Shown here piece by piece: positions 1 through 64,000 of a stretch of DNA of 64,000 nucleotides (the first letter of the stretch is position 1; every line of letters begins with the position of its first letter). Both the position numbers and the translations under genes were made by a program. Below the pieces are notes generated by a model. It worked only from the letters and a program-made list of their open reading frames with translations. It ran no database searches and was not told where the DNA came from. The DNA comes from Pseudomonas eucalypticola (lineage in GTDB: Bacteria > Pseudomonadota > Gammaproteobacteria > Pseudomonadales > Pseudomonadaceae), in contig NZ_CP056030.1 in assembly GCF_013374995.1 (NCBI RefSeq), positions 1,148,501 to 1,212,500 on the forward strand, read 5' to 3'.

Positions 1-257
1 GACTGCACGTCACGCGCTAGGTCGGCCGACAGCCCCACCTGCCAACCGGTCACCTGGGTGAAAGCGTTGATGGCCGAGACCAGCGACTGCTGGCCGATGG
101 CAAACGTGTAATTGCCCATGGCCTGGGTGCTGCCAGCGGGTTCGGCGGCCACGGCCGGGGTGACCTGGGTGGCGGCGAGCAGGATGGCCATGGTCAGCAC
201 GGACAACGTGCGAGGGCCGGGGGTGGCAATGCTGGAATGCTTGAAACCTGAGGACAT
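1..257 (-). CDS. TonB-dependent siderophore receptor with N-terminal signalling domain (partial, N-terminus only)
   Basis: The first 85 codons of an outer-membrane receptor; the rest lies beyond the window edge. A signal peptide with a hydrophobic stretch (about residues 18-36, ending AVAA) is followed by a segment reading FAIGQQSLVSAINAFTQVTG, typical of the STN domain that FecA-type receptors use to contact an anti-sigma factor in the periplasm. It lies downstream of a FecI-type sigma factor and a FecR regulator on the same strand, the standard order for ferric-siderophore surface signalling. The ATG at 255-257 was chosen because the signal peptide follows directly. The ligand cannot be told from this fragment. 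Family assignment is firm; exact identity is open. Confidence 0.85.
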   Translation of the reverse strand, partial: MSSGFKHSSIATPGPRTLSVLTMAILLAATQVTPAVAAEPAGSTQAMGNYTFAIGQQSLVSAINAFTQVTGWQVGLSADLARDVQ

Positions 258-304
258 CGAAGGGCGCTCCCTGTCGCGCGGCGTTATAGTGTTGAGCGGA
301 TTCA

Positions 305-324
305 AAATGCGAATCACTTTCATT
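305..324. promoter_or_regulatory. Candidate Fur box upstream of the receptor gene
   Basis: The 20 bases AAATGCGAATCACTTTCATT differ at only about three positions from the common Fur-box form AAATGAGAATCATTATCATT. They lie 48-67 bases upstream of the receptor start. Just further upstream on the minus strand, an A/T-rich stretch (358-374) and a CGTCT (335-339) could be the -35 and -10 of an ECF (FecI-type) promoter. Motif seen; function inferred. Confidence 0.45.
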
Positions 325-425
325 GGCTATAACGAGACGTGGCAGGGTAGGCAATCGCGTAAAAATAATTTTGGCCGCCGCTGGCGGCGGGTGCCGTCGC
401 CCGGACGGGCTCCGGTTGTCGCACC

Positions 426-484
426 ACTGCAGATTTGTGATGGTGCCACCAACTTTCCCAAAAATCCGTGAAGAACCTTTTTTT
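426..484. repeat. Solo end of a dispersed element (GGTTCTTCACGGAT end plus T7)
   Basis: About 52 bases match the right end of the palindromic element at 23,823-24,270 (CACTGC-GAT-TGTG-TGGTGCCAC, then TTTCCC, then ATCCGTGAAGAACC). As at that locus, the end abuts a run of T (478-484), here touching the stop codon of fecR. Only one end is present, so this is a remnant or a solo copy. Confidence 0.6.
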
Positions 485-1419
485 CAGTTGAGAATAACCA
501 GCGCCGGGTACTCGCGTATCGACGCCGAGGTGATATGCGCCAGCGAGCGAACCACGTCCAAGGGGTTCTCCAGCCGATAGTTACCCGTTACCTCGACCTG
601 GGCCAGGCGGTCATTGGTGTTGACGATCCAGCCAGGGTAGTACCGGCGCAGTTCGTCCAACACCTGGCTCAGGGGGCAGTTTTCAAACACCAGTCGGCCC
701 TGTACCCACGCCAGGTCCTTTTGCGGGTCCAGGTGCTGGCGCTGGCCGAAACCTGATGGGCCAATGCGGATGCTGTCGCCGGCGTTCAAGCGCACCCGCG
801 CGTCATTACCGCCCAGCAGGTCGACATTGCCGCGCTGCACCTCGACCTGGGCGACGCCGTCCAGCAGGCGCACGGCGAAGTCGGTGTCGCGCACGCTGGC
901 ACGCACCGGACCTGCCTGCAGTTCCAGCGGCTGCTGACGGCTGTCGGCGACCTGGAAGAAGGCTTCGCCCTGGTACAACCTGGCTTCACGCTGGGCCTTG
1001 TCGATGTGGGCCGAGAACGCCGTGTTGGTGTTTAGCAGCACCTTGGAGCCATCGTCCAGTTGCAGGCGCTGGCGTTCGCCTACCACGGTCAGGTGGTCCG
1101 CTTCCAGGCGCAGGGGCAGGTTGGTAAAGCTGAACACGCCGACCAGTATCACCGCCGCGGCCGCCATGGGCTTGAGATACGGGCGCAGCCGCACGCGCCA
1201 CGAACGCGTAGCCACCGTGTGCAATTGCTGCGCCGCCTGGTTCACCGCTGTGCCGTTCCACACGGCGCTGGCCTGGGCAAACGCCTGAGCATTGGCAGGC
1301 TCGGCGGCCAGCCACTGCTCAAAGGCCAGGCGCTCAGCCGCGCTGGCACAGTCCAGGCGAATCAGCCAGTCCAGGGCCTGGTCCATGGCGCTGTCGTGAG
1401 CGGGGGGGTGTTCGGTCAC
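484..1419 (-). CDS. fecR: FecR-family anti-sigma/sigma regulator
   Basis: Inner-membrane protein that passes the receptor's ligand signal to the FecI-type sigma factor. The cytoplasmic N-terminal DUF4880 region (about residues 8-50, with LDWLIRLD and FEQWLAAEPANAQAF) is followed by one membrane segment (about 80-100, VILVGVFSFT), then the periplasmic FecR domain and a C-terminal STN-like tail. A GTG at 1417-1419 was chosen: a GAGGA ribosome site lies about 7 bases ahead, and the 311-residue length fits the family. An upstream ATG at 1521 would add 34 residues without a good ribosome site. It follows the sigma gene and precedes the receptor gene. The last bases before the stop touch a repeat remnant. 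Confidence 0.88.
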   Translation of the reverse strand: MTEHPPAHDSAMDQALDWLIRLDCASAAERLAFEQWLAAEPANAQAFAQASAVWNGTAVNQAAQQLHTVATRSWRVRLRPYLKPMAAAAVILVGVFSFTNLPLRLEADHLTVVGERQRLQLDDGSKVLLNTNTAFSAHIDKAQREARLYQGEAFFQVADSRQQPLELQAGPVRASVRDTDFAVRLLDGVAQVEVQRGNVDLLGGNDARVRLNAGDSIRIGPSGFGQRQHLDPQKDLAWVQGRLVFENCPLSQVLDELRRYYPGWIVNTNDRLAQVEVTGNYRLENPLDVVRSLAHITSASIREYPALVILN

Positions 1420-1548
1420 GCGGGTTCCTCGGGCATCGAGTTCATGACGGCGAATGGCACGTTGAGAGAGCTTATCAAAGACTCGTGGCGCTTGCGGTGA
1501 AGCTAGCGTCATTTCGCACACTGTCCTGGCGAGCTTCTGTCAGACTTC

Positions 1549-2064
1549 TCATTGTTCCATACGTTGCGCCACGCCCACGCAAATGGCCATGATCAGTTTC
1601 AGTTCCTTCTGCACCGTGCTTGCCGATACCTGCAGTTGCCCAGCGATCTCCAGGTAGCTGCAGCCATGCAGCCGGCTGAGGATGAAGATGCGTTGCTGGC
1701 GGGCGGTCAACTGCCCCAGGCTGGTGTTGAGGCGCATCAGCAATTGCTCGGCATGGGCGGCTTCTTCCGGCGTACTCTGGATCGCGGCGACGCTGTACAC
1801 CACTTCGCTGGGCACGTCTTCGAGCAGTGTGCGTTCCTGCACCTTGCGGGCGCGCAGGTGGTCCAGCGCCAGATTGCGCGCAGTTTGAAAGACAAAGGGT
1901 TCCAGGTGTTCGATGGCCCGCTCGCTGAGCGCACGGGTAACCCGCAGGTAGGTTTCCTGCAGCAGGTCTTCAGCCGTGCTGGGGTTGTCGACCATGCGCT
2001 GCAAGGTGCGCAGCAAACTGAGCCGCTGGGTGAGGAAGACAGAGTTGAAGTGTGACTGACTCAC
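1549..2064 (-). CDS. fecI: FecI-type ECF RNA polymerase sigma factor
   Basis: A 171-residue ECF sigma factor that should transcribe the adjacent receptor gene when FecR signals. Region 2 is at about residues 15-85 (LLRTLQRMV, LLQETYLRV, FQTARNLALDHLR) and region 4 at about 115-160 (LTARQQRIFILSRLHGCSYLEIAGQLQVS), a helix-turn-helix for -35 recognition. The start ATG at 2064 lies just downstream of a strong Fur box, so iron limitation should induce it. FecR follows on the same strand. The specific siderophore system is unknown. Confidence 0.9.
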   Translation of the reverse strand: MSQSHFNSVFLTQRLSLLRTLQRMVDNPSTAEDLLQETYLRVTRALSERAIEHLEPFVFQTARNLALDHLRARKVQERTLLEDVPSEVVYSVAAIQSTPEEAAHAEQLLMRLNTSLGQLTARQQRIFILSRLHGCSYLEIAGQLQVSASTVQKELKLIMAICVGVAQRMEQ

Positions 2065-2090
2065 AGCGATACCGAACCAATGGGATGTTA

Positions 2091-2109
2091 ATGATAATGC
2101 TTATCATCT
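2091..2109. promoter_or_regulatory. Fur box upstream of fecI
   Basis: ATGATAATGCTTATCATCT is a near-palindrome close to the classic 19-bp Fur site GATAATGATAATCATTATC. It sits 27-45 bases before the fecI ATG, where a bound repressor would cover the promoter. Confidence 0.8.
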
Positions 2110-2169
2110 AGTCCCAAGGTCAAGTACAAGAATGTAAATGTTGAAGCGCCACCGCTTTCAAGACGGGCG

Positions 2170-2214
2170 AACAAGGCGGTCGAGGCTACCGCACAGGACC
2201 TTGCCCGCCTTGTT
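2170..2214 (-). terminator. Inverted repeat downstream of gap, possible weak terminator
   Basis: AACAAGGCGG (2170-2179) pairs with CCGCCTTGTT (2205-2214) around a 25-base loop, just after the gap stop codon. There is no T-run, so it may act as an mRNA-stabilising hairpin instead of a true terminator. Confidence 0.3.
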
Positions 2215-2229
2215 AGCAAGCAGATGGCA

Positions 2230-3231
2230 TCACTGCGCGTTGAACAGCGCCAGGCAATTATCCAGCATGCGGTTCGAGAAGCCCCATTCGTTGTCGTACC
2301 AGGCCATGACCTTCAGCATCTTCCCAGAGACCTTGGTGTGATTGGCGTCGAAAATCGAAGAGAGCGGGTTGTGGTTGAAGTCGCACGACACCAGCGGCAG
2401 GGTGTTGTAGCCCAGGATCTTGGAGTGCTGGCTGGCTTCCTTCATCAGCGCATTGACCTCGTCGGCAGAGGTCTCGCGCGACAGGTTCACGGTCAGGTCA
2501 ACCAGCGATACGTTGATCACCGGCACCCGTACGGCCATGCCGGTCAGCTTGCCGGCCAGTTCCGGCAGTACCAGGCCGACCGCCTCGGCAGCGCCGGTCT
2601 TGCTGGGGATCATCGACTGGGTGGCCGAGCGCGCCCGGAACGGGTCGCTGTGGTACATGTCGGTCAGCACCTGGTCGTTGGTATAGGCGTGTATGGTGGT
2701 CATCAGGCCCTGTTCGATGCCCAGCTCGCGGTGCAGTACCTGCGCCACCGGGGCCAGGCAATTGGTGGTGCACGATGCGTTGGAGATGATCTGGTGCGAG
2801 GCGCGCAGGATGTCGTGGTTGACCCCGTATACAACGGTGGCGTCCACGCCCTTGGCCGGGGCCGAGATGATCACCTTGCGGGCGCCGGCCTCGATGTGGG
2901 CGGCAGCCTTGGCGCGGTCGGTGAACAGGCCGGTGCATTCGAACACCACGTCAATGCGTTCGGCTTTCCACGGCAGGTCGGCTGGGTTGCGAATGGCGCT
3001 GACCGCGATGCGGTCGCCATTGACCGTGATGCTTTCCTGGTCGGACTCGACCGTAGCGTCGAAGGCGCCATGCACGCTGTCGAACTTGAGCAGGTGGGCG
3101 TTCATCGCGCTGTCACCCAGGTCATTGATCGCGACGACCTGCAGGTCTTGGCGGTAGCCTTGGGTATACAGTGCACGGAGCACGTTGCGGCCGATGCGGC
3201 CAAAACCGTTGATGGCAATTCGAAGCGTCAT
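2230..3231 (-). CDS. gap: Type I glyceraldehyde-3-phosphate dehydrogenase
   Basis: NAD(P)-dependent enzyme that oxidises glyceraldehyde-3-phosphate to 1,3-bisphosphoglycerate, the step after the Entner-Doudoroff cleavage. The Rossmann motif NGFGRIGR is at residues 8-15, and the catalytic Cys154 lies in SNASCTTNC; the length of 333 residues is normal for the family. It is transcribed divergently from edd across a 283-base region containing a HexR-type palindrome, the arrangement known for P. putida gap-1. Expression is therefore probably tied to 2-keto-3-deoxy-6-phosphogluconate levels through HexR. Very long antisense open frames over this gene are codon-bias shadows. Confidence 0.96.
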
Positions 3232-3379
3232 TGTCGGTACCTGCGTTCAGATTGTGTGCGCGGCCTTCTCAATATGAGGCGCTGGGCGAGGTAAATCGTT
3301 CACAGAATCTGTTTTGTTATTGGAATTACAAGATTATTCGCAAAAAAATAGAAAACAAGCCTTTTTTCATGGCAATATT

Positions 3380-3394
3380 TTGTCTTATCTACAA
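3380..3394. promoter_or_regulatory. HexR-type operator between gap and edd
   Basis: TTGTCTTATCTACAA fits TTGT-N7-ACAA, the form known for Pseudomonas HexR operators. A second, looser palindrome, TTGT-N10-ACAA, lies at 3314-3331 nearer gap. Both are in the divergent promoter region. The HexR gene is in this window, so the assignment is consistent. Confidence 0.7.
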
Positions 3395-3514
3395 CGAGTG
3401 ACCGGCGCGGCTGTTCCTGTTGATCACAAGCAAGCCTGGGCCCGCAGCCTGGGCGGCGAGGGAAGAATGGGAAATTCGGTGCAGCGGTCACCCCCATAGC
3501 CTGGAGTTCTCCAC

Positions 3515-5344
3515 ATGCATCCCCGCGTTCTAGAGGTTACCCAACGGCTGATCGACCGCAGCCGCGCGACGCGCGAGCGTTACCTGCAACTGATCCGCGG
3601 GGCTGCCAGTGATGGCCCTATGCGTGCCAAACTCCAATGCGCCAACTTCGCCCACGGCGTGGCGGGCTGTGGTACCGAAGACAAGAACGCGCTGCGGATG
3701 ATGAACTCCGCCAACGTCGCCATCGTGTCTTCCTACAACGACATGCTGTCGGCGCACCAGCCGTATGAAACCTACCCCGAGCAATTGAAGCAGGCCCTGC
3801 GCGAGATCGGCTCGGTCGGTCAGTTCGCCGGCGGCGTGCCCGCCATGTGCGACGGTGTCACCCAGGGTGAACCCGGCATGGAACTGGGCATCGCCAGCCG
3901 CGAGACCATCGCCATGTCCACGGCCGTGGCGCTGTCGCACAACATGTTCGACGCCGCGCTGATGCTGGGTATCTGCGACAAGATCGTGCCCGGCCTGATG
4001 ATGGGCGCCTTGCGCTTTGGGCACCTGCCGATGATTTTCGTGCCGGGCGGGCCGATGCCTTCGGGCATTTCCAACAAGGAAAAAGCCGACGTAAGGCAGC
4101 GCTACGCGGAGGGCAAGGCCAGCCGCGAGGAGTTGCTGGAGTCGGAGATGAAGTCCTACCACAGCCCCGGCACCTGCACCTTCTACGGCACCGCCAACAC
4201 CAACCAATTGCTGATGGAAGTGATGGGGCTGCACCTGCCGGGCGCGTCCTTCGTCAACCCCAACACCCCGCTGCGCGATGCCCTGACCGTGGAAGCGGCG
4301 CACCAGGTCACGCGCATGACCAAGGCCAGCGGCGCCAGCTTCACGCCCATCGGCGAGATCGTCGACGAGAAGGCGCTGGTCAACTCCATCGTCGCGCTGC
4401 ACGCCACCGGCGGCTCGACCAACCACACCCTGCACATGCCGGCCATCGCCATGGCGGCGGGCATCATCCTGACCTGGCAGGACATGGCCGACCTTTCCGA
4501 GGTTGTCCCGACCCTGTCGCATGTCTACCCGAACGGCAAGGCTGACATCAACCACTTCCAGGCGGCGGGCGGCATGTCGTTCCTGATCCGCGAACTGCTG
4601 GCCGCAGGCCTGTTGCACGAAGACGTCAACACCGTGGCTGGCCGCGGCCTGAGCCGCTATACCCAGGAGCCGTTCCTGGACAACGGCAAGCTGGTATGGC
4701 GAGAAGGCCCCGAGCAAAGCCTGGATGAAAACATCCTGCGCCCTGTAGCCCGTGCGTTTTCCCCCGAAGGCGGCCTGCGGGTAATGGAAGGCAACCTCGG
4801 CCGCGGTGTGATGAAGGTCTCGGCCGTCGCGCCTGAGCACCAGGTAGTGGAAGCTCCGGCCCGGGTGTTCGAAGACCAGCAGGACCTGGCCGATGCGTTC
4901 AAGGCCGGCGAGCTGGAACATGACTTCGTCGCCGTGATGCGTTTCCAGGGCCCGCGCTCCAATGGCATGCCCGAGCTGCACAAGATGACGCCGTTCCTGG
5001 GCGTGCTGCAGGACCGCGGCTTCAAGGTCGCACTGGTAACCGACGGGCGCATGTCCGGCGCGTCGGGCAAGATTCCGGCGGCCATTCACGTGTGCCCCGA
5101 AGCCTTCGATGGTGGCGCGCTGGCCAAGGTGCGCGACGGTGATATGATCCGGGTCGACGGCGTCAAGGGCACCTTGGAGGTGCTGATGGACGCCGCTGAA
5201 TTCGCCGCGCGTACCCCCGCCGTGGGCCAGTTGGCCAACGCCGTGGGCTGCGGGCGCGAACTGTTCGGTTTCATGCGGCTGGCCTTCAGCTCGGCGGAGC
5301 AAGGCGCCAGCGCCTTCACGTCTGGCCTGGAGAATCTCAAATGA
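3515..5344 (+). CDS. edd: 6-phosphogluconate dehydratase
   Basis: First committed Entner-Doudoroff enzyme; it dehydrates 6-phosphogluconate to 2-keto-3-deoxy-6-phosphogluconate. It belongs to the IlvD/Edd iron-sulfur dehydratase family; the 609 residues match Edd. Visible family motifs include [12 protein letters not shown] (about 111-122), [10 protein letters not shown] with Cys154, and [13 protein letters not shown]. These hold the cysteines expected to bind the Fe-S cluster. The stop codon overlaps the glk start (ATGA at 5341), so the two are translationally coupled. It leads an operon edd-glk-gltR-gtrS that faces gap across a HexR site. Confidence 0.97.
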
Positions 5345-6297
5345 AGCTCGCCCTTGTAGGCGATATCGGCGGCACCAATGCCCGCTTTGCGTTGTGGGAA
5401 AACAACGACCTGCACTCGGTGCGGGTGTTTCCCACGGCGGACTACACCAGCCCCGAGCAAGCCATCGGCGTCTATCTGAAAGACCTGGGGCACGAACGCG
5501 GCGCTATCGAAGCCGTTTGCCTGGCCGTGGCCGGGCCGGTCAGCGGTGATGAATTCCGCTTCACCAACAGTCATTGGCGTCTCAGCCGCAAGGCGTTCTG
5601 CGAAACCTTGCACGTAGAGCACCTGTTGCTGATCAATGATTTCACCGCCATGGCGCTGGGCATGACCCGCCTCAAGGACGGTGAATTCAAGACCGTTTGC
5701 CCTGGCACGGCCGACCCTCAGCGGGCGGCCGTGGTGATCGGCCCTGGTACGGGGCTCGGCGTGGGCACGCTGCTGCACACCGGCGAAGGCCAGTTCATGG
5801 CGCTGCCGGGTGAGGGCGGCCATGTCGACCTGCCCGTGGGCAATGCCCGCGAAGCGCAGCTGCGCCAGCACATTCAGGATGAAATCGGCCATGTCAGTGC
5901 CGAAACCATCCTCAGCGGTGGCGGCCTGTTGCGCCTGTATCAGGCTATCTGCGCCGTGGACGGCTACGCGCCGGCCCTCGACACCCCGGCGGCCATCACG
6001 TCAGCGGCCCTGGCGGGCGATCCGGTGGCCAGGGCGGTGATCGACCAGTTCTGCCGCTTCCTGGGCCGGGTGGCCGGCAATAACGTACTGACCGTGGGCG
6101 GCCGTGGCGGGGTTTACATTGTCGGCGGCGTCATCCCGCGTTTCATCGAGCTGTTCCTGGCCAGCGGCTTCGCCGAGAGCTTCACCGACAAGGGCTGCAT
6201 GAGCGAATACTTCCAGGGCATTCCCGTGTGGGTTGTGACTGCCGAGTTCTCGGGCCTCATTGGTGCGGGTGTGGCCTTGCAGCAAGCACGGGGCTAG
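5341..6297 (+). CDS. glk: Glucokinase
   Basis: Phosphorylates cytoplasmic glucose, delivered by GtsABCD, to glucose-6-phosphate using ATP. The ATP-binding signature [10 protein letters not shown] starts at residue 8, and [10 protein letters not shown] and [12 protein letters not shown] follow as in bacterial Glk (ROK-unrelated, E. coli type). The length of 318 residues is typical. It overlaps the end of edd by four bases and is followed by the response-regulator gene on the same strand. Confidence 0.95.
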
Positions 6298-6360
6298 GCG
6301 TTTAATCTGTGCCTATTGATCGGGCGCCACGACCCGACGCTGGACACAAGGACGCAGCAC

Positions 6361-7080
6361 GTGACCACTGCCGGCAAAACAATACTGCTGGTCGATGACG
6401 ACCAGGAAATTCGCGAACTGCTGGACACCTACCTCACCCGCGCGGGCTTCACGGTCCGCACCACGGGTGACGGCCAGGCCTTCCGCCAGGCCCTCAACGA
6501 GGCCCCGGCGGACCTGGCCATCCTCGATGTCATGCTTCCCGACGAAGATGGCTTCAGCCTGTGCCGGTGGGTGCGCCAGCACCCGCGCCAGGCGCAGATG
6601 CCGATCATCATGCTCACCGCCAGCTCCGACGAAGCCGACCGGGTCATTGGCCTGGAGCTGGGTGCCGACGACTACCTGGGCAAGCCGTTCAGCCCGCGCG
6701 AGTTGCAGGCGCGCATCAAGGCGCTGCTTCGCCGCGCCCAGTTCGGCCAGGAGCGCGCCGGCGAGGTGGTAGCGTTCGATGACTGGCGGCTGGACATGAT
6801 CAGCCATCGCTTGTTTCATGCCGACGGCGAGGAAGTGTTCCTTTCCGGCGCCGATTTCGCCTTGCTCAAGCTGTTCCTCGACAACCCCCAGCAAATCCTC
6901 GACCGCGATACCATCGGCAATGCCACCCGTGGCCGCGACCTGATGCCCCTGGATCGTATCGTCGACATGGCCGTGAGCCGCCTGCGCCAGCGCCTGCGCG
7001 ACACCGACAAACCGCCCCGGCTGATCCGCACCGTGCGCGGCAGTGGCTACCTGCTGGCGGCCAGCGTTGTCACGGCTTAA
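6361..7080 (+). CDS. gltR: Glucose-responsive OmpR-type response regulator GltR
   Basis: DNA-binding response regulator of the GtrS-GltR pair, known in Pseudomonas to control glucose uptake and central glucose genes. The receiver domain has the acidic patch VDDD (11-14), phospho-acceptor Asp56 in ILDVMLP and the Lys of GKPFSPREL. A winged-helix C-terminal domain follows (LSGADFALLKLFL to IRTVRGSGYLL). The GTG at 6361 was chosen because AAGGA lies about 8 bases upstream and translation begins right before the receiver fold; a TTG at 6316 adds unconserved residues. The kinase gene starts right after. Probable targets include gts, oprB and edd. Confidence 0.9.
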   Translation: MTTAGKTILLVDDDQEIRELLDTYLTRAGFTVRTTGDGQAFRQALNEAPADLAILDVMLPDEDGFSLCRWVRQHPRQAQMPIIMLTASSDEADRVIGLELGADDYLGKPFSPRELQARIKALLRRAQFGQERAGEVVAFDDWRLDMISHRLFHADGEEVFLSGADFALLKLFLDNPQQILDRDTIGNATRGRDLMPLDRIVDMAVSRLRQRLRDTDKPPRLIRTVRGSGYLLAASVVTA

Positions 7081-7087
7081 GGGCCTG

Positions 7088-8509
7088 GTGCCGCGCTCAC
7101 TGCTGGGGCGCATGCTGCTGCTGACCTTGCTGGTGGTGCTGCTGGCTCAGGGGCTGTCGAGCCTGATCTGGGTCTCGCAGTTGCGCGCTACTCAGTTGGA
7201 AGGCCTGGTCACCACCGCTCGTAGCCTTGCCCACTCCATGTCGGCCAGCGTCAGTTACTTCCGCTCGCTGCCCCTGGCCTACCGGCCCATGGTGCTGGAA
7301 CAGCTGCGCAGCATGGGTGGCACGCGCTTCGTGGTGTCGCTCAACAACCGCCCGCTGGACATGCAGGTGCTGCCCCCGACCGTGCGCAAGACGGCGGTCA
7401 TCCAGGCCGTGGATAGCGTGTTGCGCGAGAGCCTGGGGGCGCCGGTGGACCTCTCGGTGCAATTCGTCAGCCCTCAGGACCTGCGCATTTTCAACAGCGG
7501 CCTGGCCCTGGATGAGCTGCCACGCTCCTGGGCGCACTATTCGCTGACCCTGGAGCCGGTGAACCCGCCGGTGCTGGTCACCCAGATCCGTCTGGGCGAA
7601 GGCGAATGGCTGTACATCGCCTCGTTGCTCCCCGAGCCCTACACCAGCTTGGAAGAAGAGGGGCTGCCCGCCCAGCAATGGTGGTTCATTCTGCTCACCA
7701 GCTCGTTTCTGTTGCTGTTCATCGGCCTGCTGGTGCACTGGCAGAGCCGCCCGCTCAAGCGCTTGGCCCGCGCGGCACGGGAGTTGTCCCTGGGTGCCGA
7801 GCCAGAAGAACCGGAGGTGGAAGGCGGCGGTAGCGAGGTGATCGAGGTCAGCCGCGCCTTCACCGCCATGCGCGAGCGCATCAGCCGCTACCTTACCGAG
7901 CGAAGTCAGCTGTTCAGTGCCATCTCCCACGACCTGCGAACCCCCATCACCCGCCTGCGCCTGCGGGTGGAGCTGCTGGAAGACGAGGCTCTGGAAGCCA
8001 AGTTCGGTCGCGACCTGGATGAGCTGGAACTACTGGTCAAAGGCGCGTTGCAATGCGTGAAGGACACCGACATTCACGAAAACATCGAGCCGGTGGACCT
8101 CAACCATGTCCTTGACTGCCTGATCGAACCGTTTCTCTCCCCGGGTGGCGACGGCCGTGTGACCCTGCATGGCGGCGCCTGGAAGCCCTACCCGGGTAAA
8201 CCCCTGGCGCTGAAGCGCTGCATGGGCAACCTGATCGACAACGCGCTGAAATACGGCGACCGGGCGCACCTGCACGTGGAAGACGACCCCAAGGCGTTCA
8301 TCCTCCACGTGGATGACGAAGGGCCCGGGGTACCGGCGTTGCGGTTGGAAAAGGTATTCGAGCCGCATTTCCGCTTGTCGGGCAACCAGCAGGGCTACGG
8401 GTTGGGGTTGGGCATCGCGCGCAACATCGCCCATAGCCATGGGGGGGAGGTGAGCCTGCGTAACCTGCCGGAGCGGGGGTTGCGAGTCACGCTGTACCTG
8501 CCGCGTTGA
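7088..8509 (+). CDS. gtrS: Sensor histidine kinase GtrS
   Basis: Membrane kinase that senses periplasmic sugar acids (2-ketogluconate in P. aeruginosa) and phosphorylates GltR. Counting from the GTG at 7088, membrane segments lie at about 7-29 and 198-217 and enclose a periplasmic sensor domain. A HAMP linker, the H-box around His281 (FSAISHDLRTPITRLR), N-box NLIDNALKYG and G-boxes DDEGPGVP and GYGLGLGIA follow. The start is uncertain: an in-frame GTG at 7043 lies inside gltR and would add 15 residues. The chosen start leaves a 7-base gap after the gltR stop and places the first membrane helix at the N-terminus. Confidence 0.88.
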   Translation: MPRSLLGRMLLLTLLVVLLAQGLSSLIWVSQLRATQLEGLVTTARSLAHSMSASVSYFRSLPLAYRPMVLEQLRSMGGTRFVVSLNNRPLDMQVLPPTVRKTAVIQAVDSVLRESLGAPVDLSVQFVSPQDLRIFNSGLALDELPRSWAHYSLTLEPVNPPVLVTQIRLGEGEWLYIASLLPEPYTSLEEEGLPAQQWWFILLTSSFLLLFIGLLVHWQSRPLKRLARAARELSLGAEPEEPEVEGGGSEVIEVSRAFTAMRERISRYLTERSQLFSAISHDLRTPITRLRLRVELLEDEALEAKFGRDLDELELLVKGALQCVKDTDIHENIEPVDLNHVLDCLIEPFLSPGGDGRVTLHGGAWKPYPGKPLALKRCMGNLIDNALKYGDRAHLHVEDDPKAFILHVDDEGPGVPALRLEKVFEPHFRLSGNQQGYGLGLGIARNIAHSHGGEVSLRNLPERGLRVTLYLPR

Positions 8510-8638
8510 TTTCACCGGTCTCCTCTGCGGGGGCCGGGCGGCGCGGCTGGCGTCGAACAGACACTTCCCCTAATAATCATTCCTTTCGCCATTATTTCCC
8601 TGGTTGGTAGGCTGCTCGCCTGCCGAGAGGGATCTCAC

Positions 8639-9727
8639 TTGACTGAACACCCCCATGACAAGGCGTCACACGTCGTCGCCACCGCGCTATCACCTTCCCG
8701 CTACGAAGGTGTCGCAGGGAATCTTCAGGCTGAGCCTGGCTTCTACATCGTGCCCTACAGCATGTCGCCTGCCCAGCTGTACCGGAACTTGTTCACGGCC
8801 ATGTCGCCTCCGTCAATGCCAACGTTCAGGGCATTGAACCTCGGCCTTGGCAGCGTCATAAAAGCAGGCTCGCTGATTGTCCTGAGCGACCCTGGCAACA
8901 CCCGTTGTACCTTTGCAGAGGCGCAGCTGATGCAGGCTGCCGAGCGGGTCAAGATCGCCCTTGACCCGCTCACGCCGGACGAGGCGAATTTCATGGTTCG
9001 TCACCGTGCGGAAATTGGCAGTTTCATCGGTGAGGGTTCTACCTGGCTTGGCGTCAGTGCGGCGATGATGGAGAAGCATCTGGTCAGCCTGCGCGACACG
9101 CTGAAAAAGATGGAGCTTTTGCATCAGCACAGCTACCGCCAGCACGGCAACCTGAGATCTTCGGAGTTTCTTTTGCAGCGACGCCAGTTGCTGGCGCAGT
9201 TGGATGCGCACCTGTTGAGTTCGACTCGGCTCAGGGGGCTTACCACTTTTGGAGATAACCAAAAGCTGAAGACAGCGTTGGGTATTTCGAGTCAGAGTCT
9301 GGTACACCGGTGGAACAGGGCAGGCGCGCCGGGCCAGATACCGGGGTATGCGACGCATGTGAATGCAGTGAGCCGGGCGGCGAAGTATATGCAGGCAGGT
9401 GGGTATGTGGGTATAGGTCTTGGCGGCGTATCATCGTTGTTGTCGATTCGAGCCGTTTGCACGGATGATTTGTCCTCTCGGGCCTGTGAAAGAGTACGGC
9501 TCACGGAAGGTGGCAAGTTTATTGGGTCTACTGTCGCGGGCATTCGTGGCGCTTCGCTTGGGCTGCAAGCTTCTGGTTCTGCCTGTGTAGCTTTAGGTAT
9601 CGCGGGTGGGATAGGGGGTGTTGCCTGCACGGCAGCGCTGGTTGGTGTCGGGGCTTGGGCAGGGGCGACCGGTGGTGGGCTGGTCGGCGAACACCTAGGT
9701 GATGTTGTATACGGGCTGACACGTTAA
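8639..9727 (+). CDS. LysM-like / glycine-rich C-terminal protein, possible secreted toxin or effector
   Basis: Not recognised as a named family; 362 residues from a TTG start with GAGAGG about 8 bases ahead. Residues 34-84 resemble a LysM-like module (GFYIVPYSMSP, then a conserved-looking LGSVIKAGSLIVLSDP). A helical middle part (95-230) follows. The C-terminal third (252-355) is rich in Gly, Ala and small hydrophobics (AGGYVGIGLGG, IAGGIGGVAC, GATGGGLVG), as in membrane-inserting or pore-forming segments. There is no signal peptide. It ends one base before a small membrane protein gene. From about 9,200 the DNA is visibly poorer in GC than its neighbours, which suggests transfer. Toxin-immunity is inference only. 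Confidence 0.6.
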   Translation: MTEHPHDKASHVVATALSPSRYEGVAGNLQAEPGFYIVPYSMSPAQLYRNLFTAMSPPSMPTFRALNLGLGSVIKAGSLIVLSDPGNTRCTFAEAQLMQAAERVKIALDPLTPDEANFMVRHRAEIGSFIGEGSTWLGVSAAMMEKHLVSLRDTLKKMELLHQHSYRQHGNLRSSEFLLQRRQLLAQLDAHLLSSTRLRGLTTFGDNQKLKTALGISSQSLVHRWNRAGAPGQIPGYATHVNAVSRAAKYMQAGGYVGIGLGGVSSLLSIRAVCTDDLSSRACERVRLTEGGKFIGSTVAGIRGASLGLQASGSACVALGIAGGIGGVACTAALVGVGAWAGATGGGLVGEHLGDVVYGLTR

Positions 9728-10116
9728 TGGGCGTGGAACTTGGACAATCATGGTGGGCGGTGGCATTTTATGCCGGGCCGGTCGTTTTGTGTATCTCTGG
9801 GATAGTGCTGAGTGTTTACATCAGTTGGCGTTATCTTGATGAGATGGTGAATGCTTTAAAGGGCTCCAGGCAGTTTTCGCTAGCGGCGCGAAGTCTGGAA
9901 ACGAGCGGATGGGTAAGTCGGTTTATACTCGCTACCAAAATTTCGGGAGCGGTTGCTTGGCCACGAGCAGGTATCCGGGCAGGTTTGCTTGATGCCTCAG
10001 AGATCGAGAATTTTCCATCGTATATTAGAAGGTTAATTCGGTTGAATAACTTCTTGACGTACGTGATGTTGGTTTGGGGTGGAGTAGCTTGTCTTCTGAT
10101 TAGTCTCGGTGAGTGA
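9727..10116 (+). CDS. Small membrane protein partnered with the glycine-rich protein
   Basis: A 129-residue protein with hydrophobic segments at about 10-32 (AGPVVLCISGIVLSVYI) and 108-127 (LTYVMLVWGGVACLLI); the middle is charged and cytoplasmic-like. The ATG touches the stop codon of the preceding gene (TAATG), so the two are almost certainly co-translated. Base composition is distinctly lower in GC than the flanking glucose genes. The pairing of a large protein having a glycine-zipper tail with a small multi-span partner resembles toxin/immunity arrangements, but no family was recognised. Confidence 0.6.
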   Translation: MGVELGQSWWAVAFYAGPVVLCISGIVLSVYISWRYLDEMVNALKGSRQFSLAARSLETSGWVSRFILATKISGAVAWPRAGIRAGLLDASEIENFPSYIRRLIRLNNFLTYVMLVWGGVACLLISLGE

Positions 10117-10188
10117 TAAACCGGGTTTTACATTGGCCTGATAACCTTGCCGGCATACCAGCGGCCACAGCAGGCGGTCGAGTTCGCT

Positions 10189-11373
10189 TCAGGTATCTGC
10201 CAATTCGGCCTCTTCTACCCGATCCCGTTGCAACTTCGCTCGGTACAAGGCTTGGTCCACGCTGCGCAGCAACCGCTCGAAATCCTGCTGGCCATGGAGA
10301 CGTTCAGTCTGCGCCAGCCCGGCGCTGAACCGCAGGGTGAAAGGCAATTGCATCGATTCCACCTCAAGCGCCTCGCGTAGGCGGTCGAGTAACACCCTGG
10401 CTTCCCGGGTGGTGGTGCCGGGCATCACCAGCAGGAATTCTTCGCCACCCCAGCGGGAAAACAGGTCCGTCCTGCGCTTGAGCTGGGTGACGGTGCTGGC
10501 GAAGAGTTTCAGGCCGGTGTCGCCCGCGCCGTGGCCGTGCTGGTCGTTGATACGCTTGAAGTTGTCCAGGTCGATGAGGGCGATCGCCAGGGGGTAGCGC
10601 TGGGCGTCCTTGCGCAGAATGGCGGTGGTGGCGCCTGCGCGATTGAGGGCGCCGGTGAGGAAGTCGGTGACACTCAGGCGCAAGATTTCCAGGCGCACCT
10701 GTTCCTGCAGCATCAGGCCAAAGCACAAGGTGAACAGGAACGAGACCATGAAGTCCATGGCCAGCTCGGGCAGCGTGAACATGTCCGGGGTGTCGAAGGC
10801 CAGGGGCGGGGGCGGGCTAAGCAGCAGGCTGATCACGTTCCAGGCGTGGAAGGCGAGCAGGGCCAGTTGCCCGACCGCCAAGCCCCAGGCGCCGCGGTAA
10901 CGGGCCGTAAGGCTAAGGGCGAGGCGGCACTGGATGCCGATGGTGATGAAGCAAATCAGGAAGAACCACGGCAGCAGGTAGCTGCTGTGTATCAGCATGC
11001 TGGCGCCAAGGGCATAGGTCATCGGCGTACCCAGCAGCAGCGCAGCCTGGGCGGTACGGCTGCCCGCGCGACCGGCCAGATGCAGCAGCGCCAGGGTATG
11101 CCCGCCGATGGCTGCCAGCAGCAGGGTAGTGTTGAGCAGGAACGCCGGCATCGGCGCAAGCACCCCGAGCCAGGCGTACGCCCCCGTGGCCACATCGGGT
11201 TGCAGCAAATCGACGATACGGTAGGCGGCAAGCAGCAGGTCCCCGCCCAGCCACCACCACAGGGCGGTGTGCCGCTCGCTCAAACCGATGCCCGACAAGC
11301 ACAGCATCAAGGCGGTCAGCAGGCCGAACGGGGTGATGATCAGCAGCAGGGTGATGGGATCGTTCAGCAACAT
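10189..11373 (-). CDS. Membrane-bound diguanylate cyclase (GGDEF)
   Basis: Makes cyclic di-GMP from two GTP. The N-terminal half (1-225) contains about six hydrophobic spans and would sit in the inner membrane as a sensor of unknown ligand. The GGDEF domain starts near residue 233 (VTDFLTGALNRAG). The active-site motif is GGEEF at 309-313, and an inhibitory-site RxxD (RRTD, 300-303) stands five residues before it, so feedback inhibition is expected. No EAL domain is present. It is transcribed against the neighbouring sugar genes and is probably monocistronic. Confidence 0.92.
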   Translation of the reverse strand: MLLNDPITLLLIITPFGLLTALMLCLSGIGLSERHTALWWWLGGDLLLAAYRIVDLLQPDVATGAYAWLGVLAPMPAFLLNTTLLLAAIGGHTLALLHLAGRAGSRTAQAALLLGTPMTYALGASMLIHSSYLLPWFFLICFITIGIQCRLALSLTARYRGAWGLAVGQLALLAFHAWNVISLLLSPPPPLAFDTPDMFTLPELAMDFMVSFLFTLCFGLMLQEQVRLEILRLSVTDFLTGALNRAGATTAILRKDAQRYPLAIALIDLDNFKRINDQHGHGAGDTGLKLFASTVTQLKRRTDLFSRWGGEEFLLVMPGTTTREARVLLDRLREALEVESMQLPFTLRFSAGLAQTERLHGQQDFERLLRSVDQALYRAKLQRDRVEEAELADT

Positions 11374-11513
11374 GGCGCGTATTCAGGGCCGGGGCAGTGG
11401 CTTCCATCATGTCACTGTAGACGTCTGGCGTGCCAGTCAGCTTTCATTGCGGCCTTGATGCAATCCTTTTTTGGCGTTCTTGAGATCGATCTTGGCCCGC
11501 CCTGACAAACCCT

Positions 11514-11540
11514 GTCACCAGACAGTGACATTTGGTTACC
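11514..11540. promoter_or_regulatory. Candidate operator, copy 1 (GTCACC-N5-GTGACATTTG, GTTACC)
   Basis: GTCACC (11514-11519), five bases, GTGACATTTG (11525-11534), then GTTACC. The core is the palindrome GTCAC-N6-GTGAC. The same string with the same spacing occurs at 12852-12889 before gtsA. It lies 61-87 bases upstream of the sugar isomerase start. Which protein binds is unknown; GltR is one possibility. Confidence 0.45.
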
Positions 11541-11576
11541 TGCGAATTCCCCTCCCTTGATTAAACTGCGTACGCA

Positions 11577-11584
11577 AATAACAA
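11577..11584 (+). promoter_or_regulatory. Crc/Hfq-type motif AAnAAnAA before the isomerase gene
   Basis: AATAACAA in an A-rich leader just before the AAGGA ribosome site and the ATG at 11601. AAnAAnAA motifs near ribosome sites are the known target of Hfq-Crc catabolite repression in Pseudomonas. Confidence 0.5.
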
Positions 11585-11600
11585 AAAACCAAGGACACCC

Positions 11601-12866
11601 ATGGAACGGTTGCAACTGGAATTCAGCAGTTGGCTCAATACCCCCTCCCATCACCACTGGCTGGCGGCCGAGGGGCTGCGTTTGCTGGATTTCGCCCGGG
11701 CCTCGAAGCTGCAAGAAGGCTTCGGCCACCTGGATGAACGCGGCTGGCTGCCCGATGCCCCGGCGCAAACGCTGATCACCGCCCGCATGACCCACAGCTT
11801 TGCCCTGGCCAGCGTGCAAGGCCTGCCCGGTTTCGCCGCGCTGGTCGACCATGGCCTGGCGGCGCTGGCTGGCAGCCTGCGCGATGCCGAGCAGGGCGGT
11901 TGGTATGCCGTGGCCCATGCCGCCGACGGGGACATGGGCAAGGCTGCCTACCTGCATGCCTTCGTGGCCCTGGCCGCCAGCAGTGCGGTGGCGGCGGGGC
12001 GCCCGGGGGCGCAGGCGTTGCTCGACCAGGCGGTGGAGGTGATCCTGGCGCGGTTCTGGAGCGAGGAGGAAGGCGCCATGCGCGAGTCCTTCGACCGCCT
12101 GTGGAGCCGCGCCGAGCCCTATCGCGGCGCCAACAGCAACATGCACAGCGTCGAGGCCTTCCTCGCCCTGGCCGATGTCACCCATGACCCGCACTGGCTC
12201 GAACGCGCCCTGCGGATCGCCGAACGGGTGATTCACCAGCATGCCGTCCCTAACCAATACCGGGTAATCGAACACTTCCACCCCGACTGGTCTGCCGACC
12301 TGACGTACAACCAGGCGCAACCGGCCGACCCGTTTCGGCCTTTCGGCAGCACGCCGGGGCATGCCTTCGAATGGGCACGGCTGTTGCTGCACCTCGAAGC
12401 CGCGTTGCTGGACGCCGTGCGTCCGGCGCCAACCTGGCTGCTGGCCAGCGCCCGCGGCCTGTTCGAACAGGCCTGCCGCACCGCCTGGCACGCCGACGGC
12501 GCGCCGGGGCTGGTCTATACCCTGGACTGGAGCGACAAGCCGGTGGTGCGCCAACGCATGCATTGGGTCACCGCCGAAGCCATCGCCGCCTCGGCCGCGC
12601 TGCTGCGCCGAACCGGCGATGCCCAATACGAGCACTGGTACCGCGACTTCTGGGAGTACGCCGCCGTGCACCTGCTGGACCGGGAACACGGTAGCTGGCA
12701 CCACGAACTGGACCCGTGCAACAAGCCTTCGGCGACCGTCTGGGCCGGTAAACCGGACCTCTATCACGCCCTGCAGGCCGTGCTGTTGCCGCGCGTGCCG
12801 CTGGCGCCAAGCCTGGCCTGCAACCTTGCGCGCCTCGGCGGGCAACACATTGTCACCGGTTGGTGA
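11601..12866 (+). CDS. AGE-family sugar epimerase/isomerase (mannose isomerase-like)
   Basis: A 421-residue member of the N-acylglucosamine 2-epimerase superfamily, (alpha/alpha)6-barrel enzymes that interconvert aldoses and ketoses or epimers. Supporting motifs are [34 protein letters not shown] and a late His-containing HGSWHHEL, which resemble the catalytic His/Glu cluster of mannose isomerases such as YihS. It has a good ribosome site (AAGGA) and sits directly before gtsABCD with the same operator-like motif, which suggests it feeds free mannose or fructose into hexose metabolism together with the Gts transporter. The substrate is inferred. Confidence 0.8.
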
Positions 12867-12889
12867 CATTTGCGCGTCGCTTCGTTACC
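12852..12889. promoter_or_regulatory. Candidate operator, copy 2, upstream of gtsA
   Basis: GTCACC-N5-GTGACATTTG, the same spacing as copy 1, then GTTACC at 12884-12889. It overlaps the last codons and stop of the isomerase gene and lies 82-119 bases before the gtsA start. Presence in both promoters suggests a shared regulator. Confidence 0.45.
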
Positions 12890-12949
12890 TGTCGCACTAA
12901 ATACCCTGTTTACACTCCACGCAGCGCAAGCATCAGACTTGCAATGCAT

Positions 12950-12957
12950 AACAACAA
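12950..12957 (+). promoter_or_regulatory. Crc/Hfq-type motif AAnAAnAA before gtsA
   Basis: AACAACAA inside an A-rich tract that runs into the AGGA ribosome site of gtsA (ATG at 12971). Expected to make gtsA translation subject to catabolite repression. Confidence 0.5.
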
Positions 12958-12970
12958 AAAAGGACCTCCG

Positions 12971-14245
12971 ATGAACGCGATCAATCGCCTCGCCGCTGTC
13001 ATTTCCCTCGCCTCCCTGTTCCCGCTCGCCGCGCACGCCGCCGATTCCAAAGGCACGGTGGAAGTGGTGCACTGGTGGACGTCCGGTGGCGAACACGCCG
13101 CGGTCAAAGTATTGCAACAGCAGGTCGAAAAAGACGGCTTCACCTGGAAAGACGGTGCCGTGGCCGGTGGCGGTGGTGCCACTGCCATGACCGTGCTCAA
13201 GTCCCGCTCCGTGGCTGGCAACCCGCCCGGTGTCGCCCAGATCAAAGGCCCCGACATTCAGGAGTGGGCCACCACCGGTCTGCTGGACCCGGACACCCTG
13301 AAAAGCGTTGCCGAGAGCGAGCACTGGGACAAGCTGCTGAGCAAGACCGTCGCCGACACCATGAAGTACGAGGGTGACTACGTGGCAGTGCCGGTGGACA
13401 TTCACCGGGTCAACTGGCTGTGGATCAACCCCGAAGCCTTCAAGAAGGCCGGTATCGCCAAAGCGCCTGCCACCCTCGAAGAACTCTACGCCGCCGCCGA
13501 CAAGCTGAAGGCCGCCGGCATCATCCCGATCGCCCATGGTGGTCAGCCATGGCAGGACGCTACCGTCTTCGAGGACGTGGTGCTCAGCGTCATGGGGGCC
13601 GATGGCTTCAAGAAAGCCTTCGTGGACCTGGACGAGAAGACGCTGACGGGTCCGAAGATGGCTGAGGTGTTCACCCAGCTGAAGAAAATCAAGGGCTACA
13701 TGGACCCGGACGGCGCAGGCCAGGACTGGAACCTGGAGGCCGGCAAGGTCATTCAGGGCAAGGCCGGCATGCAGTTCATGGGTGACTGGGCCAAGAGCGA
13801 GTGGACCCAGGCGGGCAAGAAAGCCGGTACCGACTACGAGTGCGTGCCGTTCCCGGGTACCGCGGGCAGCTTCACCTATAACATCGACTCCCTGGCCGTG
13901 TTCAAGGTGAAGGACAAAGGCAGTGTCGCAGCCGCCCAGGACCTGGCCAAGATCGCCATGGGCAAGGACTTCCAGGAAATCTTCAACAAGGCCAAGGGCT
14001 CCATTCCGGTTCGCAATGACATGGACCTGAGCCAGTTCGACAGCTGTGCCCAGGCCTCGGCCAAGGACTTCGCCGAAGCTGACAAGGCCGGCAAGCTGGA
14101 ACCGAGCATGGCGCACAACATGGCCACCACTCTGGCGGTGCAAGGTGCGATCTTCGACGTGGTCACCAACTTCATGAGCGACAAGAACGCCGACGCGACC
14201 GATACCGCCAAGAAACTGGGTAGCGCGATTTCCGCCGCCAAGTGA
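12971..14245 (+). CDS. gtsA: Glucose ABC transporter, periplasmic substrate-binding protein
   Basis: Periplasmic glucose-binding component of GtsABCD. It has a clear signal peptide of 23 residues ending AHA, then an extracellular solute-binding protein fold of family 1 ([42 protein letters not shown]). The length of 424 residues fits. The ATG at 12971 has AGGA just ahead. It is followed after 96 bases by the permease genes, with a strong hairpin in the gap. The order gtsABCD-oprB matches the P. putida glucose uptake operon. Confidence 0.95.
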
Positions 14246-14265
14246 CGCTGCGTTCGTAGTACGGC

Positions 14266-14308
14266 CGATGCCTGCGTCGGGGTTTCTCCGCCCCCGGCGC
14301 AGGCATTC
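14266..14308 (+). promoter_or_regulatory. Intercistronic stem-loop between gtsA and gtsB
   Basis: ATGCCTGCG (14268-14276) pairs with CGCAGGCAT (14298-14306), and CGGGG with CCCCG inside. No T-run follows. Such hairpins after binding-protein genes commonly protect the upstream mRNA from 3' decay, giving more binding protein than permease. Confidence 0.5.
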
Positions 14309-14341
14309 GGTACCGATTGATCTTCACACTGGATTTCTCCG

Positions 14342-15250
14342 ATGAGCTCTGTGGCTGTGTTCAGCAAGGCCTCGCCGTTCGATGCGTTGCAACGCTGGCT
14401 CCCCAAAGTGGTGCTGGCGCCAAGCATGCTGATCGTGCTGGTCGGTTTCTACGGTTACATTTTCTGGACGTTCATTCTTTCGTTCACCACCTCCACGTTC
14501 ATGCCGACGTACACCTTCGCCGGCCTGGCGCAGTATGAGCGTCTGCTCAACAACGACCGCTGGTGGGTGGCGAGCAAGAACCTGGCCGTGTTCGGCGGCA
14601 TGTTCATCGCCATCAGCCTGGTGCTGGGGGTGTTCCTGGCGGTGCTGCTGGACCAGCGCATCCGCCGCGAAGGCTTCCTGCGCACCATTTACCTGTACCC
14701 CATGGCGTTGTCGATGATCGTCACCGGCACGGCCTGGAAATGGCTGCTCAACCCGGGCCTGGGCCTGGACAAGATGCTGCGTGACTGGGGCTGGGAAGGC
14801 TTCCGCCTGGACTGGCTGATCGACCAGGATCGCGTGGTGTACTGCCTGGTGATCGCCGCGGTGTGGCAGGCCTCGGGCTTCGTCATGGCGCTGTTCCTGG
14901 CAGGCCTGCGTGGGGTCGACCAGTCGATCATCCGCGCCGCCCAGGTGGACGGCGCCAGCCTGCCGACCATCTACCTGAAAATTGTGTTGCCCAGCCTGCG
15001 GCCGGTGTTCTTCAGCGCCTTCATGATCCTGGCGCACATCGCCATCAAGAGCTTCGACCTGGTAGCTGCGATGACTGCCGGTGGCCCCGGCTACTCCTCG
15101 GACCTGCCCGCCATGTTCATGTATTCGTTCACCTTCAGCCGTGGCCAGATGGGCGTGGGTTCTGCCAGCGCCATGCTGATGCTGGGGGCGATCCTGGCGA
15201 TCCTGGTGCCGTATCTGTATTCGGAATTGAGGAACAAGCGCCATGACTAG
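14342..15250 (+). CDS. gtsB: Glucose ABC transporter permease GtsB
   Basis: MalF-type inner-membrane permease, 302 residues, with about six hydrophobic spans. The EAA loop that contacts the ATPase is visible near residue 200 (AAQVDGASLPTIYLKIVLP). Its 3' end overlaps gtsC by eight bases. It forms the membrane channel with GtsC for glucose delivered by GtsA. Confidence 0.94.
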   Translation: MSSVAVFSKASPFDALQRWLPKVVLAPSMLIVLVGFYGYIFWTFILSFTTSTFMPTYTFAGLAQYERLLNNDRWWVASKNLAVFGGMFIAISLVLGVFLAVLLDQRIRREGFLRTIYLYPMALSMIVTGTAWKWLLNPGLGLDKMLRDWGWEGFRLDWLIDQDRVVYCLVIAAVWQASGFVMALFLAGLRGVDQSIIRAAQVDGASLPTIYLKIVLPSLRPVFFSAFMILAHIAIKSFDLVAAMTAGGPGYSSDLPAMFMYSFTFSRGQMGVGSASAMLMLGAILAILVPYLYSELRNKRHD

Positions 15251-16088
15251 TGCCTATGGCAAACCTGCGCTGACCTTCAGCCGCGTGGCCATCTACGCCA
15301 CCCTGATCCTGGCCGCCGCCGTCTACCTGGTGCCCTTGGTGGTCATGCTGCTCACCAGCTTCAAGACCCCGGATGACATCCGTACCGGCAACCTGTTGAG
15401 CTTGCCCGAGGTGTTCACCGGCATCGGCTGGTTGAAGGCCTGGGACATCGTCGGCGGGTTCTTCTGGAACTCGGTGAAGATCACCGTGCCCGCGGTGCTG
15501 ATCTCGACTTTCGTCGGTGCCATGAACGGATACGTGCTGTCCATGTGGCGCTTCCGCGGTTCGCAGCTATTCTTCGGGCTGCTGCTGTTCGGCTGCTTCC
15601 TGCCGTTCCAGACGGTGTTGCTGCCGGCTTCGTTTACGTTGGGCAAGCTCGGCCTGGCCAATACCACCACTGGCCTGGTCATCGTACACATCGTGTACGG
15701 GTTGGCCTTTACCACGCTGTTCTTTCGCAATTACTACGTCAGCGTGCCCGATGCGCTGGTCAAGGCCGCGCGGCTGGATGGGGCAGGGTTCTTCACCATC
15801 TTCAACAAAATCCTGCTGCCCATGTCGATCCCGATCATCATGGTCTGCCTGATCTGGCAGTTCACCCAGATCTGGAACGACTTCCTGTTCGGCGTGGTGT
15901 TCGCCAGTGGTGATGCGCAGCCGATCACCGTGGCGCTCAACAACCTGGTCAATACCAGCACGGGCGCCAAGGAATACAACGTAGACATGGCCGCGGCGAT
16001 GATCGCCGGCCTTCCGACATTGCTGGTGTACATCATGGCCGGCAAGTATTTCCTGCGTGGGCTAACCGCCGGCGCGGTCAAGGGGTAG
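15243..16088 (+). CDS. gtsC: Glucose ABC transporter permease GtsC
   Basis: MalG-type permease of 281 residues with about six membrane spans and an EAA loop (AARLDGAGFFTIFNKILLP, about 178-196). The ATG at 15243 lies inside the end of gtsB, implying translational coupling, and the ATPase gene begins four bases after its stop. Pairs with GtsB in the inner membrane. Confidence 0.94.
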   Translation: MTSAYGKPALTFSRVAIYATLILAAAVYLVPLVVMLLTSFKTPDDIRTGNLLSLPEVFTGIGWLKAWDIVGGFFWNSVKITVPAVLISTFVGAMNGYVLSMWRFRGSQLFFGLLLFGCFLPFQTVLLPASFTLGKLGLANTTTGLVIVHIVYGLAFTTLFFRNYYVSVPDALVKAARLDGAGFFTIFNKILLPMSIPIIMVCLIWQFTQIWNDFLFGVVFASGDAQPITVALNNLVNTSTGAKEYNVDMAAAMIAGLPTLLVYIMAGKYFLRGLTAGAVKG

Positions 16089-16092
16089 AAAC

Positions 16093-17253
16093 ATGGCAAC
16101 GCTCGAACTGCGCAACGTAATCAAGACCTATGGCAGCGGCCTGCCGGACACCTTGAAAGATATCCAGCTGAGTATCGACTCCGGCGAATTCCTGATCCTG
16201 GTCGGCCCGTCTGGCTGTGGCAAGTCCACCCTGATGAATTGCATTGCGGGCCTGGAGAACATTACCGGCGGCGCCATCCTGGTGGACGGTGCCGACATCA
16301 GCGGCATGAGCCCCAAGGACCGGGACATCGCCATGGTGTTCCAGTCCTACGCCCTGTACCCGACCATGACCGTGCGCGAGAACATCGCCTTCGGCCTGAA
16401 AATTCGCAAGATGTCCGCCGCCGCCATTGACGAAGAAGTGGCACGCGTTGCCAAACTGCTGCAGATCGAACACCTGCTCAACCGCAAGCCGGGCCAGCTA
16501 TCCGGTGGTCAGCAGCAGCGCGTGGCCATGGGCCGGGCGCTGGCGCGGCGGCCCAAGATCTACCTGTTCGACGAACCGCTGTCCAACCTCGACGCCAAGC
16601 TGCGTGTGGAGATGCGCACAGAAATCAAGCTGATGCACCAACGCCTCAAGACCACCACCGTGTACGTCACCCATGACCAGATCGAGGCCATGACCCTGGG
16701 CGACAAGGTGGCGGTGATGAAGGATGGCATCATCCAGCAGTTCGGCACGCCCAAGGACATCTACAACGACCCGGCCAACCTGTTCGTGGCCAGCTTCATC
16801 GGTTCGCCGCCGATGAACTTCATCCCCCTGCGCCTGCAGCGCAAGGATGGCCGCCTGGTGGCCCTGCTCGACAGCGGCCAGGCCCGGTGCGAACTGCCCC
16901 TGGCCATGAGCGACGCGGGCCTGGAAGACCGCGAAGTGATCCTGGGCATGCGCCCCGAACAGATCCTGCTGGCCGGTGCCCAGGACGGAGGCTTGCCGAG
17001 CATCCGCGCCGAAGTTCACATTACCGAGCCGACAGGCCCGGATACCCTGGTCTTCGTCACCCTCAATGACACCAAGGTCTGCTGCCGCCTGGCGCCCGAT
17101 GTGGCGCCACGGGTGGGCGAGACCCTGAACCTCCAATTCGACCCGGCGAAGGTGTTGCTGTTCGACGCCCAGACCGGCGAACGCTTGGGGGCGGTGGGGC
17201 GTGCACAGGCATCCCTGGCAGGCGACAACGTCGCGCAGTTCAAGGGGCGCTGA
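16093..17253 (+). CDS. gtsD: Glucose ABC transporter ATP-binding protein GtsD
   Basis: MalK/UgpC-type ATPase energising GtsBC. Walker A GPSGCGKST (38-46), Q-loop FQSYALYP, signature LSGGQ (136-140) and Walker B IYLFDE (156-161) are all intact, and the switch His is in VYVTHDQIEA. The C-terminal 120 residues form the TOBE/OB regulatory extension of sugar importers (GMRPEQILL). The length of 386 residues is usual. Last cytoplasmic component of the operon before oprB. Confidence 0.95.
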   Translation: MATLELRNVIKTYGSGLPDTLKDIQLSIDSGEFLILVGPSGCGKSTLMNCIAGLENITGGAILVDGADISGMSPKDRDIAMVFQSYALYPTMTVRENIAFGLKIRKMSAAAIDEEVARVAKLLQIEHLLNRKPGQLSGGQQQRVAMGRALARRPKIYLFDEPLSNLDAKLRVEMRTEIKLMHQRLKTTTVYVTHDQIEAMTLGDKVAVMKDGIIQQFGTPKDIYNDPANLFVASFIGSPPMNFIPLRLQRKDGRLVALLDSGQARCELPLAMSDAGLEDREVILGMRPEQILLAGAQDGGLPSIRAEVHITEPTGPDTLVFVTLNDTKVCCRLAPDVAPRVGETLNLQFDPAKVLLFDAQTGERLGAVGRAQASLAGDNVAQFKGR

Positions 17254-17313
17254 ATTCGTGCCGGGTGGCGTGCTGCCCGGCATCACCGAAGTACACCGCG
17301 TTTATCAACAGCC

Positions 17314-17321
17314 AATAACAA
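17314..17321 (+). promoter_or_regulatory. Crc/Hfq-type motif AAnAAnAA before oprB
   Basis: AATAACAA, extended by a further ATAAGA, in the short gap between gtsD and oprB, about 20 bases before the ATG and just before the GAGGAAG ribosome site. Confidence 0.5.
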
Positions 17322-17340
17322 TAAGACGAGGAAGCAAAGG

Positions 17341-18693
17341 ATGAAAAAGCGCATGAACAAGTCAGCACGCAATCGTTTGTTGCAGGTCTCGGTGCTCAGC
17401 GCACTGGGTCTCGCTACGAGCGCCCATGCGTACGACGCTTTCGACCCGGAATCGCCGTGGATGCTCGGTGACTGGGGCGGGGAACGTACGGAACTGTTGA
17501 AAAAGGGCTATGACTTCACCCTGGAATACGTCGGGGAGGCGGGCAGCAACCTGGGTGGTGGCTACGACAAGGACGTGACCGCGCGCTACAGCGATCAGTT
17601 CGCCCTGGGCGTGGACATGGACCTGAACAAGATCCTGGGCTGGAAGGATGCCGAGTTCAAGCTGACGGTCACCGAGCGTAGTGGCCGTAACATCTCCAAC
17701 GACCGCATCGGCGACCCACGTGCTGGCACCCTCAGCTCTTCGCAGGAAGTGTGGGGCCGCGGCCAGACCTGGCGTTTGACCCAGATGTGGTACAAGCAGA
17801 AATTCTTCGACGGCGCCCTGGACGTCAAGGTCGGCCGCTTTGGCCCGGGCGAAGACTTCAACAGCTTCCCCTGCGACTTCCAGAACCTGACCTTCTGCGG
17901 CTCGCAGGTCGGTAACTGGGTGGGCGGCATCTGGTACAACTGGCCTGTCAGCCAGTGGGCTGGCCGCGTGAAGTACAACCTGACCCCCGAGTTCTACATG
18001 CAGGTCGGTGCGTACAACCAGAACCCGTCGAACCTGGAAACCGGCAACGGCTTCAAGCTCAACGGCAGCGGCACCAAGGGCACCATCCTGCCGGTGGAGG
18101 GCGTATGGTCGCCACAGGTCAATGGCCTGCCGGGTGAATACCGCCTGGGTTACTACTACAGCACCGCCAAGGCTGACGACGTCTACGACGGCATCGATGG
18201 CCAGCCACAACCGGTGTCGGGTGCCTACAAGACCCACGGCAGCAAGCACGGCTGGTGGATCGTGGCACAGCAGCAACTGACCGCTCACAACGGTGATGCC
18301 AGCCGCGGCCTGAGTGTGTTTGCCAACTTCACCGTGCATGACAAGGCTACCAACTACATCGACAACTACCAGCAGGTAGGCCTGGTGTACAAAGGCCCGT
18401 TCGACGCCCGCCCCAAGGATGACATCGGTGTAGGTATCGGCCGTATCCACGTCAACGACGATGCCCAGGACCGCGCCAAACTGGTCAACCAGCTCAATGG
18501 GATCGACGACTACGACAACCCCGGCTACCTGCCTGTGCAGGACACCGAGTACGACGCCGAGATCTACTATGGCTTCCACGTGACCAACTGGCTCACCGTG
18601 CGCCCCAACCTGCAATACATCAAGCACCCGGGTGGTGTTGACCAGGTGGACAATGCGGTGGTGGCTGGCCTGAAACTGCAAAGCAAGTTCTAA
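17341..18693 (+). CDS. oprB: Glucose/carbohydrate-selective porin OprB
   Basis: Outer-membrane channel that admits glucose to the periplasm. A 30-residue signal peptide ends SAHA. The mature start (YDAFDPESPWMLGDWGG) is typical of OprB, as are alternating beta-strand segments throughout and a final aromatic residue (KLQSKF, ending in Phe) needed for outer-membrane assembly. The length of 450 residues fits. It is the last gene of the gts operon, 87 bases after gtsD, and a REP-like hairpin follows. Confidence 0.95.
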   Translation: MKKRMNKSARNRLLQVSVLSALGLATSAHAYDAFDPESPWMLGDWGGERTELLKKGYDFTLEYVGEAGSNLGGGYDKDVTARYSDQFALGVDMDLNKILGWKDAEFKLTVTERSGRNISNDRIGDPRAGTLSSSQEVWGRGQTWRLTQMWYKQKFFDGALDVKVGRFGPGEDFNSFPCDFQNLTFCGSQVGNWVGGIWYNWPVSQWAGRVKYNLTPEFYMQVGAYNQNPSNLETGNGFKLNGSGTKGTILPVEGVWSPQVNGLPGEYRLGYYYSTAKADDVYDGIDGQPQPVSGAYKTHGSKHGWWIVAQQQLTAHNGDASRGLSVFANFTVHDKATNYIDNYQQVGLVYKGPFDARPKDDIGVGIGRIHVNDDAQDRAKLVNQLNGIDDYDNPGYLPVQDTEYDAEIYYGFHVTNWLTVRPNLQYIKHPGGVDQVDNAVVAGLKLQSKF

Positions 18694-18733
18694 CGCAAAA
18701 AGGGCGCTGAACCCGCCTTGTAGGCGCTGGCCT

Positions 18734-18771
18734 GCCAGCGAGCTTTTCAAGCCTTGGAAAAGCTCGCTGGC
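18734..18771. repeat. REP-like hairpin downstream of oprB
   Basis: GCCAGCGAGCTTTTC (18734-18748) is perfectly complementary to 18757-18771 around an 8-base loop, with further partial pairing outward. A related hairpin with the same GCTCGCTGGCAAGCC string lies at 25263-25323, so this is a dispersed repeat family. It could also end or stabilise the gts-oprB transcript. Confidence 0.65.
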
Positions 18772-18904
18772 AAGCCGGCTCCTGCGCCCCGCGTGAATCC
18801 CCGCTTACCCCAATGCGGCAAAAAGCTCGGCGAAAAACTGGTTTATATCGGTAAGATAGCGCTACCTCGAATAATATCAGCCGACCTCGGTGAGCTTTAC
18901 TTCC

Positions 18905-19771
18905 ATGTCTACTGTCATGCACGACCACCCGCTCCAGCGTTTCTTCAAGTCGCAGCGGCCTCGGCCCACCTTTGAGTGGGAGCGTTTTCAGCAGCGCGAC
19001 GTGCTGGTCATCGACCACCCCAAATGCCAGGCGGTATTCAGCCGCCAGGGCGCGCAATTGCTGCACTTTCGCCCCCAGGGGCAAAAACCCTGGCTATGGT
19101 GCTCGGCCCATTGGCCCCAGGCCGGCGCCATCCGTGGTGGTGTACCGGTATGCTGGCCCTGGTATGGCCGCCACCCCAGTGAAGGCATGTGGCCGGCCCA
19201 CGGCTGGGGCCGCCTGGTGGATTGGAAGCTGCACGACAGCAGCGAAGACAATGACGGTGTGACCCTGCACTGGCGGCTGATGCTGTGTGACTGGCAGGTA
19301 GACCTGCATGCGCGGCTGGGTGAGCAAATGGAATTGCGCCTGAGCACCGAGCACCAGGACAGCCTGCCGTGCCAGCTGAGCCATGCCCTGCTGGCCTACT
19401 GGCGCATCGGCGATGTGAACGAAGTGAGCCTGGAAGGCCTGGACGGCGTGCGCAGTTACGACAAGCTGAGCCGCAAGACCACCACGCACACTGGCGAACT
19501 GGAAGTCACCGGCGCCTGCCAGCGTGTGTTCAGCGGGGCCAGCCAGGTGCACCTCAAAGACCATGCCTGGGCCCGGAAGCTGGCCATCCACACGGCTGAC
19601 AGCGAGGACACCGTGGTGTGGCACCCCGGGTCGCGGCCGCTGCTGGGTGTGGCGGGTAACGAAAGCCAGGGGTTCCTGTGCGTGGAGGCCACCAGTGGCA
19701 GCCAGGACAACCTGAGCCTGGCGCCAGGTGAAAAAGCCCACCTGACCCTGCAGGCGCGGCTGCTCAACTGA
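18905..19771 (+). CDS. Aldose 1-epimerase / D-hexose-6-phosphate mutarotase family protein
   Basis: A 288-residue galactose mutarotase-like beta-sandwich enzyme of the YeaD type, which equilibrates alpha and beta anomers of hexose-6-phosphate. Motifs seen: NCLHF-like GAQLLHFRPQGQKPWLW, IRGGVPVCWPWYG, and HGWGRLVDW containing the conserved His. The ATG at 18905 was chosen over a GTG at 18890. It stands between oprB and hexR, convergent with hexR, as in P. putida, in keeping with a support role for Glk and Zwf. Confidence 0.85.
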   Translation: MSTVMHDHPLQRFFKSQRPRPTFEWERFQQRDVLVIDHPKCQAVFSRQGAQLLHFRPQGQKPWLWCSAHWPQAGAIRGGVPVCWPWYGRHPSEGMWPAHGWGRLVDWKLHDSSEDNDGVTLHWRLMLCDWQVDLHARLGEQMELRLSTEHQDSLPCQLSHALLAYWRIGDVNEVSLEGLDGVRSYDKLSRKTTTHTGELEVTGACQRVFSGASQVHLKDHAWARKLAIHTADSEDTVVWHPGSRPLLGVAGNESQGFLCVEATSGSQDNLSLAPGEKAHLTLQARLLN

Positions 19772-19819
19772 AGGGTGAGACAGCGCGGCGCGCGATGGAC
19801 CTGATGCGGCGGCGGGGCC

Positions 19820-20689
19820 TTAATTCAATTCGTCGTCGATGGGGTAGCGGCTCGCGTTCAGGCTTTCCTTGATCTTGCGCAGGTGCGGCTGGAAATCGGC
19901 GCCGCGACGAAGGGTCATGCCCGTGGCCAGCACATCGAGTACGGTTAACTGAATGATGCGGGAAGTCATCGGCATATAAATGTCGGTGTCCTCAGGCAGC
20001 GGAATGTTCAGGCTCAGGCTGCTGGCCTTCGCCAGCGGCGAGTCCTTGGCGGTCAGGCCTAGCACCGATGCGCCGTTTTCCCGTGCCACCCGGGCCACTT
20101 CCACCAGCTCGCGGGTGCGGCCGGTGTAGGAAATGATCACAAACAGCTCGCCGGTATGGGCGACCGACGCCAGCATTCGCTGCATCAGCACATCGGCATG
20201 AGCCGACACGGCCAGGTTGAAACGGAAGAACTTGTGCTGGGCATCCAGCGCCACCGGCGCCGAGGCGCCCAGGCCGAAGAAATGGATCTGCCGGGCCTGT
20301 ATCAGCATGTCCACGGCGCGGCTGATCAACTGAGGATCCAGTTGCTGACAGGCGCTGTCCAATGATGCAATGGCACTGCCGAAAATCTTCTGCGTATAGG
20401 CGGCCGGGTCATCATCGGCTTCCACCGCGCGGCTGACGTAGGCAGCGCCGCTGGCCAGGCTCTGGGCCAGTTGCAGCTTCAGCTCGGGGTAACCACTGAC
20501 CCCGAACGAACGGCAGAACCGGTTGACCGTCGGTTCGCTGACCGAGGCGGCCTGGGCCAGCGCGGCGATACTGAAGCGGGTGGCTTGCTGGGGGTTGAGC
20601 AAAATAACTTCGGCGACTTTGCGTTCAGCCTTGTTCAGCTCTTCGAGGCGGCCCTGGATTTGCTCCAGGAGATTACGCACGCGGTCCAT
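19820..20689 (-). CDS. hexR: Transcriptional repressor HexR
   Basis: RpiR-family repressor of the glucose genes; its ligand is 2-keto-3-deoxy-6-phosphogluconate. The N-terminal RpiR helix-turn-helix is at residues 1-77 ([24 protein letters not shown]), and a SIS sugar-phosphate-binding domain is at about 120-255 ([32 protein letters not shown]). The length is 289 residues. It is divergent from zwf, with a HexR-type palindrome in the 204-base gap, so it probably regulates zwf-pgl-eda and itself, and edd/gap at a distance. Confidence 0.95.
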
Positions 20690-20809
20690 GTTATGTCCTT
20701 GGGTCGAGGATGCAGCCAGTACAGCTGTCTGGCGCGGCTGTATTCACGGGTGGCCTATCGTACTGAGGGCTTGGTGCGATCACCACTCGAATCTGCTGTA
20801 CCGGGAAAA

Positions 20810-20828
20810 TGTTGTGTTTATTACTACA
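20810..20828. promoter_or_regulatory. HexR-type operator upstream of zwf
   Basis: TGTTGTGTTTATTACTACA is an imperfect palindrome (TGTTGT/ACTACA arms) in the hexR-zwf gap, 66-84 bases before the zwf ATG. It shares the TTGT-N7-AC core of the site at 3380-3394. Confidence 0.65.
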
Positions 20829-20880
20829 TTTTCCCTTGAATGGTGCCTTGAAAAAAGGTATTTCTAGTCTAACTTGATAA

Positions 20881-20888
20881 AAGAACAA
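20881..20888 (+). promoter_or_regulatory. Crc/Hfq-type motif AAnAAnAA before zwf
   Basis: AAGAACAA within six bases of the zwf ATG at 20894, replacing a conventional strong ribosome site. Candidate catabolite-repression target. Confidence 0.4.
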
Positions 20889-20893
20889 ACATC

Positions 20894-22363
20894 ATGCCTT
20901 CGACTTCCGTAGAACCCTGCACTTTTGCCTTGTTTGGCGCCTTGGGCGACCTGGCATTGCGCAAGCTGTTCCCGGCGCTCTACCAGCTTGATCGAGCCCA
21001 GTTGCTGCACGACGACACGCGCATTCTGGCGCTGGCCCGCGAGGCCGGCACGCCCGAGCAGCACTTGGCCAATATCGAGGAACACCTGCGGCTGTATGTG
21101 GCCAAGGCGCAGGTCGAAGAAGAGCCGCTGCGCCGCTTCCTGGCGCGGCTGAGCTACGTGCATGTTGATTTCATGAAAGCCGAGGACTATGCCCAGTTGG
21201 CCGAGCGTGTGGGCGCCAGCGAGCAATTGATCGCCTACTTCGCCACGCCCGCGGCCGTGTACGGCGGCATCTGCGAGAACCTGGCCAAAGTCGGCCTGGC
21301 TGACCGTATCCGCGTTGTTCTGGAAAAGCCCATCGGCCACGACCTGGCTTCCTCGCGTCGGGTCAATGACGCGGTTGCGCAGTATTTCCCGGAAAACCGC
21401 ATCTACCGTATCGACCACTACCTGGGCAAGGAGACGGTACAGAACCTGATCGCCCTGCGGTTCGCCAACAGCCTGTTCGAAACCCAGTGGAACCAGAACT
21501 ACATTTCCCACGTGGAAATCACTGTGGCCGAGGAAGTCGGCATCGAGGGACGTTGGGGCTATTTCGACCAGGCCGGCCAGTTACGCGACATGATCCAGAA
21601 CCACCTGCTGCAACTGTTGTGCCTGATCGCCATGGACCCGCCTGCCGAACTTTCGGCCGACAGTATCCGTGACGAGAAGGTCAAGGTGCTCAAGGCGCTG
21701 GCGCCCATCAGCGGCGAAGGCCTGGCCACTCAGGTAGTGCGTGGCCAGTACATTGCCGGCTACAGCCGCGGCAAGGCGGTGCCCGGTTACCTGGAAGAAG
21801 AGAATTCCAACACCCAGAGCGACACCGAGACGTTCGTCGCCCTGCGTGCCGATATCCGCAACTGGCGTTGGGCCGGCGTGCCGTTCTACCTGCGTACCGG
21901 CAAGCGCATGCCGCAGAAGCTGTCGCAGATCGTCATCCACTTCAAGGAACCGCAGCACTACATCTTCGCCCCCGAACAGCGCCTGCAGATCAGCAACAAG
22001 CTGATCATCCGCCTGCAACCGGACGAAGGCATCTCCCTGCGGGTGATGACCAAGGACCAAGGCCTGGACAAAGGCATGCAACTGCGCAGCGGCCCGCTGC
22101 AACTGAACTTCTCCGATACCTACCGCAGCGCGCGCATCCCCGATGCCTACGAGCGGTTGTTGCTGGAGGTGATGCAGGGCAATCAGAACCTGTTTGTCCG
22201 TAAAGATGAAATCGAATATGCGTGGAAGTGGTGCGACCAGTTGATCGCCGGCTGGAAGAAGTCGGGCGATGCGCCCAAGCCGTACGCGGCCGGGTCGTGG
22301 GGGCCTATGAGCTCCATTGCACTGATTACCCGCGATGGGAGGTCCTGGTATGGCGATATCTGA
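20894..22363 (+). CDS. zwf: Glucose-6-phosphate 1-dehydrogenase
   Basis: Oxidises glucose-6-phosphate to 6-phosphogluconolactone with NADP/NAD. The nucleotide-binding start is [12 protein letters not shown] (13-24), the EKPIGHD motif is near 144-150, and the active-site RIDHYLGKE is at 172-180. The length of 489 residues is normal. First gene of the zwf-pgl-eda operon; its 3' end overlaps pgl by 14 bases. Under HexR and probable Crc control. Confidence 0.97.
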
Positions 22364-23063
22364 ACTCAAACTGCCAAGCGAAGTGGTTCCACGCGACTTC
22401 GCCAGCTCACCTCTGCTGGCCGAAGGGCTGGCAGCCACGGTGGCCGACAAACTGCGTGCTGCCATCGAGCAGCGCAGCGTCGCCACCCTGGTGGTCTCCG
22501 GTGGCCGCAGCCCGGTGATGTTTTTCCAGTGCCTGGCGCGCCAGGCACTGGACTGGTCCAAGGTAGTGGTCAGCCTGGCCGACGAGCGCTGGGTACCGGT
22601 CGAGCATGCCGACAGCAACGCCGGCCTGCTCAAGCGCTACCTGTTGGTGGGCGCCGTGGCCAAGGCGCGTTTCGTCAGCCTGTACAGCCCCGCCCAGAAC
22701 CTGGAACTGGCCGCTGATGAGGCCGACGCCGTGCTCGGCGAGCTGCCGGCTATCGACGTGCTGATTCTGGGCATGGGCGACGACGGTCATACCGCGTCGC
22801 TGTTTCCCAACAGCCCGAACCTGGCCCAGGCGCTGGAGCCGGCCGGCAGCCGCCGCTGCCTGCCCATGCTGGCACCCACCGTGCCGCACCAGCGCCTGAC
22901 CATGACCCGCGCCCTGTTGGCCACGGCCGGTTACACCGCGCTGTCGCTGCAAGGGCAGGGCAAATTGAACACGCTGCGTGACGCGCTGGCGGGTGATGAC
23001 ATTGCCCAGATGCCGGTGCGCGCCTTCTTACACTCTCCACTGGATATCTACTGGTGCCCCTGA
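22350..23063 (+). CDS. pgl: 6-phosphogluconolactonase (DevB type)
   Basis: Hydrolyses 6-phosphogluconolactone to 6-phosphogluconate. The 237-residue protein has NagB-like/DevB motifs: [18 protein letters not shown] and [14 protein letters not shown]. The ATG at 22350 was chosen because GGGAGG lies about 7 bases ahead; an upstream in-frame start would extend into zwf. It overlaps the end of zwf and is followed 17 bases later by eda. Confidence 0.95.
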
Positions 23064-23080
23064 GCCAAGGATCAGCCGCT

Positions 23081-23758
23081 ATGACGACACTCGAAAAACA
23101 ACAACTGGTGCAAAACCGCATGGCGGACAAGGTGGCCCTGATCGACACCCTGGCCGCCAAGGCGAAGATTCTTCCGGTGATCACCATCGCCCGTGAAGAA
23201 GACATTCTGCCGTTGGCCGATGCCTTGGCTGCCGGCGGCCTGACTGCACTGGAAGTGACCTTGCGTTCGGAGCTGGGCCTGAAGGCCATCAAGCTGCTGC
23301 GCCAGGAGCGCCCCGAGTTGATCGTCGGTGCCGGCACCGTGCTGGACCGCCACATGCTGGCGGCCACCGAGGCCGCGGGCTCGCAGTTTACCGTGACCCC
23401 GGGCGTGACCCAGGACATGCTCGAAGCGGGCGTCGAAAGCCCGTTGCCGCTGTTGCCAGGCATCAGCAGTCCATCGGAGCTGATGATGGGCTACGCCCTG
23501 GGCTACCGTCGCTTCAAGCTGTTCCCGGCGGAAGTGAGCGGGGGCGTGGCGGCGATCAAGGCATTTGGCGGCCCTTTCCCCTCGGTGCGTTTCTGCCCGA
23601 CGGGGGGCGTTGGCCCAGCCAACCTGAAAAGTTACATGGCCCAACCCAACGTGATGTGCGTGGGCGGCTCCTGGATGCTGGACAGCGCGTGGATCAAGAA
23701 CCGTGACTGGGCGCGCATCCAGGAATGCACGGCCGAGGCGGTGGCGCTGTTCGACTGA
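23081..23758 (+). CDS. eda: KDPG (2-dehydro-3-deoxy-phosphogluconate) aldolase
   Basis: Cleaves 2-keto-3-deoxy-6-phosphogluconate to pyruvate and glyceraldehyde-3-phosphate. A class I aldolase with Schiff-base Lys146 in RRFKLFPAE and the catalytic Glu58 in ALEVTLRS. It has 225 residues from the ATG at 23081 (AAGGA about 11 bases ahead). Last gene of zwf-pgl-eda; a Rho-independent terminator follows within 40 bases, and its T-run now abuts a repeat element. Confidence 0.96.
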   Translation: MTTLEKQQLVQNRMADKVALIDTLAAKAKILPVITIAREEDILPLADALAAGGLTALEVTLRSELGLKAIKLLRQERPELIVGAGTVLDRHMLAATEAAGSQFTVTPGVTQDMLEAGVESPLPLLPGISSPSELMMGYALGYRRFKLFPAEVSGGVAAIKAFGGPFPSVRFCPTGGVGPANLKSYMAQPNVMCVGGSWMLDSAWIKNRDWARIQECTAEAVALFD

Positions 23759-23792
23759 TTATTGGCTTGCTGTTGGTTGTTTTACGGCTTTT

Positions 23793-23822
23793 GGGGGCGC
23801 TTGGTCGGCGCCCCTTTTTTTT
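23793..23822 (+). terminator. Rho-independent terminator of zwf-pgl-eda
   Basis: GGGGCGC (23794-23800), 7-base loop, GCGCCCC (23808-23814), then eight T. The T-run is shared with the left edge of the palindromic element. Confidence 0.85.
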
Positions 23823-24270
23823 GGTTCTTCACGGATTGCCGGGAATGTTGGTGGTGCTTACGAAGATCTTTAGTGGACAAACAAGGCGGCCCAGGTGATC
23901 TCACAGGCATAACTGGCCCGAAACAGATGTGGGACCGGGCTTGCCCGGGAAGCGCCGTGCGGACGGCGCTCGATCTCGACAGCGACACTACAACATCGCC
24001 TGGCGCCTCGTAGCCCTGCTGCAATCTCCAGCCAGGAGCTCCGACGGACATTCTATCGGCCCGCCTTCAACCGCATGAAGGCCACCAAATACCTGTCTTG
24101 GCATTTCCTGCGCCCTTGAAATCGAGCGCCGCCCGCGCGGCGCTTCCCGGGCAAGCCCGGTCCCACATCTGTTTCGGGCCAGTTATGCCTGGGGCATTAC
24201 CTGGTCCGCTCTGTTTGCTCACTGCGGATCTGTGGTGGTGCCACACCTTCCCGGGATTCCGTGAAGAACC
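23823..24270. mobile_element. 448-bp palindromic MITE-like element inserted in the eda terminator T-tract
   Basis: The ends are inverted: GGTTCTTCACGGA at 23823 and its complement ending at 24270. The two arms (about 23823-23974 and 24121-24270) are alignable over roughly 150 bases, and the inner 71 bases of each arm (23904-23974 and 24121-24191) differ at only about two positions. The 146-base centre has no convincing gene. Runs of eight T (left) and seven T (right) flank the ends, as expected of a direct target duplication. A related solo end lies at 426-484. The element type is inferred; no transposase is encoded. Confidence 0.6.
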
Positions 24271-24333
24271 TTTTTTTGCCCGGCATTCCTGTGCCGGGCT
24301 TGCGGGCCGAAAGCGGGAACCAGGCGGCGCATT

Positions 24334-24570
24334 TCAATGCTTGGGTGCCGGCCGGTTGTGCTTCTTGCGCAGCGGCTCCAGCAGGTCCGACAGCCCGTTG
24401 TGGTCGATCTCCTGCATCAATGCCAGCAGCCCACCGAGTTCCCCTTTGGGAAACCCCTCGCGTGCGAACCAGTTCAAATAAGGACCTGGCAGGTCGGCCA
24501 GAATACGCCCTTTGTATTTGCCGAAAGGCATTTCACGAGTAATCAATAATTCAAGTTTTTCCGGATTCAT
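24334..24570 (-). CDS. DUF3820-family small protein
   Basis: A 78-residue cytosolic protein with the family pattern MPFGKYKGRILADLPGPYLNWFAREGFPKGELG; the family has been described as a putative quorum-sensing-regulated virulence factor. Biochemical role is unknown. The start at MNPEKLELL (24570) was preferred; the open frame runs further upstream with no good ribosome site. It lies next to the palindromic element and is divergent from the following gene. Confidence 0.8.
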   Translation of the reverse strand: MNPEKLELLITREMPFGKYKGRILADLPGPYLNWFAREGFPKGELGGLLALMQEIDHNGLSDLLEPLRKKHNRPAPKH

Positions 24571-24774
24571 GGGCATCAAATACTGGGGTGCAAAAGGAAA
24601 TCGAAGATACATGCATTCTGCATGACCGCCAAACCCGTTTCATGCAGAACGCGCGACACGTGAAATTTAATGTTGTCGTAACCAATTGAATTTAAAGGTT
24701 TTTATAAAACGTAGTAATTGGCACAAACCCTGCGATATACCTTCGTAACCTTTCAACCCACGAGGGAATCGAAA

Positions 24775-25230
24775 ATGTCCAATCCAAACAAAGAAGTTAT
24801 CTCTGTACTGAACGACCTGATCGAAACCAGCAAGGACGGCCAGAAAGGTTTTCAAACCTGCGCCGAAGACATCAAGAACGCCGAGCTGAAAGCCCTGTTC
24901 GTCAAGCACGCTCAGGAATGCGGTGAGGCGGCGGCAGAGCTGCAACGCGAAGTGCGTGCGCTGGGTGGTGACCCGGAAGACTCTACCAGTGTTGCCGGTG
25001 ACCTGCACCGCCGTTGGGTAGACGTGAAGTCGCTGTTCACCGGCAAAGATGAAGAAGCGGTGCTGAACGAAGCTGAGCGCGGTGAAGACCACGCCATCAA
25101 GGCTTACAAGGAGGCCTTGGCCAAGCCACTGCCTGCCAACATCTACGCCATTGTCGAGCGCCAATTCCACGGTGTGCAGCGCAACCATGACCAAGTCAAG
25201 GCACTGCGCAACATTGCTCGCGCCAGCTGA
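24775..25230 (+). CDS. PA2169-family (DUF2383) four-helix-bundle protein
   Basis: A 151-residue ferritin-like helical protein without signal peptide. The sequence is dominated by amphipathic helices (VISVLNDLIETSKDGQKGF, ALFVKHAQECGEAAAELQRE, EDHAIKAYKEALA) matching the DUF2383/PA2169 family seen in stress and stationary-phase regulons of pseudomonads. No metal-binding His/Glu pairs could be assigned with confidence. The ATG at 24775 follows GAGGG about 10 bases upstream. A REP-like hairpin lies downstream. Confidence 0.82.
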   Translation: MSNPNKEVISVLNDLIETSKDGQKGFQTCAEDIKNAELKALFVKHAQECGEAAAELQREVRALGGDPEDSTSVAGDLHRRWVDVKSLFTGKDEEAVLNEAERGEDHAIKAYKEALAKPLPANIYAIVERQFHGVQRNHDQVKALRNIARAS

Positions 25231-25262
25231 TAGACCATAGCCAACGCTACGCTGGCTTCCTT

Positions 25263-25323
25263 GGGAGCTGGCTTTCCAGCAGGTTTTCGGATTCCCCGGA
25301 AGCTCGCTGGCAAGCCAGCTCCC
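25263..25323. repeat. REP-like hairpin
   Basis: GGGAGCTGGCTTTCCAGC (from 25263) pairs with GCTGGCAAGCCAGCTCCC (ending 25323). It shares GCTCGCTGGCAAGCC with the hairpin at 18734-18771, so the two are copies of one repeat. Lies between two convergent genes. Confidence 0.65.
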
Positions 25324-25333
25324 TTTGCTGTTT

Positions 25334-26839
25334 TCAACCCACTGCTCTTTCGCGGAAACCCACCTGGTTCCGGCCGTTGTCCTTGGCTTGATACAAGGCC
25401 ACGTCCGCCGCTGCCAGCAAATCCTCCAGCTTCAGCCCGGAGCGTGACCTGTGCGTGCCTATGCCCACGCTGACCGTTACCGGCCTGTCATCGTTGCCAT
25501 AAGGCGGCTGATGCTCGACCGCGTTGCGGATGGTCTCGGCGATGATCAGCGCGCCATTCAAGTCGGTCTCGGCCAGCACGACCATGAACTCCTCGCCGCC
25601 ATAGCGTGCTGCAAGGTCGGCAGGCCGGCGTATGCAGCCGGCAATGACCTTGGCTACGCGCCGCAAAGCCTCGTCACCGCCTGGGTGCCCGTGGCGTTCA
25701 TTGAAGGCCTTGAAATGGTCCACGTCGATCATCAGCAACGACAGCGGTTTGCCATTGCGCTGCGCCCGTGCCCATTCGGTGCGCAAGGTGCGGTCGAGGC
25801 TGCGGCGGTTGGCCAGCCCCGTCAAGCTATCGGTGGACGCCAGGGTGGCCAGTTCACGCTCCGCACTGAGGCGCCGCCGCAGCTCACGGCCCATCATCAG
25901 GCACAGCCATGACAAGGCCAGGCACAGCAGCGCGGTGGCGGTACCGACGAAGGCAACGGTACGGCGCCATGGCGCATAGACTTCTTCGGTGGACAGAGCA
26001 ACGATCACGACCAGCGGCAACTGCCCGACCTTGGCGAAGGTATACAGGCGTTCCTTGTTGTCCAGGCTCGAGGTGGAAACGAAACTGCCACTGCCTTCGC
26101 GCACGACACGGCGGAAGTTCGGCCGCTGGCTGAAGTCCTGGCCTATCAGGTTCTGGCCGGGCATCTCTGGCTCGCGGGCCAGGAACAGCCCTTCTTCACT
26201 GATCAGGTTGACGTTGCTGTCCTTGCCGATGCTCAGGCTTTTGAACAGCTCGGCGAAGTAAGCCAGTTGCAGCGCGCCGGAGGCCACGCCAAGAAACTCG
26301 CCGCTGGGCGAGGACATGCGCCGGCTGAAGCTGATACACCACCCCAGATTGCCAATACGGTCGTGAAAAGGCGCGCTGATCTCCAGGCCGGCGTCGGGAT
26401 GGTCGCGCAGATACTGAAAGTTGGGGCGGTCGCTGAAGTTGGCCTGGCGCGGCGGGTAGCGGCGCGAGTCGGCGACGATGTCCCCCGCGGGGTTCAACCA
26501 CAAGATGTCCCCGCGAAACGGCCCGGTAACGGCGGCATCGAATAGCACTCGGTGACGCAGGCTCTGGGGGATGCGCTGGAAGTCAGGGTGCTGGGTAGCT
26601 TCGATCAGCCCTTTGATCGACTGGTCATACAGGTCGACATTGCGCTGCACATCCAGGTTGATCAGCTGCACGATGTTATTGGCCGAGCGCGCGGCCGAAC
26701 GCTCGGCGCTGGCGTGCTCACGCACCAGGAGGAAGGTGACGATACCGACAATCGCGAGGATGGCCAGCGCGCAGCCGATATATAAATACCGAAGCGGCGC
26801 GCGCGATTGCCGCCGTGAAGTTGGATGGGTAAGGCGCAC
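25334..26839 (-). CDS. Periplasmic-sensor (Cache-like) diguanylate cyclase
   Basis: A 501-residue membrane protein. Span 1 at about 17-42, a long periplasmic sensor region of dCache type (about 45-285, with ILWLNPAGDIVADSR and YLRDHPDAGLEIS), and span 2 at about 290-315 are followed by a GGDEF domain. It has an intact GGEEF and an RxxD inhibitory site (RPAD) five residues before it, so it should make cyclic di-GMP with product inhibition in response to an extracellular small molecule. Convergent with the DUF2383 gene; probably monocistronic. Confidence 0.92.
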   Translation of the reverse strand: MRLTHPTSRRQSRAPLRYLYIGCALAILAIVGIVTFLLVREHASAERSAARSANNIVQLINLDVQRNVDLYDQSIKGLIEATQHPDFQRIPQSLRHRVLFDAAVTGPFRGDILWLNPAGDIVADSRRYPPRQANFSDRPNFQYLRDHPDAGLEISAPFHDRIGNLGWCISFSRRMSSPSGEFLGVASGALQLAYFAELFKSLSIGKDSNVNLISEEGLFLAREPEMPGQNLIGQDFSQRPNFRRVVREGSGSFVSTSSLDNKERLYTFAKVGQLPLVVIVALSTEEVYAPWRRTVAFVGTATALLCLALSWLCLMMGRELRRRLSAERELATLASTDSLTGLANRRSLDRTLRTEWARAQRNGKPLSLLMIDVDHFKAFNERHGHPGGDEALRRVAKVIAGCIRRPADLAARYGGEEFMVVLAETDLNGALIIAETIRNAVEHQPPYGNDDRPVTVSVGIGTHRSRSGLKLEDLLAAADVALYQAKDNGRNQVGFRERAVG

Positions 26840-27024
26840 GTCAGCGGGCTCTGATCATTTTTAATCGCCGCGGCACTTGCGTCGTTCCATGGCACGACTG
26901 GCGCGGGCGGGGCCGGTAAAACCGGGATGTCAGCGGCGCGCTGAATAGCATCGGAAGCAGTGAATATCACGACTGCAAGGGGGGCTGGGGCGCGCTAGGC
27001 GGCGGTATTCTAGGAGGGATGAAA

Positions 27025-27114
27025 ATGCAGGACAAGGGTGATTGGAAAATAATGGCACTGTTTGAGACGAACGTACTGATTATTCAGTCAGGATTATTAC
27101 CGATTTCTTTTTAG
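27025..27114 (+). CDS. Possible 29-residue small protein or leader peptide
   Basis: ATG 7 bases after a perfect AGGAGG (27012-27017), then 29 codons to a TAG. The peptide begins MQDKGDWKIMALF and ends with a hydrophobic half (NVLIIQSGLLPISF). No known family. The ribosome site is better than that of most genes in the window; otherwise there is no support, so this is a candidate only. Confidence 0.25.
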   Translation: MQDKGDWKIMALFETNVLIIQSGLLPISF

Positions 27115-27134
27115 TTTCTGGAAGTTAGCGAGGA

Positions 27135-27163
27135 AATAAAGAGCCGGCATTAACTGCCGGCTC
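27135..27163 (-). terminator. Rho-independent terminator of the OprD-type porin gene
   Basis: GAGCCGGCA (27141-27149), five-base loop, TGCCGGCTC (27155-27163). Read on the minus strand, the stem is followed by a TTTATTT tail. It lies 23 bases after the porin stop codon. Confidence 0.8.
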
Positions 27164-27185
27164 GTGGATCATTTAAACGTTTGTT

Positions 27186-28532
27186 TTAGAAGATGTTGAT
27201 CGGGTAATCAACGATGACCCGGTATTCGTCCGCATTGTGGTCCACTGCCTTGTAGCCGTCGCCACCCCGGTTGGTGGCCCAGCGCAGGCGCACGCCCAAG
27301 TTCTTGGCGGGGCCTTCCTGAACCACGTACTTGAGGTCCACGTCGCGCTCCCAGTGCTTGGCGTCTTTGCCGTCGGCGCTGTAATAGCTGTAGCCCGATT
27401 CCGGGTTCTGAGTGGCTTTGGTCAGGTCCATGGTACCGCGGGTGTAGGACACCGCCGAGGTCAGGCCCGGCAAACCCCAGCCCACGAAGTCATAAGCGTA
27501 TTGCAGCTTCCACGACTTCTCGCCGGGAGCGTTGAAGTCCGAATACTGCTGCGAGTTGTCGAGGAAGATGCTGTCGCCGTCCTGGATGTAGTCGAACGGT
27601 GTGTTGCCGTTGACCTTCTGCATGGACGCGGTCACGGTCTGGTGGCCCACGGTCACGCCCAGGTGCAGGCTGAAGGTGTTGTTGTCGATCGGCCCCAGCA
27701 GGGCCTGGCCGCTATCCTGGGTGTGGTAGTAGTGGAAGCCGGGGTTCAAGCTGACCAGGTCGTTGAGTGCCCAGGTGTAGTCCAGGTCGTAGTAGTACTG
27801 GTTCCAGATGTCCTTGAGCTGCGAAGCATACAGGCTGGTGGTCACGCCCGGCAGGCCGGTGTAGGTGCCGCCCGCCCAGTCCATGTGCTTGCTTTCCTTG
27901 CCGTCGGGCAGGGCACCGTAGTAGGTGCCGATGCGGCCATTGCCGCTCTGGTTGAACAGCTTGTCGAAACTGACCTGGCCGGCGTCCAGGGTCAGGTGGT
28001 CGATGCTGGTATTGGTGGCCTCGAAGCCGCGGAAGGTCATGGGCAGCATGCGGGTCGAGCCGCCGGCGATGACCGGGTTGTTGAGGAACAGGTCACCGGC
28101 GCGGACGATGGTGTTGAAGGCGCGCATCTTCACTGCGCCGCCGGCCGAGGAGAACGAGTCCGGCGCATCGCCGTACAGGTTGTCGGGTTTCGTCGAAGCC
28201 GTGGTCGGCAGGATGCTCGAACCACCGCTACCGCCACCGCCGTCCAGTTTCAGGCCCAGCATGGCATTGAGGTCTACACCAAAGCCCACGGTGCCTTCGG
28301 TGAAGCCCGACTGGAAGATGCCGATGAAGCCCTGGCCCCATTCCTTGCTGTCCTGCTTGCCGTCGTGGCGGTCGTGGTTGAAGTAGTAATTCTTGAGGTC
28401 CAGCGTCAGGCTGGAGCCGGCGATGAAACCGTCCTGGTTGTTGGTGGCCGGGGCGTCGTCAGCGAACGCGGCGCCGGACATCGTTGCAGCCAATGCAACG
28501 AAAAGGGGGGTAAAGCGGAATGTCGATTTCAC
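27186..28532 (-). CDS. OprD-family outer-membrane porin
   Basis: Substrate-selective porin for amino acids or aromatic/organic acids; the substrate is not readable here. A 24-residue signal peptide ends AAFA. OprD-type motifs follow: [18 protein letters not shown] at the mature start, [22 protein letters not shown], and an aromatic C-terminus (INIF) for barrel assembly. It has 448 residues. [13 protein letters not shown] glycine loop near residue 100 is a less common insertion. Flanked by its own terminator and followed upstream by another terminator, so it is monocistronic. Confidence 0.9.
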
Positions 28533-28640
28533 TGCTGTTAAACTCCTTGGTAAATATTATTTAACTTTGGCAGTTGTTATTTTCATCAGCTCAGTTTTTT
28601 GTAATAGGTAAAATAAAAGGTAAGTGTATTTCCAGAGGGC

Positions 28641-28668
28641 AAAAAAAAGCCGCTGAATCAGCGGCTTT
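28641..28668 (-). terminator. Rho-independent terminator of the small secreted protein gene
   Basis: AGCCGCTGA (28648-28656) pairs with TCAGCGGCT (28658-28666). The A-run at 28641-28648 gives the T-tail on the minus strand. Confidence 0.8.
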
Positions 28669-28731
28669 AAGATCAATCGCTCGGACAACCATCATCTGAG
28701 CAACGTCGAGGGAAAAAGTTTCGTCAGCAAC

Positions 28732-28956
28732 TTAGCTCGCCTTGATATCTTCGGCTTGAGGCTTCGCGGCCTCGGCCTGCTGGCTGTTTTCGTGCTGTTG
28801 GGTCTTCTGCGCCAAGGCTTCCTGATGCTGTTGCAAGTTGGCTTGAATAGCCTCATTGCGTGCCGCGAATGCCGGCGATTCCTCAGCCATGGCGAACGGG
28901 GACAACAACAGGGAGGACAGAATAAATGCGCTGGCAATACCCATTGAGTTGGACAT
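28732..28956 (-). CDS. Small secreted/periplasmic protein of unknown function
   Basis: A 74-residue protein with a signal peptide (SAFILSSLLLSPFAMA) and a mature part of about 50 residues that is very rich in Gln, Glu, Ala and Lys (NLQQHQEALAQKTQQHENSQ), probably helical and coiled. The ATG at 28956 was chosen because AAGAAGG lies about 9 bases ahead; the open frame extends upstream without support. Its own terminator follows. No family recognised. Confidence 0.6.
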   Translation of the reverse strand: MSNSMGIASAFILSSLLLSPFAMAEESPAFAARNEAIQANLQQHQEALAQKTQQHENSQQAEAAKPQAEDIKAS

Positions 28957-29079
28957 CTGGAGAAGCCTTCTTGCGTCTGCAAGTTCGTTTGTGTGGCGCC
29001 AATATATAAAGCGTACGGCCACCGAACAAGTGAAAATAAAGATAAGAGCCTTTACAGAACTTGCAACAGTAGCCGTGGA

Positions 29080-30444
29080 TCAAGCGGGAAGGCTGATGCC
29101 AAAGGTGTTGGCGCCATTCTCGCTGCGCACGAAAACAGCGCCACCGTGCATCAGGGCGATGGCCTTGACGATGGCCAGGCCCAGGCCGTGGTTGGCGCCG
29201 CTGTTGCTGCGCGAGGCATCCACCCGGTAAAAGCGCTCGAACAACATGGGCAGGTGTTCGTCGTTGATGCGCGGGCCCGGGTTACTGACTTCGATGTCCA
29301 CATGATCGCCCAGGGACTGGATGCGCACGTCGATGTGCTGGCCGGCAGCGGTGTGTTGCACGGCGTTGTTGAGCAGGTTGATCAGCGCCCGCCGCAAGTG
29401 CGCGCGTTCGATGTGGACCAGGGCATCGCCGCTGACCCGGACGCTGATCTGTGCGTCCTCGAGAATGAAGTCCAGGTACTCGACGGTGGTGGCCACTTCC
29501 TCGGCCAGGGAACTGGCGGTCAGTTGCGTGGCCTTGCTGCCCTGGTCGGCACTGGCCAGGAACAGCATGTCGTTGATGATGCTGCGCAGGCGCTCCAGTT
29601 CTTCGAGGTTCGATTGCAGCACCTCGAAATAATGTTCGGCGGAACGACCGCGGGTCAGCGCCACCTGGGTCTGGCCGATAAGGTTGGTCAGGGGCGAGCG
29701 CAGTTCATGGGCGACATCGGCGTTGAAGGCTTCGAGGCGGCCATATGCCTGGTCAACCCGTTCGAGCGATGAGTTGAAGGCGGCCGCGAATTGGGCCAGC
29801 TCCGGCGGCAGGGAGGTCAGTTGCAGGCGCCCGGATAGCCGTGGGGGTGCGAGCTTCTGTGCTTCGCGCGACAGCCGCCCCAATGGCCGCAAACCCACGC
29901 GGGCGGCCCAGTGGCCCAGCCCCGTAGCCAGCAGTACACCCAGGGCGGCGAAGCTGACAAGGGCGGTGAGCAAGGTCTGCTGGGTTTGCGAAAACGTATC
30001 GGTTTCGATGGCTGCCAGGAAGTGCAGGGGCGGGCGTTGGTCGACCGCGGGCAACGTGTTCACCAGCACCTTGAGCGGGTAGGCGTGGTCGGCGAGGGTC
30101 AGGTCGCGCTTGCCGGTGTTGCCCTGGGCAAAGGCACGTACCTGCTGGTCAGGGTTGCCATATTCGAAGGCCGGGTTGGCGCTGACCACCCAGAAGTGCA
30201 GGCGCCGGTCTTCTTCCTCCAGCAGCTTGAGCTTGGCGACGATCTTGGCCCAGCGTTCGGGCGAGCCGTCACGGGTCAGTACCGATTCCAGCACGCTGTA
30301 GCGCGCGTCCAGTTCGGCTTCGGGCAACAGGCCCACGCTCTTGTCCACCTGGCGGTACAGCGCCCAGCCGATCAGCAGGAAGATCACCATGGCCACCAGG
30401 GTGAACAGCGCGCTCAGGCGCACGGCGATGGAGTCAGTACTCAC
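29080..30444 (-). CDS. Heavy-metal-type sensor histidine kinase (CusS-like)
   Basis: Inner-membrane kinase, 454 residues from the GTG at 30444, which overlaps the end of the response-regulator gene by 11 bases. Membrane spans lie at about 9-31 and 160-185 around a periplasmic sensor domain; then HAMP, H-box AHELRSPLTNLIGQTQ, N-box LINLLNNAVQHTA, and G-boxes VSNPGPRI and NHGLGLAIVKAI. The layout is that of CusS/CopS-type kinases, usually for copper or silver. Here it ends an RND efflux operon, so it probably senses a substrate or stress linked to that pump. Stimulus inferred. Confidence 0.88.
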   Translation of the reverse strand: MSTDSIAVRLSALFTLVAMVIFLLIGWALYRQVDKSVGLLPEAELDARYSVLESVLTRDGSPERWAKIVAKLKLLEEEDRRLHFWVVSANPAFEYGNPDQQVRAFAQGNTGKRDLTLADHAYPLKVLVNTLPAVDQRPPLHFLAAIETDTFSQTQQTLLTALVSFAALGVLLATGLGHWAARVGLRPLGRLSREAQKLAPPRLSGRLQLTSLPPELAQFAAAFNSSLERVDQAYGRLEAFNADVAHELRSPLTNLIGQTQVALTRGRSAEHYFEVLQSNLEELERLRSIINDMLFLASADQGSKATQLTASSLAEEVATTVEYLDFILEDAQISVRVSGDALVHIERAHLRRALINLLNNAVQHTAAGQHIDVRIQSLGDHVDIEVSNPGPRINDEHLPMLFERFYRVDASRSNSGANHGLGLAIVKAIALMHGGAVFVRSENGANTFGISLPA

Positions 30445-31111
30445 GCCGGCTCTCCAGCACATAACCCATGCCGCGGATGGTGTGCAGCAGCTTTTCCTCG
30501 AACGGACCGTCGAGTTTGGCCCGCAGCCGCTTGATGGCCACCTCGACGACGTTGGTGTCGCTGTCGAAGTTGATGTCCCACACCAGCTCGGCAATGGCGG
30601 TTTTCGACAGGATCTCACCTTGACGCCGGGCCAGTACGCTGAGCAGGGAGAATTCCTTGGCGGTCAGGTCCAGGCGTTGGCCGCCGCGGCTGGCCTTGCG
30701 GCTGATCAGGTCGATCCACAGGTCGGCGACGCTGACCTGCACCGGTTCGTGGCCGCCGCTGCGCCGGGTCAGCGCCTGCAGCCGCGCCACCAGTTCCAGG
30801 AACGAAAAGGGTTTGCCCAGGTAGTCGTCGGCGCCTTCGCGCAGGCCGCGAATGCGGTCTTCCACCCGTTCGCGGGCGGTAAGCATGATCACCGGGGTCT
30901 GTTTGCGCGCACGCAAGGCGCGCAGTACGCCGTAGCCGTCCAGGCCGGGCAGCATCACGTCAAGGACGATCACCGCGTAGTCGCTCTCCAGGGCCAGGTG
31001 CAGTCCTTCGATGCCGTCCGGGGCCACATCCACGGTAAAGCCTTGTTCGGTGAGACCGCGGTACAGGTAGTCGGCGGTCTTTTCTTCGTCTTCGATAATC
31101 AGGATACGCAT
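30434..31111 (-). CDS. OmpR-type response regulator (CusR/IrlR-like) of the RND operon
   Basis: A 225-residue regulator: receiver with EDEE (8-11), phospho-Asp51 in IVLDVMLPG and Lys in GKPFSFLEL, then a winged helix (DLTAKEFSLLSVLARRQ to TIRGMGYVLE). Located nine bases after the RND gene stop and overlapping the kinase gene, so pump and regulator pair are one transcript. Probably autoregulates the operon from the promoter upstream of the adaptor gene. Confidence 0.9.
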   Translation of the reverse strand: MRILIIEDEEKTADYLYRGLTEQGFTVDVAPDGIEGLHLALESDYAVIVLDVMLPGLDGYGVLRALRARKQTPVIMLTARERVEDRIRGLREGADDYLGKPFSFLELVARLQALTRRSGGHEPVQVSVADLWIDLISRKASRGGQRLDLTAKEFSLLSVLARRQGEILSKTAIAELVWDINFDSDTNVVEVAIKRLRAKLDGPFEEKLLHTIRGMGYVLESRREY

Positions 31112-31120
31112 GGTCCGCTC

Positions 31121-34100
31121 TCAATGGCCGGCTGGCAGCGCCGGGGCAGTTGCCACCTCGCGCCGGTGAAATAGCCGTTCCAGCTGCAAGTATATGACCG
31201 GCGTGGTGAACAGTGTCAGCGCCTGGCTCACCAGCAGCCCGCCCACCACCGCCATGCCCAGCGGCTGGCGCAGCTCGGCGCCGGCACCGAAACCGAACAT
31301 CAGCGGCAGCGCGCCGAGCAACGCGGCGAGAGTGGTCATGATGATGGGCCGGAAGCGCGTCAGGCAGGCCTTGAAGATGGCGTCCCGGGGCGAAAGGCCC
31401 TCTTGGCGCTGGGCTTCAAGGGCGAAGTCGACCATCAGGATGCCATTTTTCTTGACGATACCGATCAGCAGCACCAGGCCGATCAGCGCCATGATCGAGA
31501 AGTCCTGGCCGCATAGCCACAGCATGATCAACGCCCCGAGGCCCGCCGAGGGCAGTGTGGAGATAATGGTCAGTGGGTGCACGAAGCTTTCGTACAGCAC
31601 CCCCAGAATGATGTACACCGCCACCAGGGCCGCCAGGATCAACCAGGGTTGGCTGGCCAGGGAGCTCTGGAAGGCCTGCGCGGCGCCCTGGAAGGTCCCG
31701 GTGATAGACGCCGGCATGCCGATTTCGCCCTGGGCGCGGTTGAGGATCTGCACCGCGTCGCCGAGGGCCACGCCAGGGGCCAGGTTGAAAGACAGGTTGG
31801 CGGCCGGGAACATGCCGTCGTGGGCGATAGAAAGGGGCCCGGTGGTGGGCGCATCCACCCGGGCCAGGGCCGAGAGGGGGACCATTTCGTTGGTCAGCGG
31901 CGAGCGCAGGTAAAAGTAGTTCAGGCTTTCGGCTTTGCCGCGTTGGGCCGCGTCCAGTTCCAGGACCACTTTGTACTGGTTGGTCTCGGTCTGGAATTCG
32001 TTGATCTGGCGTTGGCCGAAGGCATCGTACAGGGCCTGGTCAACGTCGGCGGTACTCAGGCCAAAACGCGCGGCGGCGCTGCGGTCGATGCTGATGTGGG
32101 TAATACTGCCACCCAGTTGCAGGTCGTTGGACAGGTCGCGAAAGGCCGGCAGCGAGCGCAGTTTATCGGTCAGGCGCTGGGCCCACAGGTTCAGCGTGGG
32201 CCCATCGTTGCTTTTGAGCACGTATTGGTATTGGGCGCGGCTGGGGCCGGAGCTCAGGTTGATGTCCTGGCCGGCACGCAGATACAGGACAATGCCAGGC
32301 ACCCTGGCCAGTTTCGGCCGCAAACGGTCGATGAACTCGCTGGCCGAGACGTCACGGTCCCCTCGATCCTTCAGGGCGATCCAGAACCGGCCGTTGGCGA
32401 TGGTCTGGTTGCTGCCGGTTACGCCCACCGAATGCGAGTAAGCCATCACCGCCGGGTCGGCGCCGACGATCTTCGCCAGTTCCAGGTGCTTCTTGATCAT
32501 GTCGGGGTAGGACACGTCGGCCGCGGCCTCGGTGGTGCCCAGCACGAAACCGGTGTCCTGCACGGGGAAGAAGCCCTTGGGGATCAGCACGTAGCCACAC
32601 GCCGCCAGGGCCACGGACAGGCCGAAGATGCCCAGCATCAAGCGCTGGTGCGCCAGGGCCTTGCGCAGGTAGTGCTCGTAGCCGGCCAGCAGGCGTTCGC
32701 TGAAGCCTGGCTTCGCATCGGGTTTGTGAGCCGGCGCGCGCATGAACTTGGCCGCCAGGGTAGGGGCCAGGGTCAGCGACACCACCACGGAAATCAGGAT
32801 GGTGGAGGTGGCCGTGAGGGCGAACTCCTTGAACAAACGGCCCACCACGCCACCCATGAACAAGAGTGGAATGAAGGCGGCGACCAGTGAAAAGCTGATG
32901 GACACCACCGTGAAGCCGATCTCCCCGGCGCCCTTGACCGCGGCATCGCGCATGCTCTCGCCAGCCTCCAGGTGGCGGTGGATGTTCTCCACCACCACGA
33001 TGGCATCGTCCACCACGAACCCTACCGCTACCACGATGGCCACCAGCGTCAAATTGTTGAGGCTGAACCCCAAGGCGTACATCAGCGCGAAGCTGGCGAC
33101 CAGCGACACCGCCAGCACGCTGGAGACGATGAGCGTGGCCGACCATTGGCGCAGGAACAGCGCCATCACCGCTACCACCAGCAGCACGGCGATCAGCAAG
33201 GTGGTTTCCACTTCATGCAGCGAGGCGCGGATGGTACGGGTTCGGTCGATCAGCGTGGTCACCTTCACCGAAGCCGGCAACAAGGCTTGCAGGCCGGGGA
33301 GGGCGGCCTGCACCCGCTCCACGGTGTCGACGATATTGGCCCCGGGCTGGCGAGTGATGACCAGGTTCAGGCCAGGCTGGTCGCCCGACCACGCCTGCAC
33401 GTAGGCGTTTTCTGAACCGTGGATGATTTTCGCCACGTCGGTGAGGTGCACCGGCGCACCGTCCTTGTAGGAAATAATCACTTGGGAGTAGTCCGCCGGT
33501 TCGAACAGCTGGTCGTTGGCCGAGAACGTGGAAACGCTGGAGTCGCTGTACAGCGCACCCTTGGCCAGGTTCAAGCTGGTGTTCTGCAGCGCCACGCGAA
33601 CATCGGCCAGGGTCAGGCCGATGGCGGCCAGCTTGTCCGCCGACGCTTGCACGCGAATCGCCGGGCGTTGCTGGCCGGTAATGTTGACCAGGCCCACGCC
33701 CTCGATCTGGCTGATCTGCCGGGCCAGCAGCGACTCGGCGTAGTCGCTCAGCTCGGTACCGGGCATCTGCGAAGAACTGATGCTATAGATGAGCACCGGG
33801 CTGTCCGCCGGGTTGACCTTTTTCCAGGTCGGCAGGGTTGGCATGTCCTTGGGCAGCAGGCCGGCCGCCGTATTGATGGCGGCCTGCACTTCCTGGGCGG
33901 CGGTGTCGATGCTCTTGTCCAGCGTGAACTGCAGCGTCAGGTTGGTCGTGCCCAGGGCGCTGGTGGAGGTCATTTGCGACACCCCGGGAATGGCGCTGAA
34001 CTGTACTTCCAGTGGCGTCGCCACCGATGACGCCATGGTCTGGGGGCTGGCGCCGGGCAGGGTGGCGCTGACCTGAATGGTGGGGAACTCCGCCTCCGGC

Positions 34101-34222
34101 AGTGGCGCCACCGCCAGGCGCGGGAAGGCGATGCTCCCCAGCAACACCAGGGCGAAGGTCAACAGCAGGGTTGCCACTGGGTGGTCGATGCACCACCCCG
34201 AAACGCCGCCGCGTACGCTCAT
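31121..34222 (-). CDS. RND efflux transporter, HAE-1 family inner-membrane pump
   Basis: A 1,033-residue proton-driven exporter of the AcrB/MdtC type. The N-terminal span (ATLLLTFALVLLGSIAFPRL), two large periplasmic loops and the conserved VVDDAIVVVENI with the paired Asp of the proton relay are present; a second repeat follows the usual 12-span layout. It overlaps the adaptor gene by four bases. Closest in style to MdtB/MdtC pumps, but only one RND gene is present and no outer-membrane factor is adjacent. Substrate unknown (drugs, solvents or bile-like compounds are typical). Confidence 0.93.
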   Translation of the reverse strand: MSVRGGVSGWCIDHPVATLLLTFALVLLGSIAFPRLAVAPLPEAEFPTIQVSATLPGASPQTMASSVATPLEVQFSAIPGVSQMTSTSALGTTNLTLQFTLDKSIDTAAQEVQAAINTAAGLLPKDMPTLPTWKKVNPADSPVLIYSISSSQMPGTELSDYAESLLARQISQIEGVGLVNITGQQRPAIRVQASADKLAAIGLTLADVRVALQNTSLNLAKGALYSDSSVSTFSANDQLFEPADYSQVIISYKDGAPVHLTDVAKIIHGSENAYVQAWSGDQPGLNLVITRQPGANIVDTVERVQAALPGLQALLPASVKVTTLIDRTRTIRASLHEVETTLLIAVLLVVAVMALFLRQWSATLIVSSVLAVSLVASFALMYALGFSLNNLTLVAIVVAVGFVVDDAIVVVENIHRHLEAGESMRDAAVKGAGEIGFTVVSISFSLVAAFIPLLFMGGVVGRLFKEFALTATSTILISVVVSLTLAPTLAAKFMRAPAHKPDAKPGFSERLLAGYEHYLRKALAHQRLMLGIFGLSVALAACGYVLIPKGFFPVQDTGFVLGTTEAAADVSYPDMIKKHLELAKIVGADPAVMAYSHSVGVTGSNQTIANGRFWIALKDRGDRDVSASEFIDRLRPKLARVPGIVLYLRAGQDINLSSGPSRAQYQYVLKSNDGPTLNLWAQRLTDKLRSLPAFRDLSNDLQLGGSITHISIDRSAAARFGLSTADVDQALYDAFGQRQINEFQTETNQYKVVLELDAAQRGKAESLNYFYLRSPLTNEMVPLSALARVDAPTTGPLSIAHDGMFPAANLSFNLAPGVALGDAVQILNRAQGEIGMPASITGTFQGAAQAFQSSLASQPWLILAALVAVYIILGVLYESFVHPLTIISTLPSAGLGALIMLWLCGQDFSIMALIGLVLLIGIVKKNGILMVDFALEAQRQEGLSPRDAIFKACLTRFRPIIMTTLAALLGALPLMFGFGAGAELRQPLGMAVVGGLLVSQALTLFTTPVIYLQLERLFHRREVATAPALPAGH

Positions 34223-35382
34223 GGCTGTGGCTCCGATGCACGGTCGGCGACATCGGCCTGTTGCGGGTGGACCACCTCGATATGGCTGCCGGGCTTGAGC
34301 CGCGACTGGCCGTCACTGACCAGGGTGTCACCGGCGGCAACACCTTCGATCACCGTGAGGTTGCTGTCCTGGTAGGCAATCTTGACGGGCACCGACTCCA
34401 CCGCCTCGGCCTTGACCCGGTAGACGTAGTGGTTGTCGATGCCGCGCTGGACTACCTGCGGCGGCACTACCAGCGCACCGCGCAACAGCTCGCTCTGCAC
34501 GCTGATGTTCACCAGTTGGCCAGGCCAGAGCTTCTGCGCCCCGTTGTCGAACTCGGCTTTGGCGCGGATGGTGCCAGTGCTGGCCGATACTTGGTTGTCG
34601 ATCAGGGTCAGGTGCCCCTGGCCGAGCAAGGTGCCATTGTCATGGTCGCCGTCGACGAAGGCTTTTACCGGCGCTTGCTGGTTGCCGTGCACCAGCGCCT
34701 GGAGGATCGGCAGGCTTTGCTGGGGCAGCGCGAACTCCACCGAAATAGGATCGATCTGGGTCACGGTGAACAGGCCCTGGGTGTCGGTGACACGCAGGAA
34801 GTTGCCTTCATCCACGGTGCGAATACCCACGCGGCCAGTCACTGGCGAGCGGATCTGGGTGTAGGACAACTGAACCTGAGCGGCGGCGATGGCGGCCTGG
34901 TTGCCTTGAATGGTGGCCTTCAGCTGGTCGAACAGCGCTTGCTGCTGGTCGAGGGTCTGGCGCGAGACGCCGTTATCCACGCTCAGGTCCTTGTAGCGCT
35001 TGAGGTTGACCCCGGCTACCTGCAACTGCGCCTGGCTTTGCCCCAGTTGCGCGCGGGCCTGGTCGAGGTTGGCGCGGATGGCGCGGTCATCGATGCTGGC
35101 CAGCAGGTCGCCCTGTTTTACCCATTGGCCTTCCTTGACCGCGAGCTTGCTGAGAATGCCGTCGATCTGTGGGCGGATGGTGACGCTTTGCAGCGATTGC
35201 ACCGTGCCAATCCCAGACAGCGACTTCGCCACGTCCTGGCGCTGCACCTGGATCACCCGCACAGGTATCGCGGCCACGCTGGTGGCCTTGTGTTCCGGGC
35301 GTTTCCAGTAGAACAGGGCAGCGCCGAGGAGGGCGATGATGAGCAGGGCCAACAGCAGTTTTTTTGTTATCGAGTTGCGCAT
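34219..35382 (-). CDS. RND efflux periplasmic adaptor (membrane fusion protein)
   Basis: A 387-residue adaptor of the MdtA/AcrA type. An N-terminal membrane anchor (LLLALLIIALLGAALFY) is followed by a lipoyl domain half (GIGTVQSLQSVTIRPQIDGIL), a helical hairpin rich in Gln/Ala (ARAQLGQSQAQLQVA), the second lipoyl half and a beta-barrel (RSPVTGRVGIRTVDEGNFL). First gene of the minus-strand operon adaptor-pump-regulator-kinase; it would need an outer-membrane factor encoded elsewhere. Confidence 0.92.
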   Translation of the reverse strand: MRNSITKKLLLALLIIALLGAALFYWKRPEHKATSVAAIPVRVIQVQRQDVAKSLSGIGTVQSLQSVTIRPQIDGILSKLAVKEGQWVKQGDLLASIDDRAIRANLDQARAQLGQSQAQLQVAGVNLKRYKDLSVDNGVSRQTLDQQQALFDQLKATIQGNQAAIAAAQVQLSYTQIRSPVTGRVGIRTVDEGNFLRVTDTQGLFTVTQIDPISVEFALPQQSLPILQALVHGNQQAPVKAFVDGDHDNGTLLGQGHLTLIDNQVSASTGTIRAKAEFDNGAQKLWPGQLVNISVQSELLRGALVVPPQVVQRGIDNHYVYRVKAEAVESVPVKIAYQDSNLTVIEGVAAGDTLVSDGQSRLKPGSHIEVVHPQQADVADRASEPQP

Positions 35383-35641
35383 GCGAAGACTACGCCGGGG
35401 TTCAGGGCTGGGAAGGGGGTAATGCTGCCTTTATATAGCGGCAACCCGGTCGGGAGCGTGACACCTTGCTGTCAGCTTTGTCAGGAAACGCGGTGGCAAG
35501 CCTGTCAGACAGGCTGGCGCGGGGCATCGCATCTCAGAAATAGGGCATTTTCCTACAACGAAAAGGGAAACGGCTAATGGCACCTGTGCCCTGATGTCGA
35601 GACACTTGGTTACGTACATATTCCCTTACAAGAGGCACCCC

Positions 35642-35782
35642 GTGCTCCGTCAGAATTCGGGCAAATGGTTTATCCCCGCTGCACTGTGCCTGCTGACACC
35701 CCTCGGGTTGGTGGCGCTGCTCATCGATGGAGAGCGGGTGCATCACTGGCTGCCGCTGGTGCAGGTGTTCATCCAGCTGTGA
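35642..35782 (+). CDS. Possible 46-residue single-span membrane protein
   Basis: GTG start with AGAGG about 7 bases ahead. The peptide has a short charged N-terminus (LRQNSGKW), one membrane span (FIPAALCLLTPLGLVALLI), then a polar DGERVHH and a hydrophobic tail. It ends one base before the convergent secreted-protein gene. Plausible as a small membrane protein, but no family recognised. Confidence 0.4.
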   Translation: MLRQNSGKWFIPAALCLLTPLGLVALLIDGERVHHWLPLVQVFIQL

Positions 35783-35783
35783 T

Positions 35784-36107
35784 TCAGGGCTTGCGCACGC
35801 TGATGATCGAGTCCCACTCGCTGACATGGGCGCTGCGGCTGCGTTTGTCGTACAGGCACAACTCGCGCCCGGTCCGGTTCTTCATGTGCGCTTGCGGGTA
35901 GCGGCCCTGCAACAGCAAGGCGCTGTAGCCGACGCTGTCATCGAACTCGGCCGGGCGGCCGACCGCTTGCGTGTCGCTGAGCTGGCTGGCCGCCACGCAC
36001 GCCTGAAGTACCCGCTGGTCATGCTCGGCCCAGGCGTCTTCACTGGAGGCTTGGGCGCTGCCGAGGGTAGCAATGAGTGTCAAGCCTAGGGCAACGCGGT
36101 TGAGCAT
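35784..36107 (-). CDS. Secreted protein of unknown function
   Basis: A 107-residue protein with a signal peptide (LALGLTLIATLGSAQAS-like, cleaved near residue 20) and a mature domain with two Cys (ACVAA and ELCLYDKR), which could form a periplasmic disulfide. No family recognised. Stands alone, with a short gap to the upstream acetyltransferase gene. Confidence 0.7.
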   Translation of the reverse strand: MLNRVALGLTLIATLGSAQASSEDAWAEHDQRVLQACVAASQLSDTQAVGRPAEFDDSVGYSALLLQGRYPQAHMKNRTGRELCLYDKRSRSAHVSEWDSIISVRKP

Positions 36108-36173
36108 GGGAGTCTCCGGGGCAAAGGGGTGAAGTATGCCCGAGCCAGTCGCGAAGCTTGCAGCCTGGCGTTG

Positions 36174-36635
36174 TTACAGAGTATATCGACGAAATTCAAA
36201 CATGCCCGCCCGGGCATACAGGCGCCGGGCGTCGGTGTTGTCGGCGCGCAGGGTCAGGTCGACAAAGGCTTCGCCTCGCTGGCTATAGAGAAAGAACAAC
36301 TGGGTCAGGAGCGCAGCGCCCAGGCCGTGCCGGCGCGCATGGGGTTGCACGGCCAAATGGCGGATGAAGGTGCTGGCCCAGCCCATGGCAAAACCCGCCA
36401 GGCCGCTAGCGTCGAACACACTCAGGCATAGCCGAGGGCAAACTTCCGGGTCAGCCTGAAGCTGCTCCAGCCATTGCGCGCAGTCCAGGCTGGGCTCCAG
36501 CTGCCCGGTGGCCAGCAGCAGGGCATGGGCTGCCGGCGCGCTGGCCGGGCTCCAGGGCCGCAACTCGCCGCCTTGGGGCCAGCGGGGTACCGCTTGTTCG
36601 GCCCCCAGGGCCTTGCGCAGCATCAGGCACTCCAC
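36174..36635 (-). CDS. GNAT-family N-acetyltransferase
   Basis: A 153-residue acyltransferase using acetyl-CoA. The acetyl-CoA loop reads VQPHARRHGLGAALL (the Q/RxxGxG/A motif), preceded by strand FIRHLAVQP and followed by DNTDARRLYARAGMFE, the typical C-terminal motif. Substrate unknown. Start may be at the first Met or five residues later. It lies 13 bases downstream of cheV on the same strand and may share its transcript. Confidence 0.85.
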   Translation of the reverse strand: MECLMLRKALGAEQAVPRWPQGGELRPWSPASAPAAHALLLATGQLEPSLDCAQWLEQLQADPEVCPRLCLSVFDASGLAGFAMGWASTFIRHLAVQPHARRHGLGAALLTQLFFLYSQRGEAFVDLTLRADNTDARRLYARAGMFEFRRYTL

Positions 36636-36648
36636 GGGGGCGGCTCGC

Positions 36649-37548
36649 TCAGTCGTCCAGGCCGTTGACCACGCGGGCGGCGCGAATCAGGCACTGGGTC
36701 AGCTCGGGTGAGGAGAACTTGGTGAGTACCGCGTTGGCGCCGGCGGCGCGGGCTTTCTCGCTGTTCATCTTGCTGTCCAGGGAGGTGTGCAGCAGCACGT
36801 ACAGGTCATGATAGTCAGGGGTTTCGCGCAGGGTGCGGGTCAGCGCATAGCCGTCCATTTCCGACATCTCGATATCTGACACCAGCACATTGATCTGTTC
36901 GGGCGTGCCCTGCAATTCCAGCAGCAGGTCGATGGCCTCCCGGGCGCTGCGGGCGGTGTGGCAATGCAGGCCAAGGTTGCGCAGGGTCAGCACCGATTGC
37001 TGCAGGGCCACCTGGCTGTCGTCCACCACCAGAATCTTGGCAGTGGCCAGCAACTGCGCGTCATTTTCATCCAGTTGCTCGGGCACGGCCACGATGGGCG
37101 CCGGGGTAATGCCGTGGATGACCTTCTCGATATCCAGCACCTGCACCAACTTGTCGTCTACCCGTGTGACACCTGTGATGAATGATTTCAGGCCCGCGCC
37201 GTAGGGCGGGGGGCGGATGTCGGTCGTCAGGCAGTGCACGATCTTGCTCACGGCCTGCACATGCAGGCCCTGTTTGGAGCGGCTGATGTCGGTGACAATC
37301 AGGCAGCCGCCGTTGGGGTCCAGCAAAGGTTGCTCACCAATGGCTCGGCTGAGGTCGATGACCGACAACGAATTGCCGCGCAGGGTCGCCACGCCTTTGA
37401 CGTGCGGGTGCGACTCGGGCAGCCGGGTCAGGGAGGGCATCGGGATGATTTCGCTGACTTTCAGCAGGTTGATGGCCATCAGCTTGCCGCTGCGCAAGGT
37501 AAACAGCAGGAGTGAAAGTGAATCTGCGCGGGCATTCTTGGACGACAT
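36649..37548 (-). CDS. cheV: Chemotaxis coupling protein CheV
   Basis: CheW-like adaptor fused to a receiver: residues 1-160 form the CheW domain (LLLFTLRSGKLMAINLLKVSEI, HPHVKGVATLRGNSLSVIDL), residues 170-299 a REC domain (KILVVDDSQVALQQ, VSDIEMSEMDGY with the phospho-Asp, VLTKFS with the conserved Lys). It links chemoreceptors to CheA and can be phosphorylated for adaptation. The ATG at 37548 has AAGAAGG about 8 bases ahead; an upstream frame extension was rejected. 299 residues is normal. Confidence 0.93.
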   Translation of the reverse strand: MSSKNARADSLSLLLFTLRSGKLMAINLLKVSEIIPMPSLTRLPESHPHVKGVATLRGNSLSVIDLSRAIGEQPLLDPNGGCLIVTDISRSKQGLHVQAVSKIVHCLTTDIRPPPYGAGLKSFITGVTRVDDKLVQVLDIEKVIHGITPAPIVAVPEQLDENDAQLLATAKILVVDDSQVALQQSVLTLRNLGLHCHTARSAREAIDLLLELQGTPEQINVLVSDIEMSEMDGYALTRTLRETPDYHDLYVLLHTSLDSKMNSEKARAAGANAVLTKFSSPELTQCLIRAARVVNGLDD

Positions 37549-37705
37549 GGGGACCTTCTTTGTCATACCGGTTCTATTCATTGCCAAGTGTATCGACCCG
37601 GTGACCCCGGTCTTTAGGCTCGGTACGAAATGCATCCCAACTCGGCCATGCTGCGTCAGCCTTCGCTGGAATACATTTCAGACAGACCCTCGCGCCATTG
37701 GGCCA

Positions 37706-39256
37706 TTACTTGAGCCCCAGCCGCTTGGCCAGGCGGTTGAGGTTGGCACGGTCCAGGCCCAGTTCTCGCGCCGCCGCTGCCCAGTTTCCAGGGTGCCGCG
37801 CCAGGCTGGCCTCGACCAGGCGCCGCTGGAACGCATCGGTGGCCTGGCGCAGGTCGGCATCGCCAGTCGCTACCGGCAGGTCGACCGATTCGTCGGCGGC
37901 TACGGGCACTTCGCGGGGACGCAGGCCCAGGTCACGGGCGCTCAGGGTGAGGATAGGCGGGCGCTTGCCCTGCTGTCCCAGGGCCTTGAGTGCAGCGCGG
38001 CCTATCAGGTGTTCCAGTTCCCGCACATTGCCCGGCCAGGGGTAGGCCAGTAGCGCCTGCTGGGCGTCACTGCTCAGGCGCAGGCTATTGAGGCCCAGGC
38101 GGGAGCGGTTCTGTTCCAGGAAAAAGCCGCTCAACAGCAAGACATCCGCACCGCGCTCGCGCAGGGGCGGTACCAGCAACGGGTAAACGCTGAGGCGATG
38201 GTAGAAGTCGGCGCGGTAACGGCCTTCGCGCACTTCTTCGGCCAGGTCGCGGTTGGTCGCGGCGATCAGGCGTACATCCACCCGGTGCTCGCGGTCAGAG
38301 CCCAGGCGTTGCAACTGGCCACTTTGCAGCACGCGCAGCAATTTGGCCTGCACCGTCAATGACAGTTCGCCCACTTCATCCAGGAACAGGGTGCCGCCAT
38401 TGGCCAGTTCGAACTTGCCCCGGCGCTCGCTCGTGGCCCCAGTGAACGCGCCACGCACATGGCCAAACAGTTCGCTTTCCACGAGGGTATCGGGCAGGGC
38501 CGCGCAGTTGAGGCTGATCATCGGGTGCCCGGCACGGCTGGAGGCTTGATGAATGGCCTGGGCCACCAGCTCCTTGCCTACCCCGGTCTCGCCTGTGATC
38601 AACACGGTCAGGTCGCTGCTGCCGACCAACTGGGTCTCGGCCACCAGGCGTTTGAGGGCGGGGCTCTGGCCGATCATTTCCCGTGCCAGCGGGCCATTGG
38701 CCTGGCGGTAGAACTCGGCGCGCTGGTGTTCGTTCTCTGCGCGCAGCGCCAGGTGGTCGATGCGTTGCGCCACCGTAACGGTCGCCGCGGCCATGCTGGC
38801 GAATGCCTCCAGGGCGTCCAGGTCGAGGCTGTCGAACCGCTGCGGGTCCAGGGCGTCGAGGGTCAGCAGGCCCCAGGGCAGTTCGTCGACGAACAGTGGG
38901 CAGCCCAGGCAGTCATGTACGTGCAGGTCTTCGTGCAGGCCTTCCACCAGGCCGTCGTAGGGGTCGGGCAGGGTCGTGTCGGCATCGAAACGGGTCGGGC
39001 CGGGGTTGGCCAGCAGAATCTCGAAGCGCGGGTGTTCGCTGACCTTGAAGCGTCGGCCCAAGGTGTCGGTGCTCAGGCCATCGACGGCGAGCGGGACCAG
39101 GGCGTCCCCCTCGAGCCGCAGCAGGGCGGTGGCGTCACAGGGCAGCAGGGTGCGCAAGGCCTGTAGCAGGCGGCGGTAGCGCTCCTGTTCAGGCAGGTCG
39201 CGGGACAGGTCCGAAACCAGGGGCAGCAAGGCGGTGAGGAGGGGTTTGGCAGTCAT
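37706..39256 (-). CDS. norR: Nitric-oxide-responsive sigma-54 activator NorR (FhpR)
   Basis: A 516-residue enhancer-binding protein. An N-terminal GAF domain binds NO at a non-haem iron; candidate ligands matching those of E. coli NorR are visible in LPDPYDG (D98, D101) and HVHDCLG (H114, C116). The AAA+ domain carries Walker A GETGVGKE, the sigma-54 contact GAFTGA and Walker B GTLFLDEVGE. A Fis-type helix-turn-helix ends the protein (NWAAAARELGLDRANLNRLAKRLG). Divergent from hmp, with three GT-N7-AC boxes between them, so it activates the flavohaemoglobin gene. Confidence 0.94.
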   Translation of the reverse strand: MTAKPLLTALLPLVSDLSRDLPEQERYRRLLQALRTLLPCDATALLRLEGDALVPLAVDGLSTDTLGRRFKVSEHPRFEILLANPGPTRFDADTTLPDPYDGLVEGLHEDLHVHDCLGCPLFVDELPWGLLTLDALDPQRFDSLDLDALEAFASMAAATVTVAQRIDHLALRAENEHQRAEFYRQANGPLAREMIGQSPALKRLVAETQLVGSSDLTVLITGETGVGKELVAQAIHQASSRAGHPMISLNCAALPDTLVESELFGHVRGAFTGATSERRGKFELANGGTLFLDEVGELSLTVQAKLLRVLQSGQLQRLGSDREHRVDVRLIAATNRDLAEEVREGRYRADFYHRLSVYPLLVPPLRERGADVLLLSGFFLEQNRSRLGLNSLRLSSDAQQALLAYPWPGNVRELEHLIGRAALKALGQQGKRPPILTLSARDLGLRPREVPVAADESVDLPVATGDADLRQATDAFQRRLVEASLARHPGNWAAAARELGLDRANLNRLAKRLGLK

Positions 39257-39307
39257 ATTGACCTCGAGTAGTCAAACTGACTATACGCGGGTTGTGGTCA
39301 ATTTGAC
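39252..39307. promoter_or_regulatory. Array of three NorR boxes between norR and hmp
   Basis: GTCATATTGAC (39252-39262), GTCAAACTGAC (39271-39281) and GTCAATTTGAC (39297-39307) all fit GT-N7-AC. Three sites are the known requirement for NorR hexamer assembly. The first overlaps the norR start codon, which would allow autorepression. Confidence 0.8.
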
Positions 39308-39348
39308 TTCTATCCACGCAACTTGTTGATTTAACAAAAGAAAATATT

Positions 39349-39364
39349 TGGCATGAATACTGAT
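39349..39364 (+). promoter_or_regulatory. Sigma-54-like promoter of hmp
   Basis: TGGCATGAATACTGAT resembles TGGCACG-N4-TTGCW, with the GC of the -12 element degenerate. It lies 42 bases after the last NorR box and 41 bases before the hmp ATG, as expected for an enhancer-driven promoter. Confidence 0.6.
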
Positions 39365-39405
39365 ATAGCCGGCGTAACGTTTTTATCCTGCCAAGGAGTC
39401 ATCCC

Positions 39406-40560
39406 ATGCTCAGTGCCCATGACCGCGCCATTGTCAAAGCTACCGTTCCGCTGCTGGAAAGCGGCGGCGAAGCGCTGACCACTCACTTCTACCGCACCCT
39501 GCTGGAAGAGAACCCGGCTGTGCGCCCGCTGTTCAACCAGGCCCACCAGGCCAATGGTGACCAACCGCGCGCCTTGGCCAATGGTGTGCTGATGTACGCC
39601 CGCCATATCGACGAACTGGACCAACTGGGCGGCCTGGTGGCGCGGATCATCAATAAACACGTCGCCTTGCAAATTCAGCCCGAGCACTACCCGATTGTCG
39701 GGGCGTGCCTGCTACGCGCGATCAAGGACGTGCTGGGCAGTGAAATCGCCACCCCTGAGGTGCTGGCCGCCTGGGGCAACGCCTACCAGCAACTGGCCGA
39801 TATCCTGATAGGCGCCGAGGCCGAGGTGTACCAGCACAAGGCACAGGCCCCGGGCGGTTGGCGCGGTGGTCGCGCCTTCAGGCTGGCGGCGCGGGTCGAG
39901 GAAAGCACGGAAATCGTGTCCTTCTATTTCGAGCCCGTCGACGGCCAGGCGATTCTCGACTTCGCCGCCGGGCAGTACATCGGCATCAAGGTGCTGATCG
40001 ATGGCGAGGAACACCGCCGCACGTATTCCTTGTCGGCGCTGGCCAAGGACGGCCAGTACCGTATCAGCGTCAAGCGTGAAGCGGGCGGCAAGGTGTCGGG
40101 GTTTCTGCATGACCACCTGCACGTGGGCGATCAGGTCGAGCTGTTTCCCCCAGCGGGCGAGTTCGTGCTGCGCAGTGGCAGCAAGCCGCTGGTGCTGATC
40201 AGCGGCGGCGTGGGTATCACCCCGACCCTGGCCATGCTGGAGGCGGCGCTGCCGACTGGCCGGCCCATCCATTTCATCCACTGCGCGCGCAACCGCGCGG
40301 TCCATGGGTTCCGCGACTGGGTCGACAACCTGGCGGCGTGCCACCCGCAACTCAAGGCCTTCTATTGCTACGATGACGTCGACGGGGTGCTGACCCGGGA
40401 CAGGCTCGCCGGCTGGATGCCGGCGGACCGCGACCTCGATGCCTATTTCCTGGGCCCCAAGGGTTTCATGAAAGCGGTGCAGGATAATCTCGTCGCCCTG
40501 GGCGTTCCGCGAGGCCAGGCGCACCACGAGTTCTTCGGCCCCGCGGCTGCCCTGGAATAA
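39406..40560 (+). CDS. hmp: Flavohaemoglobin (nitric oxide dioxygenase)
   Basis: Converts NO and O2 to nitrate using NAD(P)H. The globin domain (1-140) has proximal His85 in NKHVALQ, and distal Tyr29 and Gln53 are at the expected places. The ferredoxin-reductase part follows with FAD motif RTYSLSA (about 205-211) and NAD-binding VLISGGVGITPTLAML. The length is 384 residues. Divergent from norR and preceded by NorR boxes and a sigma-54-like promoter. Confidence 0.96.
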   Translation: MLSAHDRAIVKATVPLLESGGEALTTHFYRTLLEENPAVRPLFNQAHQANGDQPRALANGVLMYARHIDELDQLGGLVARIINKHVALQIQPEHYPIVGACLLRAIKDVLGSEIATPEVLAAWGNAYQQLADILIGAEAEVYQHKAQAPGGWRGGRAFRLAARVEESTEIVSFYFEPVDGQAILDFAAGQYIGIKVLIDGEEHRRTYSLSALAKDGQYRISVKREAGGKVSGFLHDHLHVGDQVELFPPAGEFVLRSGSKPLVLISGGVGITPTLAMLEAALPTGRPIHFIHCARNRAVHGFRDWVDNLAACHPQLKAFYCYDDVDGVLTRDRLAGWMPADRDLDAYFLGPKGFMKAVQDNLVALGVPRGQAHHEFFGPAAALE

Positions 40561-40739
40561 AGGCTCCGCAAGGCGCCGGGGATTGGCGGGCGTTAATGCT
40601 GGGATAATTTCCCTGTCATTAACTCCAATGTCCTGCGCAGGTTTAGGAACCTTCCTGTTTTTTCAGGGTCAGGGGGAGCGTGTAGACTGGCAGGCGAAAT
40701 GACTCGGTACGCCGATCCACATATATGAAAGGACAAGCA

Positions 40740-41246
40740 ATGAGCGAAGTGACAGTGCTGCTGAGCCGCGAAAAGCGTTTTCTGGTCTTGCTGGGCATCA
40801 TCTGCCTGGCGCTGGTGGGCGGTGCGCTGTACATGCAGGTAGTGCTTCAGGAAATGCCCTGCCCGCTGTGCATCCTGCAACGCTATGCGCTGCTGTTCAT
40901 TGCCTTGTTCGCCTTCATCGGCGCCGCCATGCCTGGGCGGCGCAGTCTCACGGTGTTCGAAGCCCTGGTGGTGGTGAGCGCCATCGGCGGCGCGGTGGCC
41001 GCCGGCAACCACGTCTACGTGCTCGCCAACCCATCGGTCAGCTGTGGTGTGGATGTGCTGCAACCCTTCGTCGATGGCCTGCCGCTGGCCAATGCCTGGC
41101 CCCTGGTGTTCCAGGTGGGCGGTTTCTGCACCACGGCCTATCCGCCGGTATTAGGACTGTCGCTGGCCCAGTGGGCTCTGGTAGCCTTCGTGCTGACCAT
41201 CGTTCTGGTGCCGCTGGGCGTGTTGCGCAACCGTCGAAACGGCTGA
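40740..41246 (+). CDS. dsbB: Disulfide bond formation protein B
   Basis: Inner-membrane quinone reductase that reoxidises DsbA. The 168-residue protein has four spans and four Cys at positions 41 and 44 (PCPLCILQRYA), 102 and 130, almost exactly the E. coli pattern. The ATG at 40740 follows AGGA about 7 bases upstream; an in-frame ATG five codons earlier was rejected. Monocistronic, upstream of the cyo operon. Pseudomonads often carry two DsbB paralogues, so the number cannot be assigned. Confidence 0.93.
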   Translation: MSEVTVLLSREKRFLVLLGIICLALVGGALYMQVVLQEMPCPLCILQRYALLFIALFAFIGAAMPGRRSLTVFEALVVVSAIGGAVAAGNHVYVLANPSVSCGVDVLQPFVDGLPLANAWPLVFQVGGFCTTAYPPVLGLSLAQWALVAFVLTIVLVPLGVLRNRRNG

Positions 41247-41824
41247 AAAGGCACTCGGTTACAAATCATTATTCGTGCCTGATTTCCCGCGCCTTGGGGG
41301 CGTGACCGATAAGCACAGACCTTTTGTATGGGCTTTATCCCTAGTAAAAATAGGCTTTTAGCGGTGCGGCAGGGGGTGCGACATCGTGTCGCAAGGCCTT
41401 GAAATCAGGGATCATTGTTACATAATCAGAAACTTATTGTTGCTAAATAAGCCATAGTCAATGATTCCTGAGGTATCTACAATCCCCGCAAAATCGCTCG
41501 GCCAGGCTCCGCGAGCCGCCGGAACAGAAGGCCAACCGCCTTCTTGAACGGCCCTCAAGGCCACGTCGGGCGCGGGGTTCCAGAACCCGCCTTGTGAATG
41601 CGCACCCAAATGGATGTGGGCTGCAGACAGGCTATTGCCGACTGACCGACTTGGCCTGGCAACGGCACGATAAGAATTTACCGCACCACACAGGTCTGCC
41701 AAACAGCAGCAGCTGATCTCTAGGCATGCCCGTATCCAACTCGATAAATGCTGACGCTTGGCAGGACGAAGTGTTGGCGATCAAAACACAATTGCACTGA
41801 TGCAAGCTGCTTAGAGGTCGTGAG
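41247..41824. other. Long non-coding region upstream of cyoABCDE
   Basis: About 578 bases with no credible gene; a 94-codon minus-strand open frame lacks a ribosome site and any family pattern. The left half is A/T-rich (around 41,320-41,470) and could hold the cyo promoter, which would give a leader of several hundred bases. No perfect ANR box (TTGAT-N4-ATCAA) was found. Confidence 0.6.
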
Positions 41825-42769
41825 ATGAGCAAAAAGCGTTACCCCAGACTGTTTGGCATATTGCCCTTTTTCGGCATGCTTTTTCTCGGTGGTTGCAAGT
41901 GGACCCTGCTTGACCCGAAAGGGCCTATCGGTCTCGACGAGAGAAACCTGATCATTACCGCTACCCTGCTGATGCTGCTGGTGGTGGTACCTGTCATTGT
42001 CATGACCGTTGTGTTCGCGTGGAAGTATCGCGCTACCAACACCGCGGCCAAGTACACGCCGGACTGGAACCACTCCACCAAGATCGAAGCCGTGGTGTGG
42101 GGTATCCCGCTCTGCCTGCTGATCGTGCTGGGCGTGATCACCTACAAGTCGACCCACGCTCTCGACCCGTATCGCCCGATCGAGTCCGACGTCAAGCCGA
42201 TCACCATCCAGGTTGTCTCGCTGGACTGGAAGTGGCTGTTCATCTACCCGGACCAGGGCATCGCCACCGTCAACAAGGTGGTCTTCCCGGCCAACACCCC
42301 GGTGAACTTCCGCATTACCTCGGATTCGGTGATGAACTCGTTCTTCATCCCGGGCCTGGGCGGCCAGATCTACTCGATGGCCGGCATGACCACCCAGTTG
42401 CACCTGCTGGCCAGCCAGCCGCATGAATTCGATGGTATCTCCGCCAACTACAGCGGCGAAGGTTTCACCGGCATGAAGTTCAAGGCACTCGCCACCACCC
42501 AGGCGGATTTCGATGCATGGGTCAGCGAAGCAAAGAATTCACCTAAACAGCTTGATTCGGCTGAGTACGCTGCCCTGGCCAAACCAAGCGAGAAAAATCC
42601 TGTCGAGCTTTATTCCTCGTACGCGCCAAACCTGTTCCAGGCCATCATCAAGAAGTATGAAGGCATGAACCCAGGTCACATCGCGCATGAAGGCAAAGAA
42701 GTCGCCGGCATGGAAGGTATGGAAGGTATGGACATGGGTTCGCATTCAGCTGCTGGGGCAGAGGAGTAA
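41825..42769 (+). CDS. cyoA: Cytochrome bo3 ubiquinol oxidase subunit II
   Basis: A 314-residue membrane-anchored subunit. The N-terminal lipobox LGGC puts the lipid-modified Cys at 24, two spans follow (to about 110), and the periplasmic cupredoxin fold (TIQVVSLDWKWLFIYPDQG, FIPGLGGQIYSMAGM) lacks the CuA ligands, as in quinol oxidases. The C-terminal tail is Met/Gly-rich (MEGMEGMDMG). First gene of the cyo operon. Confidence 0.96.
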   Translation: MSKKRYPRLFGILPFFGMLFLGGCKWTLLDPKGPIGLDERNLIITATLLMLLVVVPVIVMTVVFAWKYRATNTAAKYTPDWNHSTKIEAVVWGIPLCLLIVLGVITYKSTHALDPYRPIESDVKPITIQVVSLDWKWLFIYPDQGIATVNKVVFPANTPVNFRITSDSVMNSFFIPGLGGQIYSMAGMTTQLHLLASQPHEFDGISANYSGEGFTGMKFKALATTQADFDAWVSEAKNSPKQLDSAEYAALAKPSEKNPVELYSSYAPNLFQAIIKKYEGMNPGHIAHEGKEVAGMEGMEGMDMGSHSAAGAEE

Positions 42770-42772
42770 ACG

Positions 42773-44794
42773 ATGTTTGGTAAATTAACTTTGGAAGCGA
42801 TCCCCTTCCATGTCCCGATAGTCATGGTGACGCTCGCCGTCATCGCACTGGGTGGACTGGCGTTGGTCGGGGCGATCACTTACTTCAAGAAATGGTCCTA
42901 CCTGTGGACCGAATGGCTGACCTCGGTCGACCACAAGAAAATTGGCGTGATGTACGTCATCGTGGCCATGGTCATGCTGATCCGTGGTTTTGCCGACGCC
43001 ATCATGATGCGTTCGCAGCTTGCCTTGTCCGCCAATGGCGGTGAGGGCTACCTGCCGCCTGAGCACTATGACCAGATCTTCACCGCGCACGGTGTGATCA
43101 TGATCATCTTCATGGCGATGCCTTTCTTCACCGGCCTGATGAACCTGGCTCTGCCTCTGCAGATCGGCGCCCGTGACGTTGCGTTCCCGTTCCTGAACTC
43201 CCTGAGCTTCTGGCTGCTGGTATCCGGTGTGGTACTGGTGAACCTGTCGCTGGGCGTCGGCGAATTCGCACGTACCGGTTGGGTTGCCTATCCGCCGCTG
43301 TCTGAACTGGGCTACAGCCCTGGCGTGGGTGTCGACTACTACATCTGGGCGCTGCAGCTGTCGGGTATCGGTACGACCCTGACTGGTGTGAACTTCCTGG
43401 TGACCGTGCTGAAAATGCGCACCCCTGGCATGAAACTGATGGACATGCCTATCTTCACCTGGACCTGCACCTGGGCCAACGTCCTGATCGTGGCTTCGTT
43501 CCCGATCCTGGCCGCCACCATGGCGCTGCTGACCCTTGACCGTTACCTGGACTTCCACATCTTCACGAACGAATTGGGTGGTAACCCGATGATGTACGTG
43601 AACCTGTTCTGGGCATGGGGTCACCCTGAGGTATACATCCTGATCCTGCCGGCCTTCGGCGTGTTCTCGGAAGTGGTATCGACCTTCTCCGGCAAGCGTC
43701 TGTTCGGCCACGTGTCGATGATTCTGGCTTCCGGCTGCATCGCGGTACTGGGCTTCATGGTATGGCTGCACCACTTCTTCACCATGGGTTCGGGCGCCAG
43801 CGTCAACTCCTTCTTCGGGTTGGCAACGATGCTCATTGCGATCCCGACGGGTGTGAAGCTGTTCAACTGGCTGTTCACCATCTACCAGGGCCGCCTGCGC
43901 TTCACCGCGCCGGTCATGTGGACCCTGGGCTTCATGATCACCTTCTCGATCGGCGGCATGACCGGCGTACTGCTGGCCATTCCGGGTGCTGACTTCGTTC
44001 TGCACAACAGCCTGTTCGTCGTGGCTCACTTCCACAACGTGATCATCGGTGGTGCTGTATTCGGTTACATCGCAGGTTTCGGCTTCTGGTTCCCTAAAGC
44101 CTTCGGCTTCACCCTGTGCGAGAAGTGGGGCAAGCGTGCCTTCTGGTTCTGGCTGTCGGGCTTCTACGTAGCCTTCATGCCACTGTACGCGCTGGGCTTC
44201 ATGGGCATGACTCGTCGTCTGAACCACACCGACAACCCGGACTGGACCCCGTACCTGTACGTGGCCATGGGCGGTGCGGTACTGATCCTGTTCGGTATCC
44301 TGTGCCAGTTCATCCAGCTGTACGTTTCCATCCGTGACCGCGAGCAGAACCGCGACGTGACCGGTGACCCATGGAACGGCCACACCCTGGAATGGCAGAC
44401 TTCGTCGCCACCTCCGTTCTACAACTTCGCTACCCTGCCAGTTGTAAGCGACATCGACGCATTCACCGATGCCAAGCGCAAAGGTATCGCCTACTCGGTT
44501 CCGGCCAAGTACACCGATATCCACATGCCTAACAACACCGCCAGCGGCCTGGTCATCAGCGCCTTCCTGACCGTGTTCGGTTTCGCCATGATCTGGCATA
44601 TCTTCTGGCTGGCCGCCATTGGCCTGGCCGGTGCAGTGATCTACTTCATCATCCACGCTGCGCGTGATGATCAAGGCTACATGGTCCCTGCAGCAGAAGT
44701 GGCTCGCATCGAAGGCGAACGTCAACAAATCTTGGCGAAAGCAAACGTGGCCGGTGTCTCCAAGACCCCCGTCAACGCGCTTGAACAGGCTTAA
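42773..44794 (+). CDS. cyoB: Cytochrome bo3 ubiquinol oxidase subunit I
   Basis: The catalytic haem-copper subunit, 673 residues, about 15 spans. Haem and CuB ligands are seen in [29 protein letters not shown] (His-Tyr cross-link region), WLHHFFTMG and [11 protein letters not shown]. It reduces O2 to water and pumps protons using ubiquinol. Starts three bases after cyoA. An 860-codon antisense frame covering this gene is a codon-bias artefact. Confidence 0.97.
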
Positions 44795-44797
44795 ACA

Positions 44798-45427
44798 ATG
44801 TCGAACATAGTATTGAACGCTGGAACTGCCCATGGTCACGACCATGGGCACGACGACCACGAACACCACGATGCGGGTCCGATGACCGTATTTGGTTTCT
44901 GGATCTACCTGATGACGGACTGCATTCTGTTCGCATCGATCTTCGCTACCTACGCCGTGCTGTCGGGTAACGTTGCCGGTGGTCCGTCGGGTCACGACAT
45001 CTTCGAACTGCCTTATGTACTGGGCGAAACCGCTTGCCTGCTGCTCAGCTCCATCACCTACGGCTTCGCCATGCTGGCGCTGCACAAGGGTAACAAGGGC
45101 GGCGTGCTGGGTTGGTTGTTCATCACCTTCCTGTTCGGCCTGGGCTTCATCGGCATGGAAGTGAACGAGTTCCACAAGCTGATCGCCGAGGGCTTCGGCC
45201 CGTCGCGCAGCGGCTTCCTGTCGGGCTTCTTCACCCTGGTGGGTACTCACGGCGCGCACGTTACCAGCGGTCTGCTGTGGATGGCGGTGATGATGTACCA
45301 GGTCTCGAAACACGGCCTGACGCCGACCGTCAACACCCGCCTGAGCTGCCTGAGCCTGTTCTGGCACTTCCTGGATGTGGTCTGGATCTGCGTGTTCACC
45401 GTTGTCTACCTGATGGGGGTTCTGTAA
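44798..45427 (+). CDS. cyoC: Cytochrome bo3 ubiquinol oxidase subunit III
   Basis: A 209-residue five-span subunit of the haem-copper oxidase III family. After a His-rich N-terminus ([13 protein letters not shown]) come [21 protein letters not shown], a conserved [11 protein letters not shown] and [13 protein letters not shown]. The His-rich stretch could bind metal, but this is common in CyoC. The stop overlaps the cyoD start (TAATG). Confidence 0.95.
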
Positions 45428-45756
45428 TGGCTAACGCTCATTCCCACGACACTGGCAGCCACGGCAGCTTCAAGTCGTACATGATCGGTTTCGTGCTGTC
45501 GATCATCCTGACCGCCATTCCGTTTGGCCTGGTGATGTACCCGACGTTCTCCAAGTCCGCGACCCTGGTCCTGGTCCTGGCGTTCGCCGTTATCCAGGTG
45601 CTGGTGCACCTGGTGTACTTCCTGCACCTGGATCGCAGCGAAGCGCAGCGTAACAACGTGATTGCCTTCGTGTTCGCCGGGCTCGTGATCGCGCTCCTGG
45701 TGGGTCTGGCGCTGTGGATCATGTTCAGCATCCATACCGTCATGATGGCGCACTGA
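45427..45756 (+). CDS. cyoD: Cytochrome bo3 ubiquinol oxidase subunit IV
   Basis: A 109-residue three-span protein of the CyoD family ([43 protein letters not shown]) needed for assembly of the CuB site. Start ATG at 45427 overlaps the cyoC stop by one base; cyoE follows after ten bases. Confidence 0.94.
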
Positions 45757-45766
45757 GGAAAACTGC

Positions 45767-46654
45767 ATGTCCGTTAAGCACTTTATCCAAATCACCAAAC
45801 CGGGGATCATTTTCGGTAACGTGCTTTCTGTGGCAGGCGGCTTTTTCCTGGCCTCGCAAGGGCATGTCGATTTCGCCCTTTTCCTGGCCACGGTGATTGG
45901 CACTTCACTGGTGGTGGCGTCCGGTTGTGCATTCAACAATTGCATCGACCGCGACATCGACGTGAAGATGGAACGCACCAAGAACCGCGCACTGGTCCAG
46001 GGCCTGATCTCGTTGAAGGTCGCCCTGGCCTACGCCACCCTGCTGGGTGTGGCGGGCCTGGCCATGCTGTACAAGATGGCCAACCCGCTGGCGGCCTTGG
46101 GCGGCCTGATCGGCTTCATCATCTACGTGGGTTTCTACAGCCTGTATCTGAAGCGCAAATCGGTACACGGTACCCTGGTCGGCAGCCTCTCCGGAGCCAT
46201 GCCGCCCGTCATCGGGTACGTTGCCGTCAGCGGCCACTTCGATATGGCAGCACTGACCCTGCTGGTGATGTTCAGCCTCTGGCAGATGCCGCATTCCTAT
46301 GCCATCGCGATCTTCCGCTTCAACGACTACCTGGCCGCATCGATTCCGGTGCTGCCAGTCAAGCGTGGCATCGTTGTAGCCAAGAAACACATCCTGCTCT
46401 ACATCCTGGCGTTCCTGCTGGCGACCCTCATGCTGACCCTCGGTGGTTATGCAGGCATGAGCTACCTGGCCGTGGCGGCAGCGATGGGCATGTACTGGCT
46501 GTACATGGCCTGGACCGGCTACAAGGCAGTTGATGACAAGGTGTGGGCACGCAAGCTGTTCGTGTTCTCCATCTTCACCATCACGGCCCTGAGTGTGATG
46601 ATGTCCCTGGACTTCAAGGCGCCGACGGAGCTGTTGCTGACCTACGCTCACTGA
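45767..46654 (+). CDS. cyoE: Protohaem IX farnesyltransferase (haem O synthase)
   Basis: UbiA-family prenyltransferase making haem O for the bo3 oxidase. The 295-residue, seven- to nine-span protein has the aspartate-rich motif [18 protein letters not shown] (about 54-71) and the second acidic loop. Last gene of cyoABCDE, followed by a strong terminator. Confidence 0.96.
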
Positions 46655-46696
46655 GTGTCGGCCAGCTGACTCGATCGCTGTCCTGCTGCACTGATG

Positions 46697-46731
46697 AAAC
46701 GCCCCGTACCGAAAGGTCCGGGGCGTTTTTG
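46697..46731 (+). terminator. Rho-independent terminator of cyoABCDE
   Basis: AAACGCCCCG (46697-46706) pairs with CGGGGCGTTT (46719-46728), including a GAAA loop, followed by a T-run. Confidence 0.9.
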
Positions 46732-46798
46732 TTTGTGCATGGCCTTGAGGCAAATCCCGCTGATTTCATTTTTTCAGTGAAAAATCCTGTTTTATTGA

Positions 46799-46827
46799 TT
46801 TTTATCAGTTAATTAGCCTGATAAAAA
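46799..46827. promoter_or_regulatory. Perfect inverted repeat upstream of alaC, candidate operator
   Basis: TTTTTATCAG (46799-46808) and CTGATAAAAA (46818-46827) form a perfect 10-bp inverted repeat with a 9-base spacer in an A/T-rich stretch, 131-159 bases before the alaC start. No T-run or strong hairpin role is evident, so a protein-binding site is likelier than a terminator. The rest of the cyoE-alaC gap (303 bases) holds only the cyo terminator and this region. Confidence 0.45.
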
Positions 46828-46957
46828 CCAAATAAATTCACTTATCCCTGAATTGGCCTTTACAGTACAGTGGCCTCCGCATTATCGTGAAACCCAGGCC
46901 AGCACACTGGCCGCGTCGCTCGGACGGTTCCGGGCGCTTACGTTTCGAGGTTTCATC

Positions 46958-48178
46958 ATGGCTGAACACGGTTCTTCGCCGCGCCGCTTTTCGCGTATCG
47001 ATCGGCTCCCCCCTTACGTCTTCAATATCACCGCCGAGCTCAAGATGGCTGCCCGCCGCCGTGGCGAGGACATCATCGACCTGAGCATGGGTAACCCCGA
47101 CGGCGCCACCCCGCCGCACATTGTCGAAAAACTGGTCAGCGTCGCCCAACGTGAGGACACTCACGGCTACTCGACTTCGCGTGGCATCCCGCGCCTGCGC
47201 CGGGCTATATCGCGCTGGTACGCTGACCGCTATCAGGTCGAGATCGACCCCGAGAACGAAGCCATCGTCACCATCGGCTCCAAGGAAGGGCTGGCGCACC
47301 TGATGCTGGCTACCCTTGACCAGGGCGATACGGTGCTGGTGCCCAACCCCAGCTACCCGATCCACATCTACGGTGCCGTGATTGCCGGCGCCCAGGTGCG
47401 CTCGGTGCCCCTGGTACCGGGCGTGGATTTCTTCGACGAGCTGGAGCGCGCCATTCGCGGTTCCATCCCCAAGCCGAAGATGATGATCCTGGGGTTCCCG
47501 TCCAATCCCACCGCCCAGTGCGTGGAACTGGACTTCTTCGAGCGCGTGGTGGCCCTGGCCAAGCAGTACGATGTGCTGGTGGTGCACGACCTGGCCTACG
47601 CCGACATCGTCTACGATGGCTGGAAAGCCCCCTCGATCATGCAGGTACCGGGGGCCAAGGACATCGCGGTGGAGTTCTTCACCCTGTCCAAGAGCTACAA
47701 CATGGCCGGCTGGCGTATCGGCTTCATGGTCGGCAACCCCGAGTTGGTCAACGCCCTGGCGCGCATCAAGAGCTACCACGACTACGGTACCTTCACGCCG
47801 CTACAGGTAGCCGCCATCGCTGCCCTGGAAGGTGACCAGCAGTGCGTGCTGGACATCGCCGAGCAGTATCGCCAGCGCCGCAATGTGCTGGTCAAGGGCC
47901 TGCACGAGTTGGGCTGGATGGTCGAGAACCCCAAGGCGTCGATGTACGTCTGGGCCAAGATTCCCGAGCAATATGCCCACCTCGGCTCACTGGAATTTGC
48001 CAAGAAGCTATTGGCCGACGCCAAGGTGTGCGTGTCGCCGGGTATCGGTTTCGGCGAATACGGCGATGACCATGTGCGCTTTGCCCTGATCGAAAACCAG
48101 GACCGTATCCGCCAGGCGTTGCGTGGCATCCGTCAGATGTTTCGTGCCGACGGCTTCATCAAGGCGGCGAAGGGTTAA
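46958..48178 (+). CDS. alaC: Alanine transaminase AlaC (PLP-dependent)
   Basis: Transfers the amino group from glutamate to pyruvate to make alanine. The 406-residue fold-type I aminotransferase has the PLP-lysine K245 in LSKSYNMAGWRIGF, the conserved DLSMGNPDGATP near 41-52, GFPSNPTAQ (179-187) and HDLAYADIVYDG. These match AlaC/YfdZ best. The ATG at 46958 was preferred over an upstream frame extension. Preceded by an A/T-rich region with a perfect inverted repeat. Confidence 0.9.
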   Translation: MAEHGSSPRRFSRIDRLPPYVFNITAELKMAARRRGEDIIDLSMGNPDGATPPHIVEKLVSVAQREDTHGYSTSRGIPRLRRAISRWYADRYQVEIDPENEAIVTIGSKEGLAHLMLATLDQGDTVLVPNPSYPIHIYGAVIAGAQVRSVPLVPGVDFFDELERAIRGSIPKPKMMILGFPSNPTAQCVELDFFERVVALAKQYDVLVVHDLAYADIVYDGWKAPSIMQVPGAKDIAVEFFTLSKSYNMAGWRIGFMVGNPELVNALARIKSYHDYGTFTPLQVAAIAALEGDQQCVLDIAEQYRQRRNVLVKGLHELGWMVENPKASMYVWAKIPEQYAHLGSLEFAKKLLADAKVCVSPGIGFGEYGDDHVRFALIENQDRIRQALRGIRQMFRADGFIKAAKG

Positions 48179-48438
48179 TAGACCTGCACGACGACCTCGG
48201 CGAGACCGTCCTGGGGCTCGCCGAGGGGCTGCACCTGCAACTGCGCCACCCCGCCGGTGCCTTCACAGCCTGGCCCCTGGGCTTCGAGCCTGGGGACCGG
48301 GTCGTCGGTCGCCACCCTCAGAGGGCAGGTTGGTACCGTCACCGCACCGCTGAACGTGATCAACCCTTCGCTGGCCATCAGGGCGGGGCTTGCGAGGGCC
48401 AGCAGCAGAAGGGTGAGGCGGCGTGCAGGAAGGCGCAT
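48175..48438 (-). CDS. Small secreted protein with fimbrin-like start
   Basis: An 87-residue protein with signal peptide (LTLLLLALASPALMAS). The mature start SEGLITFSGAVTVPTCPL resembles the first strand of type 1 fimbrial subunits, but the remaining ~45 residues are far too short for a fimbrin fold. Two Cys (about 38 and 58) could form a disulfide. Its stop codon overlaps the alaC stop region by four bases, on the opposite strand. Unrecognised family. Confidence 0.6.
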   Translation of the reverse strand: MRLPARRLTLLLLALASPALMASEGLITFSGAVTVPTCPLRVATDDPVPRLEAQGPGCEGTGGVAQLQVQPLGEPQDGLAEVVVQVY

Positions 48439-48537
48439 TGTTTCTTACCGTTACCAAATATGAGGCGCGGCATTATCCAGCTACGGTAGCGGCGGCGTAA
48501 CCGGATGCTTCCGGTAAACGCCTAGGACATCTCCGAA

Positions 48538-49176
48538 TCACTCCCTATCCTGCCACTCATACTGCATCTGTCGCGCCGTGCGCCGGGCGCTTTCGGTGCC
48601 CAGCAGGCGGCCCACGATGTGCAGGCTCATGTCGATACCGGCTGAAATGCCTGCCGAGGTGATCAGTTCCCCCAGGTCCACGTACGGCACCCCGCTGACC
48701 ACGGTCAGCGCCGGATAGTCCCGCCGCAGTTGCTCGATATCATCCCAGTGGGTGGTCACCGCTTGATCGCTCAGCACCCCGGCCTTGGCCAGGATGAAAG
48801 CGCCGGTGCACACCGAGGTGACCAGCGACGTGCGGGCCGCGGTGGCTGCTACCCAGTCCAGGGTGGGTGGGTGTGCCAGCGGTTGGTCAACGACACCGCC
48901 CGGAACGATCAGTATGTCGCAGGCATTGGCGGTCACCAGGCTGGCATCGGCCTGCACCCGCAGCCCATGGCGCGCAGCTACCAGGCCGGGCGCCGCTGCC
49001 ACTGTCTGCACCCTGAAGGGGGCGTGGGGCAACAGCTTGTCGCGCAACGCAACCCGGCTGGCCACGCTGAACACTTCGTAAGGGCCGGCGAAGTCGAGAA
49101 TCTCGACATCCGGGTACAGCAGCAGGTTGATAGTCAGGGTGCGCTGGCGGATCAGGTCAGTCAGGGCGATGGCCAT
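48538..49176 (-). CDS. DJ-1/PfpI-superfamily protein
   Basis: A 212-residue class I glutamine-amidotransferase-like protein with the nucleophile elbow SVCTGAFILAKAGVL (Cys123) and the strand LLLYPDVEILDFAGPYEVFS typical of the ThiJ/PfpI group that includes isonitrile hydratases and the N-terminal domains of AraC-like GlxA regulators. No DNA-binding domain is attached. The specific reaction is not determined; isonitrile hydratase or a detoxifying hydrolase are possibilities. Confidence 0.85.
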   Translation of the reverse strand: MAIALTDLIRQRTLTINLLLYPDVEILDFAGPYEVFSVASRVALRDKLLPHAPFRVQTVAAAPGLVAARHGLRVQADASLVTANACDILIVPGGVVDQPLAHPPTLDWVAATAARTSLVTSVCTGAFILAKAGVLSDQAVTTHWDDIEQLRRDYPALTVVSGVPYVDLGELITSAGISAGIDMSLHIVGRLLGTESARRTARQMQYEWQDRE

Positions 49177-49283
49177 GAGGGGCTCCTTGGATGAGTGTCC
49201 TCAGCATGCCTGTTCTGCCGGTGGCGGTTGTGACAAGAACCCCACGGATCTTGCCATTTCCCTGTTTGACCCCGTCGCCGCCC

Positions 49284-49694
49284 TTACATCGTCAGCGCGC
49301 CAACGACATTGGTGCTTTTGATCATGGAAGGCTCGCGCAAGCTGGTGTCGGCCCGGCAGGCGGCGAGGGTGCGGGCGGTGGCCGTGGTAATGGCGTTGAC
49401 GGTATGGGTGCGCTCGTCCACGTCACCCGACAGGCAGGCGCAGCCATAGCCATAGTCGCCATTGGTGCGAACCCACTGGCTGGAACGGAACACCGGTTTC
49501 TGCCCCGGGGCGGTATAACCGTCGGCGGTGGCCACCTTCCAGTTACCTTCGCGGTCGACCAGGTTGACGACCCTGGGGGCCGGGTTCTCGTACCAGCCAC
49601 ACAGGTGATCTTCGCCGCTGTCGGCGGCCTGGGCCAGTGGGATGAGGGCGGTAGTCAGCAGCAGGGCGCTAGCCGTGAAAAGGGAAGGGCGCAT
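49284..49694 (-). CDS. DUF4087-family secreted protein
   Basis: A 136-residue exported protein: signal peptide to AQAA (about residue 23), then the pattern CGWYENPAPRVVNLVDREG and a Cys pair CAC, as in the DUF4087 family. Function unknown. The upstream 240 bases are A/T-rich and probably contain its promoter. Confidence 0.8.
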   Translation of the reverse strand: MRPSLFTASALLLTTALIPLAQAADSGEDHLCGWYENPAPRVVNLVDREGNWKVATADGYTAPGQKPVFRSSQWVRTNGDYGYGCACLSGDVDERTHTVNAITTATARTLAACRADTSLREPSMIKSTNVVGALTM

Positions 49695-49936
49695 AAGACC
49701 TCCGTGTCTTGTGAAATGAGAATGGGATTGGCTACTCTAAAACCACACTATTAGTAACATTATATTGACGGTTTTGAGTGTCAAAAATGTAGCGTCAAGG
49801 TTACTTTTGATGGCCCTGTGCTAAAAATGACGATAGGGTCACAAAATGGATGATGGCGTTTTGAAAGCGTCCACTGCGTCCGGCGGCATCGGAAAAGCAA
49901 GCAGGCGCTTAGATCATGAGCCTGAAGTCGCTGCGC

Positions 49937-52144
49937 TCAAGGCTTCGGCCAGAGCGGTGACGCATTCCAGCGGGCGATCCAGGCAGGCAGCGCGTCACCG
50001 GGCATAGGTTCGGCAATGCCGAAGCCTTGGGCCAGGTCGCAGCCCAGTTGCAGCAGGCGGGAGGCCTGCGCGGCGCTGTCCACGCCTTCGGCGATGATTT
50101 CGCGGCGGAACGCAATGGCCAGGCCGAGAATCGCCTGCAGGATGGAGATGTCCTCGGGTGCATGGAGCATGCCCTGGATGAACGTCTGGTCGATCTTCAA
50201 CTGGGCCACCGGCAAGCGCTTGAGGTAGCTCAGCGATGAATACCCGGTGCCGAAGTCATCCAGTGCAAAGCGCACGCCCATGGCCGCGCAGGCGCGGATG
50301 GTATGGGACACCCCCTCGATGTCCTCCAGGGCGCTGGTTTCCAGGATTTCGATCATCAGCATCTGTGGGTCCAGGTCCGGGTGGGCGCCCAGGCGCTCCA
50401 CCAGGTTGGCGACGAAGTCCGGGTGCTGCAGTTGCCGGGCACCGACGTTGATGCTGACCGGTACCCTGACGCCCGCCTGTTGCCAGGTGTGCACCTGGCT
50501 CAGGGCGCTGTCCAGCACCCAGTCGCCGATGATTTCCGACAATGCGTTGCCTTCGATCAGGGGCAGGAAGCTTTCCGGCATCAGCAGGCCTTTTTCCGGG
50601 TGCAACCAGCGCACCAGGGCTTCGGCGCCCACCACTTCACCGGTGCGCAGATTCACCTTGGGCTGGTAGTACAAGCGCAGTTCGTGCTCGCGTATGGCCC
50701 GGTCGATACGGTCCAGTCGTGCGTTGTGGCCACGCAGGTCGAGGTCGTGCTGGGCATCGAACACATGGTAGCGGTTCTTGCCGGCCAGCTTGGCCTGGTA
50801 CATGGCCTGGTCAGCCTGGCGCAAGAGCTGGTCAGCGCTGACGTCGCCTTCCTGAGGGTAGTAGCTGACGCCGATGCTGGCAGACAGTTGCAGGTCCAGG
50901 GCACCAATGTGCAGCGGCTCGCTGGCTGCCGATAACAGCCTTTCCAGCATCGGCGCACTGTCGCACACCTGGTCCAGGTCGACGATCAGCGCCACGAATT
51001 CATCGCCGCCCAGACGCGCCAGGGTGCAAGCGTCGCGCAGGGTATGTTTCATGCGCCGGGCCACGGTGGTCAGCACCTTGTCCCCCGTTTCATGACCGTG
51101 CAGGTCATTGATGGCCTTGAACCCGTCCAGGTCAAGGTACGCCAGGGCCACTTTGCAGCCCGTGCCGAGGGCCCGGCTCATGGCCTGCTGCAGGCGGGAA
51201 GCCAGCAGCACGCGGTTGGGCAGGTGGGTGAGGGGGTCGTAGTGGGCGATGTACTCCAGCTGGCGCTGGTGTTCGTGCAGGTCGGTGACGTCGGTGAACA
51301 GTGATATGTAATTCTGGATATGCCCGCGTACGTCGAGGATGGCGGTGATGGTCTGTCGGGTGGCGAAGGTTTCGCCGTTGCGTCGCCGGTTCCACAGGTC
51401 GCCCTGCCAGTAGTGCTCCTCGCGCAGGCCGCGCCACAGGTCCATGTAAAGCGAGCGTTCGGTCAGCCCCGACGCCAGGAACCGGGGGTTCATGCCCAGC
51501 GCTTCTTCCCGGGTATAGCCGGTGATGGTGCTGAAGGCGTCGTTGACCTCAATGATGGTGCCACCGGCATCGGTGATCATAATGCCCTCGCGGGCGTGGG
51601 TGAACACGCTGGCGGCCAGGCTGAGGCGGCTTTCGATCTGCCGCCGGGCGGTCAGGTCGGTAAGGCTGACGCGCACGCTGGCCGGTTGGCTACCGTAGCG
51701 CACGCAATTGAGCCGAGCGGGCCAATGGCTGCCATCGGCGCGGGTCAGGGCCAGCTCACATTCCTCAGCCTGGCCGCTGCGGCAGACTCTGACAAACACC
51801 TGATGCCAGCGGTCGCGCTCTGGCATTGCCACGCGGCTGGCAAAGCGCCGTTGCAACAAATGGCCGCGCTGGCAGCCCAGCAGTTGCTCGCCCGTCTGGT
51901 TGACCGCCTCGATCACGCCATCGACATTGAGCGTGAGGTAGCCCACCGGGGCGTGTTCGTACAGGTCAAGGTACAGGTCACGAGACGCTTCCAGCGCGTT
52001 ATGAGCGTGGCGCAGCTCTTCGTTCTGCATTTGCAGTTCGAGCTGGTGCAACTGCAGTTCCTGCAGCAGGTGGGTGTCTTCACCCCTGACGCCGACCCGC
52101 TCCATTTTCAAGGAAATACTGTGCGCGGATGTCGGCTTTTTCAT
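49937..52144 (-). CDS. PAS-PAS-GGDEF-EAL cyclic-di-GMP protein
   Basis: A 735-residue cytosolic protein. It has an N-terminal coiled-coil (LLQELQLHQLELQMQNEEL), two PAS domains (about 60-170 and 180-295, the second with PAC), a GGDEF domain with intact GGDEF in LARLGGDEFVAL, and an EAL domain with GAEALVRW and the catalytic-loop DDFGTGYSSLSYLKRLP. It may make or degrade cyclic di-GMP. It starts 13 bases after the CheB-CheR-PAS gene, so it belongs to the same transcript, which suggests a shared signalling output. Confidence 0.92.
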   Translation of the reverse strand: MKKPTSAHSISLKMERVGVRGEDTHLLQELQLHQLELQMQNEELRHAHNALEASRDLYLDLYEHAPVGYLTLNVDGVIEAVNQTGEQLLGCQRGHLLQRRFASRVAMPERDRWHQVFVRVCRSGQAEECELALTRADGSHWPARLNCVRYGSQPASVRVSLTDLTARRQIESRLSLAASVFTHAREGIMITDAGGTIIEVNDAFSTITGYTREEALGMNPRFLASGLTERSLYMDLWRGLREEHYWQGDLWNRRRNGETFATRQTITAILDVRGHIQNYISLFTDVTDLHEHQRQLEYIAHYDPLTHLPNRVLLASRLQQAMSRALGTGCKVALAYLDLDGFKAINDLHGHETGDKVLTTVARRMKHTLRDACTLARLGGDEFVALIVDLDQVCDSAPMLERLLSAASEPLHIGALDLQLSASIGVSYYPQEGDVSADQLLRQADQAMYQAKLAGKNRYHVFDAQHDLDLRGHNARLDRIDRAIREHELRLYYQPKVNLRTGEVVGAEALVRWLHPEKGLLMPESFLPLIEGNALSEIIGDWVLDSALSQVHTWQQAGVRVPVSINVGARQLQHPDFVANLVERLGAHPDLDPQMLMIEILETSALEDIEGVSHTIRACAAMGVRFALDDFGTGYSSLSYLKRLPVAQLKIDQTFIQGMLHAPEDISILQAILGLAIAFRREIIAEGVDSAAQASRLLQLGCDLAQGFGIAEPMPGDALPAWIARWNASPLWPKP

Positions 52145-52157
52145 CGTGATCCAGCCT

Positions 52158-55031
52158 CTAGGTTCTCGACGGTTGGTGCTGCATGGCCAGCAAAATCAGG
52201 TGGGGCCGCGCGCCCTGGCCGTTGACGCGTCGCGCATTCAAGGTGATGGTCCGTGGGCCCAGGCCCGGGAGGTCCTGCAGCATCTCGAATCCTTCAAAAC
52301 TAGTGTTGCGCTCCAGAATAGTGCCCAGTTTGTCCCGCAGTGCCACGATATCCCATTGGCCGTCGCCCAGTTCGTAGAATTTGTGGCCGTTGGTCTGGGC
52401 CGCCGACGTATTGAAGGTGCGGTGGTAGGAGCGGCTGGCTGAAACCACGCGCAGCTCATGGTCCAGAACCAGCAAAGGCTCCAGCACCGTGTCGACGATG
52501 GCTTCGGCGAGCTCGCGGGCCGCCTGCACGGCCTGTTCATTGGCCACCCGGGTGTTGATGTCGTGGAAAGTCATCACTACGCCGTCTATCACGTTGTCCA
52601 GGGTTCGGTAAGGCAGCAGCCGGGCAAGGAACCAATTGCCGGAGGTGGTGCGCAGTTCTATTTCCCGCGGGATCAGGGTGTCCAGCACTTCCTGCGCCGG
52701 CACCAGCAGATCGAGCGCGTCCAGGTAGGAGGTGATGTCAGCCAGCGGTCGTCCTATGTCCTTGGGTATCAGCCGGTAAATCTTCACGGCATCGCGGGTA
52801 AAACGCCGGATGGTGAGGTGGGTATCCAGAAATATAGTGCCGATATTGATGCTGTCGAGGAGGTTTTTCATGTCGTTCTGCATGTCGCCCAACTGCTCGA
52901 TCTTGGCTTGCAGTTCGGCGTTGACGGTCACCAGTTCCTCATTGACCGACTGCAGCTCCTCGCGGGAGGTTTCCAGCTCTTCGTTGGACGATTGCAGCTC
53001 TTCATTGGTGGACTGCATCTCCTCGTTGGCCGAGCTGAGCTCCTCGTTGGCGTCCTGCAGCTCGTCGATGCTGGCCTGCAGGTTCTCGCGGGTGTAGGCC
53101 AGGTCGCGTTCCAATTGGGTGACGCGTTCGCGGGTCGGCGCTGCGCTGCGCTTGCTGGCTTGCGCCGCCGGGGCATGGCCCGGTTGGGCCTGTTCCTGGA
53201 AGGTCACCAGCAGCAAGCGCTCGCCGGCGGGGGTGTCGGCCATGCGCCGCACGCTCAGGCGCACCAGGCGCACGGCATCATCGCTGACCACGCTCAGGGG
53301 CGGTGTCACGATGGTCTCGGTGCTGCCAGCGGCGCGGTGCACGGCGTTGCGCAACTCCAGTTGCAGGCCTTCGCGAGCCATGTCCACGACATTCAGGCTG
53401 GCCTGGCCGGGCGCCGGGCGCAGGTAGCGGCTGGTATCGCCGTGGATGTACTGAATGGTGCCGGCCAGGTCGGTGACTACCGAGGCAGGGCCGAACTCTT
53501 GCAGCAGGGCACGCCGGGTCAATTCGGCGAGGTTGGTGTCCTTGGTCATTTTCGCGGGGTGTCCCGGTAGTTTGCTGGTCCGTTCCGGCACCCACGACAG
53601 GCTGCTGTCCAACGGTATGGATTTGGCCACCGTGCCCTTGATGGCACGGTAGAACTTCCATTTGCGGTGCAGCGGGCTGAACAGCGCCGCATGGCCGCCG
53701 ATGCTTTCCGAAGGAGATAGGAACAGCACGCCGCCGGCCTTGAGTGCGTAATGGAAGGTGGGAATGAGGCGGTTCTGCAGGGTCGGCCCCAGGTAGATCA
53801 TGAGATTGCGGCAGCACAGCAGGTCCAGACGGGTGAAAGGCGGGTCCTTGATCACGTTCTGCACGGCAAAGACGATCATTTCGCGGATTTCCTTTCTCAC
53901 CCGGTAGCCGCCTTCCTCTTTGCTGAAGTAACGCTTTAGCCGTTCGTCGCCTACGTCCGCAGCGATGGCTTCCGGGTACAGGCCGGCGCGCGCCAGGTGG
54001 ATGGCGTCGGCGTCCAGGTCGGTGGCGAAAAACTGCACGGTCAGCGCCAGGGAATGGGCCTGCAGCAGTTCGTGCAGCACCATGGCCACTGAGTAGGCTT
54101 CCTCACCACTGGCGCAGCCGGCTACCCATACGCGAAACACGCCATCGCGAGGGGTGCTGGCCAGCATGGGCTCCAGAATGTGCGCCTTCATCACCTCGAA
54201 GGCTTGAGGATCGCGGAAGAACTGGGTGACATTGATCAATAGCTCGTTGAACAGCACCTGGCTTTCCGTCGCGCTGCCGTGCAGCAACGTCAGGTACTGC
54301 GCCTGGTCGTCGATCTGCTGAACCTGCATGCGCCGTTCGATACGCCGTGCGATGGTGCTTTTCTTGTATTGCGTGAAGTCGTGCCCGGTCGCCTGGCGCA
54401 GGTGCAACAGAATCTGCAGCAGCGCATCGCTGGCGCCCGGGTCCGGCACACCGCCCATCAGCGCTGCGGGCATCTGCTCGAGCGCTAGCACCTGACTGGC
54501 GTTGTCCGCTTCCACGACATGCCGGGGCATGGCGTCATACGCTGCTTCGCTGGGCAGCTGTACCAAAGTCCGGCCGCCGTGGTCCAGAATCGCCCGGCAG
54601 CCCAGGGTGCCGTCGGCGCCCGTGCCAGAGAGCACCACGCCTATGGCATGGCCTTTCAGTTGTTCTGCCAGCGAGGTGAAGCACGTATCGATGGGCAAAT
54701 GGTGGCCGCGCGGCGCCTTCCAGGGGCGCACCACCAGGCGGCGGCCGGTCAAGGTCAGGTCATGGTTGGGCGGGATCACGTACACCATGTTCGCCTGTAC
54801 GGGGTTGCCGTGCACGGCCTGCATCACCGGCATGCTGGTGGCCCGGCCGAGAATCTCGCTCAGCAGGCTGGGCCGCGCCGGGTCAAGGTGCTGCACCACC
54901 AGGAAACACAGACCCGAATCGGCAGGCATCAGGCGCAACAGGCGCTCCATCGCTTCCAGGCCCCCGGCAGAGGCGCCCAGGGCGACGATGGTCTGGTATT
55001 TGCCGGCAGGCAGGGTCTTGATCGGGGGCAC
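52158..55031 (-). CDS. CheB-CheR fusion protein with coiled coil and PAS domains
   Basis: A 957-residue fusion. The CheB methylesterase domain (1-190) keeps the triad Ser21 (GASAGG), His48 (VVQHLDP) and Asp140 (GTGADG) but lacks a CheB receiver. The CheR methyltransferase domain (about 215-480) has VWVAGCASGEEAYSVAM for S-adenosylmethionine. A long coiled coil of repeated NEEL/NEEM heptads (about 640-735) and one or two PAS-like modules follow. It stops there: the histidine kinase usually following in such hybrids is absent. It precedes the PAS-GGDEF-EAL gene by 13 bases. Confidence 0.9.
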   Translation of the reverse strand: MPPIKTLPAGKYQTIVALGASAGGLEAMERLLRLMPADSGLCFLVVQHLDPARPSLLSEILGRATSMPVMQAVHGNPVQANMVYVIPPNHDLTLTGRRLVVRPWKAPRGHHLPIDTCFTSLAEQLKGHAIGVVLSGTGADGTLGCRAILDHGGRTLVQLPSEAAYDAMPRHVVEADNASQVLALEQMPAALMGGVPDPGASDALLQILLHLRQATGHDFTQYKKSTIARRIERRMQVQQIDDQAQYLTLLHGSATESQVLFNELLINVTQFFRDPQAFEVMKAHILEPMLASTPRDGVFRVWVAGCASGEEAYSVAMVLHELLQAHSLALTVQFFATDLDADAIHLARAGLYPEAIAADVGDERLKRYFSKEEGGYRVRKEIREMIVFAVQNVIKDPPFTRLDLLCCRNLMIYLGPTLQNRLIPTFHYALKAGGVLFLSPSESIGGHAALFSPLHRKWKFYRAIKGTVAKSIPLDSSLSWVPERTSKLPGHPAKMTKDTNLAELTRRALLQEFGPASVVTDLAGTIQYIHGDTSRYLRPAPGQASLNVVDMAREGLQLELRNAVHRAAGSTETIVTPPLSVVSDDAVRLVRLSVRRMADTPAGERLLLVTFQEQAQPGHAPAAQASKRSAAPTRERVTQLERDLAYTRENLQASIDELQDANEELSSANEEMQSTNEELQSSNEELETSREELQSVNEELVTVNAELQAKIEQLGDMQNDMKNLLDSINIGTIFLDTHLTIRRFTRDAVKIYRLIPKDIGRPLADITSYLDALDLLVPAQEVLDTLIPREIELRTTSGNWFLARLLPYRTLDNVIDGVVMTFHDINTRVANEQAVQAARELAEAIVDTVLEPLLVLDHELRVVSASRSYHRTFNTSAAQTNGHKFYELGDGQWDIVALRDKLGTILERNTSFEGFEMLQDLPGLGPRTITLNARRVNGQGARPHLILLAMQHQPSRT

Positions 55032-55087
55032 GAGGCGGCCTGCGGCAATAGTCGGGGATCGCCTATCTTAGCGGGTTTCCGTGGCCA

Positions 55088-55483
55088 TCAGGGTTGCAGA
55101 TAGTCTTGTAGCTCGCGGGTACGTTGCTCGGCCCGGTTGCGCTTGCAGCCCAGCGCCGCTAGCCCGCGCAGAGTGCCGCCACTGTTGGCCTGGTAGATGG
55201 CCTCGCAGTCGGCGTCGCGGAACTTGATCCAGGCGCGCTGAGCGATTTGCAGCTTCTGGCGGGTTTCGCTGTATTGCTCGGACTCGGTGTCCGGCTGGCT
55301 GAGGTTCTGGATCAGCTGTTTATAGGTGGCGTTGAGCTTGGCTTCGGCCGCGTCGGCGTCCAGGGCTGCGCACTGGGTCATTTCGGGGGTAGTGCTGGCG
55401 TTGGCGCAGTCGGGTTTCGGCGCCGCGGCCAGGGCGCCGAAAGCCATGAACAGGGTGGTTAACAGCAGATGACGAGGGTGCAT
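55088..55483 (-). CDS. LprI/DUF1311-family periplasmic protein
   Basis: Signal peptide (LLLTTLFMAFGALAAA) then a four-Cys alpha-helical domain with the family pattern AKLNATYKQLIQNL, QRAWIKFRDADCEAIY and GCKRNRAEQRTREL. LprI relatives include lysozyme inhibitors; the biochemical role here is unproven. An alternative start is three codons earlier (55492). Stands alone upstream of the CheB-CheR gene and divergent from the small RNA locus. Confidence 0.85.
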   Translation of the reverse strand: MHPRHLLLTTLFMAFGALAAAPKPDCANASTTPEMTQCAALDADAAEAKLNATYKQLIQNLSQPDTESEQYSETRQKLQIAQRAWIKFRDADCEAIYQANSGGTLRGLAALGCKRNRAEQRTRELQDYLQP

Positions 55484-55590
55484 GGGCAACATCCATGAAA
55501 AAGGGGGCGCTACGTTACCGTGACACTCGCAGCCCCGCTGGGGGAATAGGTGTAGGGATATTACCCCTTGATAGCGAATGCTACGGCAGG

Positions 55591-55608
55591 TATAGCCAAT
55601 GTCTTACA
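55591..55608 (+). promoter_or_regulatory. GacA upstream activating sequence
   Basis: TATAGCCAATGTCTTACA fits TGTAAG-N2-AT-N2-CTTACA in the right half (CTTACA) and centre (AT), with a degenerate left half. It is centred about 65 bases before the predicted RNA start, the usual GacA spacing. A TAATCT at 55653-55658 can serve as -10. Confidence 0.65.
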
Positions 55609-55664
55609 CGCGTTGGTTCTGATGTCCTCTAGGGGAAAGCCGTCCGCGGGCTTAATCTAGCCCC

Positions 55665-55776
55665 ATCAGCTGAGGCAAAGGATTTGCCCGGCGTCACGGA
55701 TGACAGGCCAGAAAGGATTCGCTTCGACAGGGAGTTGAACAGGCCAAACGAAAAACCCGCTTCGGCGGGTTTTTTG
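55665..55776 (+). ncRNA. Gac/Rsm-family small RNA (RsmX/RsmY/RsmZ-like)
   Basis: About 110 bases with no reading frame. It has several GGA motifs exposed in hairpin loops: GGCAAA-GGA-TTTGCC (55674-55688), GTCA-CGGA-TGAC (55693-55704), GAA-AGGA-TTC (55711-55720) and an AGGGA further on. It ends in a perfect Rho-independent terminator (ACCCGC-TTC-GGCGGGT plus T6, about 55754-55775). Such GGA loops titrate RsmA/RsmE-type translational repressors. With the upstream GacA site and length, this is best read as an Rsm RNA; which paralogue is not decided. Confidence 0.75.
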
Positions 55777-55838
55777 TTGCCTGGCTTTTGACCGCGTGTC
55801 GGCCACGGCGCGAGGCATAAAACCTGCGATGACCCGCA

Positions 55839-55918
55839 GCAGCGGACCCGGCCGCGTCGGCGGTACATGCGGTGTACCTGCTGCGCCGCGGCGTTGGTGA
55901 CGCGGCCAGGTCCGCTGC
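55839..55918. repeat. Inverted-repeat (REP/BIME-like) element
   Basis: GCAGCGGACCCGGCCGCGTC (55839-55858) is complementary at 19 of 20 positions to 55899-55918, and GGTACA/TGTACC inside can also pair. Intergenic; probably a dispersed pseudomonad repeat. Confidence 0.55.
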
Positions 55919-55986
55919 TACGAGGCAAGACGGAAGTCATTTGTGCTTTTCGCGGTAACTCGTGTGCCTTTCAGCTTGAGGCTCGC

Positions 55987-56817
55987 TCAGCCCGGATATT
56001 GATCCGAACGCACCCACTCCCCAAGCCCCACGTTTCGCCAGCCCGGCGCCACCGCGCTCTGCCGCGCTCCCGGCCCGGTACGCGAGGTATCCAGGCTGCC
56101 GATATCCGAAATCGCCACCGTGCTGCGCTGGCCGGAATACACCGTGCTTCTGAGCACGAATGAGCCGTTCTTCTCGTCGATGCTTTCCAGTATCCCTTGT
56201 TCGGCCAACGGGTTGCCGCCGCCGGTGGTGGTCTTGCGCCACACCAGCAGGTAGGTGTTGAGCAGGCCTTTGAGGGTGTCCACCAAGCGGGCTCGCTCCA
56301 CCTGTTCGTTGAGGTAGGCGCTGGCGGCGTACCTGACCGGGTTCAGGAATTGCTCCAGTTGCAGCACCAGGTGCAGGTTGGCCGGCGTGATCTGCCCTCC
56401 CGCCACGGCAGCCATGTAGGGCTCCGCGTCCTGGCAGGCCTCCGCCGCAGCGTTGGCGTCTGCCACGGCATCGGCGGGGCTTCCCGACGCGGCAGCCTTG
56501 GCGTCGCTCCACACGGCGGACGAAGCGGCTTCCAGCGCCAAACCTCGGGATTCCTGGGCGTTGATGAGGTTGGCAAAGTCCGCATCATTGCCCTCGGCAT
56601 AGGATTCGATGGCGATGCTGGCCACGGCATCGTCGTGGCTGGTCACCGCCACACCCCATACCCGTGCGTAGACCTCGGCATCCCGGAGCGCCCGCTTGAC
56701 ATCGGGGTCGTCGGCCGCAGCCTTTTGTTCGGTGATGACGGCGAGGCGTGCCTTGACGGCATCGTAGGTCTGACAGGCGCGAATGCTGGCCAGTAGCTCG
56801 TTGAATGGTTTCTCCAT
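55987..56817 (-). CDS. Alanine-rich helical protein of unknown function
   Basis: A 276-residue cytosolic protein without signal peptide or clear family. The ATG at 56817 has AGGAG about 8 bases ahead; upstream in-frame extension was rejected. The first half is rich in Ala, Glu and Asp and looks all-helical (VKARLAVITEQKAAADD, SADAVADANAAAEA); the second half ends with a beta-looking segment containing GSFVLRSTVYSGQRSTVAISD. It lies between the Rsm-type RNA with a repeat and an isocitrate-lyase-like gene, and has its own promoter region. Confidence 0.65.
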   Translation of the reverse strand: MEKPFNELLASIRACQTYDAVKARLAVITEQKAAADDPDVKRALRDAEVYARVWGVAVTSHDDAVASIAIESYAEGNDADFANLINAQESRGLALEAASSAVWSDAKAAASGSPADAVADANAAAEACQDAEPYMAAVAGGQITPANLHLVLQLEQFLNPVRYAASAYLNEQVERARLVDTLKGLLNTYLLVWRKTTTGGGNPLAEQGILESIDEKNGSFVLRSTVYSGQRSTVAISDIGSLDTSRTGPGARQSAVAPGWRNVGLGEWVRSDQYPG

Positions 56818-57109
56818 GATCGCAATCTCCTGTGGTTGAACATTCCATGGGTCGTGCTTCCTGCGGTTTTTAACCATAGCCCGCAGTACGGCCCAAGCAA
56901 GGTTGGAGGTAACGCCAGGAGGTGCTCTCGCAGTGGCTGTGGAGGGCGTGATGTACGCAAACCCCCGCCCGACGGGGGCGAAGCAAGAATGGCGACCGAG
57001 CCAAAAACCATACAGTTTTTTCCGGGGGATCGCCTCGGCAGCATTCCGGCAGCGTTTGCGGCGCATCTGCTACAACTGATAGCTCTCCCCATTCGTCAAG
57101 GCCCGCGCC

Positions 57110-57949
57110 ATGCAAACCCTCGACAAAGCCCTGGCGTTCCAGGCACTGCACAACCGTCGTGAGTTGTTCATTCTCCCGAACGCCTGGGATGCCGGCAGCG
57201 CGAAAGTCCTCGCGGCCCTGGGGTACAAAGCCCTGGCCACTACCAGCGCTGGCTTGGCCTTCGCCCTCGGCCGGCGTGACGGCGAGGGCGCCGTATCACG
57301 TGACGAGACACTGGCCAACGCCCTGAGCATTGTCCAGGCCACAGACCTGCCGGTGAGCGCCGACCTGGAAAACGGTTTTGGTCCGCGTCCCGAAGATGTC
57401 GCCACCACCCTTCGCATGGCCGGCGATATCGGCCTGGTGGGCGGCTCCATCGAAGACGCCACAGGCGATCCTTCAGCGCCCATCTATGACTTCAACCACG
57501 CCCTGGAGCGGGTCATCGCCGGCGTCGAGGCGGCGCGCAGCCTGCCGTTCCCGTTCACCTTCGTGGCGCGTGCGGAGAACTTCAGCCATGGGGTTCTGGA
57601 CCTCGACGACACGATTCACCGCCTGGTCGCGTTTGAGCGGGCTGGGGCGGATGTGCTGTTTGCGCCGTCATTGCCGAACCTGGAGGCGATACGCCAGGTA
57701 TGCGCTGCGCTCGGCAAACCGGTGAACGTGGTGATGGGGTTGGCAGGTTCGAAGCTCACGGCTGCCGAGCTGGAAGGCGCAGGTGTGCGGCGGGTCAGCC
57801 TGGGGAGTTCGTTTGCCAGGGCGGCGCTGGGGGCATTCATTCGTGCGGCGCGGGAAGTGAAGGAGGGTGGGACGTTCGAGTTCGCGGATGAGGCGGTTGG
57901 GTTTCGGGAGGCGAATGGGTTGATGGGGGGGCAGAATCGAGGCGGCTGA
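57110..57949 (+). CDS. Isocitrate lyase / PEP mutase superfamily protein
   Basis: A 279-residue TIM-barrel of the ICL/PEPM family, which forms or cleaves C-C or P-C bonds in 2-oxo acids. Motifs: LFILPNAWDAGSAKVLAALG, the Mg-binding SADLENGFG and GSIEDATGD, and FVARAEN. The lyase-specific KKCGH cysteine motif is absent, so it is not an isocitrate or methylisocitrate lyase. Oxaloacetate decarboxylase- or phosphonopyruvate hydrolase-like activity is possible. Convergent with the AraC-type gene. Confidence 0.85.
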   Translation: MQTLDKALAFQALHNRRELFILPNAWDAGSAKVLAALGYKALATTSAGLAFALGRRDGEGAVSRDETLANALSIVQATDLPVSADLENGFGPRPEDVATTLRMAGDIGLVGGSIEDATGDPSAPIYDFNHALERVIAGVEAARSLPFPFTFVARAENFSHGVLDLDDTIHRLVAFERAGADVLFAPSLPNLEAIRQVCAALGKPVNVVMGLAGSKLTAAELEGAGVRRVSLGSSFARAALGAFIRAAREVKEGGTFEFADEAVGFREANGLMGGQNRGG

Positions 57950-57953
57950 TATT

Positions 57954-58634
57954 TCAACCGAGCACACGTAGGCGCAGATGGCGCAATGTCAGATCAGCCC
58001 GAACCCCAAATTGCTTGCGCACACTGCGTGACAGGTGCGCCGAGTCCGAGAACCCGGCCGCCATGGCCGCGGCCGTCAACGTGCTGCCGGCCAGCGCCAG
58101 TGCCAGCGCGCGGCGAAGCCGGTGCCACAGCACCAAACGCCTGACCGATACCCCAAGGCTGCCGGTGAACAGGCGCTCAAGCTGGCTGATCGACAGGGCT
58201 GCTTCCCGGGCCAGCACCTCGGCGGGCAGTGTCTCATCTTCAAGGGCACGGACCCGGTGCAGCGCTTTGGCCAGCCGTGCATCCAGGGTGCGGCGCGGCA
58301 GGTCGTCGATCCGCTTAGCCAACCGCTCCATGCTGGCACCCGCTTCGATGCAGCACTGGTGCACCGCCTGCAGCTCGAAGGCCAGGGGTTCGGCGAACAG
58401 GGTGAGGGTGGGTTGCTCCGGCGCAAGGATCGCGTGCTCCACGCCAGATTCGATCACCAGCACCGGGGCGCATTGCAGCTGCCCGCCAATCAACGCCTGC
58501 ACCTCGCCCCTTTGCGCGATGAGGAACTGGTGGGCGTAATGGGCATGGGGCTGGGTGGTGCCAGCGGTCCCTGCGAGCAGGCCGTAGTCGCTGGCTAGCC
58601 ACAGCTCGCCTTGCCATGACGGGGTAGGGTTCAT
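57954..58634 (-). CDS. AraC-family transcriptional regulator
   Basis: A 226-residue regulator: an N-terminal cupin-like ligand domain (YAHQFLIAQRGEVQALIGG) and a C-terminal double helix-turn-helix (LSISQLERLFTGSLGVSVRR, then MAAGFSDSAHLSRSVRKQFG). Ligand and targets unknown; the end-to-end ICL/PEPM gene (four bases away) and the divergent membrane-protein gene are the nearest candidates. Confidence 0.88.
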   Translation of the reverse strand: MNPTPSWQGELWLASDYGLLAGTAGTTQPHAHYAHQFLIAQRGEVQALIGGQLQCAPVLVIESGVEHAILAPEQPTLTLFAEPLAFELQAVHQCCIEAGASMERLAKRIDDLPRRTLDARLAKALHRVRALEDETLPAEVLAREAALSISQLERLFTGSLGVSVRRLVLWHRLRRALALALAGSTLTAAAMAAGFSDSAHLSRSVRKQFGVRADLTLRHLRLRVLG

Positions 58635-58772
58635 CGATCTCCGCCTGTATCAGGGCACCCTTTCTCGACGCCTCGGCCAGCAGCGCTGGATGGGTGTTTC
58701 CCTATTCTGACATGTCGTGCCGGTTACTTGCTGTATCATTCAAGTTGCCAAAACAGCCAAGGAAGTAGGCTC

Positions 58773-59717
58773 ATGCACACCACCCCTGCACCCACCGGCA
58801 AGCTCATCAAGACCTTCAGGCATGGCAAGACGCTACCCGTGTTCACCGCGCTCTTCGGCGTGGTGCTGCTGGCCCTGGCCATCTTCGTGCTGTACCTGCA
58901 AACCGCCCACCTGATTGCCAGTACCGGACCCGTCGAGCTGCAAACCAACCGCGGTCTCAACATTACCTTTTCCAGCCAGGCGATGATGCTTTACGCCACC
59001 GCTGGCCTGCTTGCGGCACTGGCTGCTGGCATGCTGGGCCTGGCCCTATGGCAACGCAACCTGCGCCGGGCCAGCTATGAAGTCCATGAGCACGGCATCA
59101 CGCAGATCATTGGCCGCCAGCGCGACTACACGCCTTTCAGCGAGATCCAGGACCTGTACCTGTTCAGCTCCGGCCAAACCGCCATCAGCGGGCTGATCAC
59201 CAACCTGGCCTACCGCCGCGACGCCAGCGAACCGTTCAAGCGCGTCAGCCTGCACCTCAAGGACTTCCTGGCCTTCGTGCAATGGGTGCGCGAACTCTAC
59301 CTGCGCGAGCGCCTGCCCGCCGTCATGCAAACGCTGGAAGCCGGTGGCGCCGTGACCTTCAACTACATCAGCACCGGCCAGGTGTGGGGCAAACGCATCA
59401 GCGGCAACTTCCTGAACGTGAGCACCCAACCCATCGTGCTCACCCGCGAGCAGTTGGAAGTGGACGGGCAGAAGGTATCCATGGCCAGCCTGCGCGGCGT
59501 GGACCTGAATGCCTGGACTGAAAAAGTGGTGATCAAAGGCGCCGTGGGCAAGACCGTGTTCGTCGCCAATGCCAGCGGCATCATGAGCCACGACCTGCTG
59601 CTCGCCACCCTGGCGACCCTGATGCAGACGGGCGACGCCCAAGGGCAGCCGGCCCCGGGCACCGTGGCCGAACTTTTACGATTTGGAGATCGAGCGTGGC
59701 AGAAATCAATCCAGTAA
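58773..59717 (+). CDS. Two-span membrane protein of unknown function
   Basis: A 314-residue protein. Two spans lie at about 24-48 (FTALFGVVLLALAIFVLYL) and 75-100 (MMLYATAGLLAALAAGMLGLALW), followed by a soluble region that could be two PH-like beta domains (YEVHEHGITQIIGRQ, VNYIS-like FNYISTGQVWGKRIS). The ATG at 58773 has GGAAG about 8 bases ahead. Its end overlaps the following gene by 22 bases, implying coupling. No named family recognised. Confidence 0.7.
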   Translation: MHTTPAPTGKLIKTFRHGKTLPVFTALFGVVLLALAIFVLYLQTAHLIASTGPVELQTNRGLNITFSSQAMMLYATAGLLAALAAGMLGLALWQRNLRRASYEVHEHGITQIIGRQRDYTPFSEIQDLYLFSSGQTAISGLITNLAYRRDASEPFKRVSLHLKDFLAFVQWVRELYLRERLPAVMQTLEAGGAVTFNYISTGQVWGKRISGNFLNVSTQPIVLTREQLEVDGQKVSMASLRGVDLNAWTEKVVIKGAVGKTVFVANASGIMSHDLLLATLATLMQTGDAQGQPAPGTVAELLRFGDRAWQKSIQ

Positions 59718-60136
59718 CCGCCGAGCTTGCGGCGCAGATCAACGACCTGGCCAACCAGGGCCTGGAACTCCTGGGGCTGACAGCCGCCACCCCACCAGAG
59801 GACGTGGTTGCGGCCATCACCCAAAGGGTGCGGGACTGCAAGGCGGCGGGTACGGTATTGCCCGAGGAACAGACCTTCGCCCTGGGTGCCTTGCTCGGCA
59901 ACCAGTACGTGCTGGGGCACGATTGGCACTGGGGTGGCGTGGTATGGGACTTCGATGAAGAAAACGGCGCAGTGGGCGTGCTGAACCACGATGATTCGTT
60001 GTTCATGAACCCCATTGGCTGGGTGGCCGAAACGCTGGAATCGGAAGGTGGCGTAGGGTTCATGCTCAACTACAACCTGGTGGCCGCCAATGAAGTCCCG
60101 GTGCGCGACCCGGGCAGTGCCACGGGATTGTATTGA
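59696..60136 (+). CDS. Cytosolic protein coupled to the two-span membrane protein
   Basis: A 146-residue soluble protein from a GTG start with GGAG about 7 bases ahead, inside the end of the previous gene. A helical N-terminus (ELAAQINDLANQGLELLGL) precedes a compact acidic/aromatic domain with QYVLGHDWHWGGVVWDFDEENG. No family recognised. The overlap suggests the two proteins act together. Confidence 0.7.
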   Translation: MAEINPVTAELAAQINDLANQGLELLGLTAATPPEDVVAAITQRVRDCKAAGTVLPEEQTFALGALLGNQYVLGHDWHWGGVVWDFDEENGAVGVLNHDDSLFMNPIGWVAETLESEGGVGFMLNYNLVAANEVPVRDPGSATGLY

Positions 60137-60514
60137 GTCCCCGCTGCAACGCCCGGTGAGGGAGAGCCCCGCCTTCCGCAGACAACCCCGGTCACCAAGG
60201 CTGAACCCTGTGGGACCGGGCGAAGCTCGGGAAGCAGCCACCGAAAACTCTCAGACAAACCGCGTCGCCTGTTTCAGGAGCTGGCGCCTGGTCCTGCAGA
60301 TGTTTATCTGCCGTTACCTCAAACGCCACTGCGACTTGCTCCCGCGGGGTCCTGCGCGGCTTGCTGGCGGCTTCCTGCTGCGCCTAGGCCAGTAGGCTCA
60401 CGCCCATGCGCGGATAGGAGATGCGCCATCCACGATCCCGTCCAGTCGCCAATGGCCTGTTCCAGCCCAAAACGCCGAACCAGCCGCTAATCCAGCCCGG
60501 CGTCCCCAGCACGA
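60137..60514. other. Intergenic region, no gene seen
   Basis: About 378 bases. Near 60,211-60,240 a stretch reads GTGGGACCGGGCGAAGCTCG, a decayed relative of the inner repeat of the element at 23,823-24,270 (GTGGGACCGGGCTTGCCCGG). Nothing else could be supported. Confidence 0.5.
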
Positions 60515-60793
60515 TCAGACTGCGCTGTTGCAAGCCACCGGTATCGTCAAATCACTCAAGATCGCTTGAGCCATTTCCCCCAGGTAAGCCGCAGCCCACG
60601 CCAGATGAGGGCCGTCGTCGCCCATGGCGGCGTCTGTCATCAATTGGTTGGCGACGAGTTGCAGGTTGGAGCTGTGGGCCAGGGCATCCACGAGCGGGAT
60701 GTCAGGATTGACGGTGAACAGAGGGGCTGCTGTGGAACCGCAAGGGGCAAAGGTGGTTTGGCCTTGGGTGTGGTGCGGGATTGGATCATTCAT
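60515..60793 (-). CDS. DUF3077-family protein
   Basis: A 92-residue small protein matching the Pseudomonas DUF3077 pattern (TTFAPCGSTAAPLFTVNPDIP, then a helical LVDALAHSSNLQLVANQLM). No signal peptide; function unknown. The ATG at 60793 has AGGAGA about 8 bases ahead. The open frame runs far upstream through a tRNA gene, so the long version is spurious. Confidence 0.75.
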   Translation of the reverse strand: MNDPIPHHTQGQTTFAPCGSTAAPLFTVNPDIPLVDALAHSSNLQLVANQLMTDAAMGDDGPHLAWAAAYLGEMAQAILSDLTIPVACNSAV

Positions 60794-61282
60794 CGGTGAA
60801 TCTCCTATCGCAAGATGGATCATCACCCAAACCTGCCGCCAAGCAGGAAGAGGGTGACGGGTTACACAAGGTTGGCGGACCGGGCAATAGGCAAACCGGC
60901 ACTTCCGAAGAAGTCCCTGCGCAACCCGCCATAACACAGCATCGCGGGCACGAGACCGTGCTTGCGATGGTGAGGTGCGGCGCTGTTGCGCCTTATTGCT
61001 AGTCGAGCCGCCAAGCTCGGTTGCCTTTTGGCAACTTGGCAAGGCTACCGGGGTGTTCTGCTTAGCGTCAACCGTTCCTCTCCCAGAGGTCCTCGAAGTG
61101 GTGCGGCACCCGTCCCGGGACGCGATCCCGGATTCCGTGAAGAACCAATTGAAAGCGGCTGGCAGGCCATCACAGGGTGTGGCCAAGGGCGAGGTGGTTT
61201 TGGCAGTGTCGGCCTTTCGCAGGCAAGCCTTGCTCTCACACTGACCATGGCGCCTGCGCAGGCTGCGTCCAAATCCCAGGCA
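60794..61282. other. Intergenic region between the DUF3077 gene and the tRNA terminator
   Basis: About 490 bases without a supported gene. It contains a degenerate element end (61129-61147) and is otherwise without recognisable features. Confidence 0.5.
61129..61147. repeat. Degenerate element end (GATTCCGTGAAGAACC)
   Basis: CGGATTCCGTGAAGAACC repeats the terminal 17 bases or so of the palindromic element at 23,823-24,270, preceded at a distance by a matching GTGGTGCGGCAC. No T-run follows, unlike the other copies. Confidence 0.45.
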
Positions 61283-61308
61283 CAAAAAAACCGACTCAAG
61301 GTCGGTTT
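61283..61308 (-). terminator. Rho-independent terminator of tRNA-Leu
   Basis: AACCGAC and GTCGGTT pair around TCAAG-type loop (61289-61307). The A-run at 61284-61290 gives the minus-strand T-tail. It lies about 40 bases after the tRNA 3' end. Confidence 0.85.
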
Positions 61309-61344
61309 CTTTGCTGCAATCCCCGGTAGAAGGGATTTGAATCT

Positions 61345-61429
61345 TGGTGCCCCGAGGGAGACTCGAACTCCCACTCCTTTCGAAAACGGATTTTGAATCC
61401 GCCGCGTCTACCAATTCCGCCATCAGGGC
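61345..61429 (-). tRNA. tRNA-Leu (anticodon CAA)
   Basis: 85 bases including an encoded CCA. On the minus strand it begins GCCCTGATGGCGGAATTGGT (acceptor and D-arm), has anticodon loop TTCAAAA, a long class II variable arm, the T-arm GTTCGAGTC and an acceptor closing CGGGGCACCA. The anticodon CAA reads UUG leucine codons. Confidence 0.95.
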
Positions 61430-61538
61430 TCAATGGCCGCGGAGTATAGAGAGCCCTCGACCGTTGGTCAACTCTCTCGCGTGGTCAATTTGTGTGTTTT
61501 GAGCTAAACTTCGCGGCCCTGTCAGACCGAACACCATC

Positions 61539-63733
<2,195 letters not shown>

Positions 63734-63778
63734 GTTCGTGACCCTTTTGAGTCAACAATTTTGCAACTGGAGTGCTAA

Positions 63779-64000
63779 ATGAGCTTTTTTATCTCTGATG
63801 CTTTGGCCGACGCTGGTGCGCCGGCAGCGGCAGGCCCGATGGGCGGCGGCTTCGAGTGGATTTTCCTGGTCGGCTTCCTGGTCATCTTCTACCTGATGAT
63901 CTGGCGCCCGCAGGCCAAGCGTGCCAAAGAGCAGAAGAACCTGCTGGGCAACCTGCAGAAAGGTGACGAAGTTGTGACCACCGGTGGTATCGCCGGCAAG
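63779..64000 (+). CDS. yajC: Preprotein translocase subunit YajC (partial)
   Basis: The first 74 codons; the gene runs off the window. A short N-terminus with DALADAGAPAAAG is followed by one membrane span (FEWIFLVGFLVIFYLMIW) and the YajC motif RPQAKRAKEQKNLLGNL, then KGDEVVTTGGI. YajC associates with SecDF-YidC; secD and secF are expected just beyond the window edge. Confidence 0.95.
   Translation, partial: MSFFISDALADAGAPAAAGPMGGGFEWIFLVGFLVIFYLMIWRPQAKRAKEQKNLLGNLQKGDEVVTTGGIAGK

What the first reader, a model, noticed from the sequence alone, without database searches (positions are those of the whole stretch)
55591..55776. Unannotated Gac/Rsm regulatory small RNA
A GacA-type upstream site, a plausible -10, four GGA motifs mostly in hairpin loops and a perfect terminator are all spaced as in RsmX/Y/Z RNAs. 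Nearby genes are not the usual rsmY/rsmZ neighbours I recall, so this may be an RsmX-type or additional copy. It stands a few hundred bases from cyclic-di-GMP and chemotaxis-type genes that the Gac/Rsm system commonly controls.
Basis: partly seen in the sequence, partly recalled or inferred. Interest (0 to 1): 0.7.

Follow-up and report, generated by a model that had tools for sequence, protein, structure and literature searches.

The report
One of four rsmX small RNAs
This stretch is an ordinary copy of RsmX, a known small RNA with which Pseudomonas bacteria soak up RNA-binding regulator proteins and so release blocked genes; this genome carries four such copies.

Summary
Confirmed, and ordinary. 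Window 55665-55775 (+) matches Rfam rsmX (RF02144) end to end at 74.6 bits, gathering score 56. It has a GacA-type site at 55591-55608, a TAATCT -10 box, four ANGGA motifs and a terminator hairpin. Across four genomes the site (18 of 18 bases), RNA body (72 of 84) and terminator (27 of 28) are identical far more than the flanks (11 of 101, 27 of 124). The genome has four rsmX over cut-off, next match 28.2 bits, one rsmY, one rsmZ and three CsrA-family genes. The RNA is divergent to an LprI-type gene, as in at least 75 of 115 genomes with a listed rsmX. The chemotaxis and c-di-GMP neighbours recur at 3 of 20 fetched LprI loci, so closeness to them means little. In this assembly the gacA frame is interrupted after its usual start, but open in five of five other genomes: the RNA may be silent in this strain, or the assembly wrong. 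Transcription and protein binding are untested. New member of a known kind; low interest.

The parts
55591..55608 (+). GacA-type upstream activating site (UAS), TATAGCCAATGTCTTACA; first base at -74 from the RNA start
   Evidence: same spacing in 28 of 31 rsmX copies compared (own copies C and D at -73; own copy B at -75); 17 of 18 bases equal to the commonest site, found exactly in 10 of the 31; 18 of 18 identical in four genomes. Published P. brassicacearum UAS TATAGCGAAACGCTTACA (PMC7911923) shares 14 of 18 by my count.
55625..55630 (+). TCCTCT element at -40, between UAS and -10 box
   Evidence: In 4 of 4 own rsmX copies and 11 of 12 copies looked at in genomes G051, G086 and G386, which have 15 in all; in 0 of 24 copies of other genomes, 17 of which have TCGTCT. 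Role inferred.
55653..55658 (+). -10 box TAATCT (-12 to -7)
   Evidence: exact TAATCT in 27 of 31 copies, 25 at -12 and 2 at -11. No promoter pair with a -35 consensus found by scan.
55665..55775 (+). RsmX small RNA (rsmX copy A of this genome)
   Evidence: Rfam RF02144, 74.6 bits, gathering 56, model positions 1-114 of 114; fold z-score -3.9. Start taken from the model, not mapped.
55678..55682 (+). ANGGA motif 1 (hairpin loop 1)
   Evidence: GGA unpaired in consensus and in minimum-energy fold.
55696..55700 (+). ANGGA motif 2 (hairpin loop 2)
   Evidence: GGA unpaired in consensus and in minimum-energy fold.
55713..55717 (+). ANGGA motif 3 (between hairpins 2 and 3)
   Evidence: Unpaired in the consensus; its last two GGA bases paired with probability 0.91-0.92 in the single-sequence fold.
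55729..55733 (+). ANGGA motif 4 (hairpin loop 3)
   Evidence: In a loop in the consensus; its last two GGA bases paired with probability 0.98 in the single-sequence fold.
55750..55775 (+). Intrinsic terminator: 11-pair hairpin with UUCG loop, U-rich 3' arm
   Evidence: stretch 55749-55776 identical at 27 of 28 bases in four genomes.
55088..55492 (-). LprI-type protein gene, divergent to the RNA (neighbour)
   Evidence: Pfam LprI PF07007, 87.1 bits; an LprI-type gene lies divergent to rsmX in at least 75 of 115 genomes.

Best explanation
It is an rsmX gene. Phosphorylated GacA (inferred) acts at the upstream site at -74 and switches on a roughly 111-nt RNA that ends at its own terminator. The RNA offers four ANGGA motifs, three in hairpin loops of the family structure, to dimers of the CsrA/Rsm proteins (inferred). 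Binding takes these proteins off the start regions of their target mRNAs and lets those be translated (inferred from published work on RsmX/Y/Z). In this genome it is one of four rsmX copies beside one rsmY and one rsmZ, so its main effect is probably dosage (inferred). Shown here: family membership, structure, promoter layout, conservation, copy number and the presence of CsrA-family genes. Not shown: transcription, GacA dependence, protein binding. In the sequenced strain itself the RNA may be poorly expressed, because gacA looks interrupted.
For: Rfam rsmX match at 74.6 bits over the full model. Clear gap in the genome between four rsmX hits (97.4, 74.6, 68.6, 67.4 bits) and the next match at 28.2; in 14 control genomes none goes over the cut-off. 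UAS, RNA and terminator are conserved as blocks in four genomes while the flanks are not. UAS first base at -74 in 28 of 31 copies. The family alignment has 6 of 23 pairs with double changes and 98.5% of cells paired; covariation 0.211 against at most 0.049 for slid partners. Three CsrA-family genes in the genome. P. brassicacearum rsmX-2, an extra copy, is transcribed in wild type and not in a gacA deletion, and restores gacA-mutant traits when overexpressed (PMC7911923, results section read).
Against: No expression data. The gacA frame is interrupted in this assembly, open in 5 of 5 other genomes compared. GacA dependence is not equally clear for every rsmX in print: in P. savastanoi NCPPB 3335 the RNA-seq log2 changes of the five rsmX copies in a gacA mutant are mixed in sign and mostly under 1 (table passage of PMC10875052). 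Two of four GGA motifs are paired in the minimum-energy fold. No -35 consensus. With the nearest genome, G051, the flanks are conserved too (73 of 101 and 111 of 124), so the contrast rests on G086 and G386. The bit score is below those of all 150 copies listed, a list cut to the best.
Confidence: 0.93

Rival explanations
1. A decayed or silent rsmX copy: the sequence is a family member but no longer contributes, either because extra copies made it dispensable or because gacA is lost in this strain.
For: Lower score than the 150 best copies listed; three other rsmX in the genome; gacA frame interrupted.
Against: UAS identical at 18 of 18 positions and RNA body at 72 of 84 across four genomes whose flanks are identical at only 11 of 101 and 27 of 124; all four GGA motifs are ANGGA in the three relatives' copies too. 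This points to selection on the copy in the lineage, though it says nothing of a recent loss in this strain.
Confidence: 0.08
2. A specialised RsmX that favours one of the three CsrA-family proteins or a different signal, rather than a dosage copy.
For: The copy and its three nearest counterparts form a supported branch of their own, 98/97; all four GGA are ANGGA, whereas own copies B, C and D have two ANGGA each among 5-6 GGA; its UAS differs from those of own copies B, C and D.
Against: Nothing tested here ties these differences to a protein or signal; the authors of the P. brassicacearum study judge the extra copy's overall function likely similar to the others.
Confidence: 0.1
3. A local regulator of the adjacent LprI, CheB-CheR or GGDEF-EAL genes, for example through a shared divergent promoter region.
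For: In all 75 genomes with a listed link the LprI-type gene is divergent and upstream; in the window 172 bases lie between the two starts.
Against: CheB-CheR and GGDEF-EAL were found at 3 of 20 fetched LprI loci; the distance between the listed coordinates of LprI and rsmX varies from 828 to 6895 bases; RsmX is known (from print) to act in trans on Rsm proteins.
Confidence: 0.04

Closest known systems
RsmX small RNA of Pseudomonas (Rfam RF02144)
   Same: Full-length covariance match, GGA hairpins, terminator, UAS and -10 box at the spacing of other rsmX copies.
   Different: Sequence diverged from the family consensus (74.6 bits, many others over 100); one of four copies here.
RsmX-2 of Pseudomonas brassicacearum NFM421 (PMC7911923)
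   Same: An extra rsmX copy of about 110 nt behind a UAS of the same type; shown there to be transcribed in wild type and not in a gacA deletion.
   Different: That copy lies in tandem beside rsmX-1; the window's copy stands alone, while another pair in this genome (copies C and D) is in tandem.
RsmX1-5 of Pseudomonas syringae (Moll et al. 2010, not held; seen in passages of PMC7366521, and PMC10875052)
   Same: Several rsmX copies per genome beside rsmY and rsmZ.
   Different: Here four rsmX; which syringae copy, if any, is the orthologue was not worked out.
RsmY and RsmZ
   Same: Same function class; each present once over cut-off in this genome.
   Different: The window's RNA scores 28.8 bits with RsmY, under its cut-off of 57, and is not listed for RsmZ at E up to 0.1.

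Membership tests
RsmX (RF02144) | Covariance-model match over the gathering score | tested here: met
   74.6 bits, gathering 56, full length.
RsmX (RF02144) | Several GGA/ANGGA motifs, mostly in hairpin loops | tested here: met
   Four ANGGA; three of four GGA in loops of the consensus structure, two of four in the single-sequence fold.
RsmX (RF02144) | Rho-independent terminator at the 3' end | tested here: met
   11-pair hairpin with U-rich arm; identical at 27 of 28 bases in four genomes. The generic scan listed another overlapping site instead.
RsmX (RF02144) | Conserved GacA upstream site at fixed distance | tested here: met
   First base at -74, as in 28 of 31 copies; 18 of 18 identical in four genomes.
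RsmX (RF02144) | GacA-dependent transcription | not testable with these tools
   No expression data; gacA frame interrupted in this assembly.
RsmX (RF02144) | Binding and sequestration of RsmA/RsmE | not testable with these tools
   Three CsrA-family genes present; binding not measured.
RsmY (RF00195) | Covariance-model match over the gathering score | tested here: not met
   28.8 bits against 57; another place in the genome scores 110.9.
PrrB/RsmZ (RF00166) | Covariance-model match over the gathering score | tested here: not met
   Window place not among the 3 matches listed at E up to 0.1; another place scores 116.8.

The most novel reading that the evidence does not exclude
A lineage with expanded rsmX (four here; seven and eight in two other genomes of the genus) in which the LprI-linked copy has diverged into a separate branch with four of four ANGGA sites and its own UAS variant, and serves a distinct CsrA-family protein or signal. 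In the sequenced strain the whole set sits behind an interrupted gacA, so it would be either off or driven by another activator.
Probability: 0.1. Interest if true: 0.45.

Novelty: new member of a known kind. Interest (0 to 1): 0.2.

Why it matters
It adds one well-supported gene to a genome's annotation and shows that this Pseudomonas lineage keeps several rsmX copies, one of them in the divergent LprI-rsmX arrangement common in the genus. It is a useful caution too: a complete set of Gac/Rsm RNAs does not mean that the pathway is on, since gacA itself looks interrupted in this assembly.

Tried and rejected
Looked for a link to the chemotaxis and c-di-GMP genes: dropped, because they were found at 3 of 20 fetched loci. 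Those 20 were picked because they had LprI hits, so they are not a random sample, and 2 of them (L096, L097) showed no rsmX.

Tried to show that the window's copy is the direct orthologue of the common LprI-linked rsmX. The evidence is mixed. For: the same divergent pairing, and 17 of 18 UAS bases. Against: the window's LprI branches apart from the common LprI group and next to an unlinked one (G118; support 89/92), with several long branches; and the RNA tree joins the window's branch with the genome's own tandem pair C/D, 98/95, while the deeper forks are weak. Left open.

GGA counts and the UAS pattern taken alone are not significant. Alignment A1 (29 rows) was discarded because several rows were in the wrong orientation; A2 (27 rows; the rows G125a and G268b were left out) replaced it. 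Its rows were picked by me from high-scoring and LprI-linked loci. The first flank comparison used slices of unequal length, one of which ran short; one search repeated it with equal slices and replaces it (upstream 16 became 11 of 101, downstream 14 became 27 of 124; the other four figures did not change). In the LprI tree the group 'unlinked_or_unknown' includes rows whose linkage I had not looked up, so its change count was not used. In one search the script misplaced the UAS of own copy B; one search gives its place. The count uses only the 150 listed rsmX places and the 150 listed LprI places, so it is a lower bound; 40 of the 115 genomes have no listed link, and two of these (G051, G086) do have linked copies. 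The 31 copies come from the loci (20 picked for LprI hits, two own loci and the window); its 15 weaker matches, at 31 bits or less, were not used.

Full report
Observation. The stretch 55591-55776 was read directly. Rfam's rsmX model matches 55665-55775 on the + strand over all 114 positions at 74.6 bits, gathering score 56, E 7.1e-12 for the 64-kb window, and 8.9e-14 when only 801 bases are searched. It is one of three Rfam matches in the window at gathering level. The RNA folds to -43.8 kcal/mol; shuffles average -30.7, and none of 200 did as well.

Anatomy. The UAS TATAGCCAATGTCTTACA lies at 55591-55608, TCCTCT at 55625-55630, the -10 box TAATCT at 55653-55658, and the RNA start is taken as 55665 from the model. 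GGA motifs begin at 55680, 55698, 55715 and 55731, all in the form ANGGA. The alignment of 27 copies (A2) gives three small hairpins with the GGA motifs 1, 2 and 4 in their loops, and a terminator hairpin. The first helix has double changes at five of its seven pairs. Over the whole structure 98.5% of cells are paired and the covariation score is 0.211, against at most 0.049 with slid partners; of 500 column shuffles, none reached the paired percentage or the covariation score, 5 reached the number of pairs with double changes and 10 the number of pair types. That structure was derived from the same alignment, which favours it. In the minimum-energy fold of the window's RNA, motifs 3 and 4 are mostly paired.

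Chance. Taken singly, the features are weak. The UAS pattern has one match in the window where 0.52 are expected, four GGA in 85 nt has P 0.33 against composition-matched sequence, and the generic scan finds no promoter pair. The case rests on the model score, on spacing (UAS first base at -74 in 28 of 31 copies; own C and D at -73 and, own B at -75), and on conservation in four genomes (own, G051, G086, G386): UAS 18 of 18, promoter region 39 of 56, RNA body 72 of 84, terminator 27 of 28, upstream flank 11 of 101, downstream flank 27 of 124. Pair by pair, RNA body and flanks (upstream, downstream) against the window are: G051 79 of 84, 73 of 101, 111 of 124; G086 77 of 84, 38 of 101, 61 of 124; G386 80 of 84, 51 of 101, 43 of 124. 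So the contrast comes from the two more distant genomes.

The genome. The assembly has 6.40 Mb in two contigs. It holds four rsmX over cut-off: copy B at 3599404-3599516 (97.4 bits), the window's copy A (74.6), and a tandem pair C/D at 5102928-5103035 and 5103159-5103266 (68.6, 67.4). The next match scores 28.2; 11 of 14 control genomes give matches at E up to 10, none over the cut-off. There is one rsmY over cut-off (110.9 bits) and one rsmZ (116.8 bits). Three CsrA-family genes are present; by eye their sequences look like RsmE, RsmA and RsmI, names recalled rather than taken from a call. Two places match the sCache_4 domain, which rings in 1 of 14 controls, E. coli; the better one (69.7 bits, 949-aa open frame) is a candidate GacS, by recalled knowledge of that domain.

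gacA. Next to uvrC lies a gene that I name gacA from its sequence and place (recalled). Its frame is interrupted shortly after the usual start, and the first in-frame ATG, GTG or TTG after the interruption comes only behind the first acidic residues of the receiver domain. In five of five other genomes compared the frame is open through that stretch. This may be a real mutation or an assembly error. [quoted passage not shown] If real, the sequenced strain would probably express its rsm RNAs poorly.

The genus. Of 298 genomes searched, 178 have at least one rsmX at E up to 1e-6: 94 have one, 60 two, 8 three, 13 four, 2 five and 1 eight. [quoted passage not shown] syringae (results section read). 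A closer search of eight genomes found seven copies in G386 and eight in G149. The nearest named relative found is Pseudomonas sp. T1-3-2, with a matching LprI gene at 89% identity and 263 of 307 identical bases over the stretch with UAS and RNA.

Neighbours. The RNA is divergent to an LprI-type gene (PF07007). Among 115 genomes with a listed rsmX, 75 have a listed LprI hit within 8 kb on the same contig, and in all 75 it is divergent and upstream. Both lists were cut at 150 rows, so 75 is a lower bound. The window's locus shares this arrangement, but whether by direct descent is unresolved: the LprI tree and the RNA tree do not place it with the common group. The CheB-CheR fusion and the GGDEF-EAL protein were found at 3 of 20 fetched LprI loci, from G051, G086 and G386.

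Mechanism. From the family, and from work on P. brassicacearum rsmX-2 (transcribed in wild type and not in a gacA deletion, restores gacA-mutant traits when overexpressed; PMC7911923), the RNA most likely sequesters CsrA/Rsm proteins and so frees their target mRNAs. GacA dependence of each copy should not be taken for granted: in P. savastanoi NCPPB 3335 the RNA-seq changes of the five rsmX in a gacA mutant are mixed in sign and mostly small (table passage of PMC10875052). As one of six such RNAs in the genome, its deletion alone may show little. Specialisation of the copies is possible but untested.

Verdict. It is a new member of a known kind, in a genus where several copies are common.

Noticed in passing
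G000:C1:3991892-3992476 (L109 3258-3845, - strand, and the bases before it): The gacA frame is interrupted just after its usual start in this assembly; 5 of 5 other genomes compared have it open. Real mutation or assembly error not settled.
   Followed up: partly
G149:C1 and G386 (several contigs): Two other genomes of the genus carry eight and seven rsmX copies over cut-off, more than the five that PMC7911923 gives for P. syringae. No search was made for reports of higher numbers.
   Followed up: partly
window 60850-60936 (-) and 61345-61429 (-): A C4 antisense RNA (RF01695, 77.6 bits, gathering 45) stands about 400 bases from a tRNA-Leu (CAA) gene. C4 RNAs are known from phages (recalled), so a prophage remnant is possible.
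   Followed up: no
window 55833-55924: A long G+C-rich inverted repeat just downstream of the RNA; it matches several unrelated hairpin families below their cut-offs and may be a REP-like element (guess).
   Followed up: no
window 52931-53003; L052 and L095: In Pseudomonas sp. T1-3-2 the coiled-coil part of the CheB-CheR protein holds a run of 42-base repeats, in steps of 42 over about 370 bases, that align to a single place in the window.
   Followed up: no
window 55625-55630; own rsmX copies B, C, D: TCCTCT at about -40 is shared by all four own rsmX copies, unlike as their RNAs are, and by 11 of 12 copies looked at in G051, G086 and G386; 0 of 24 copies of other genomes have it, and 17 of those 24 have TCGTCT.
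   Followed up: partly
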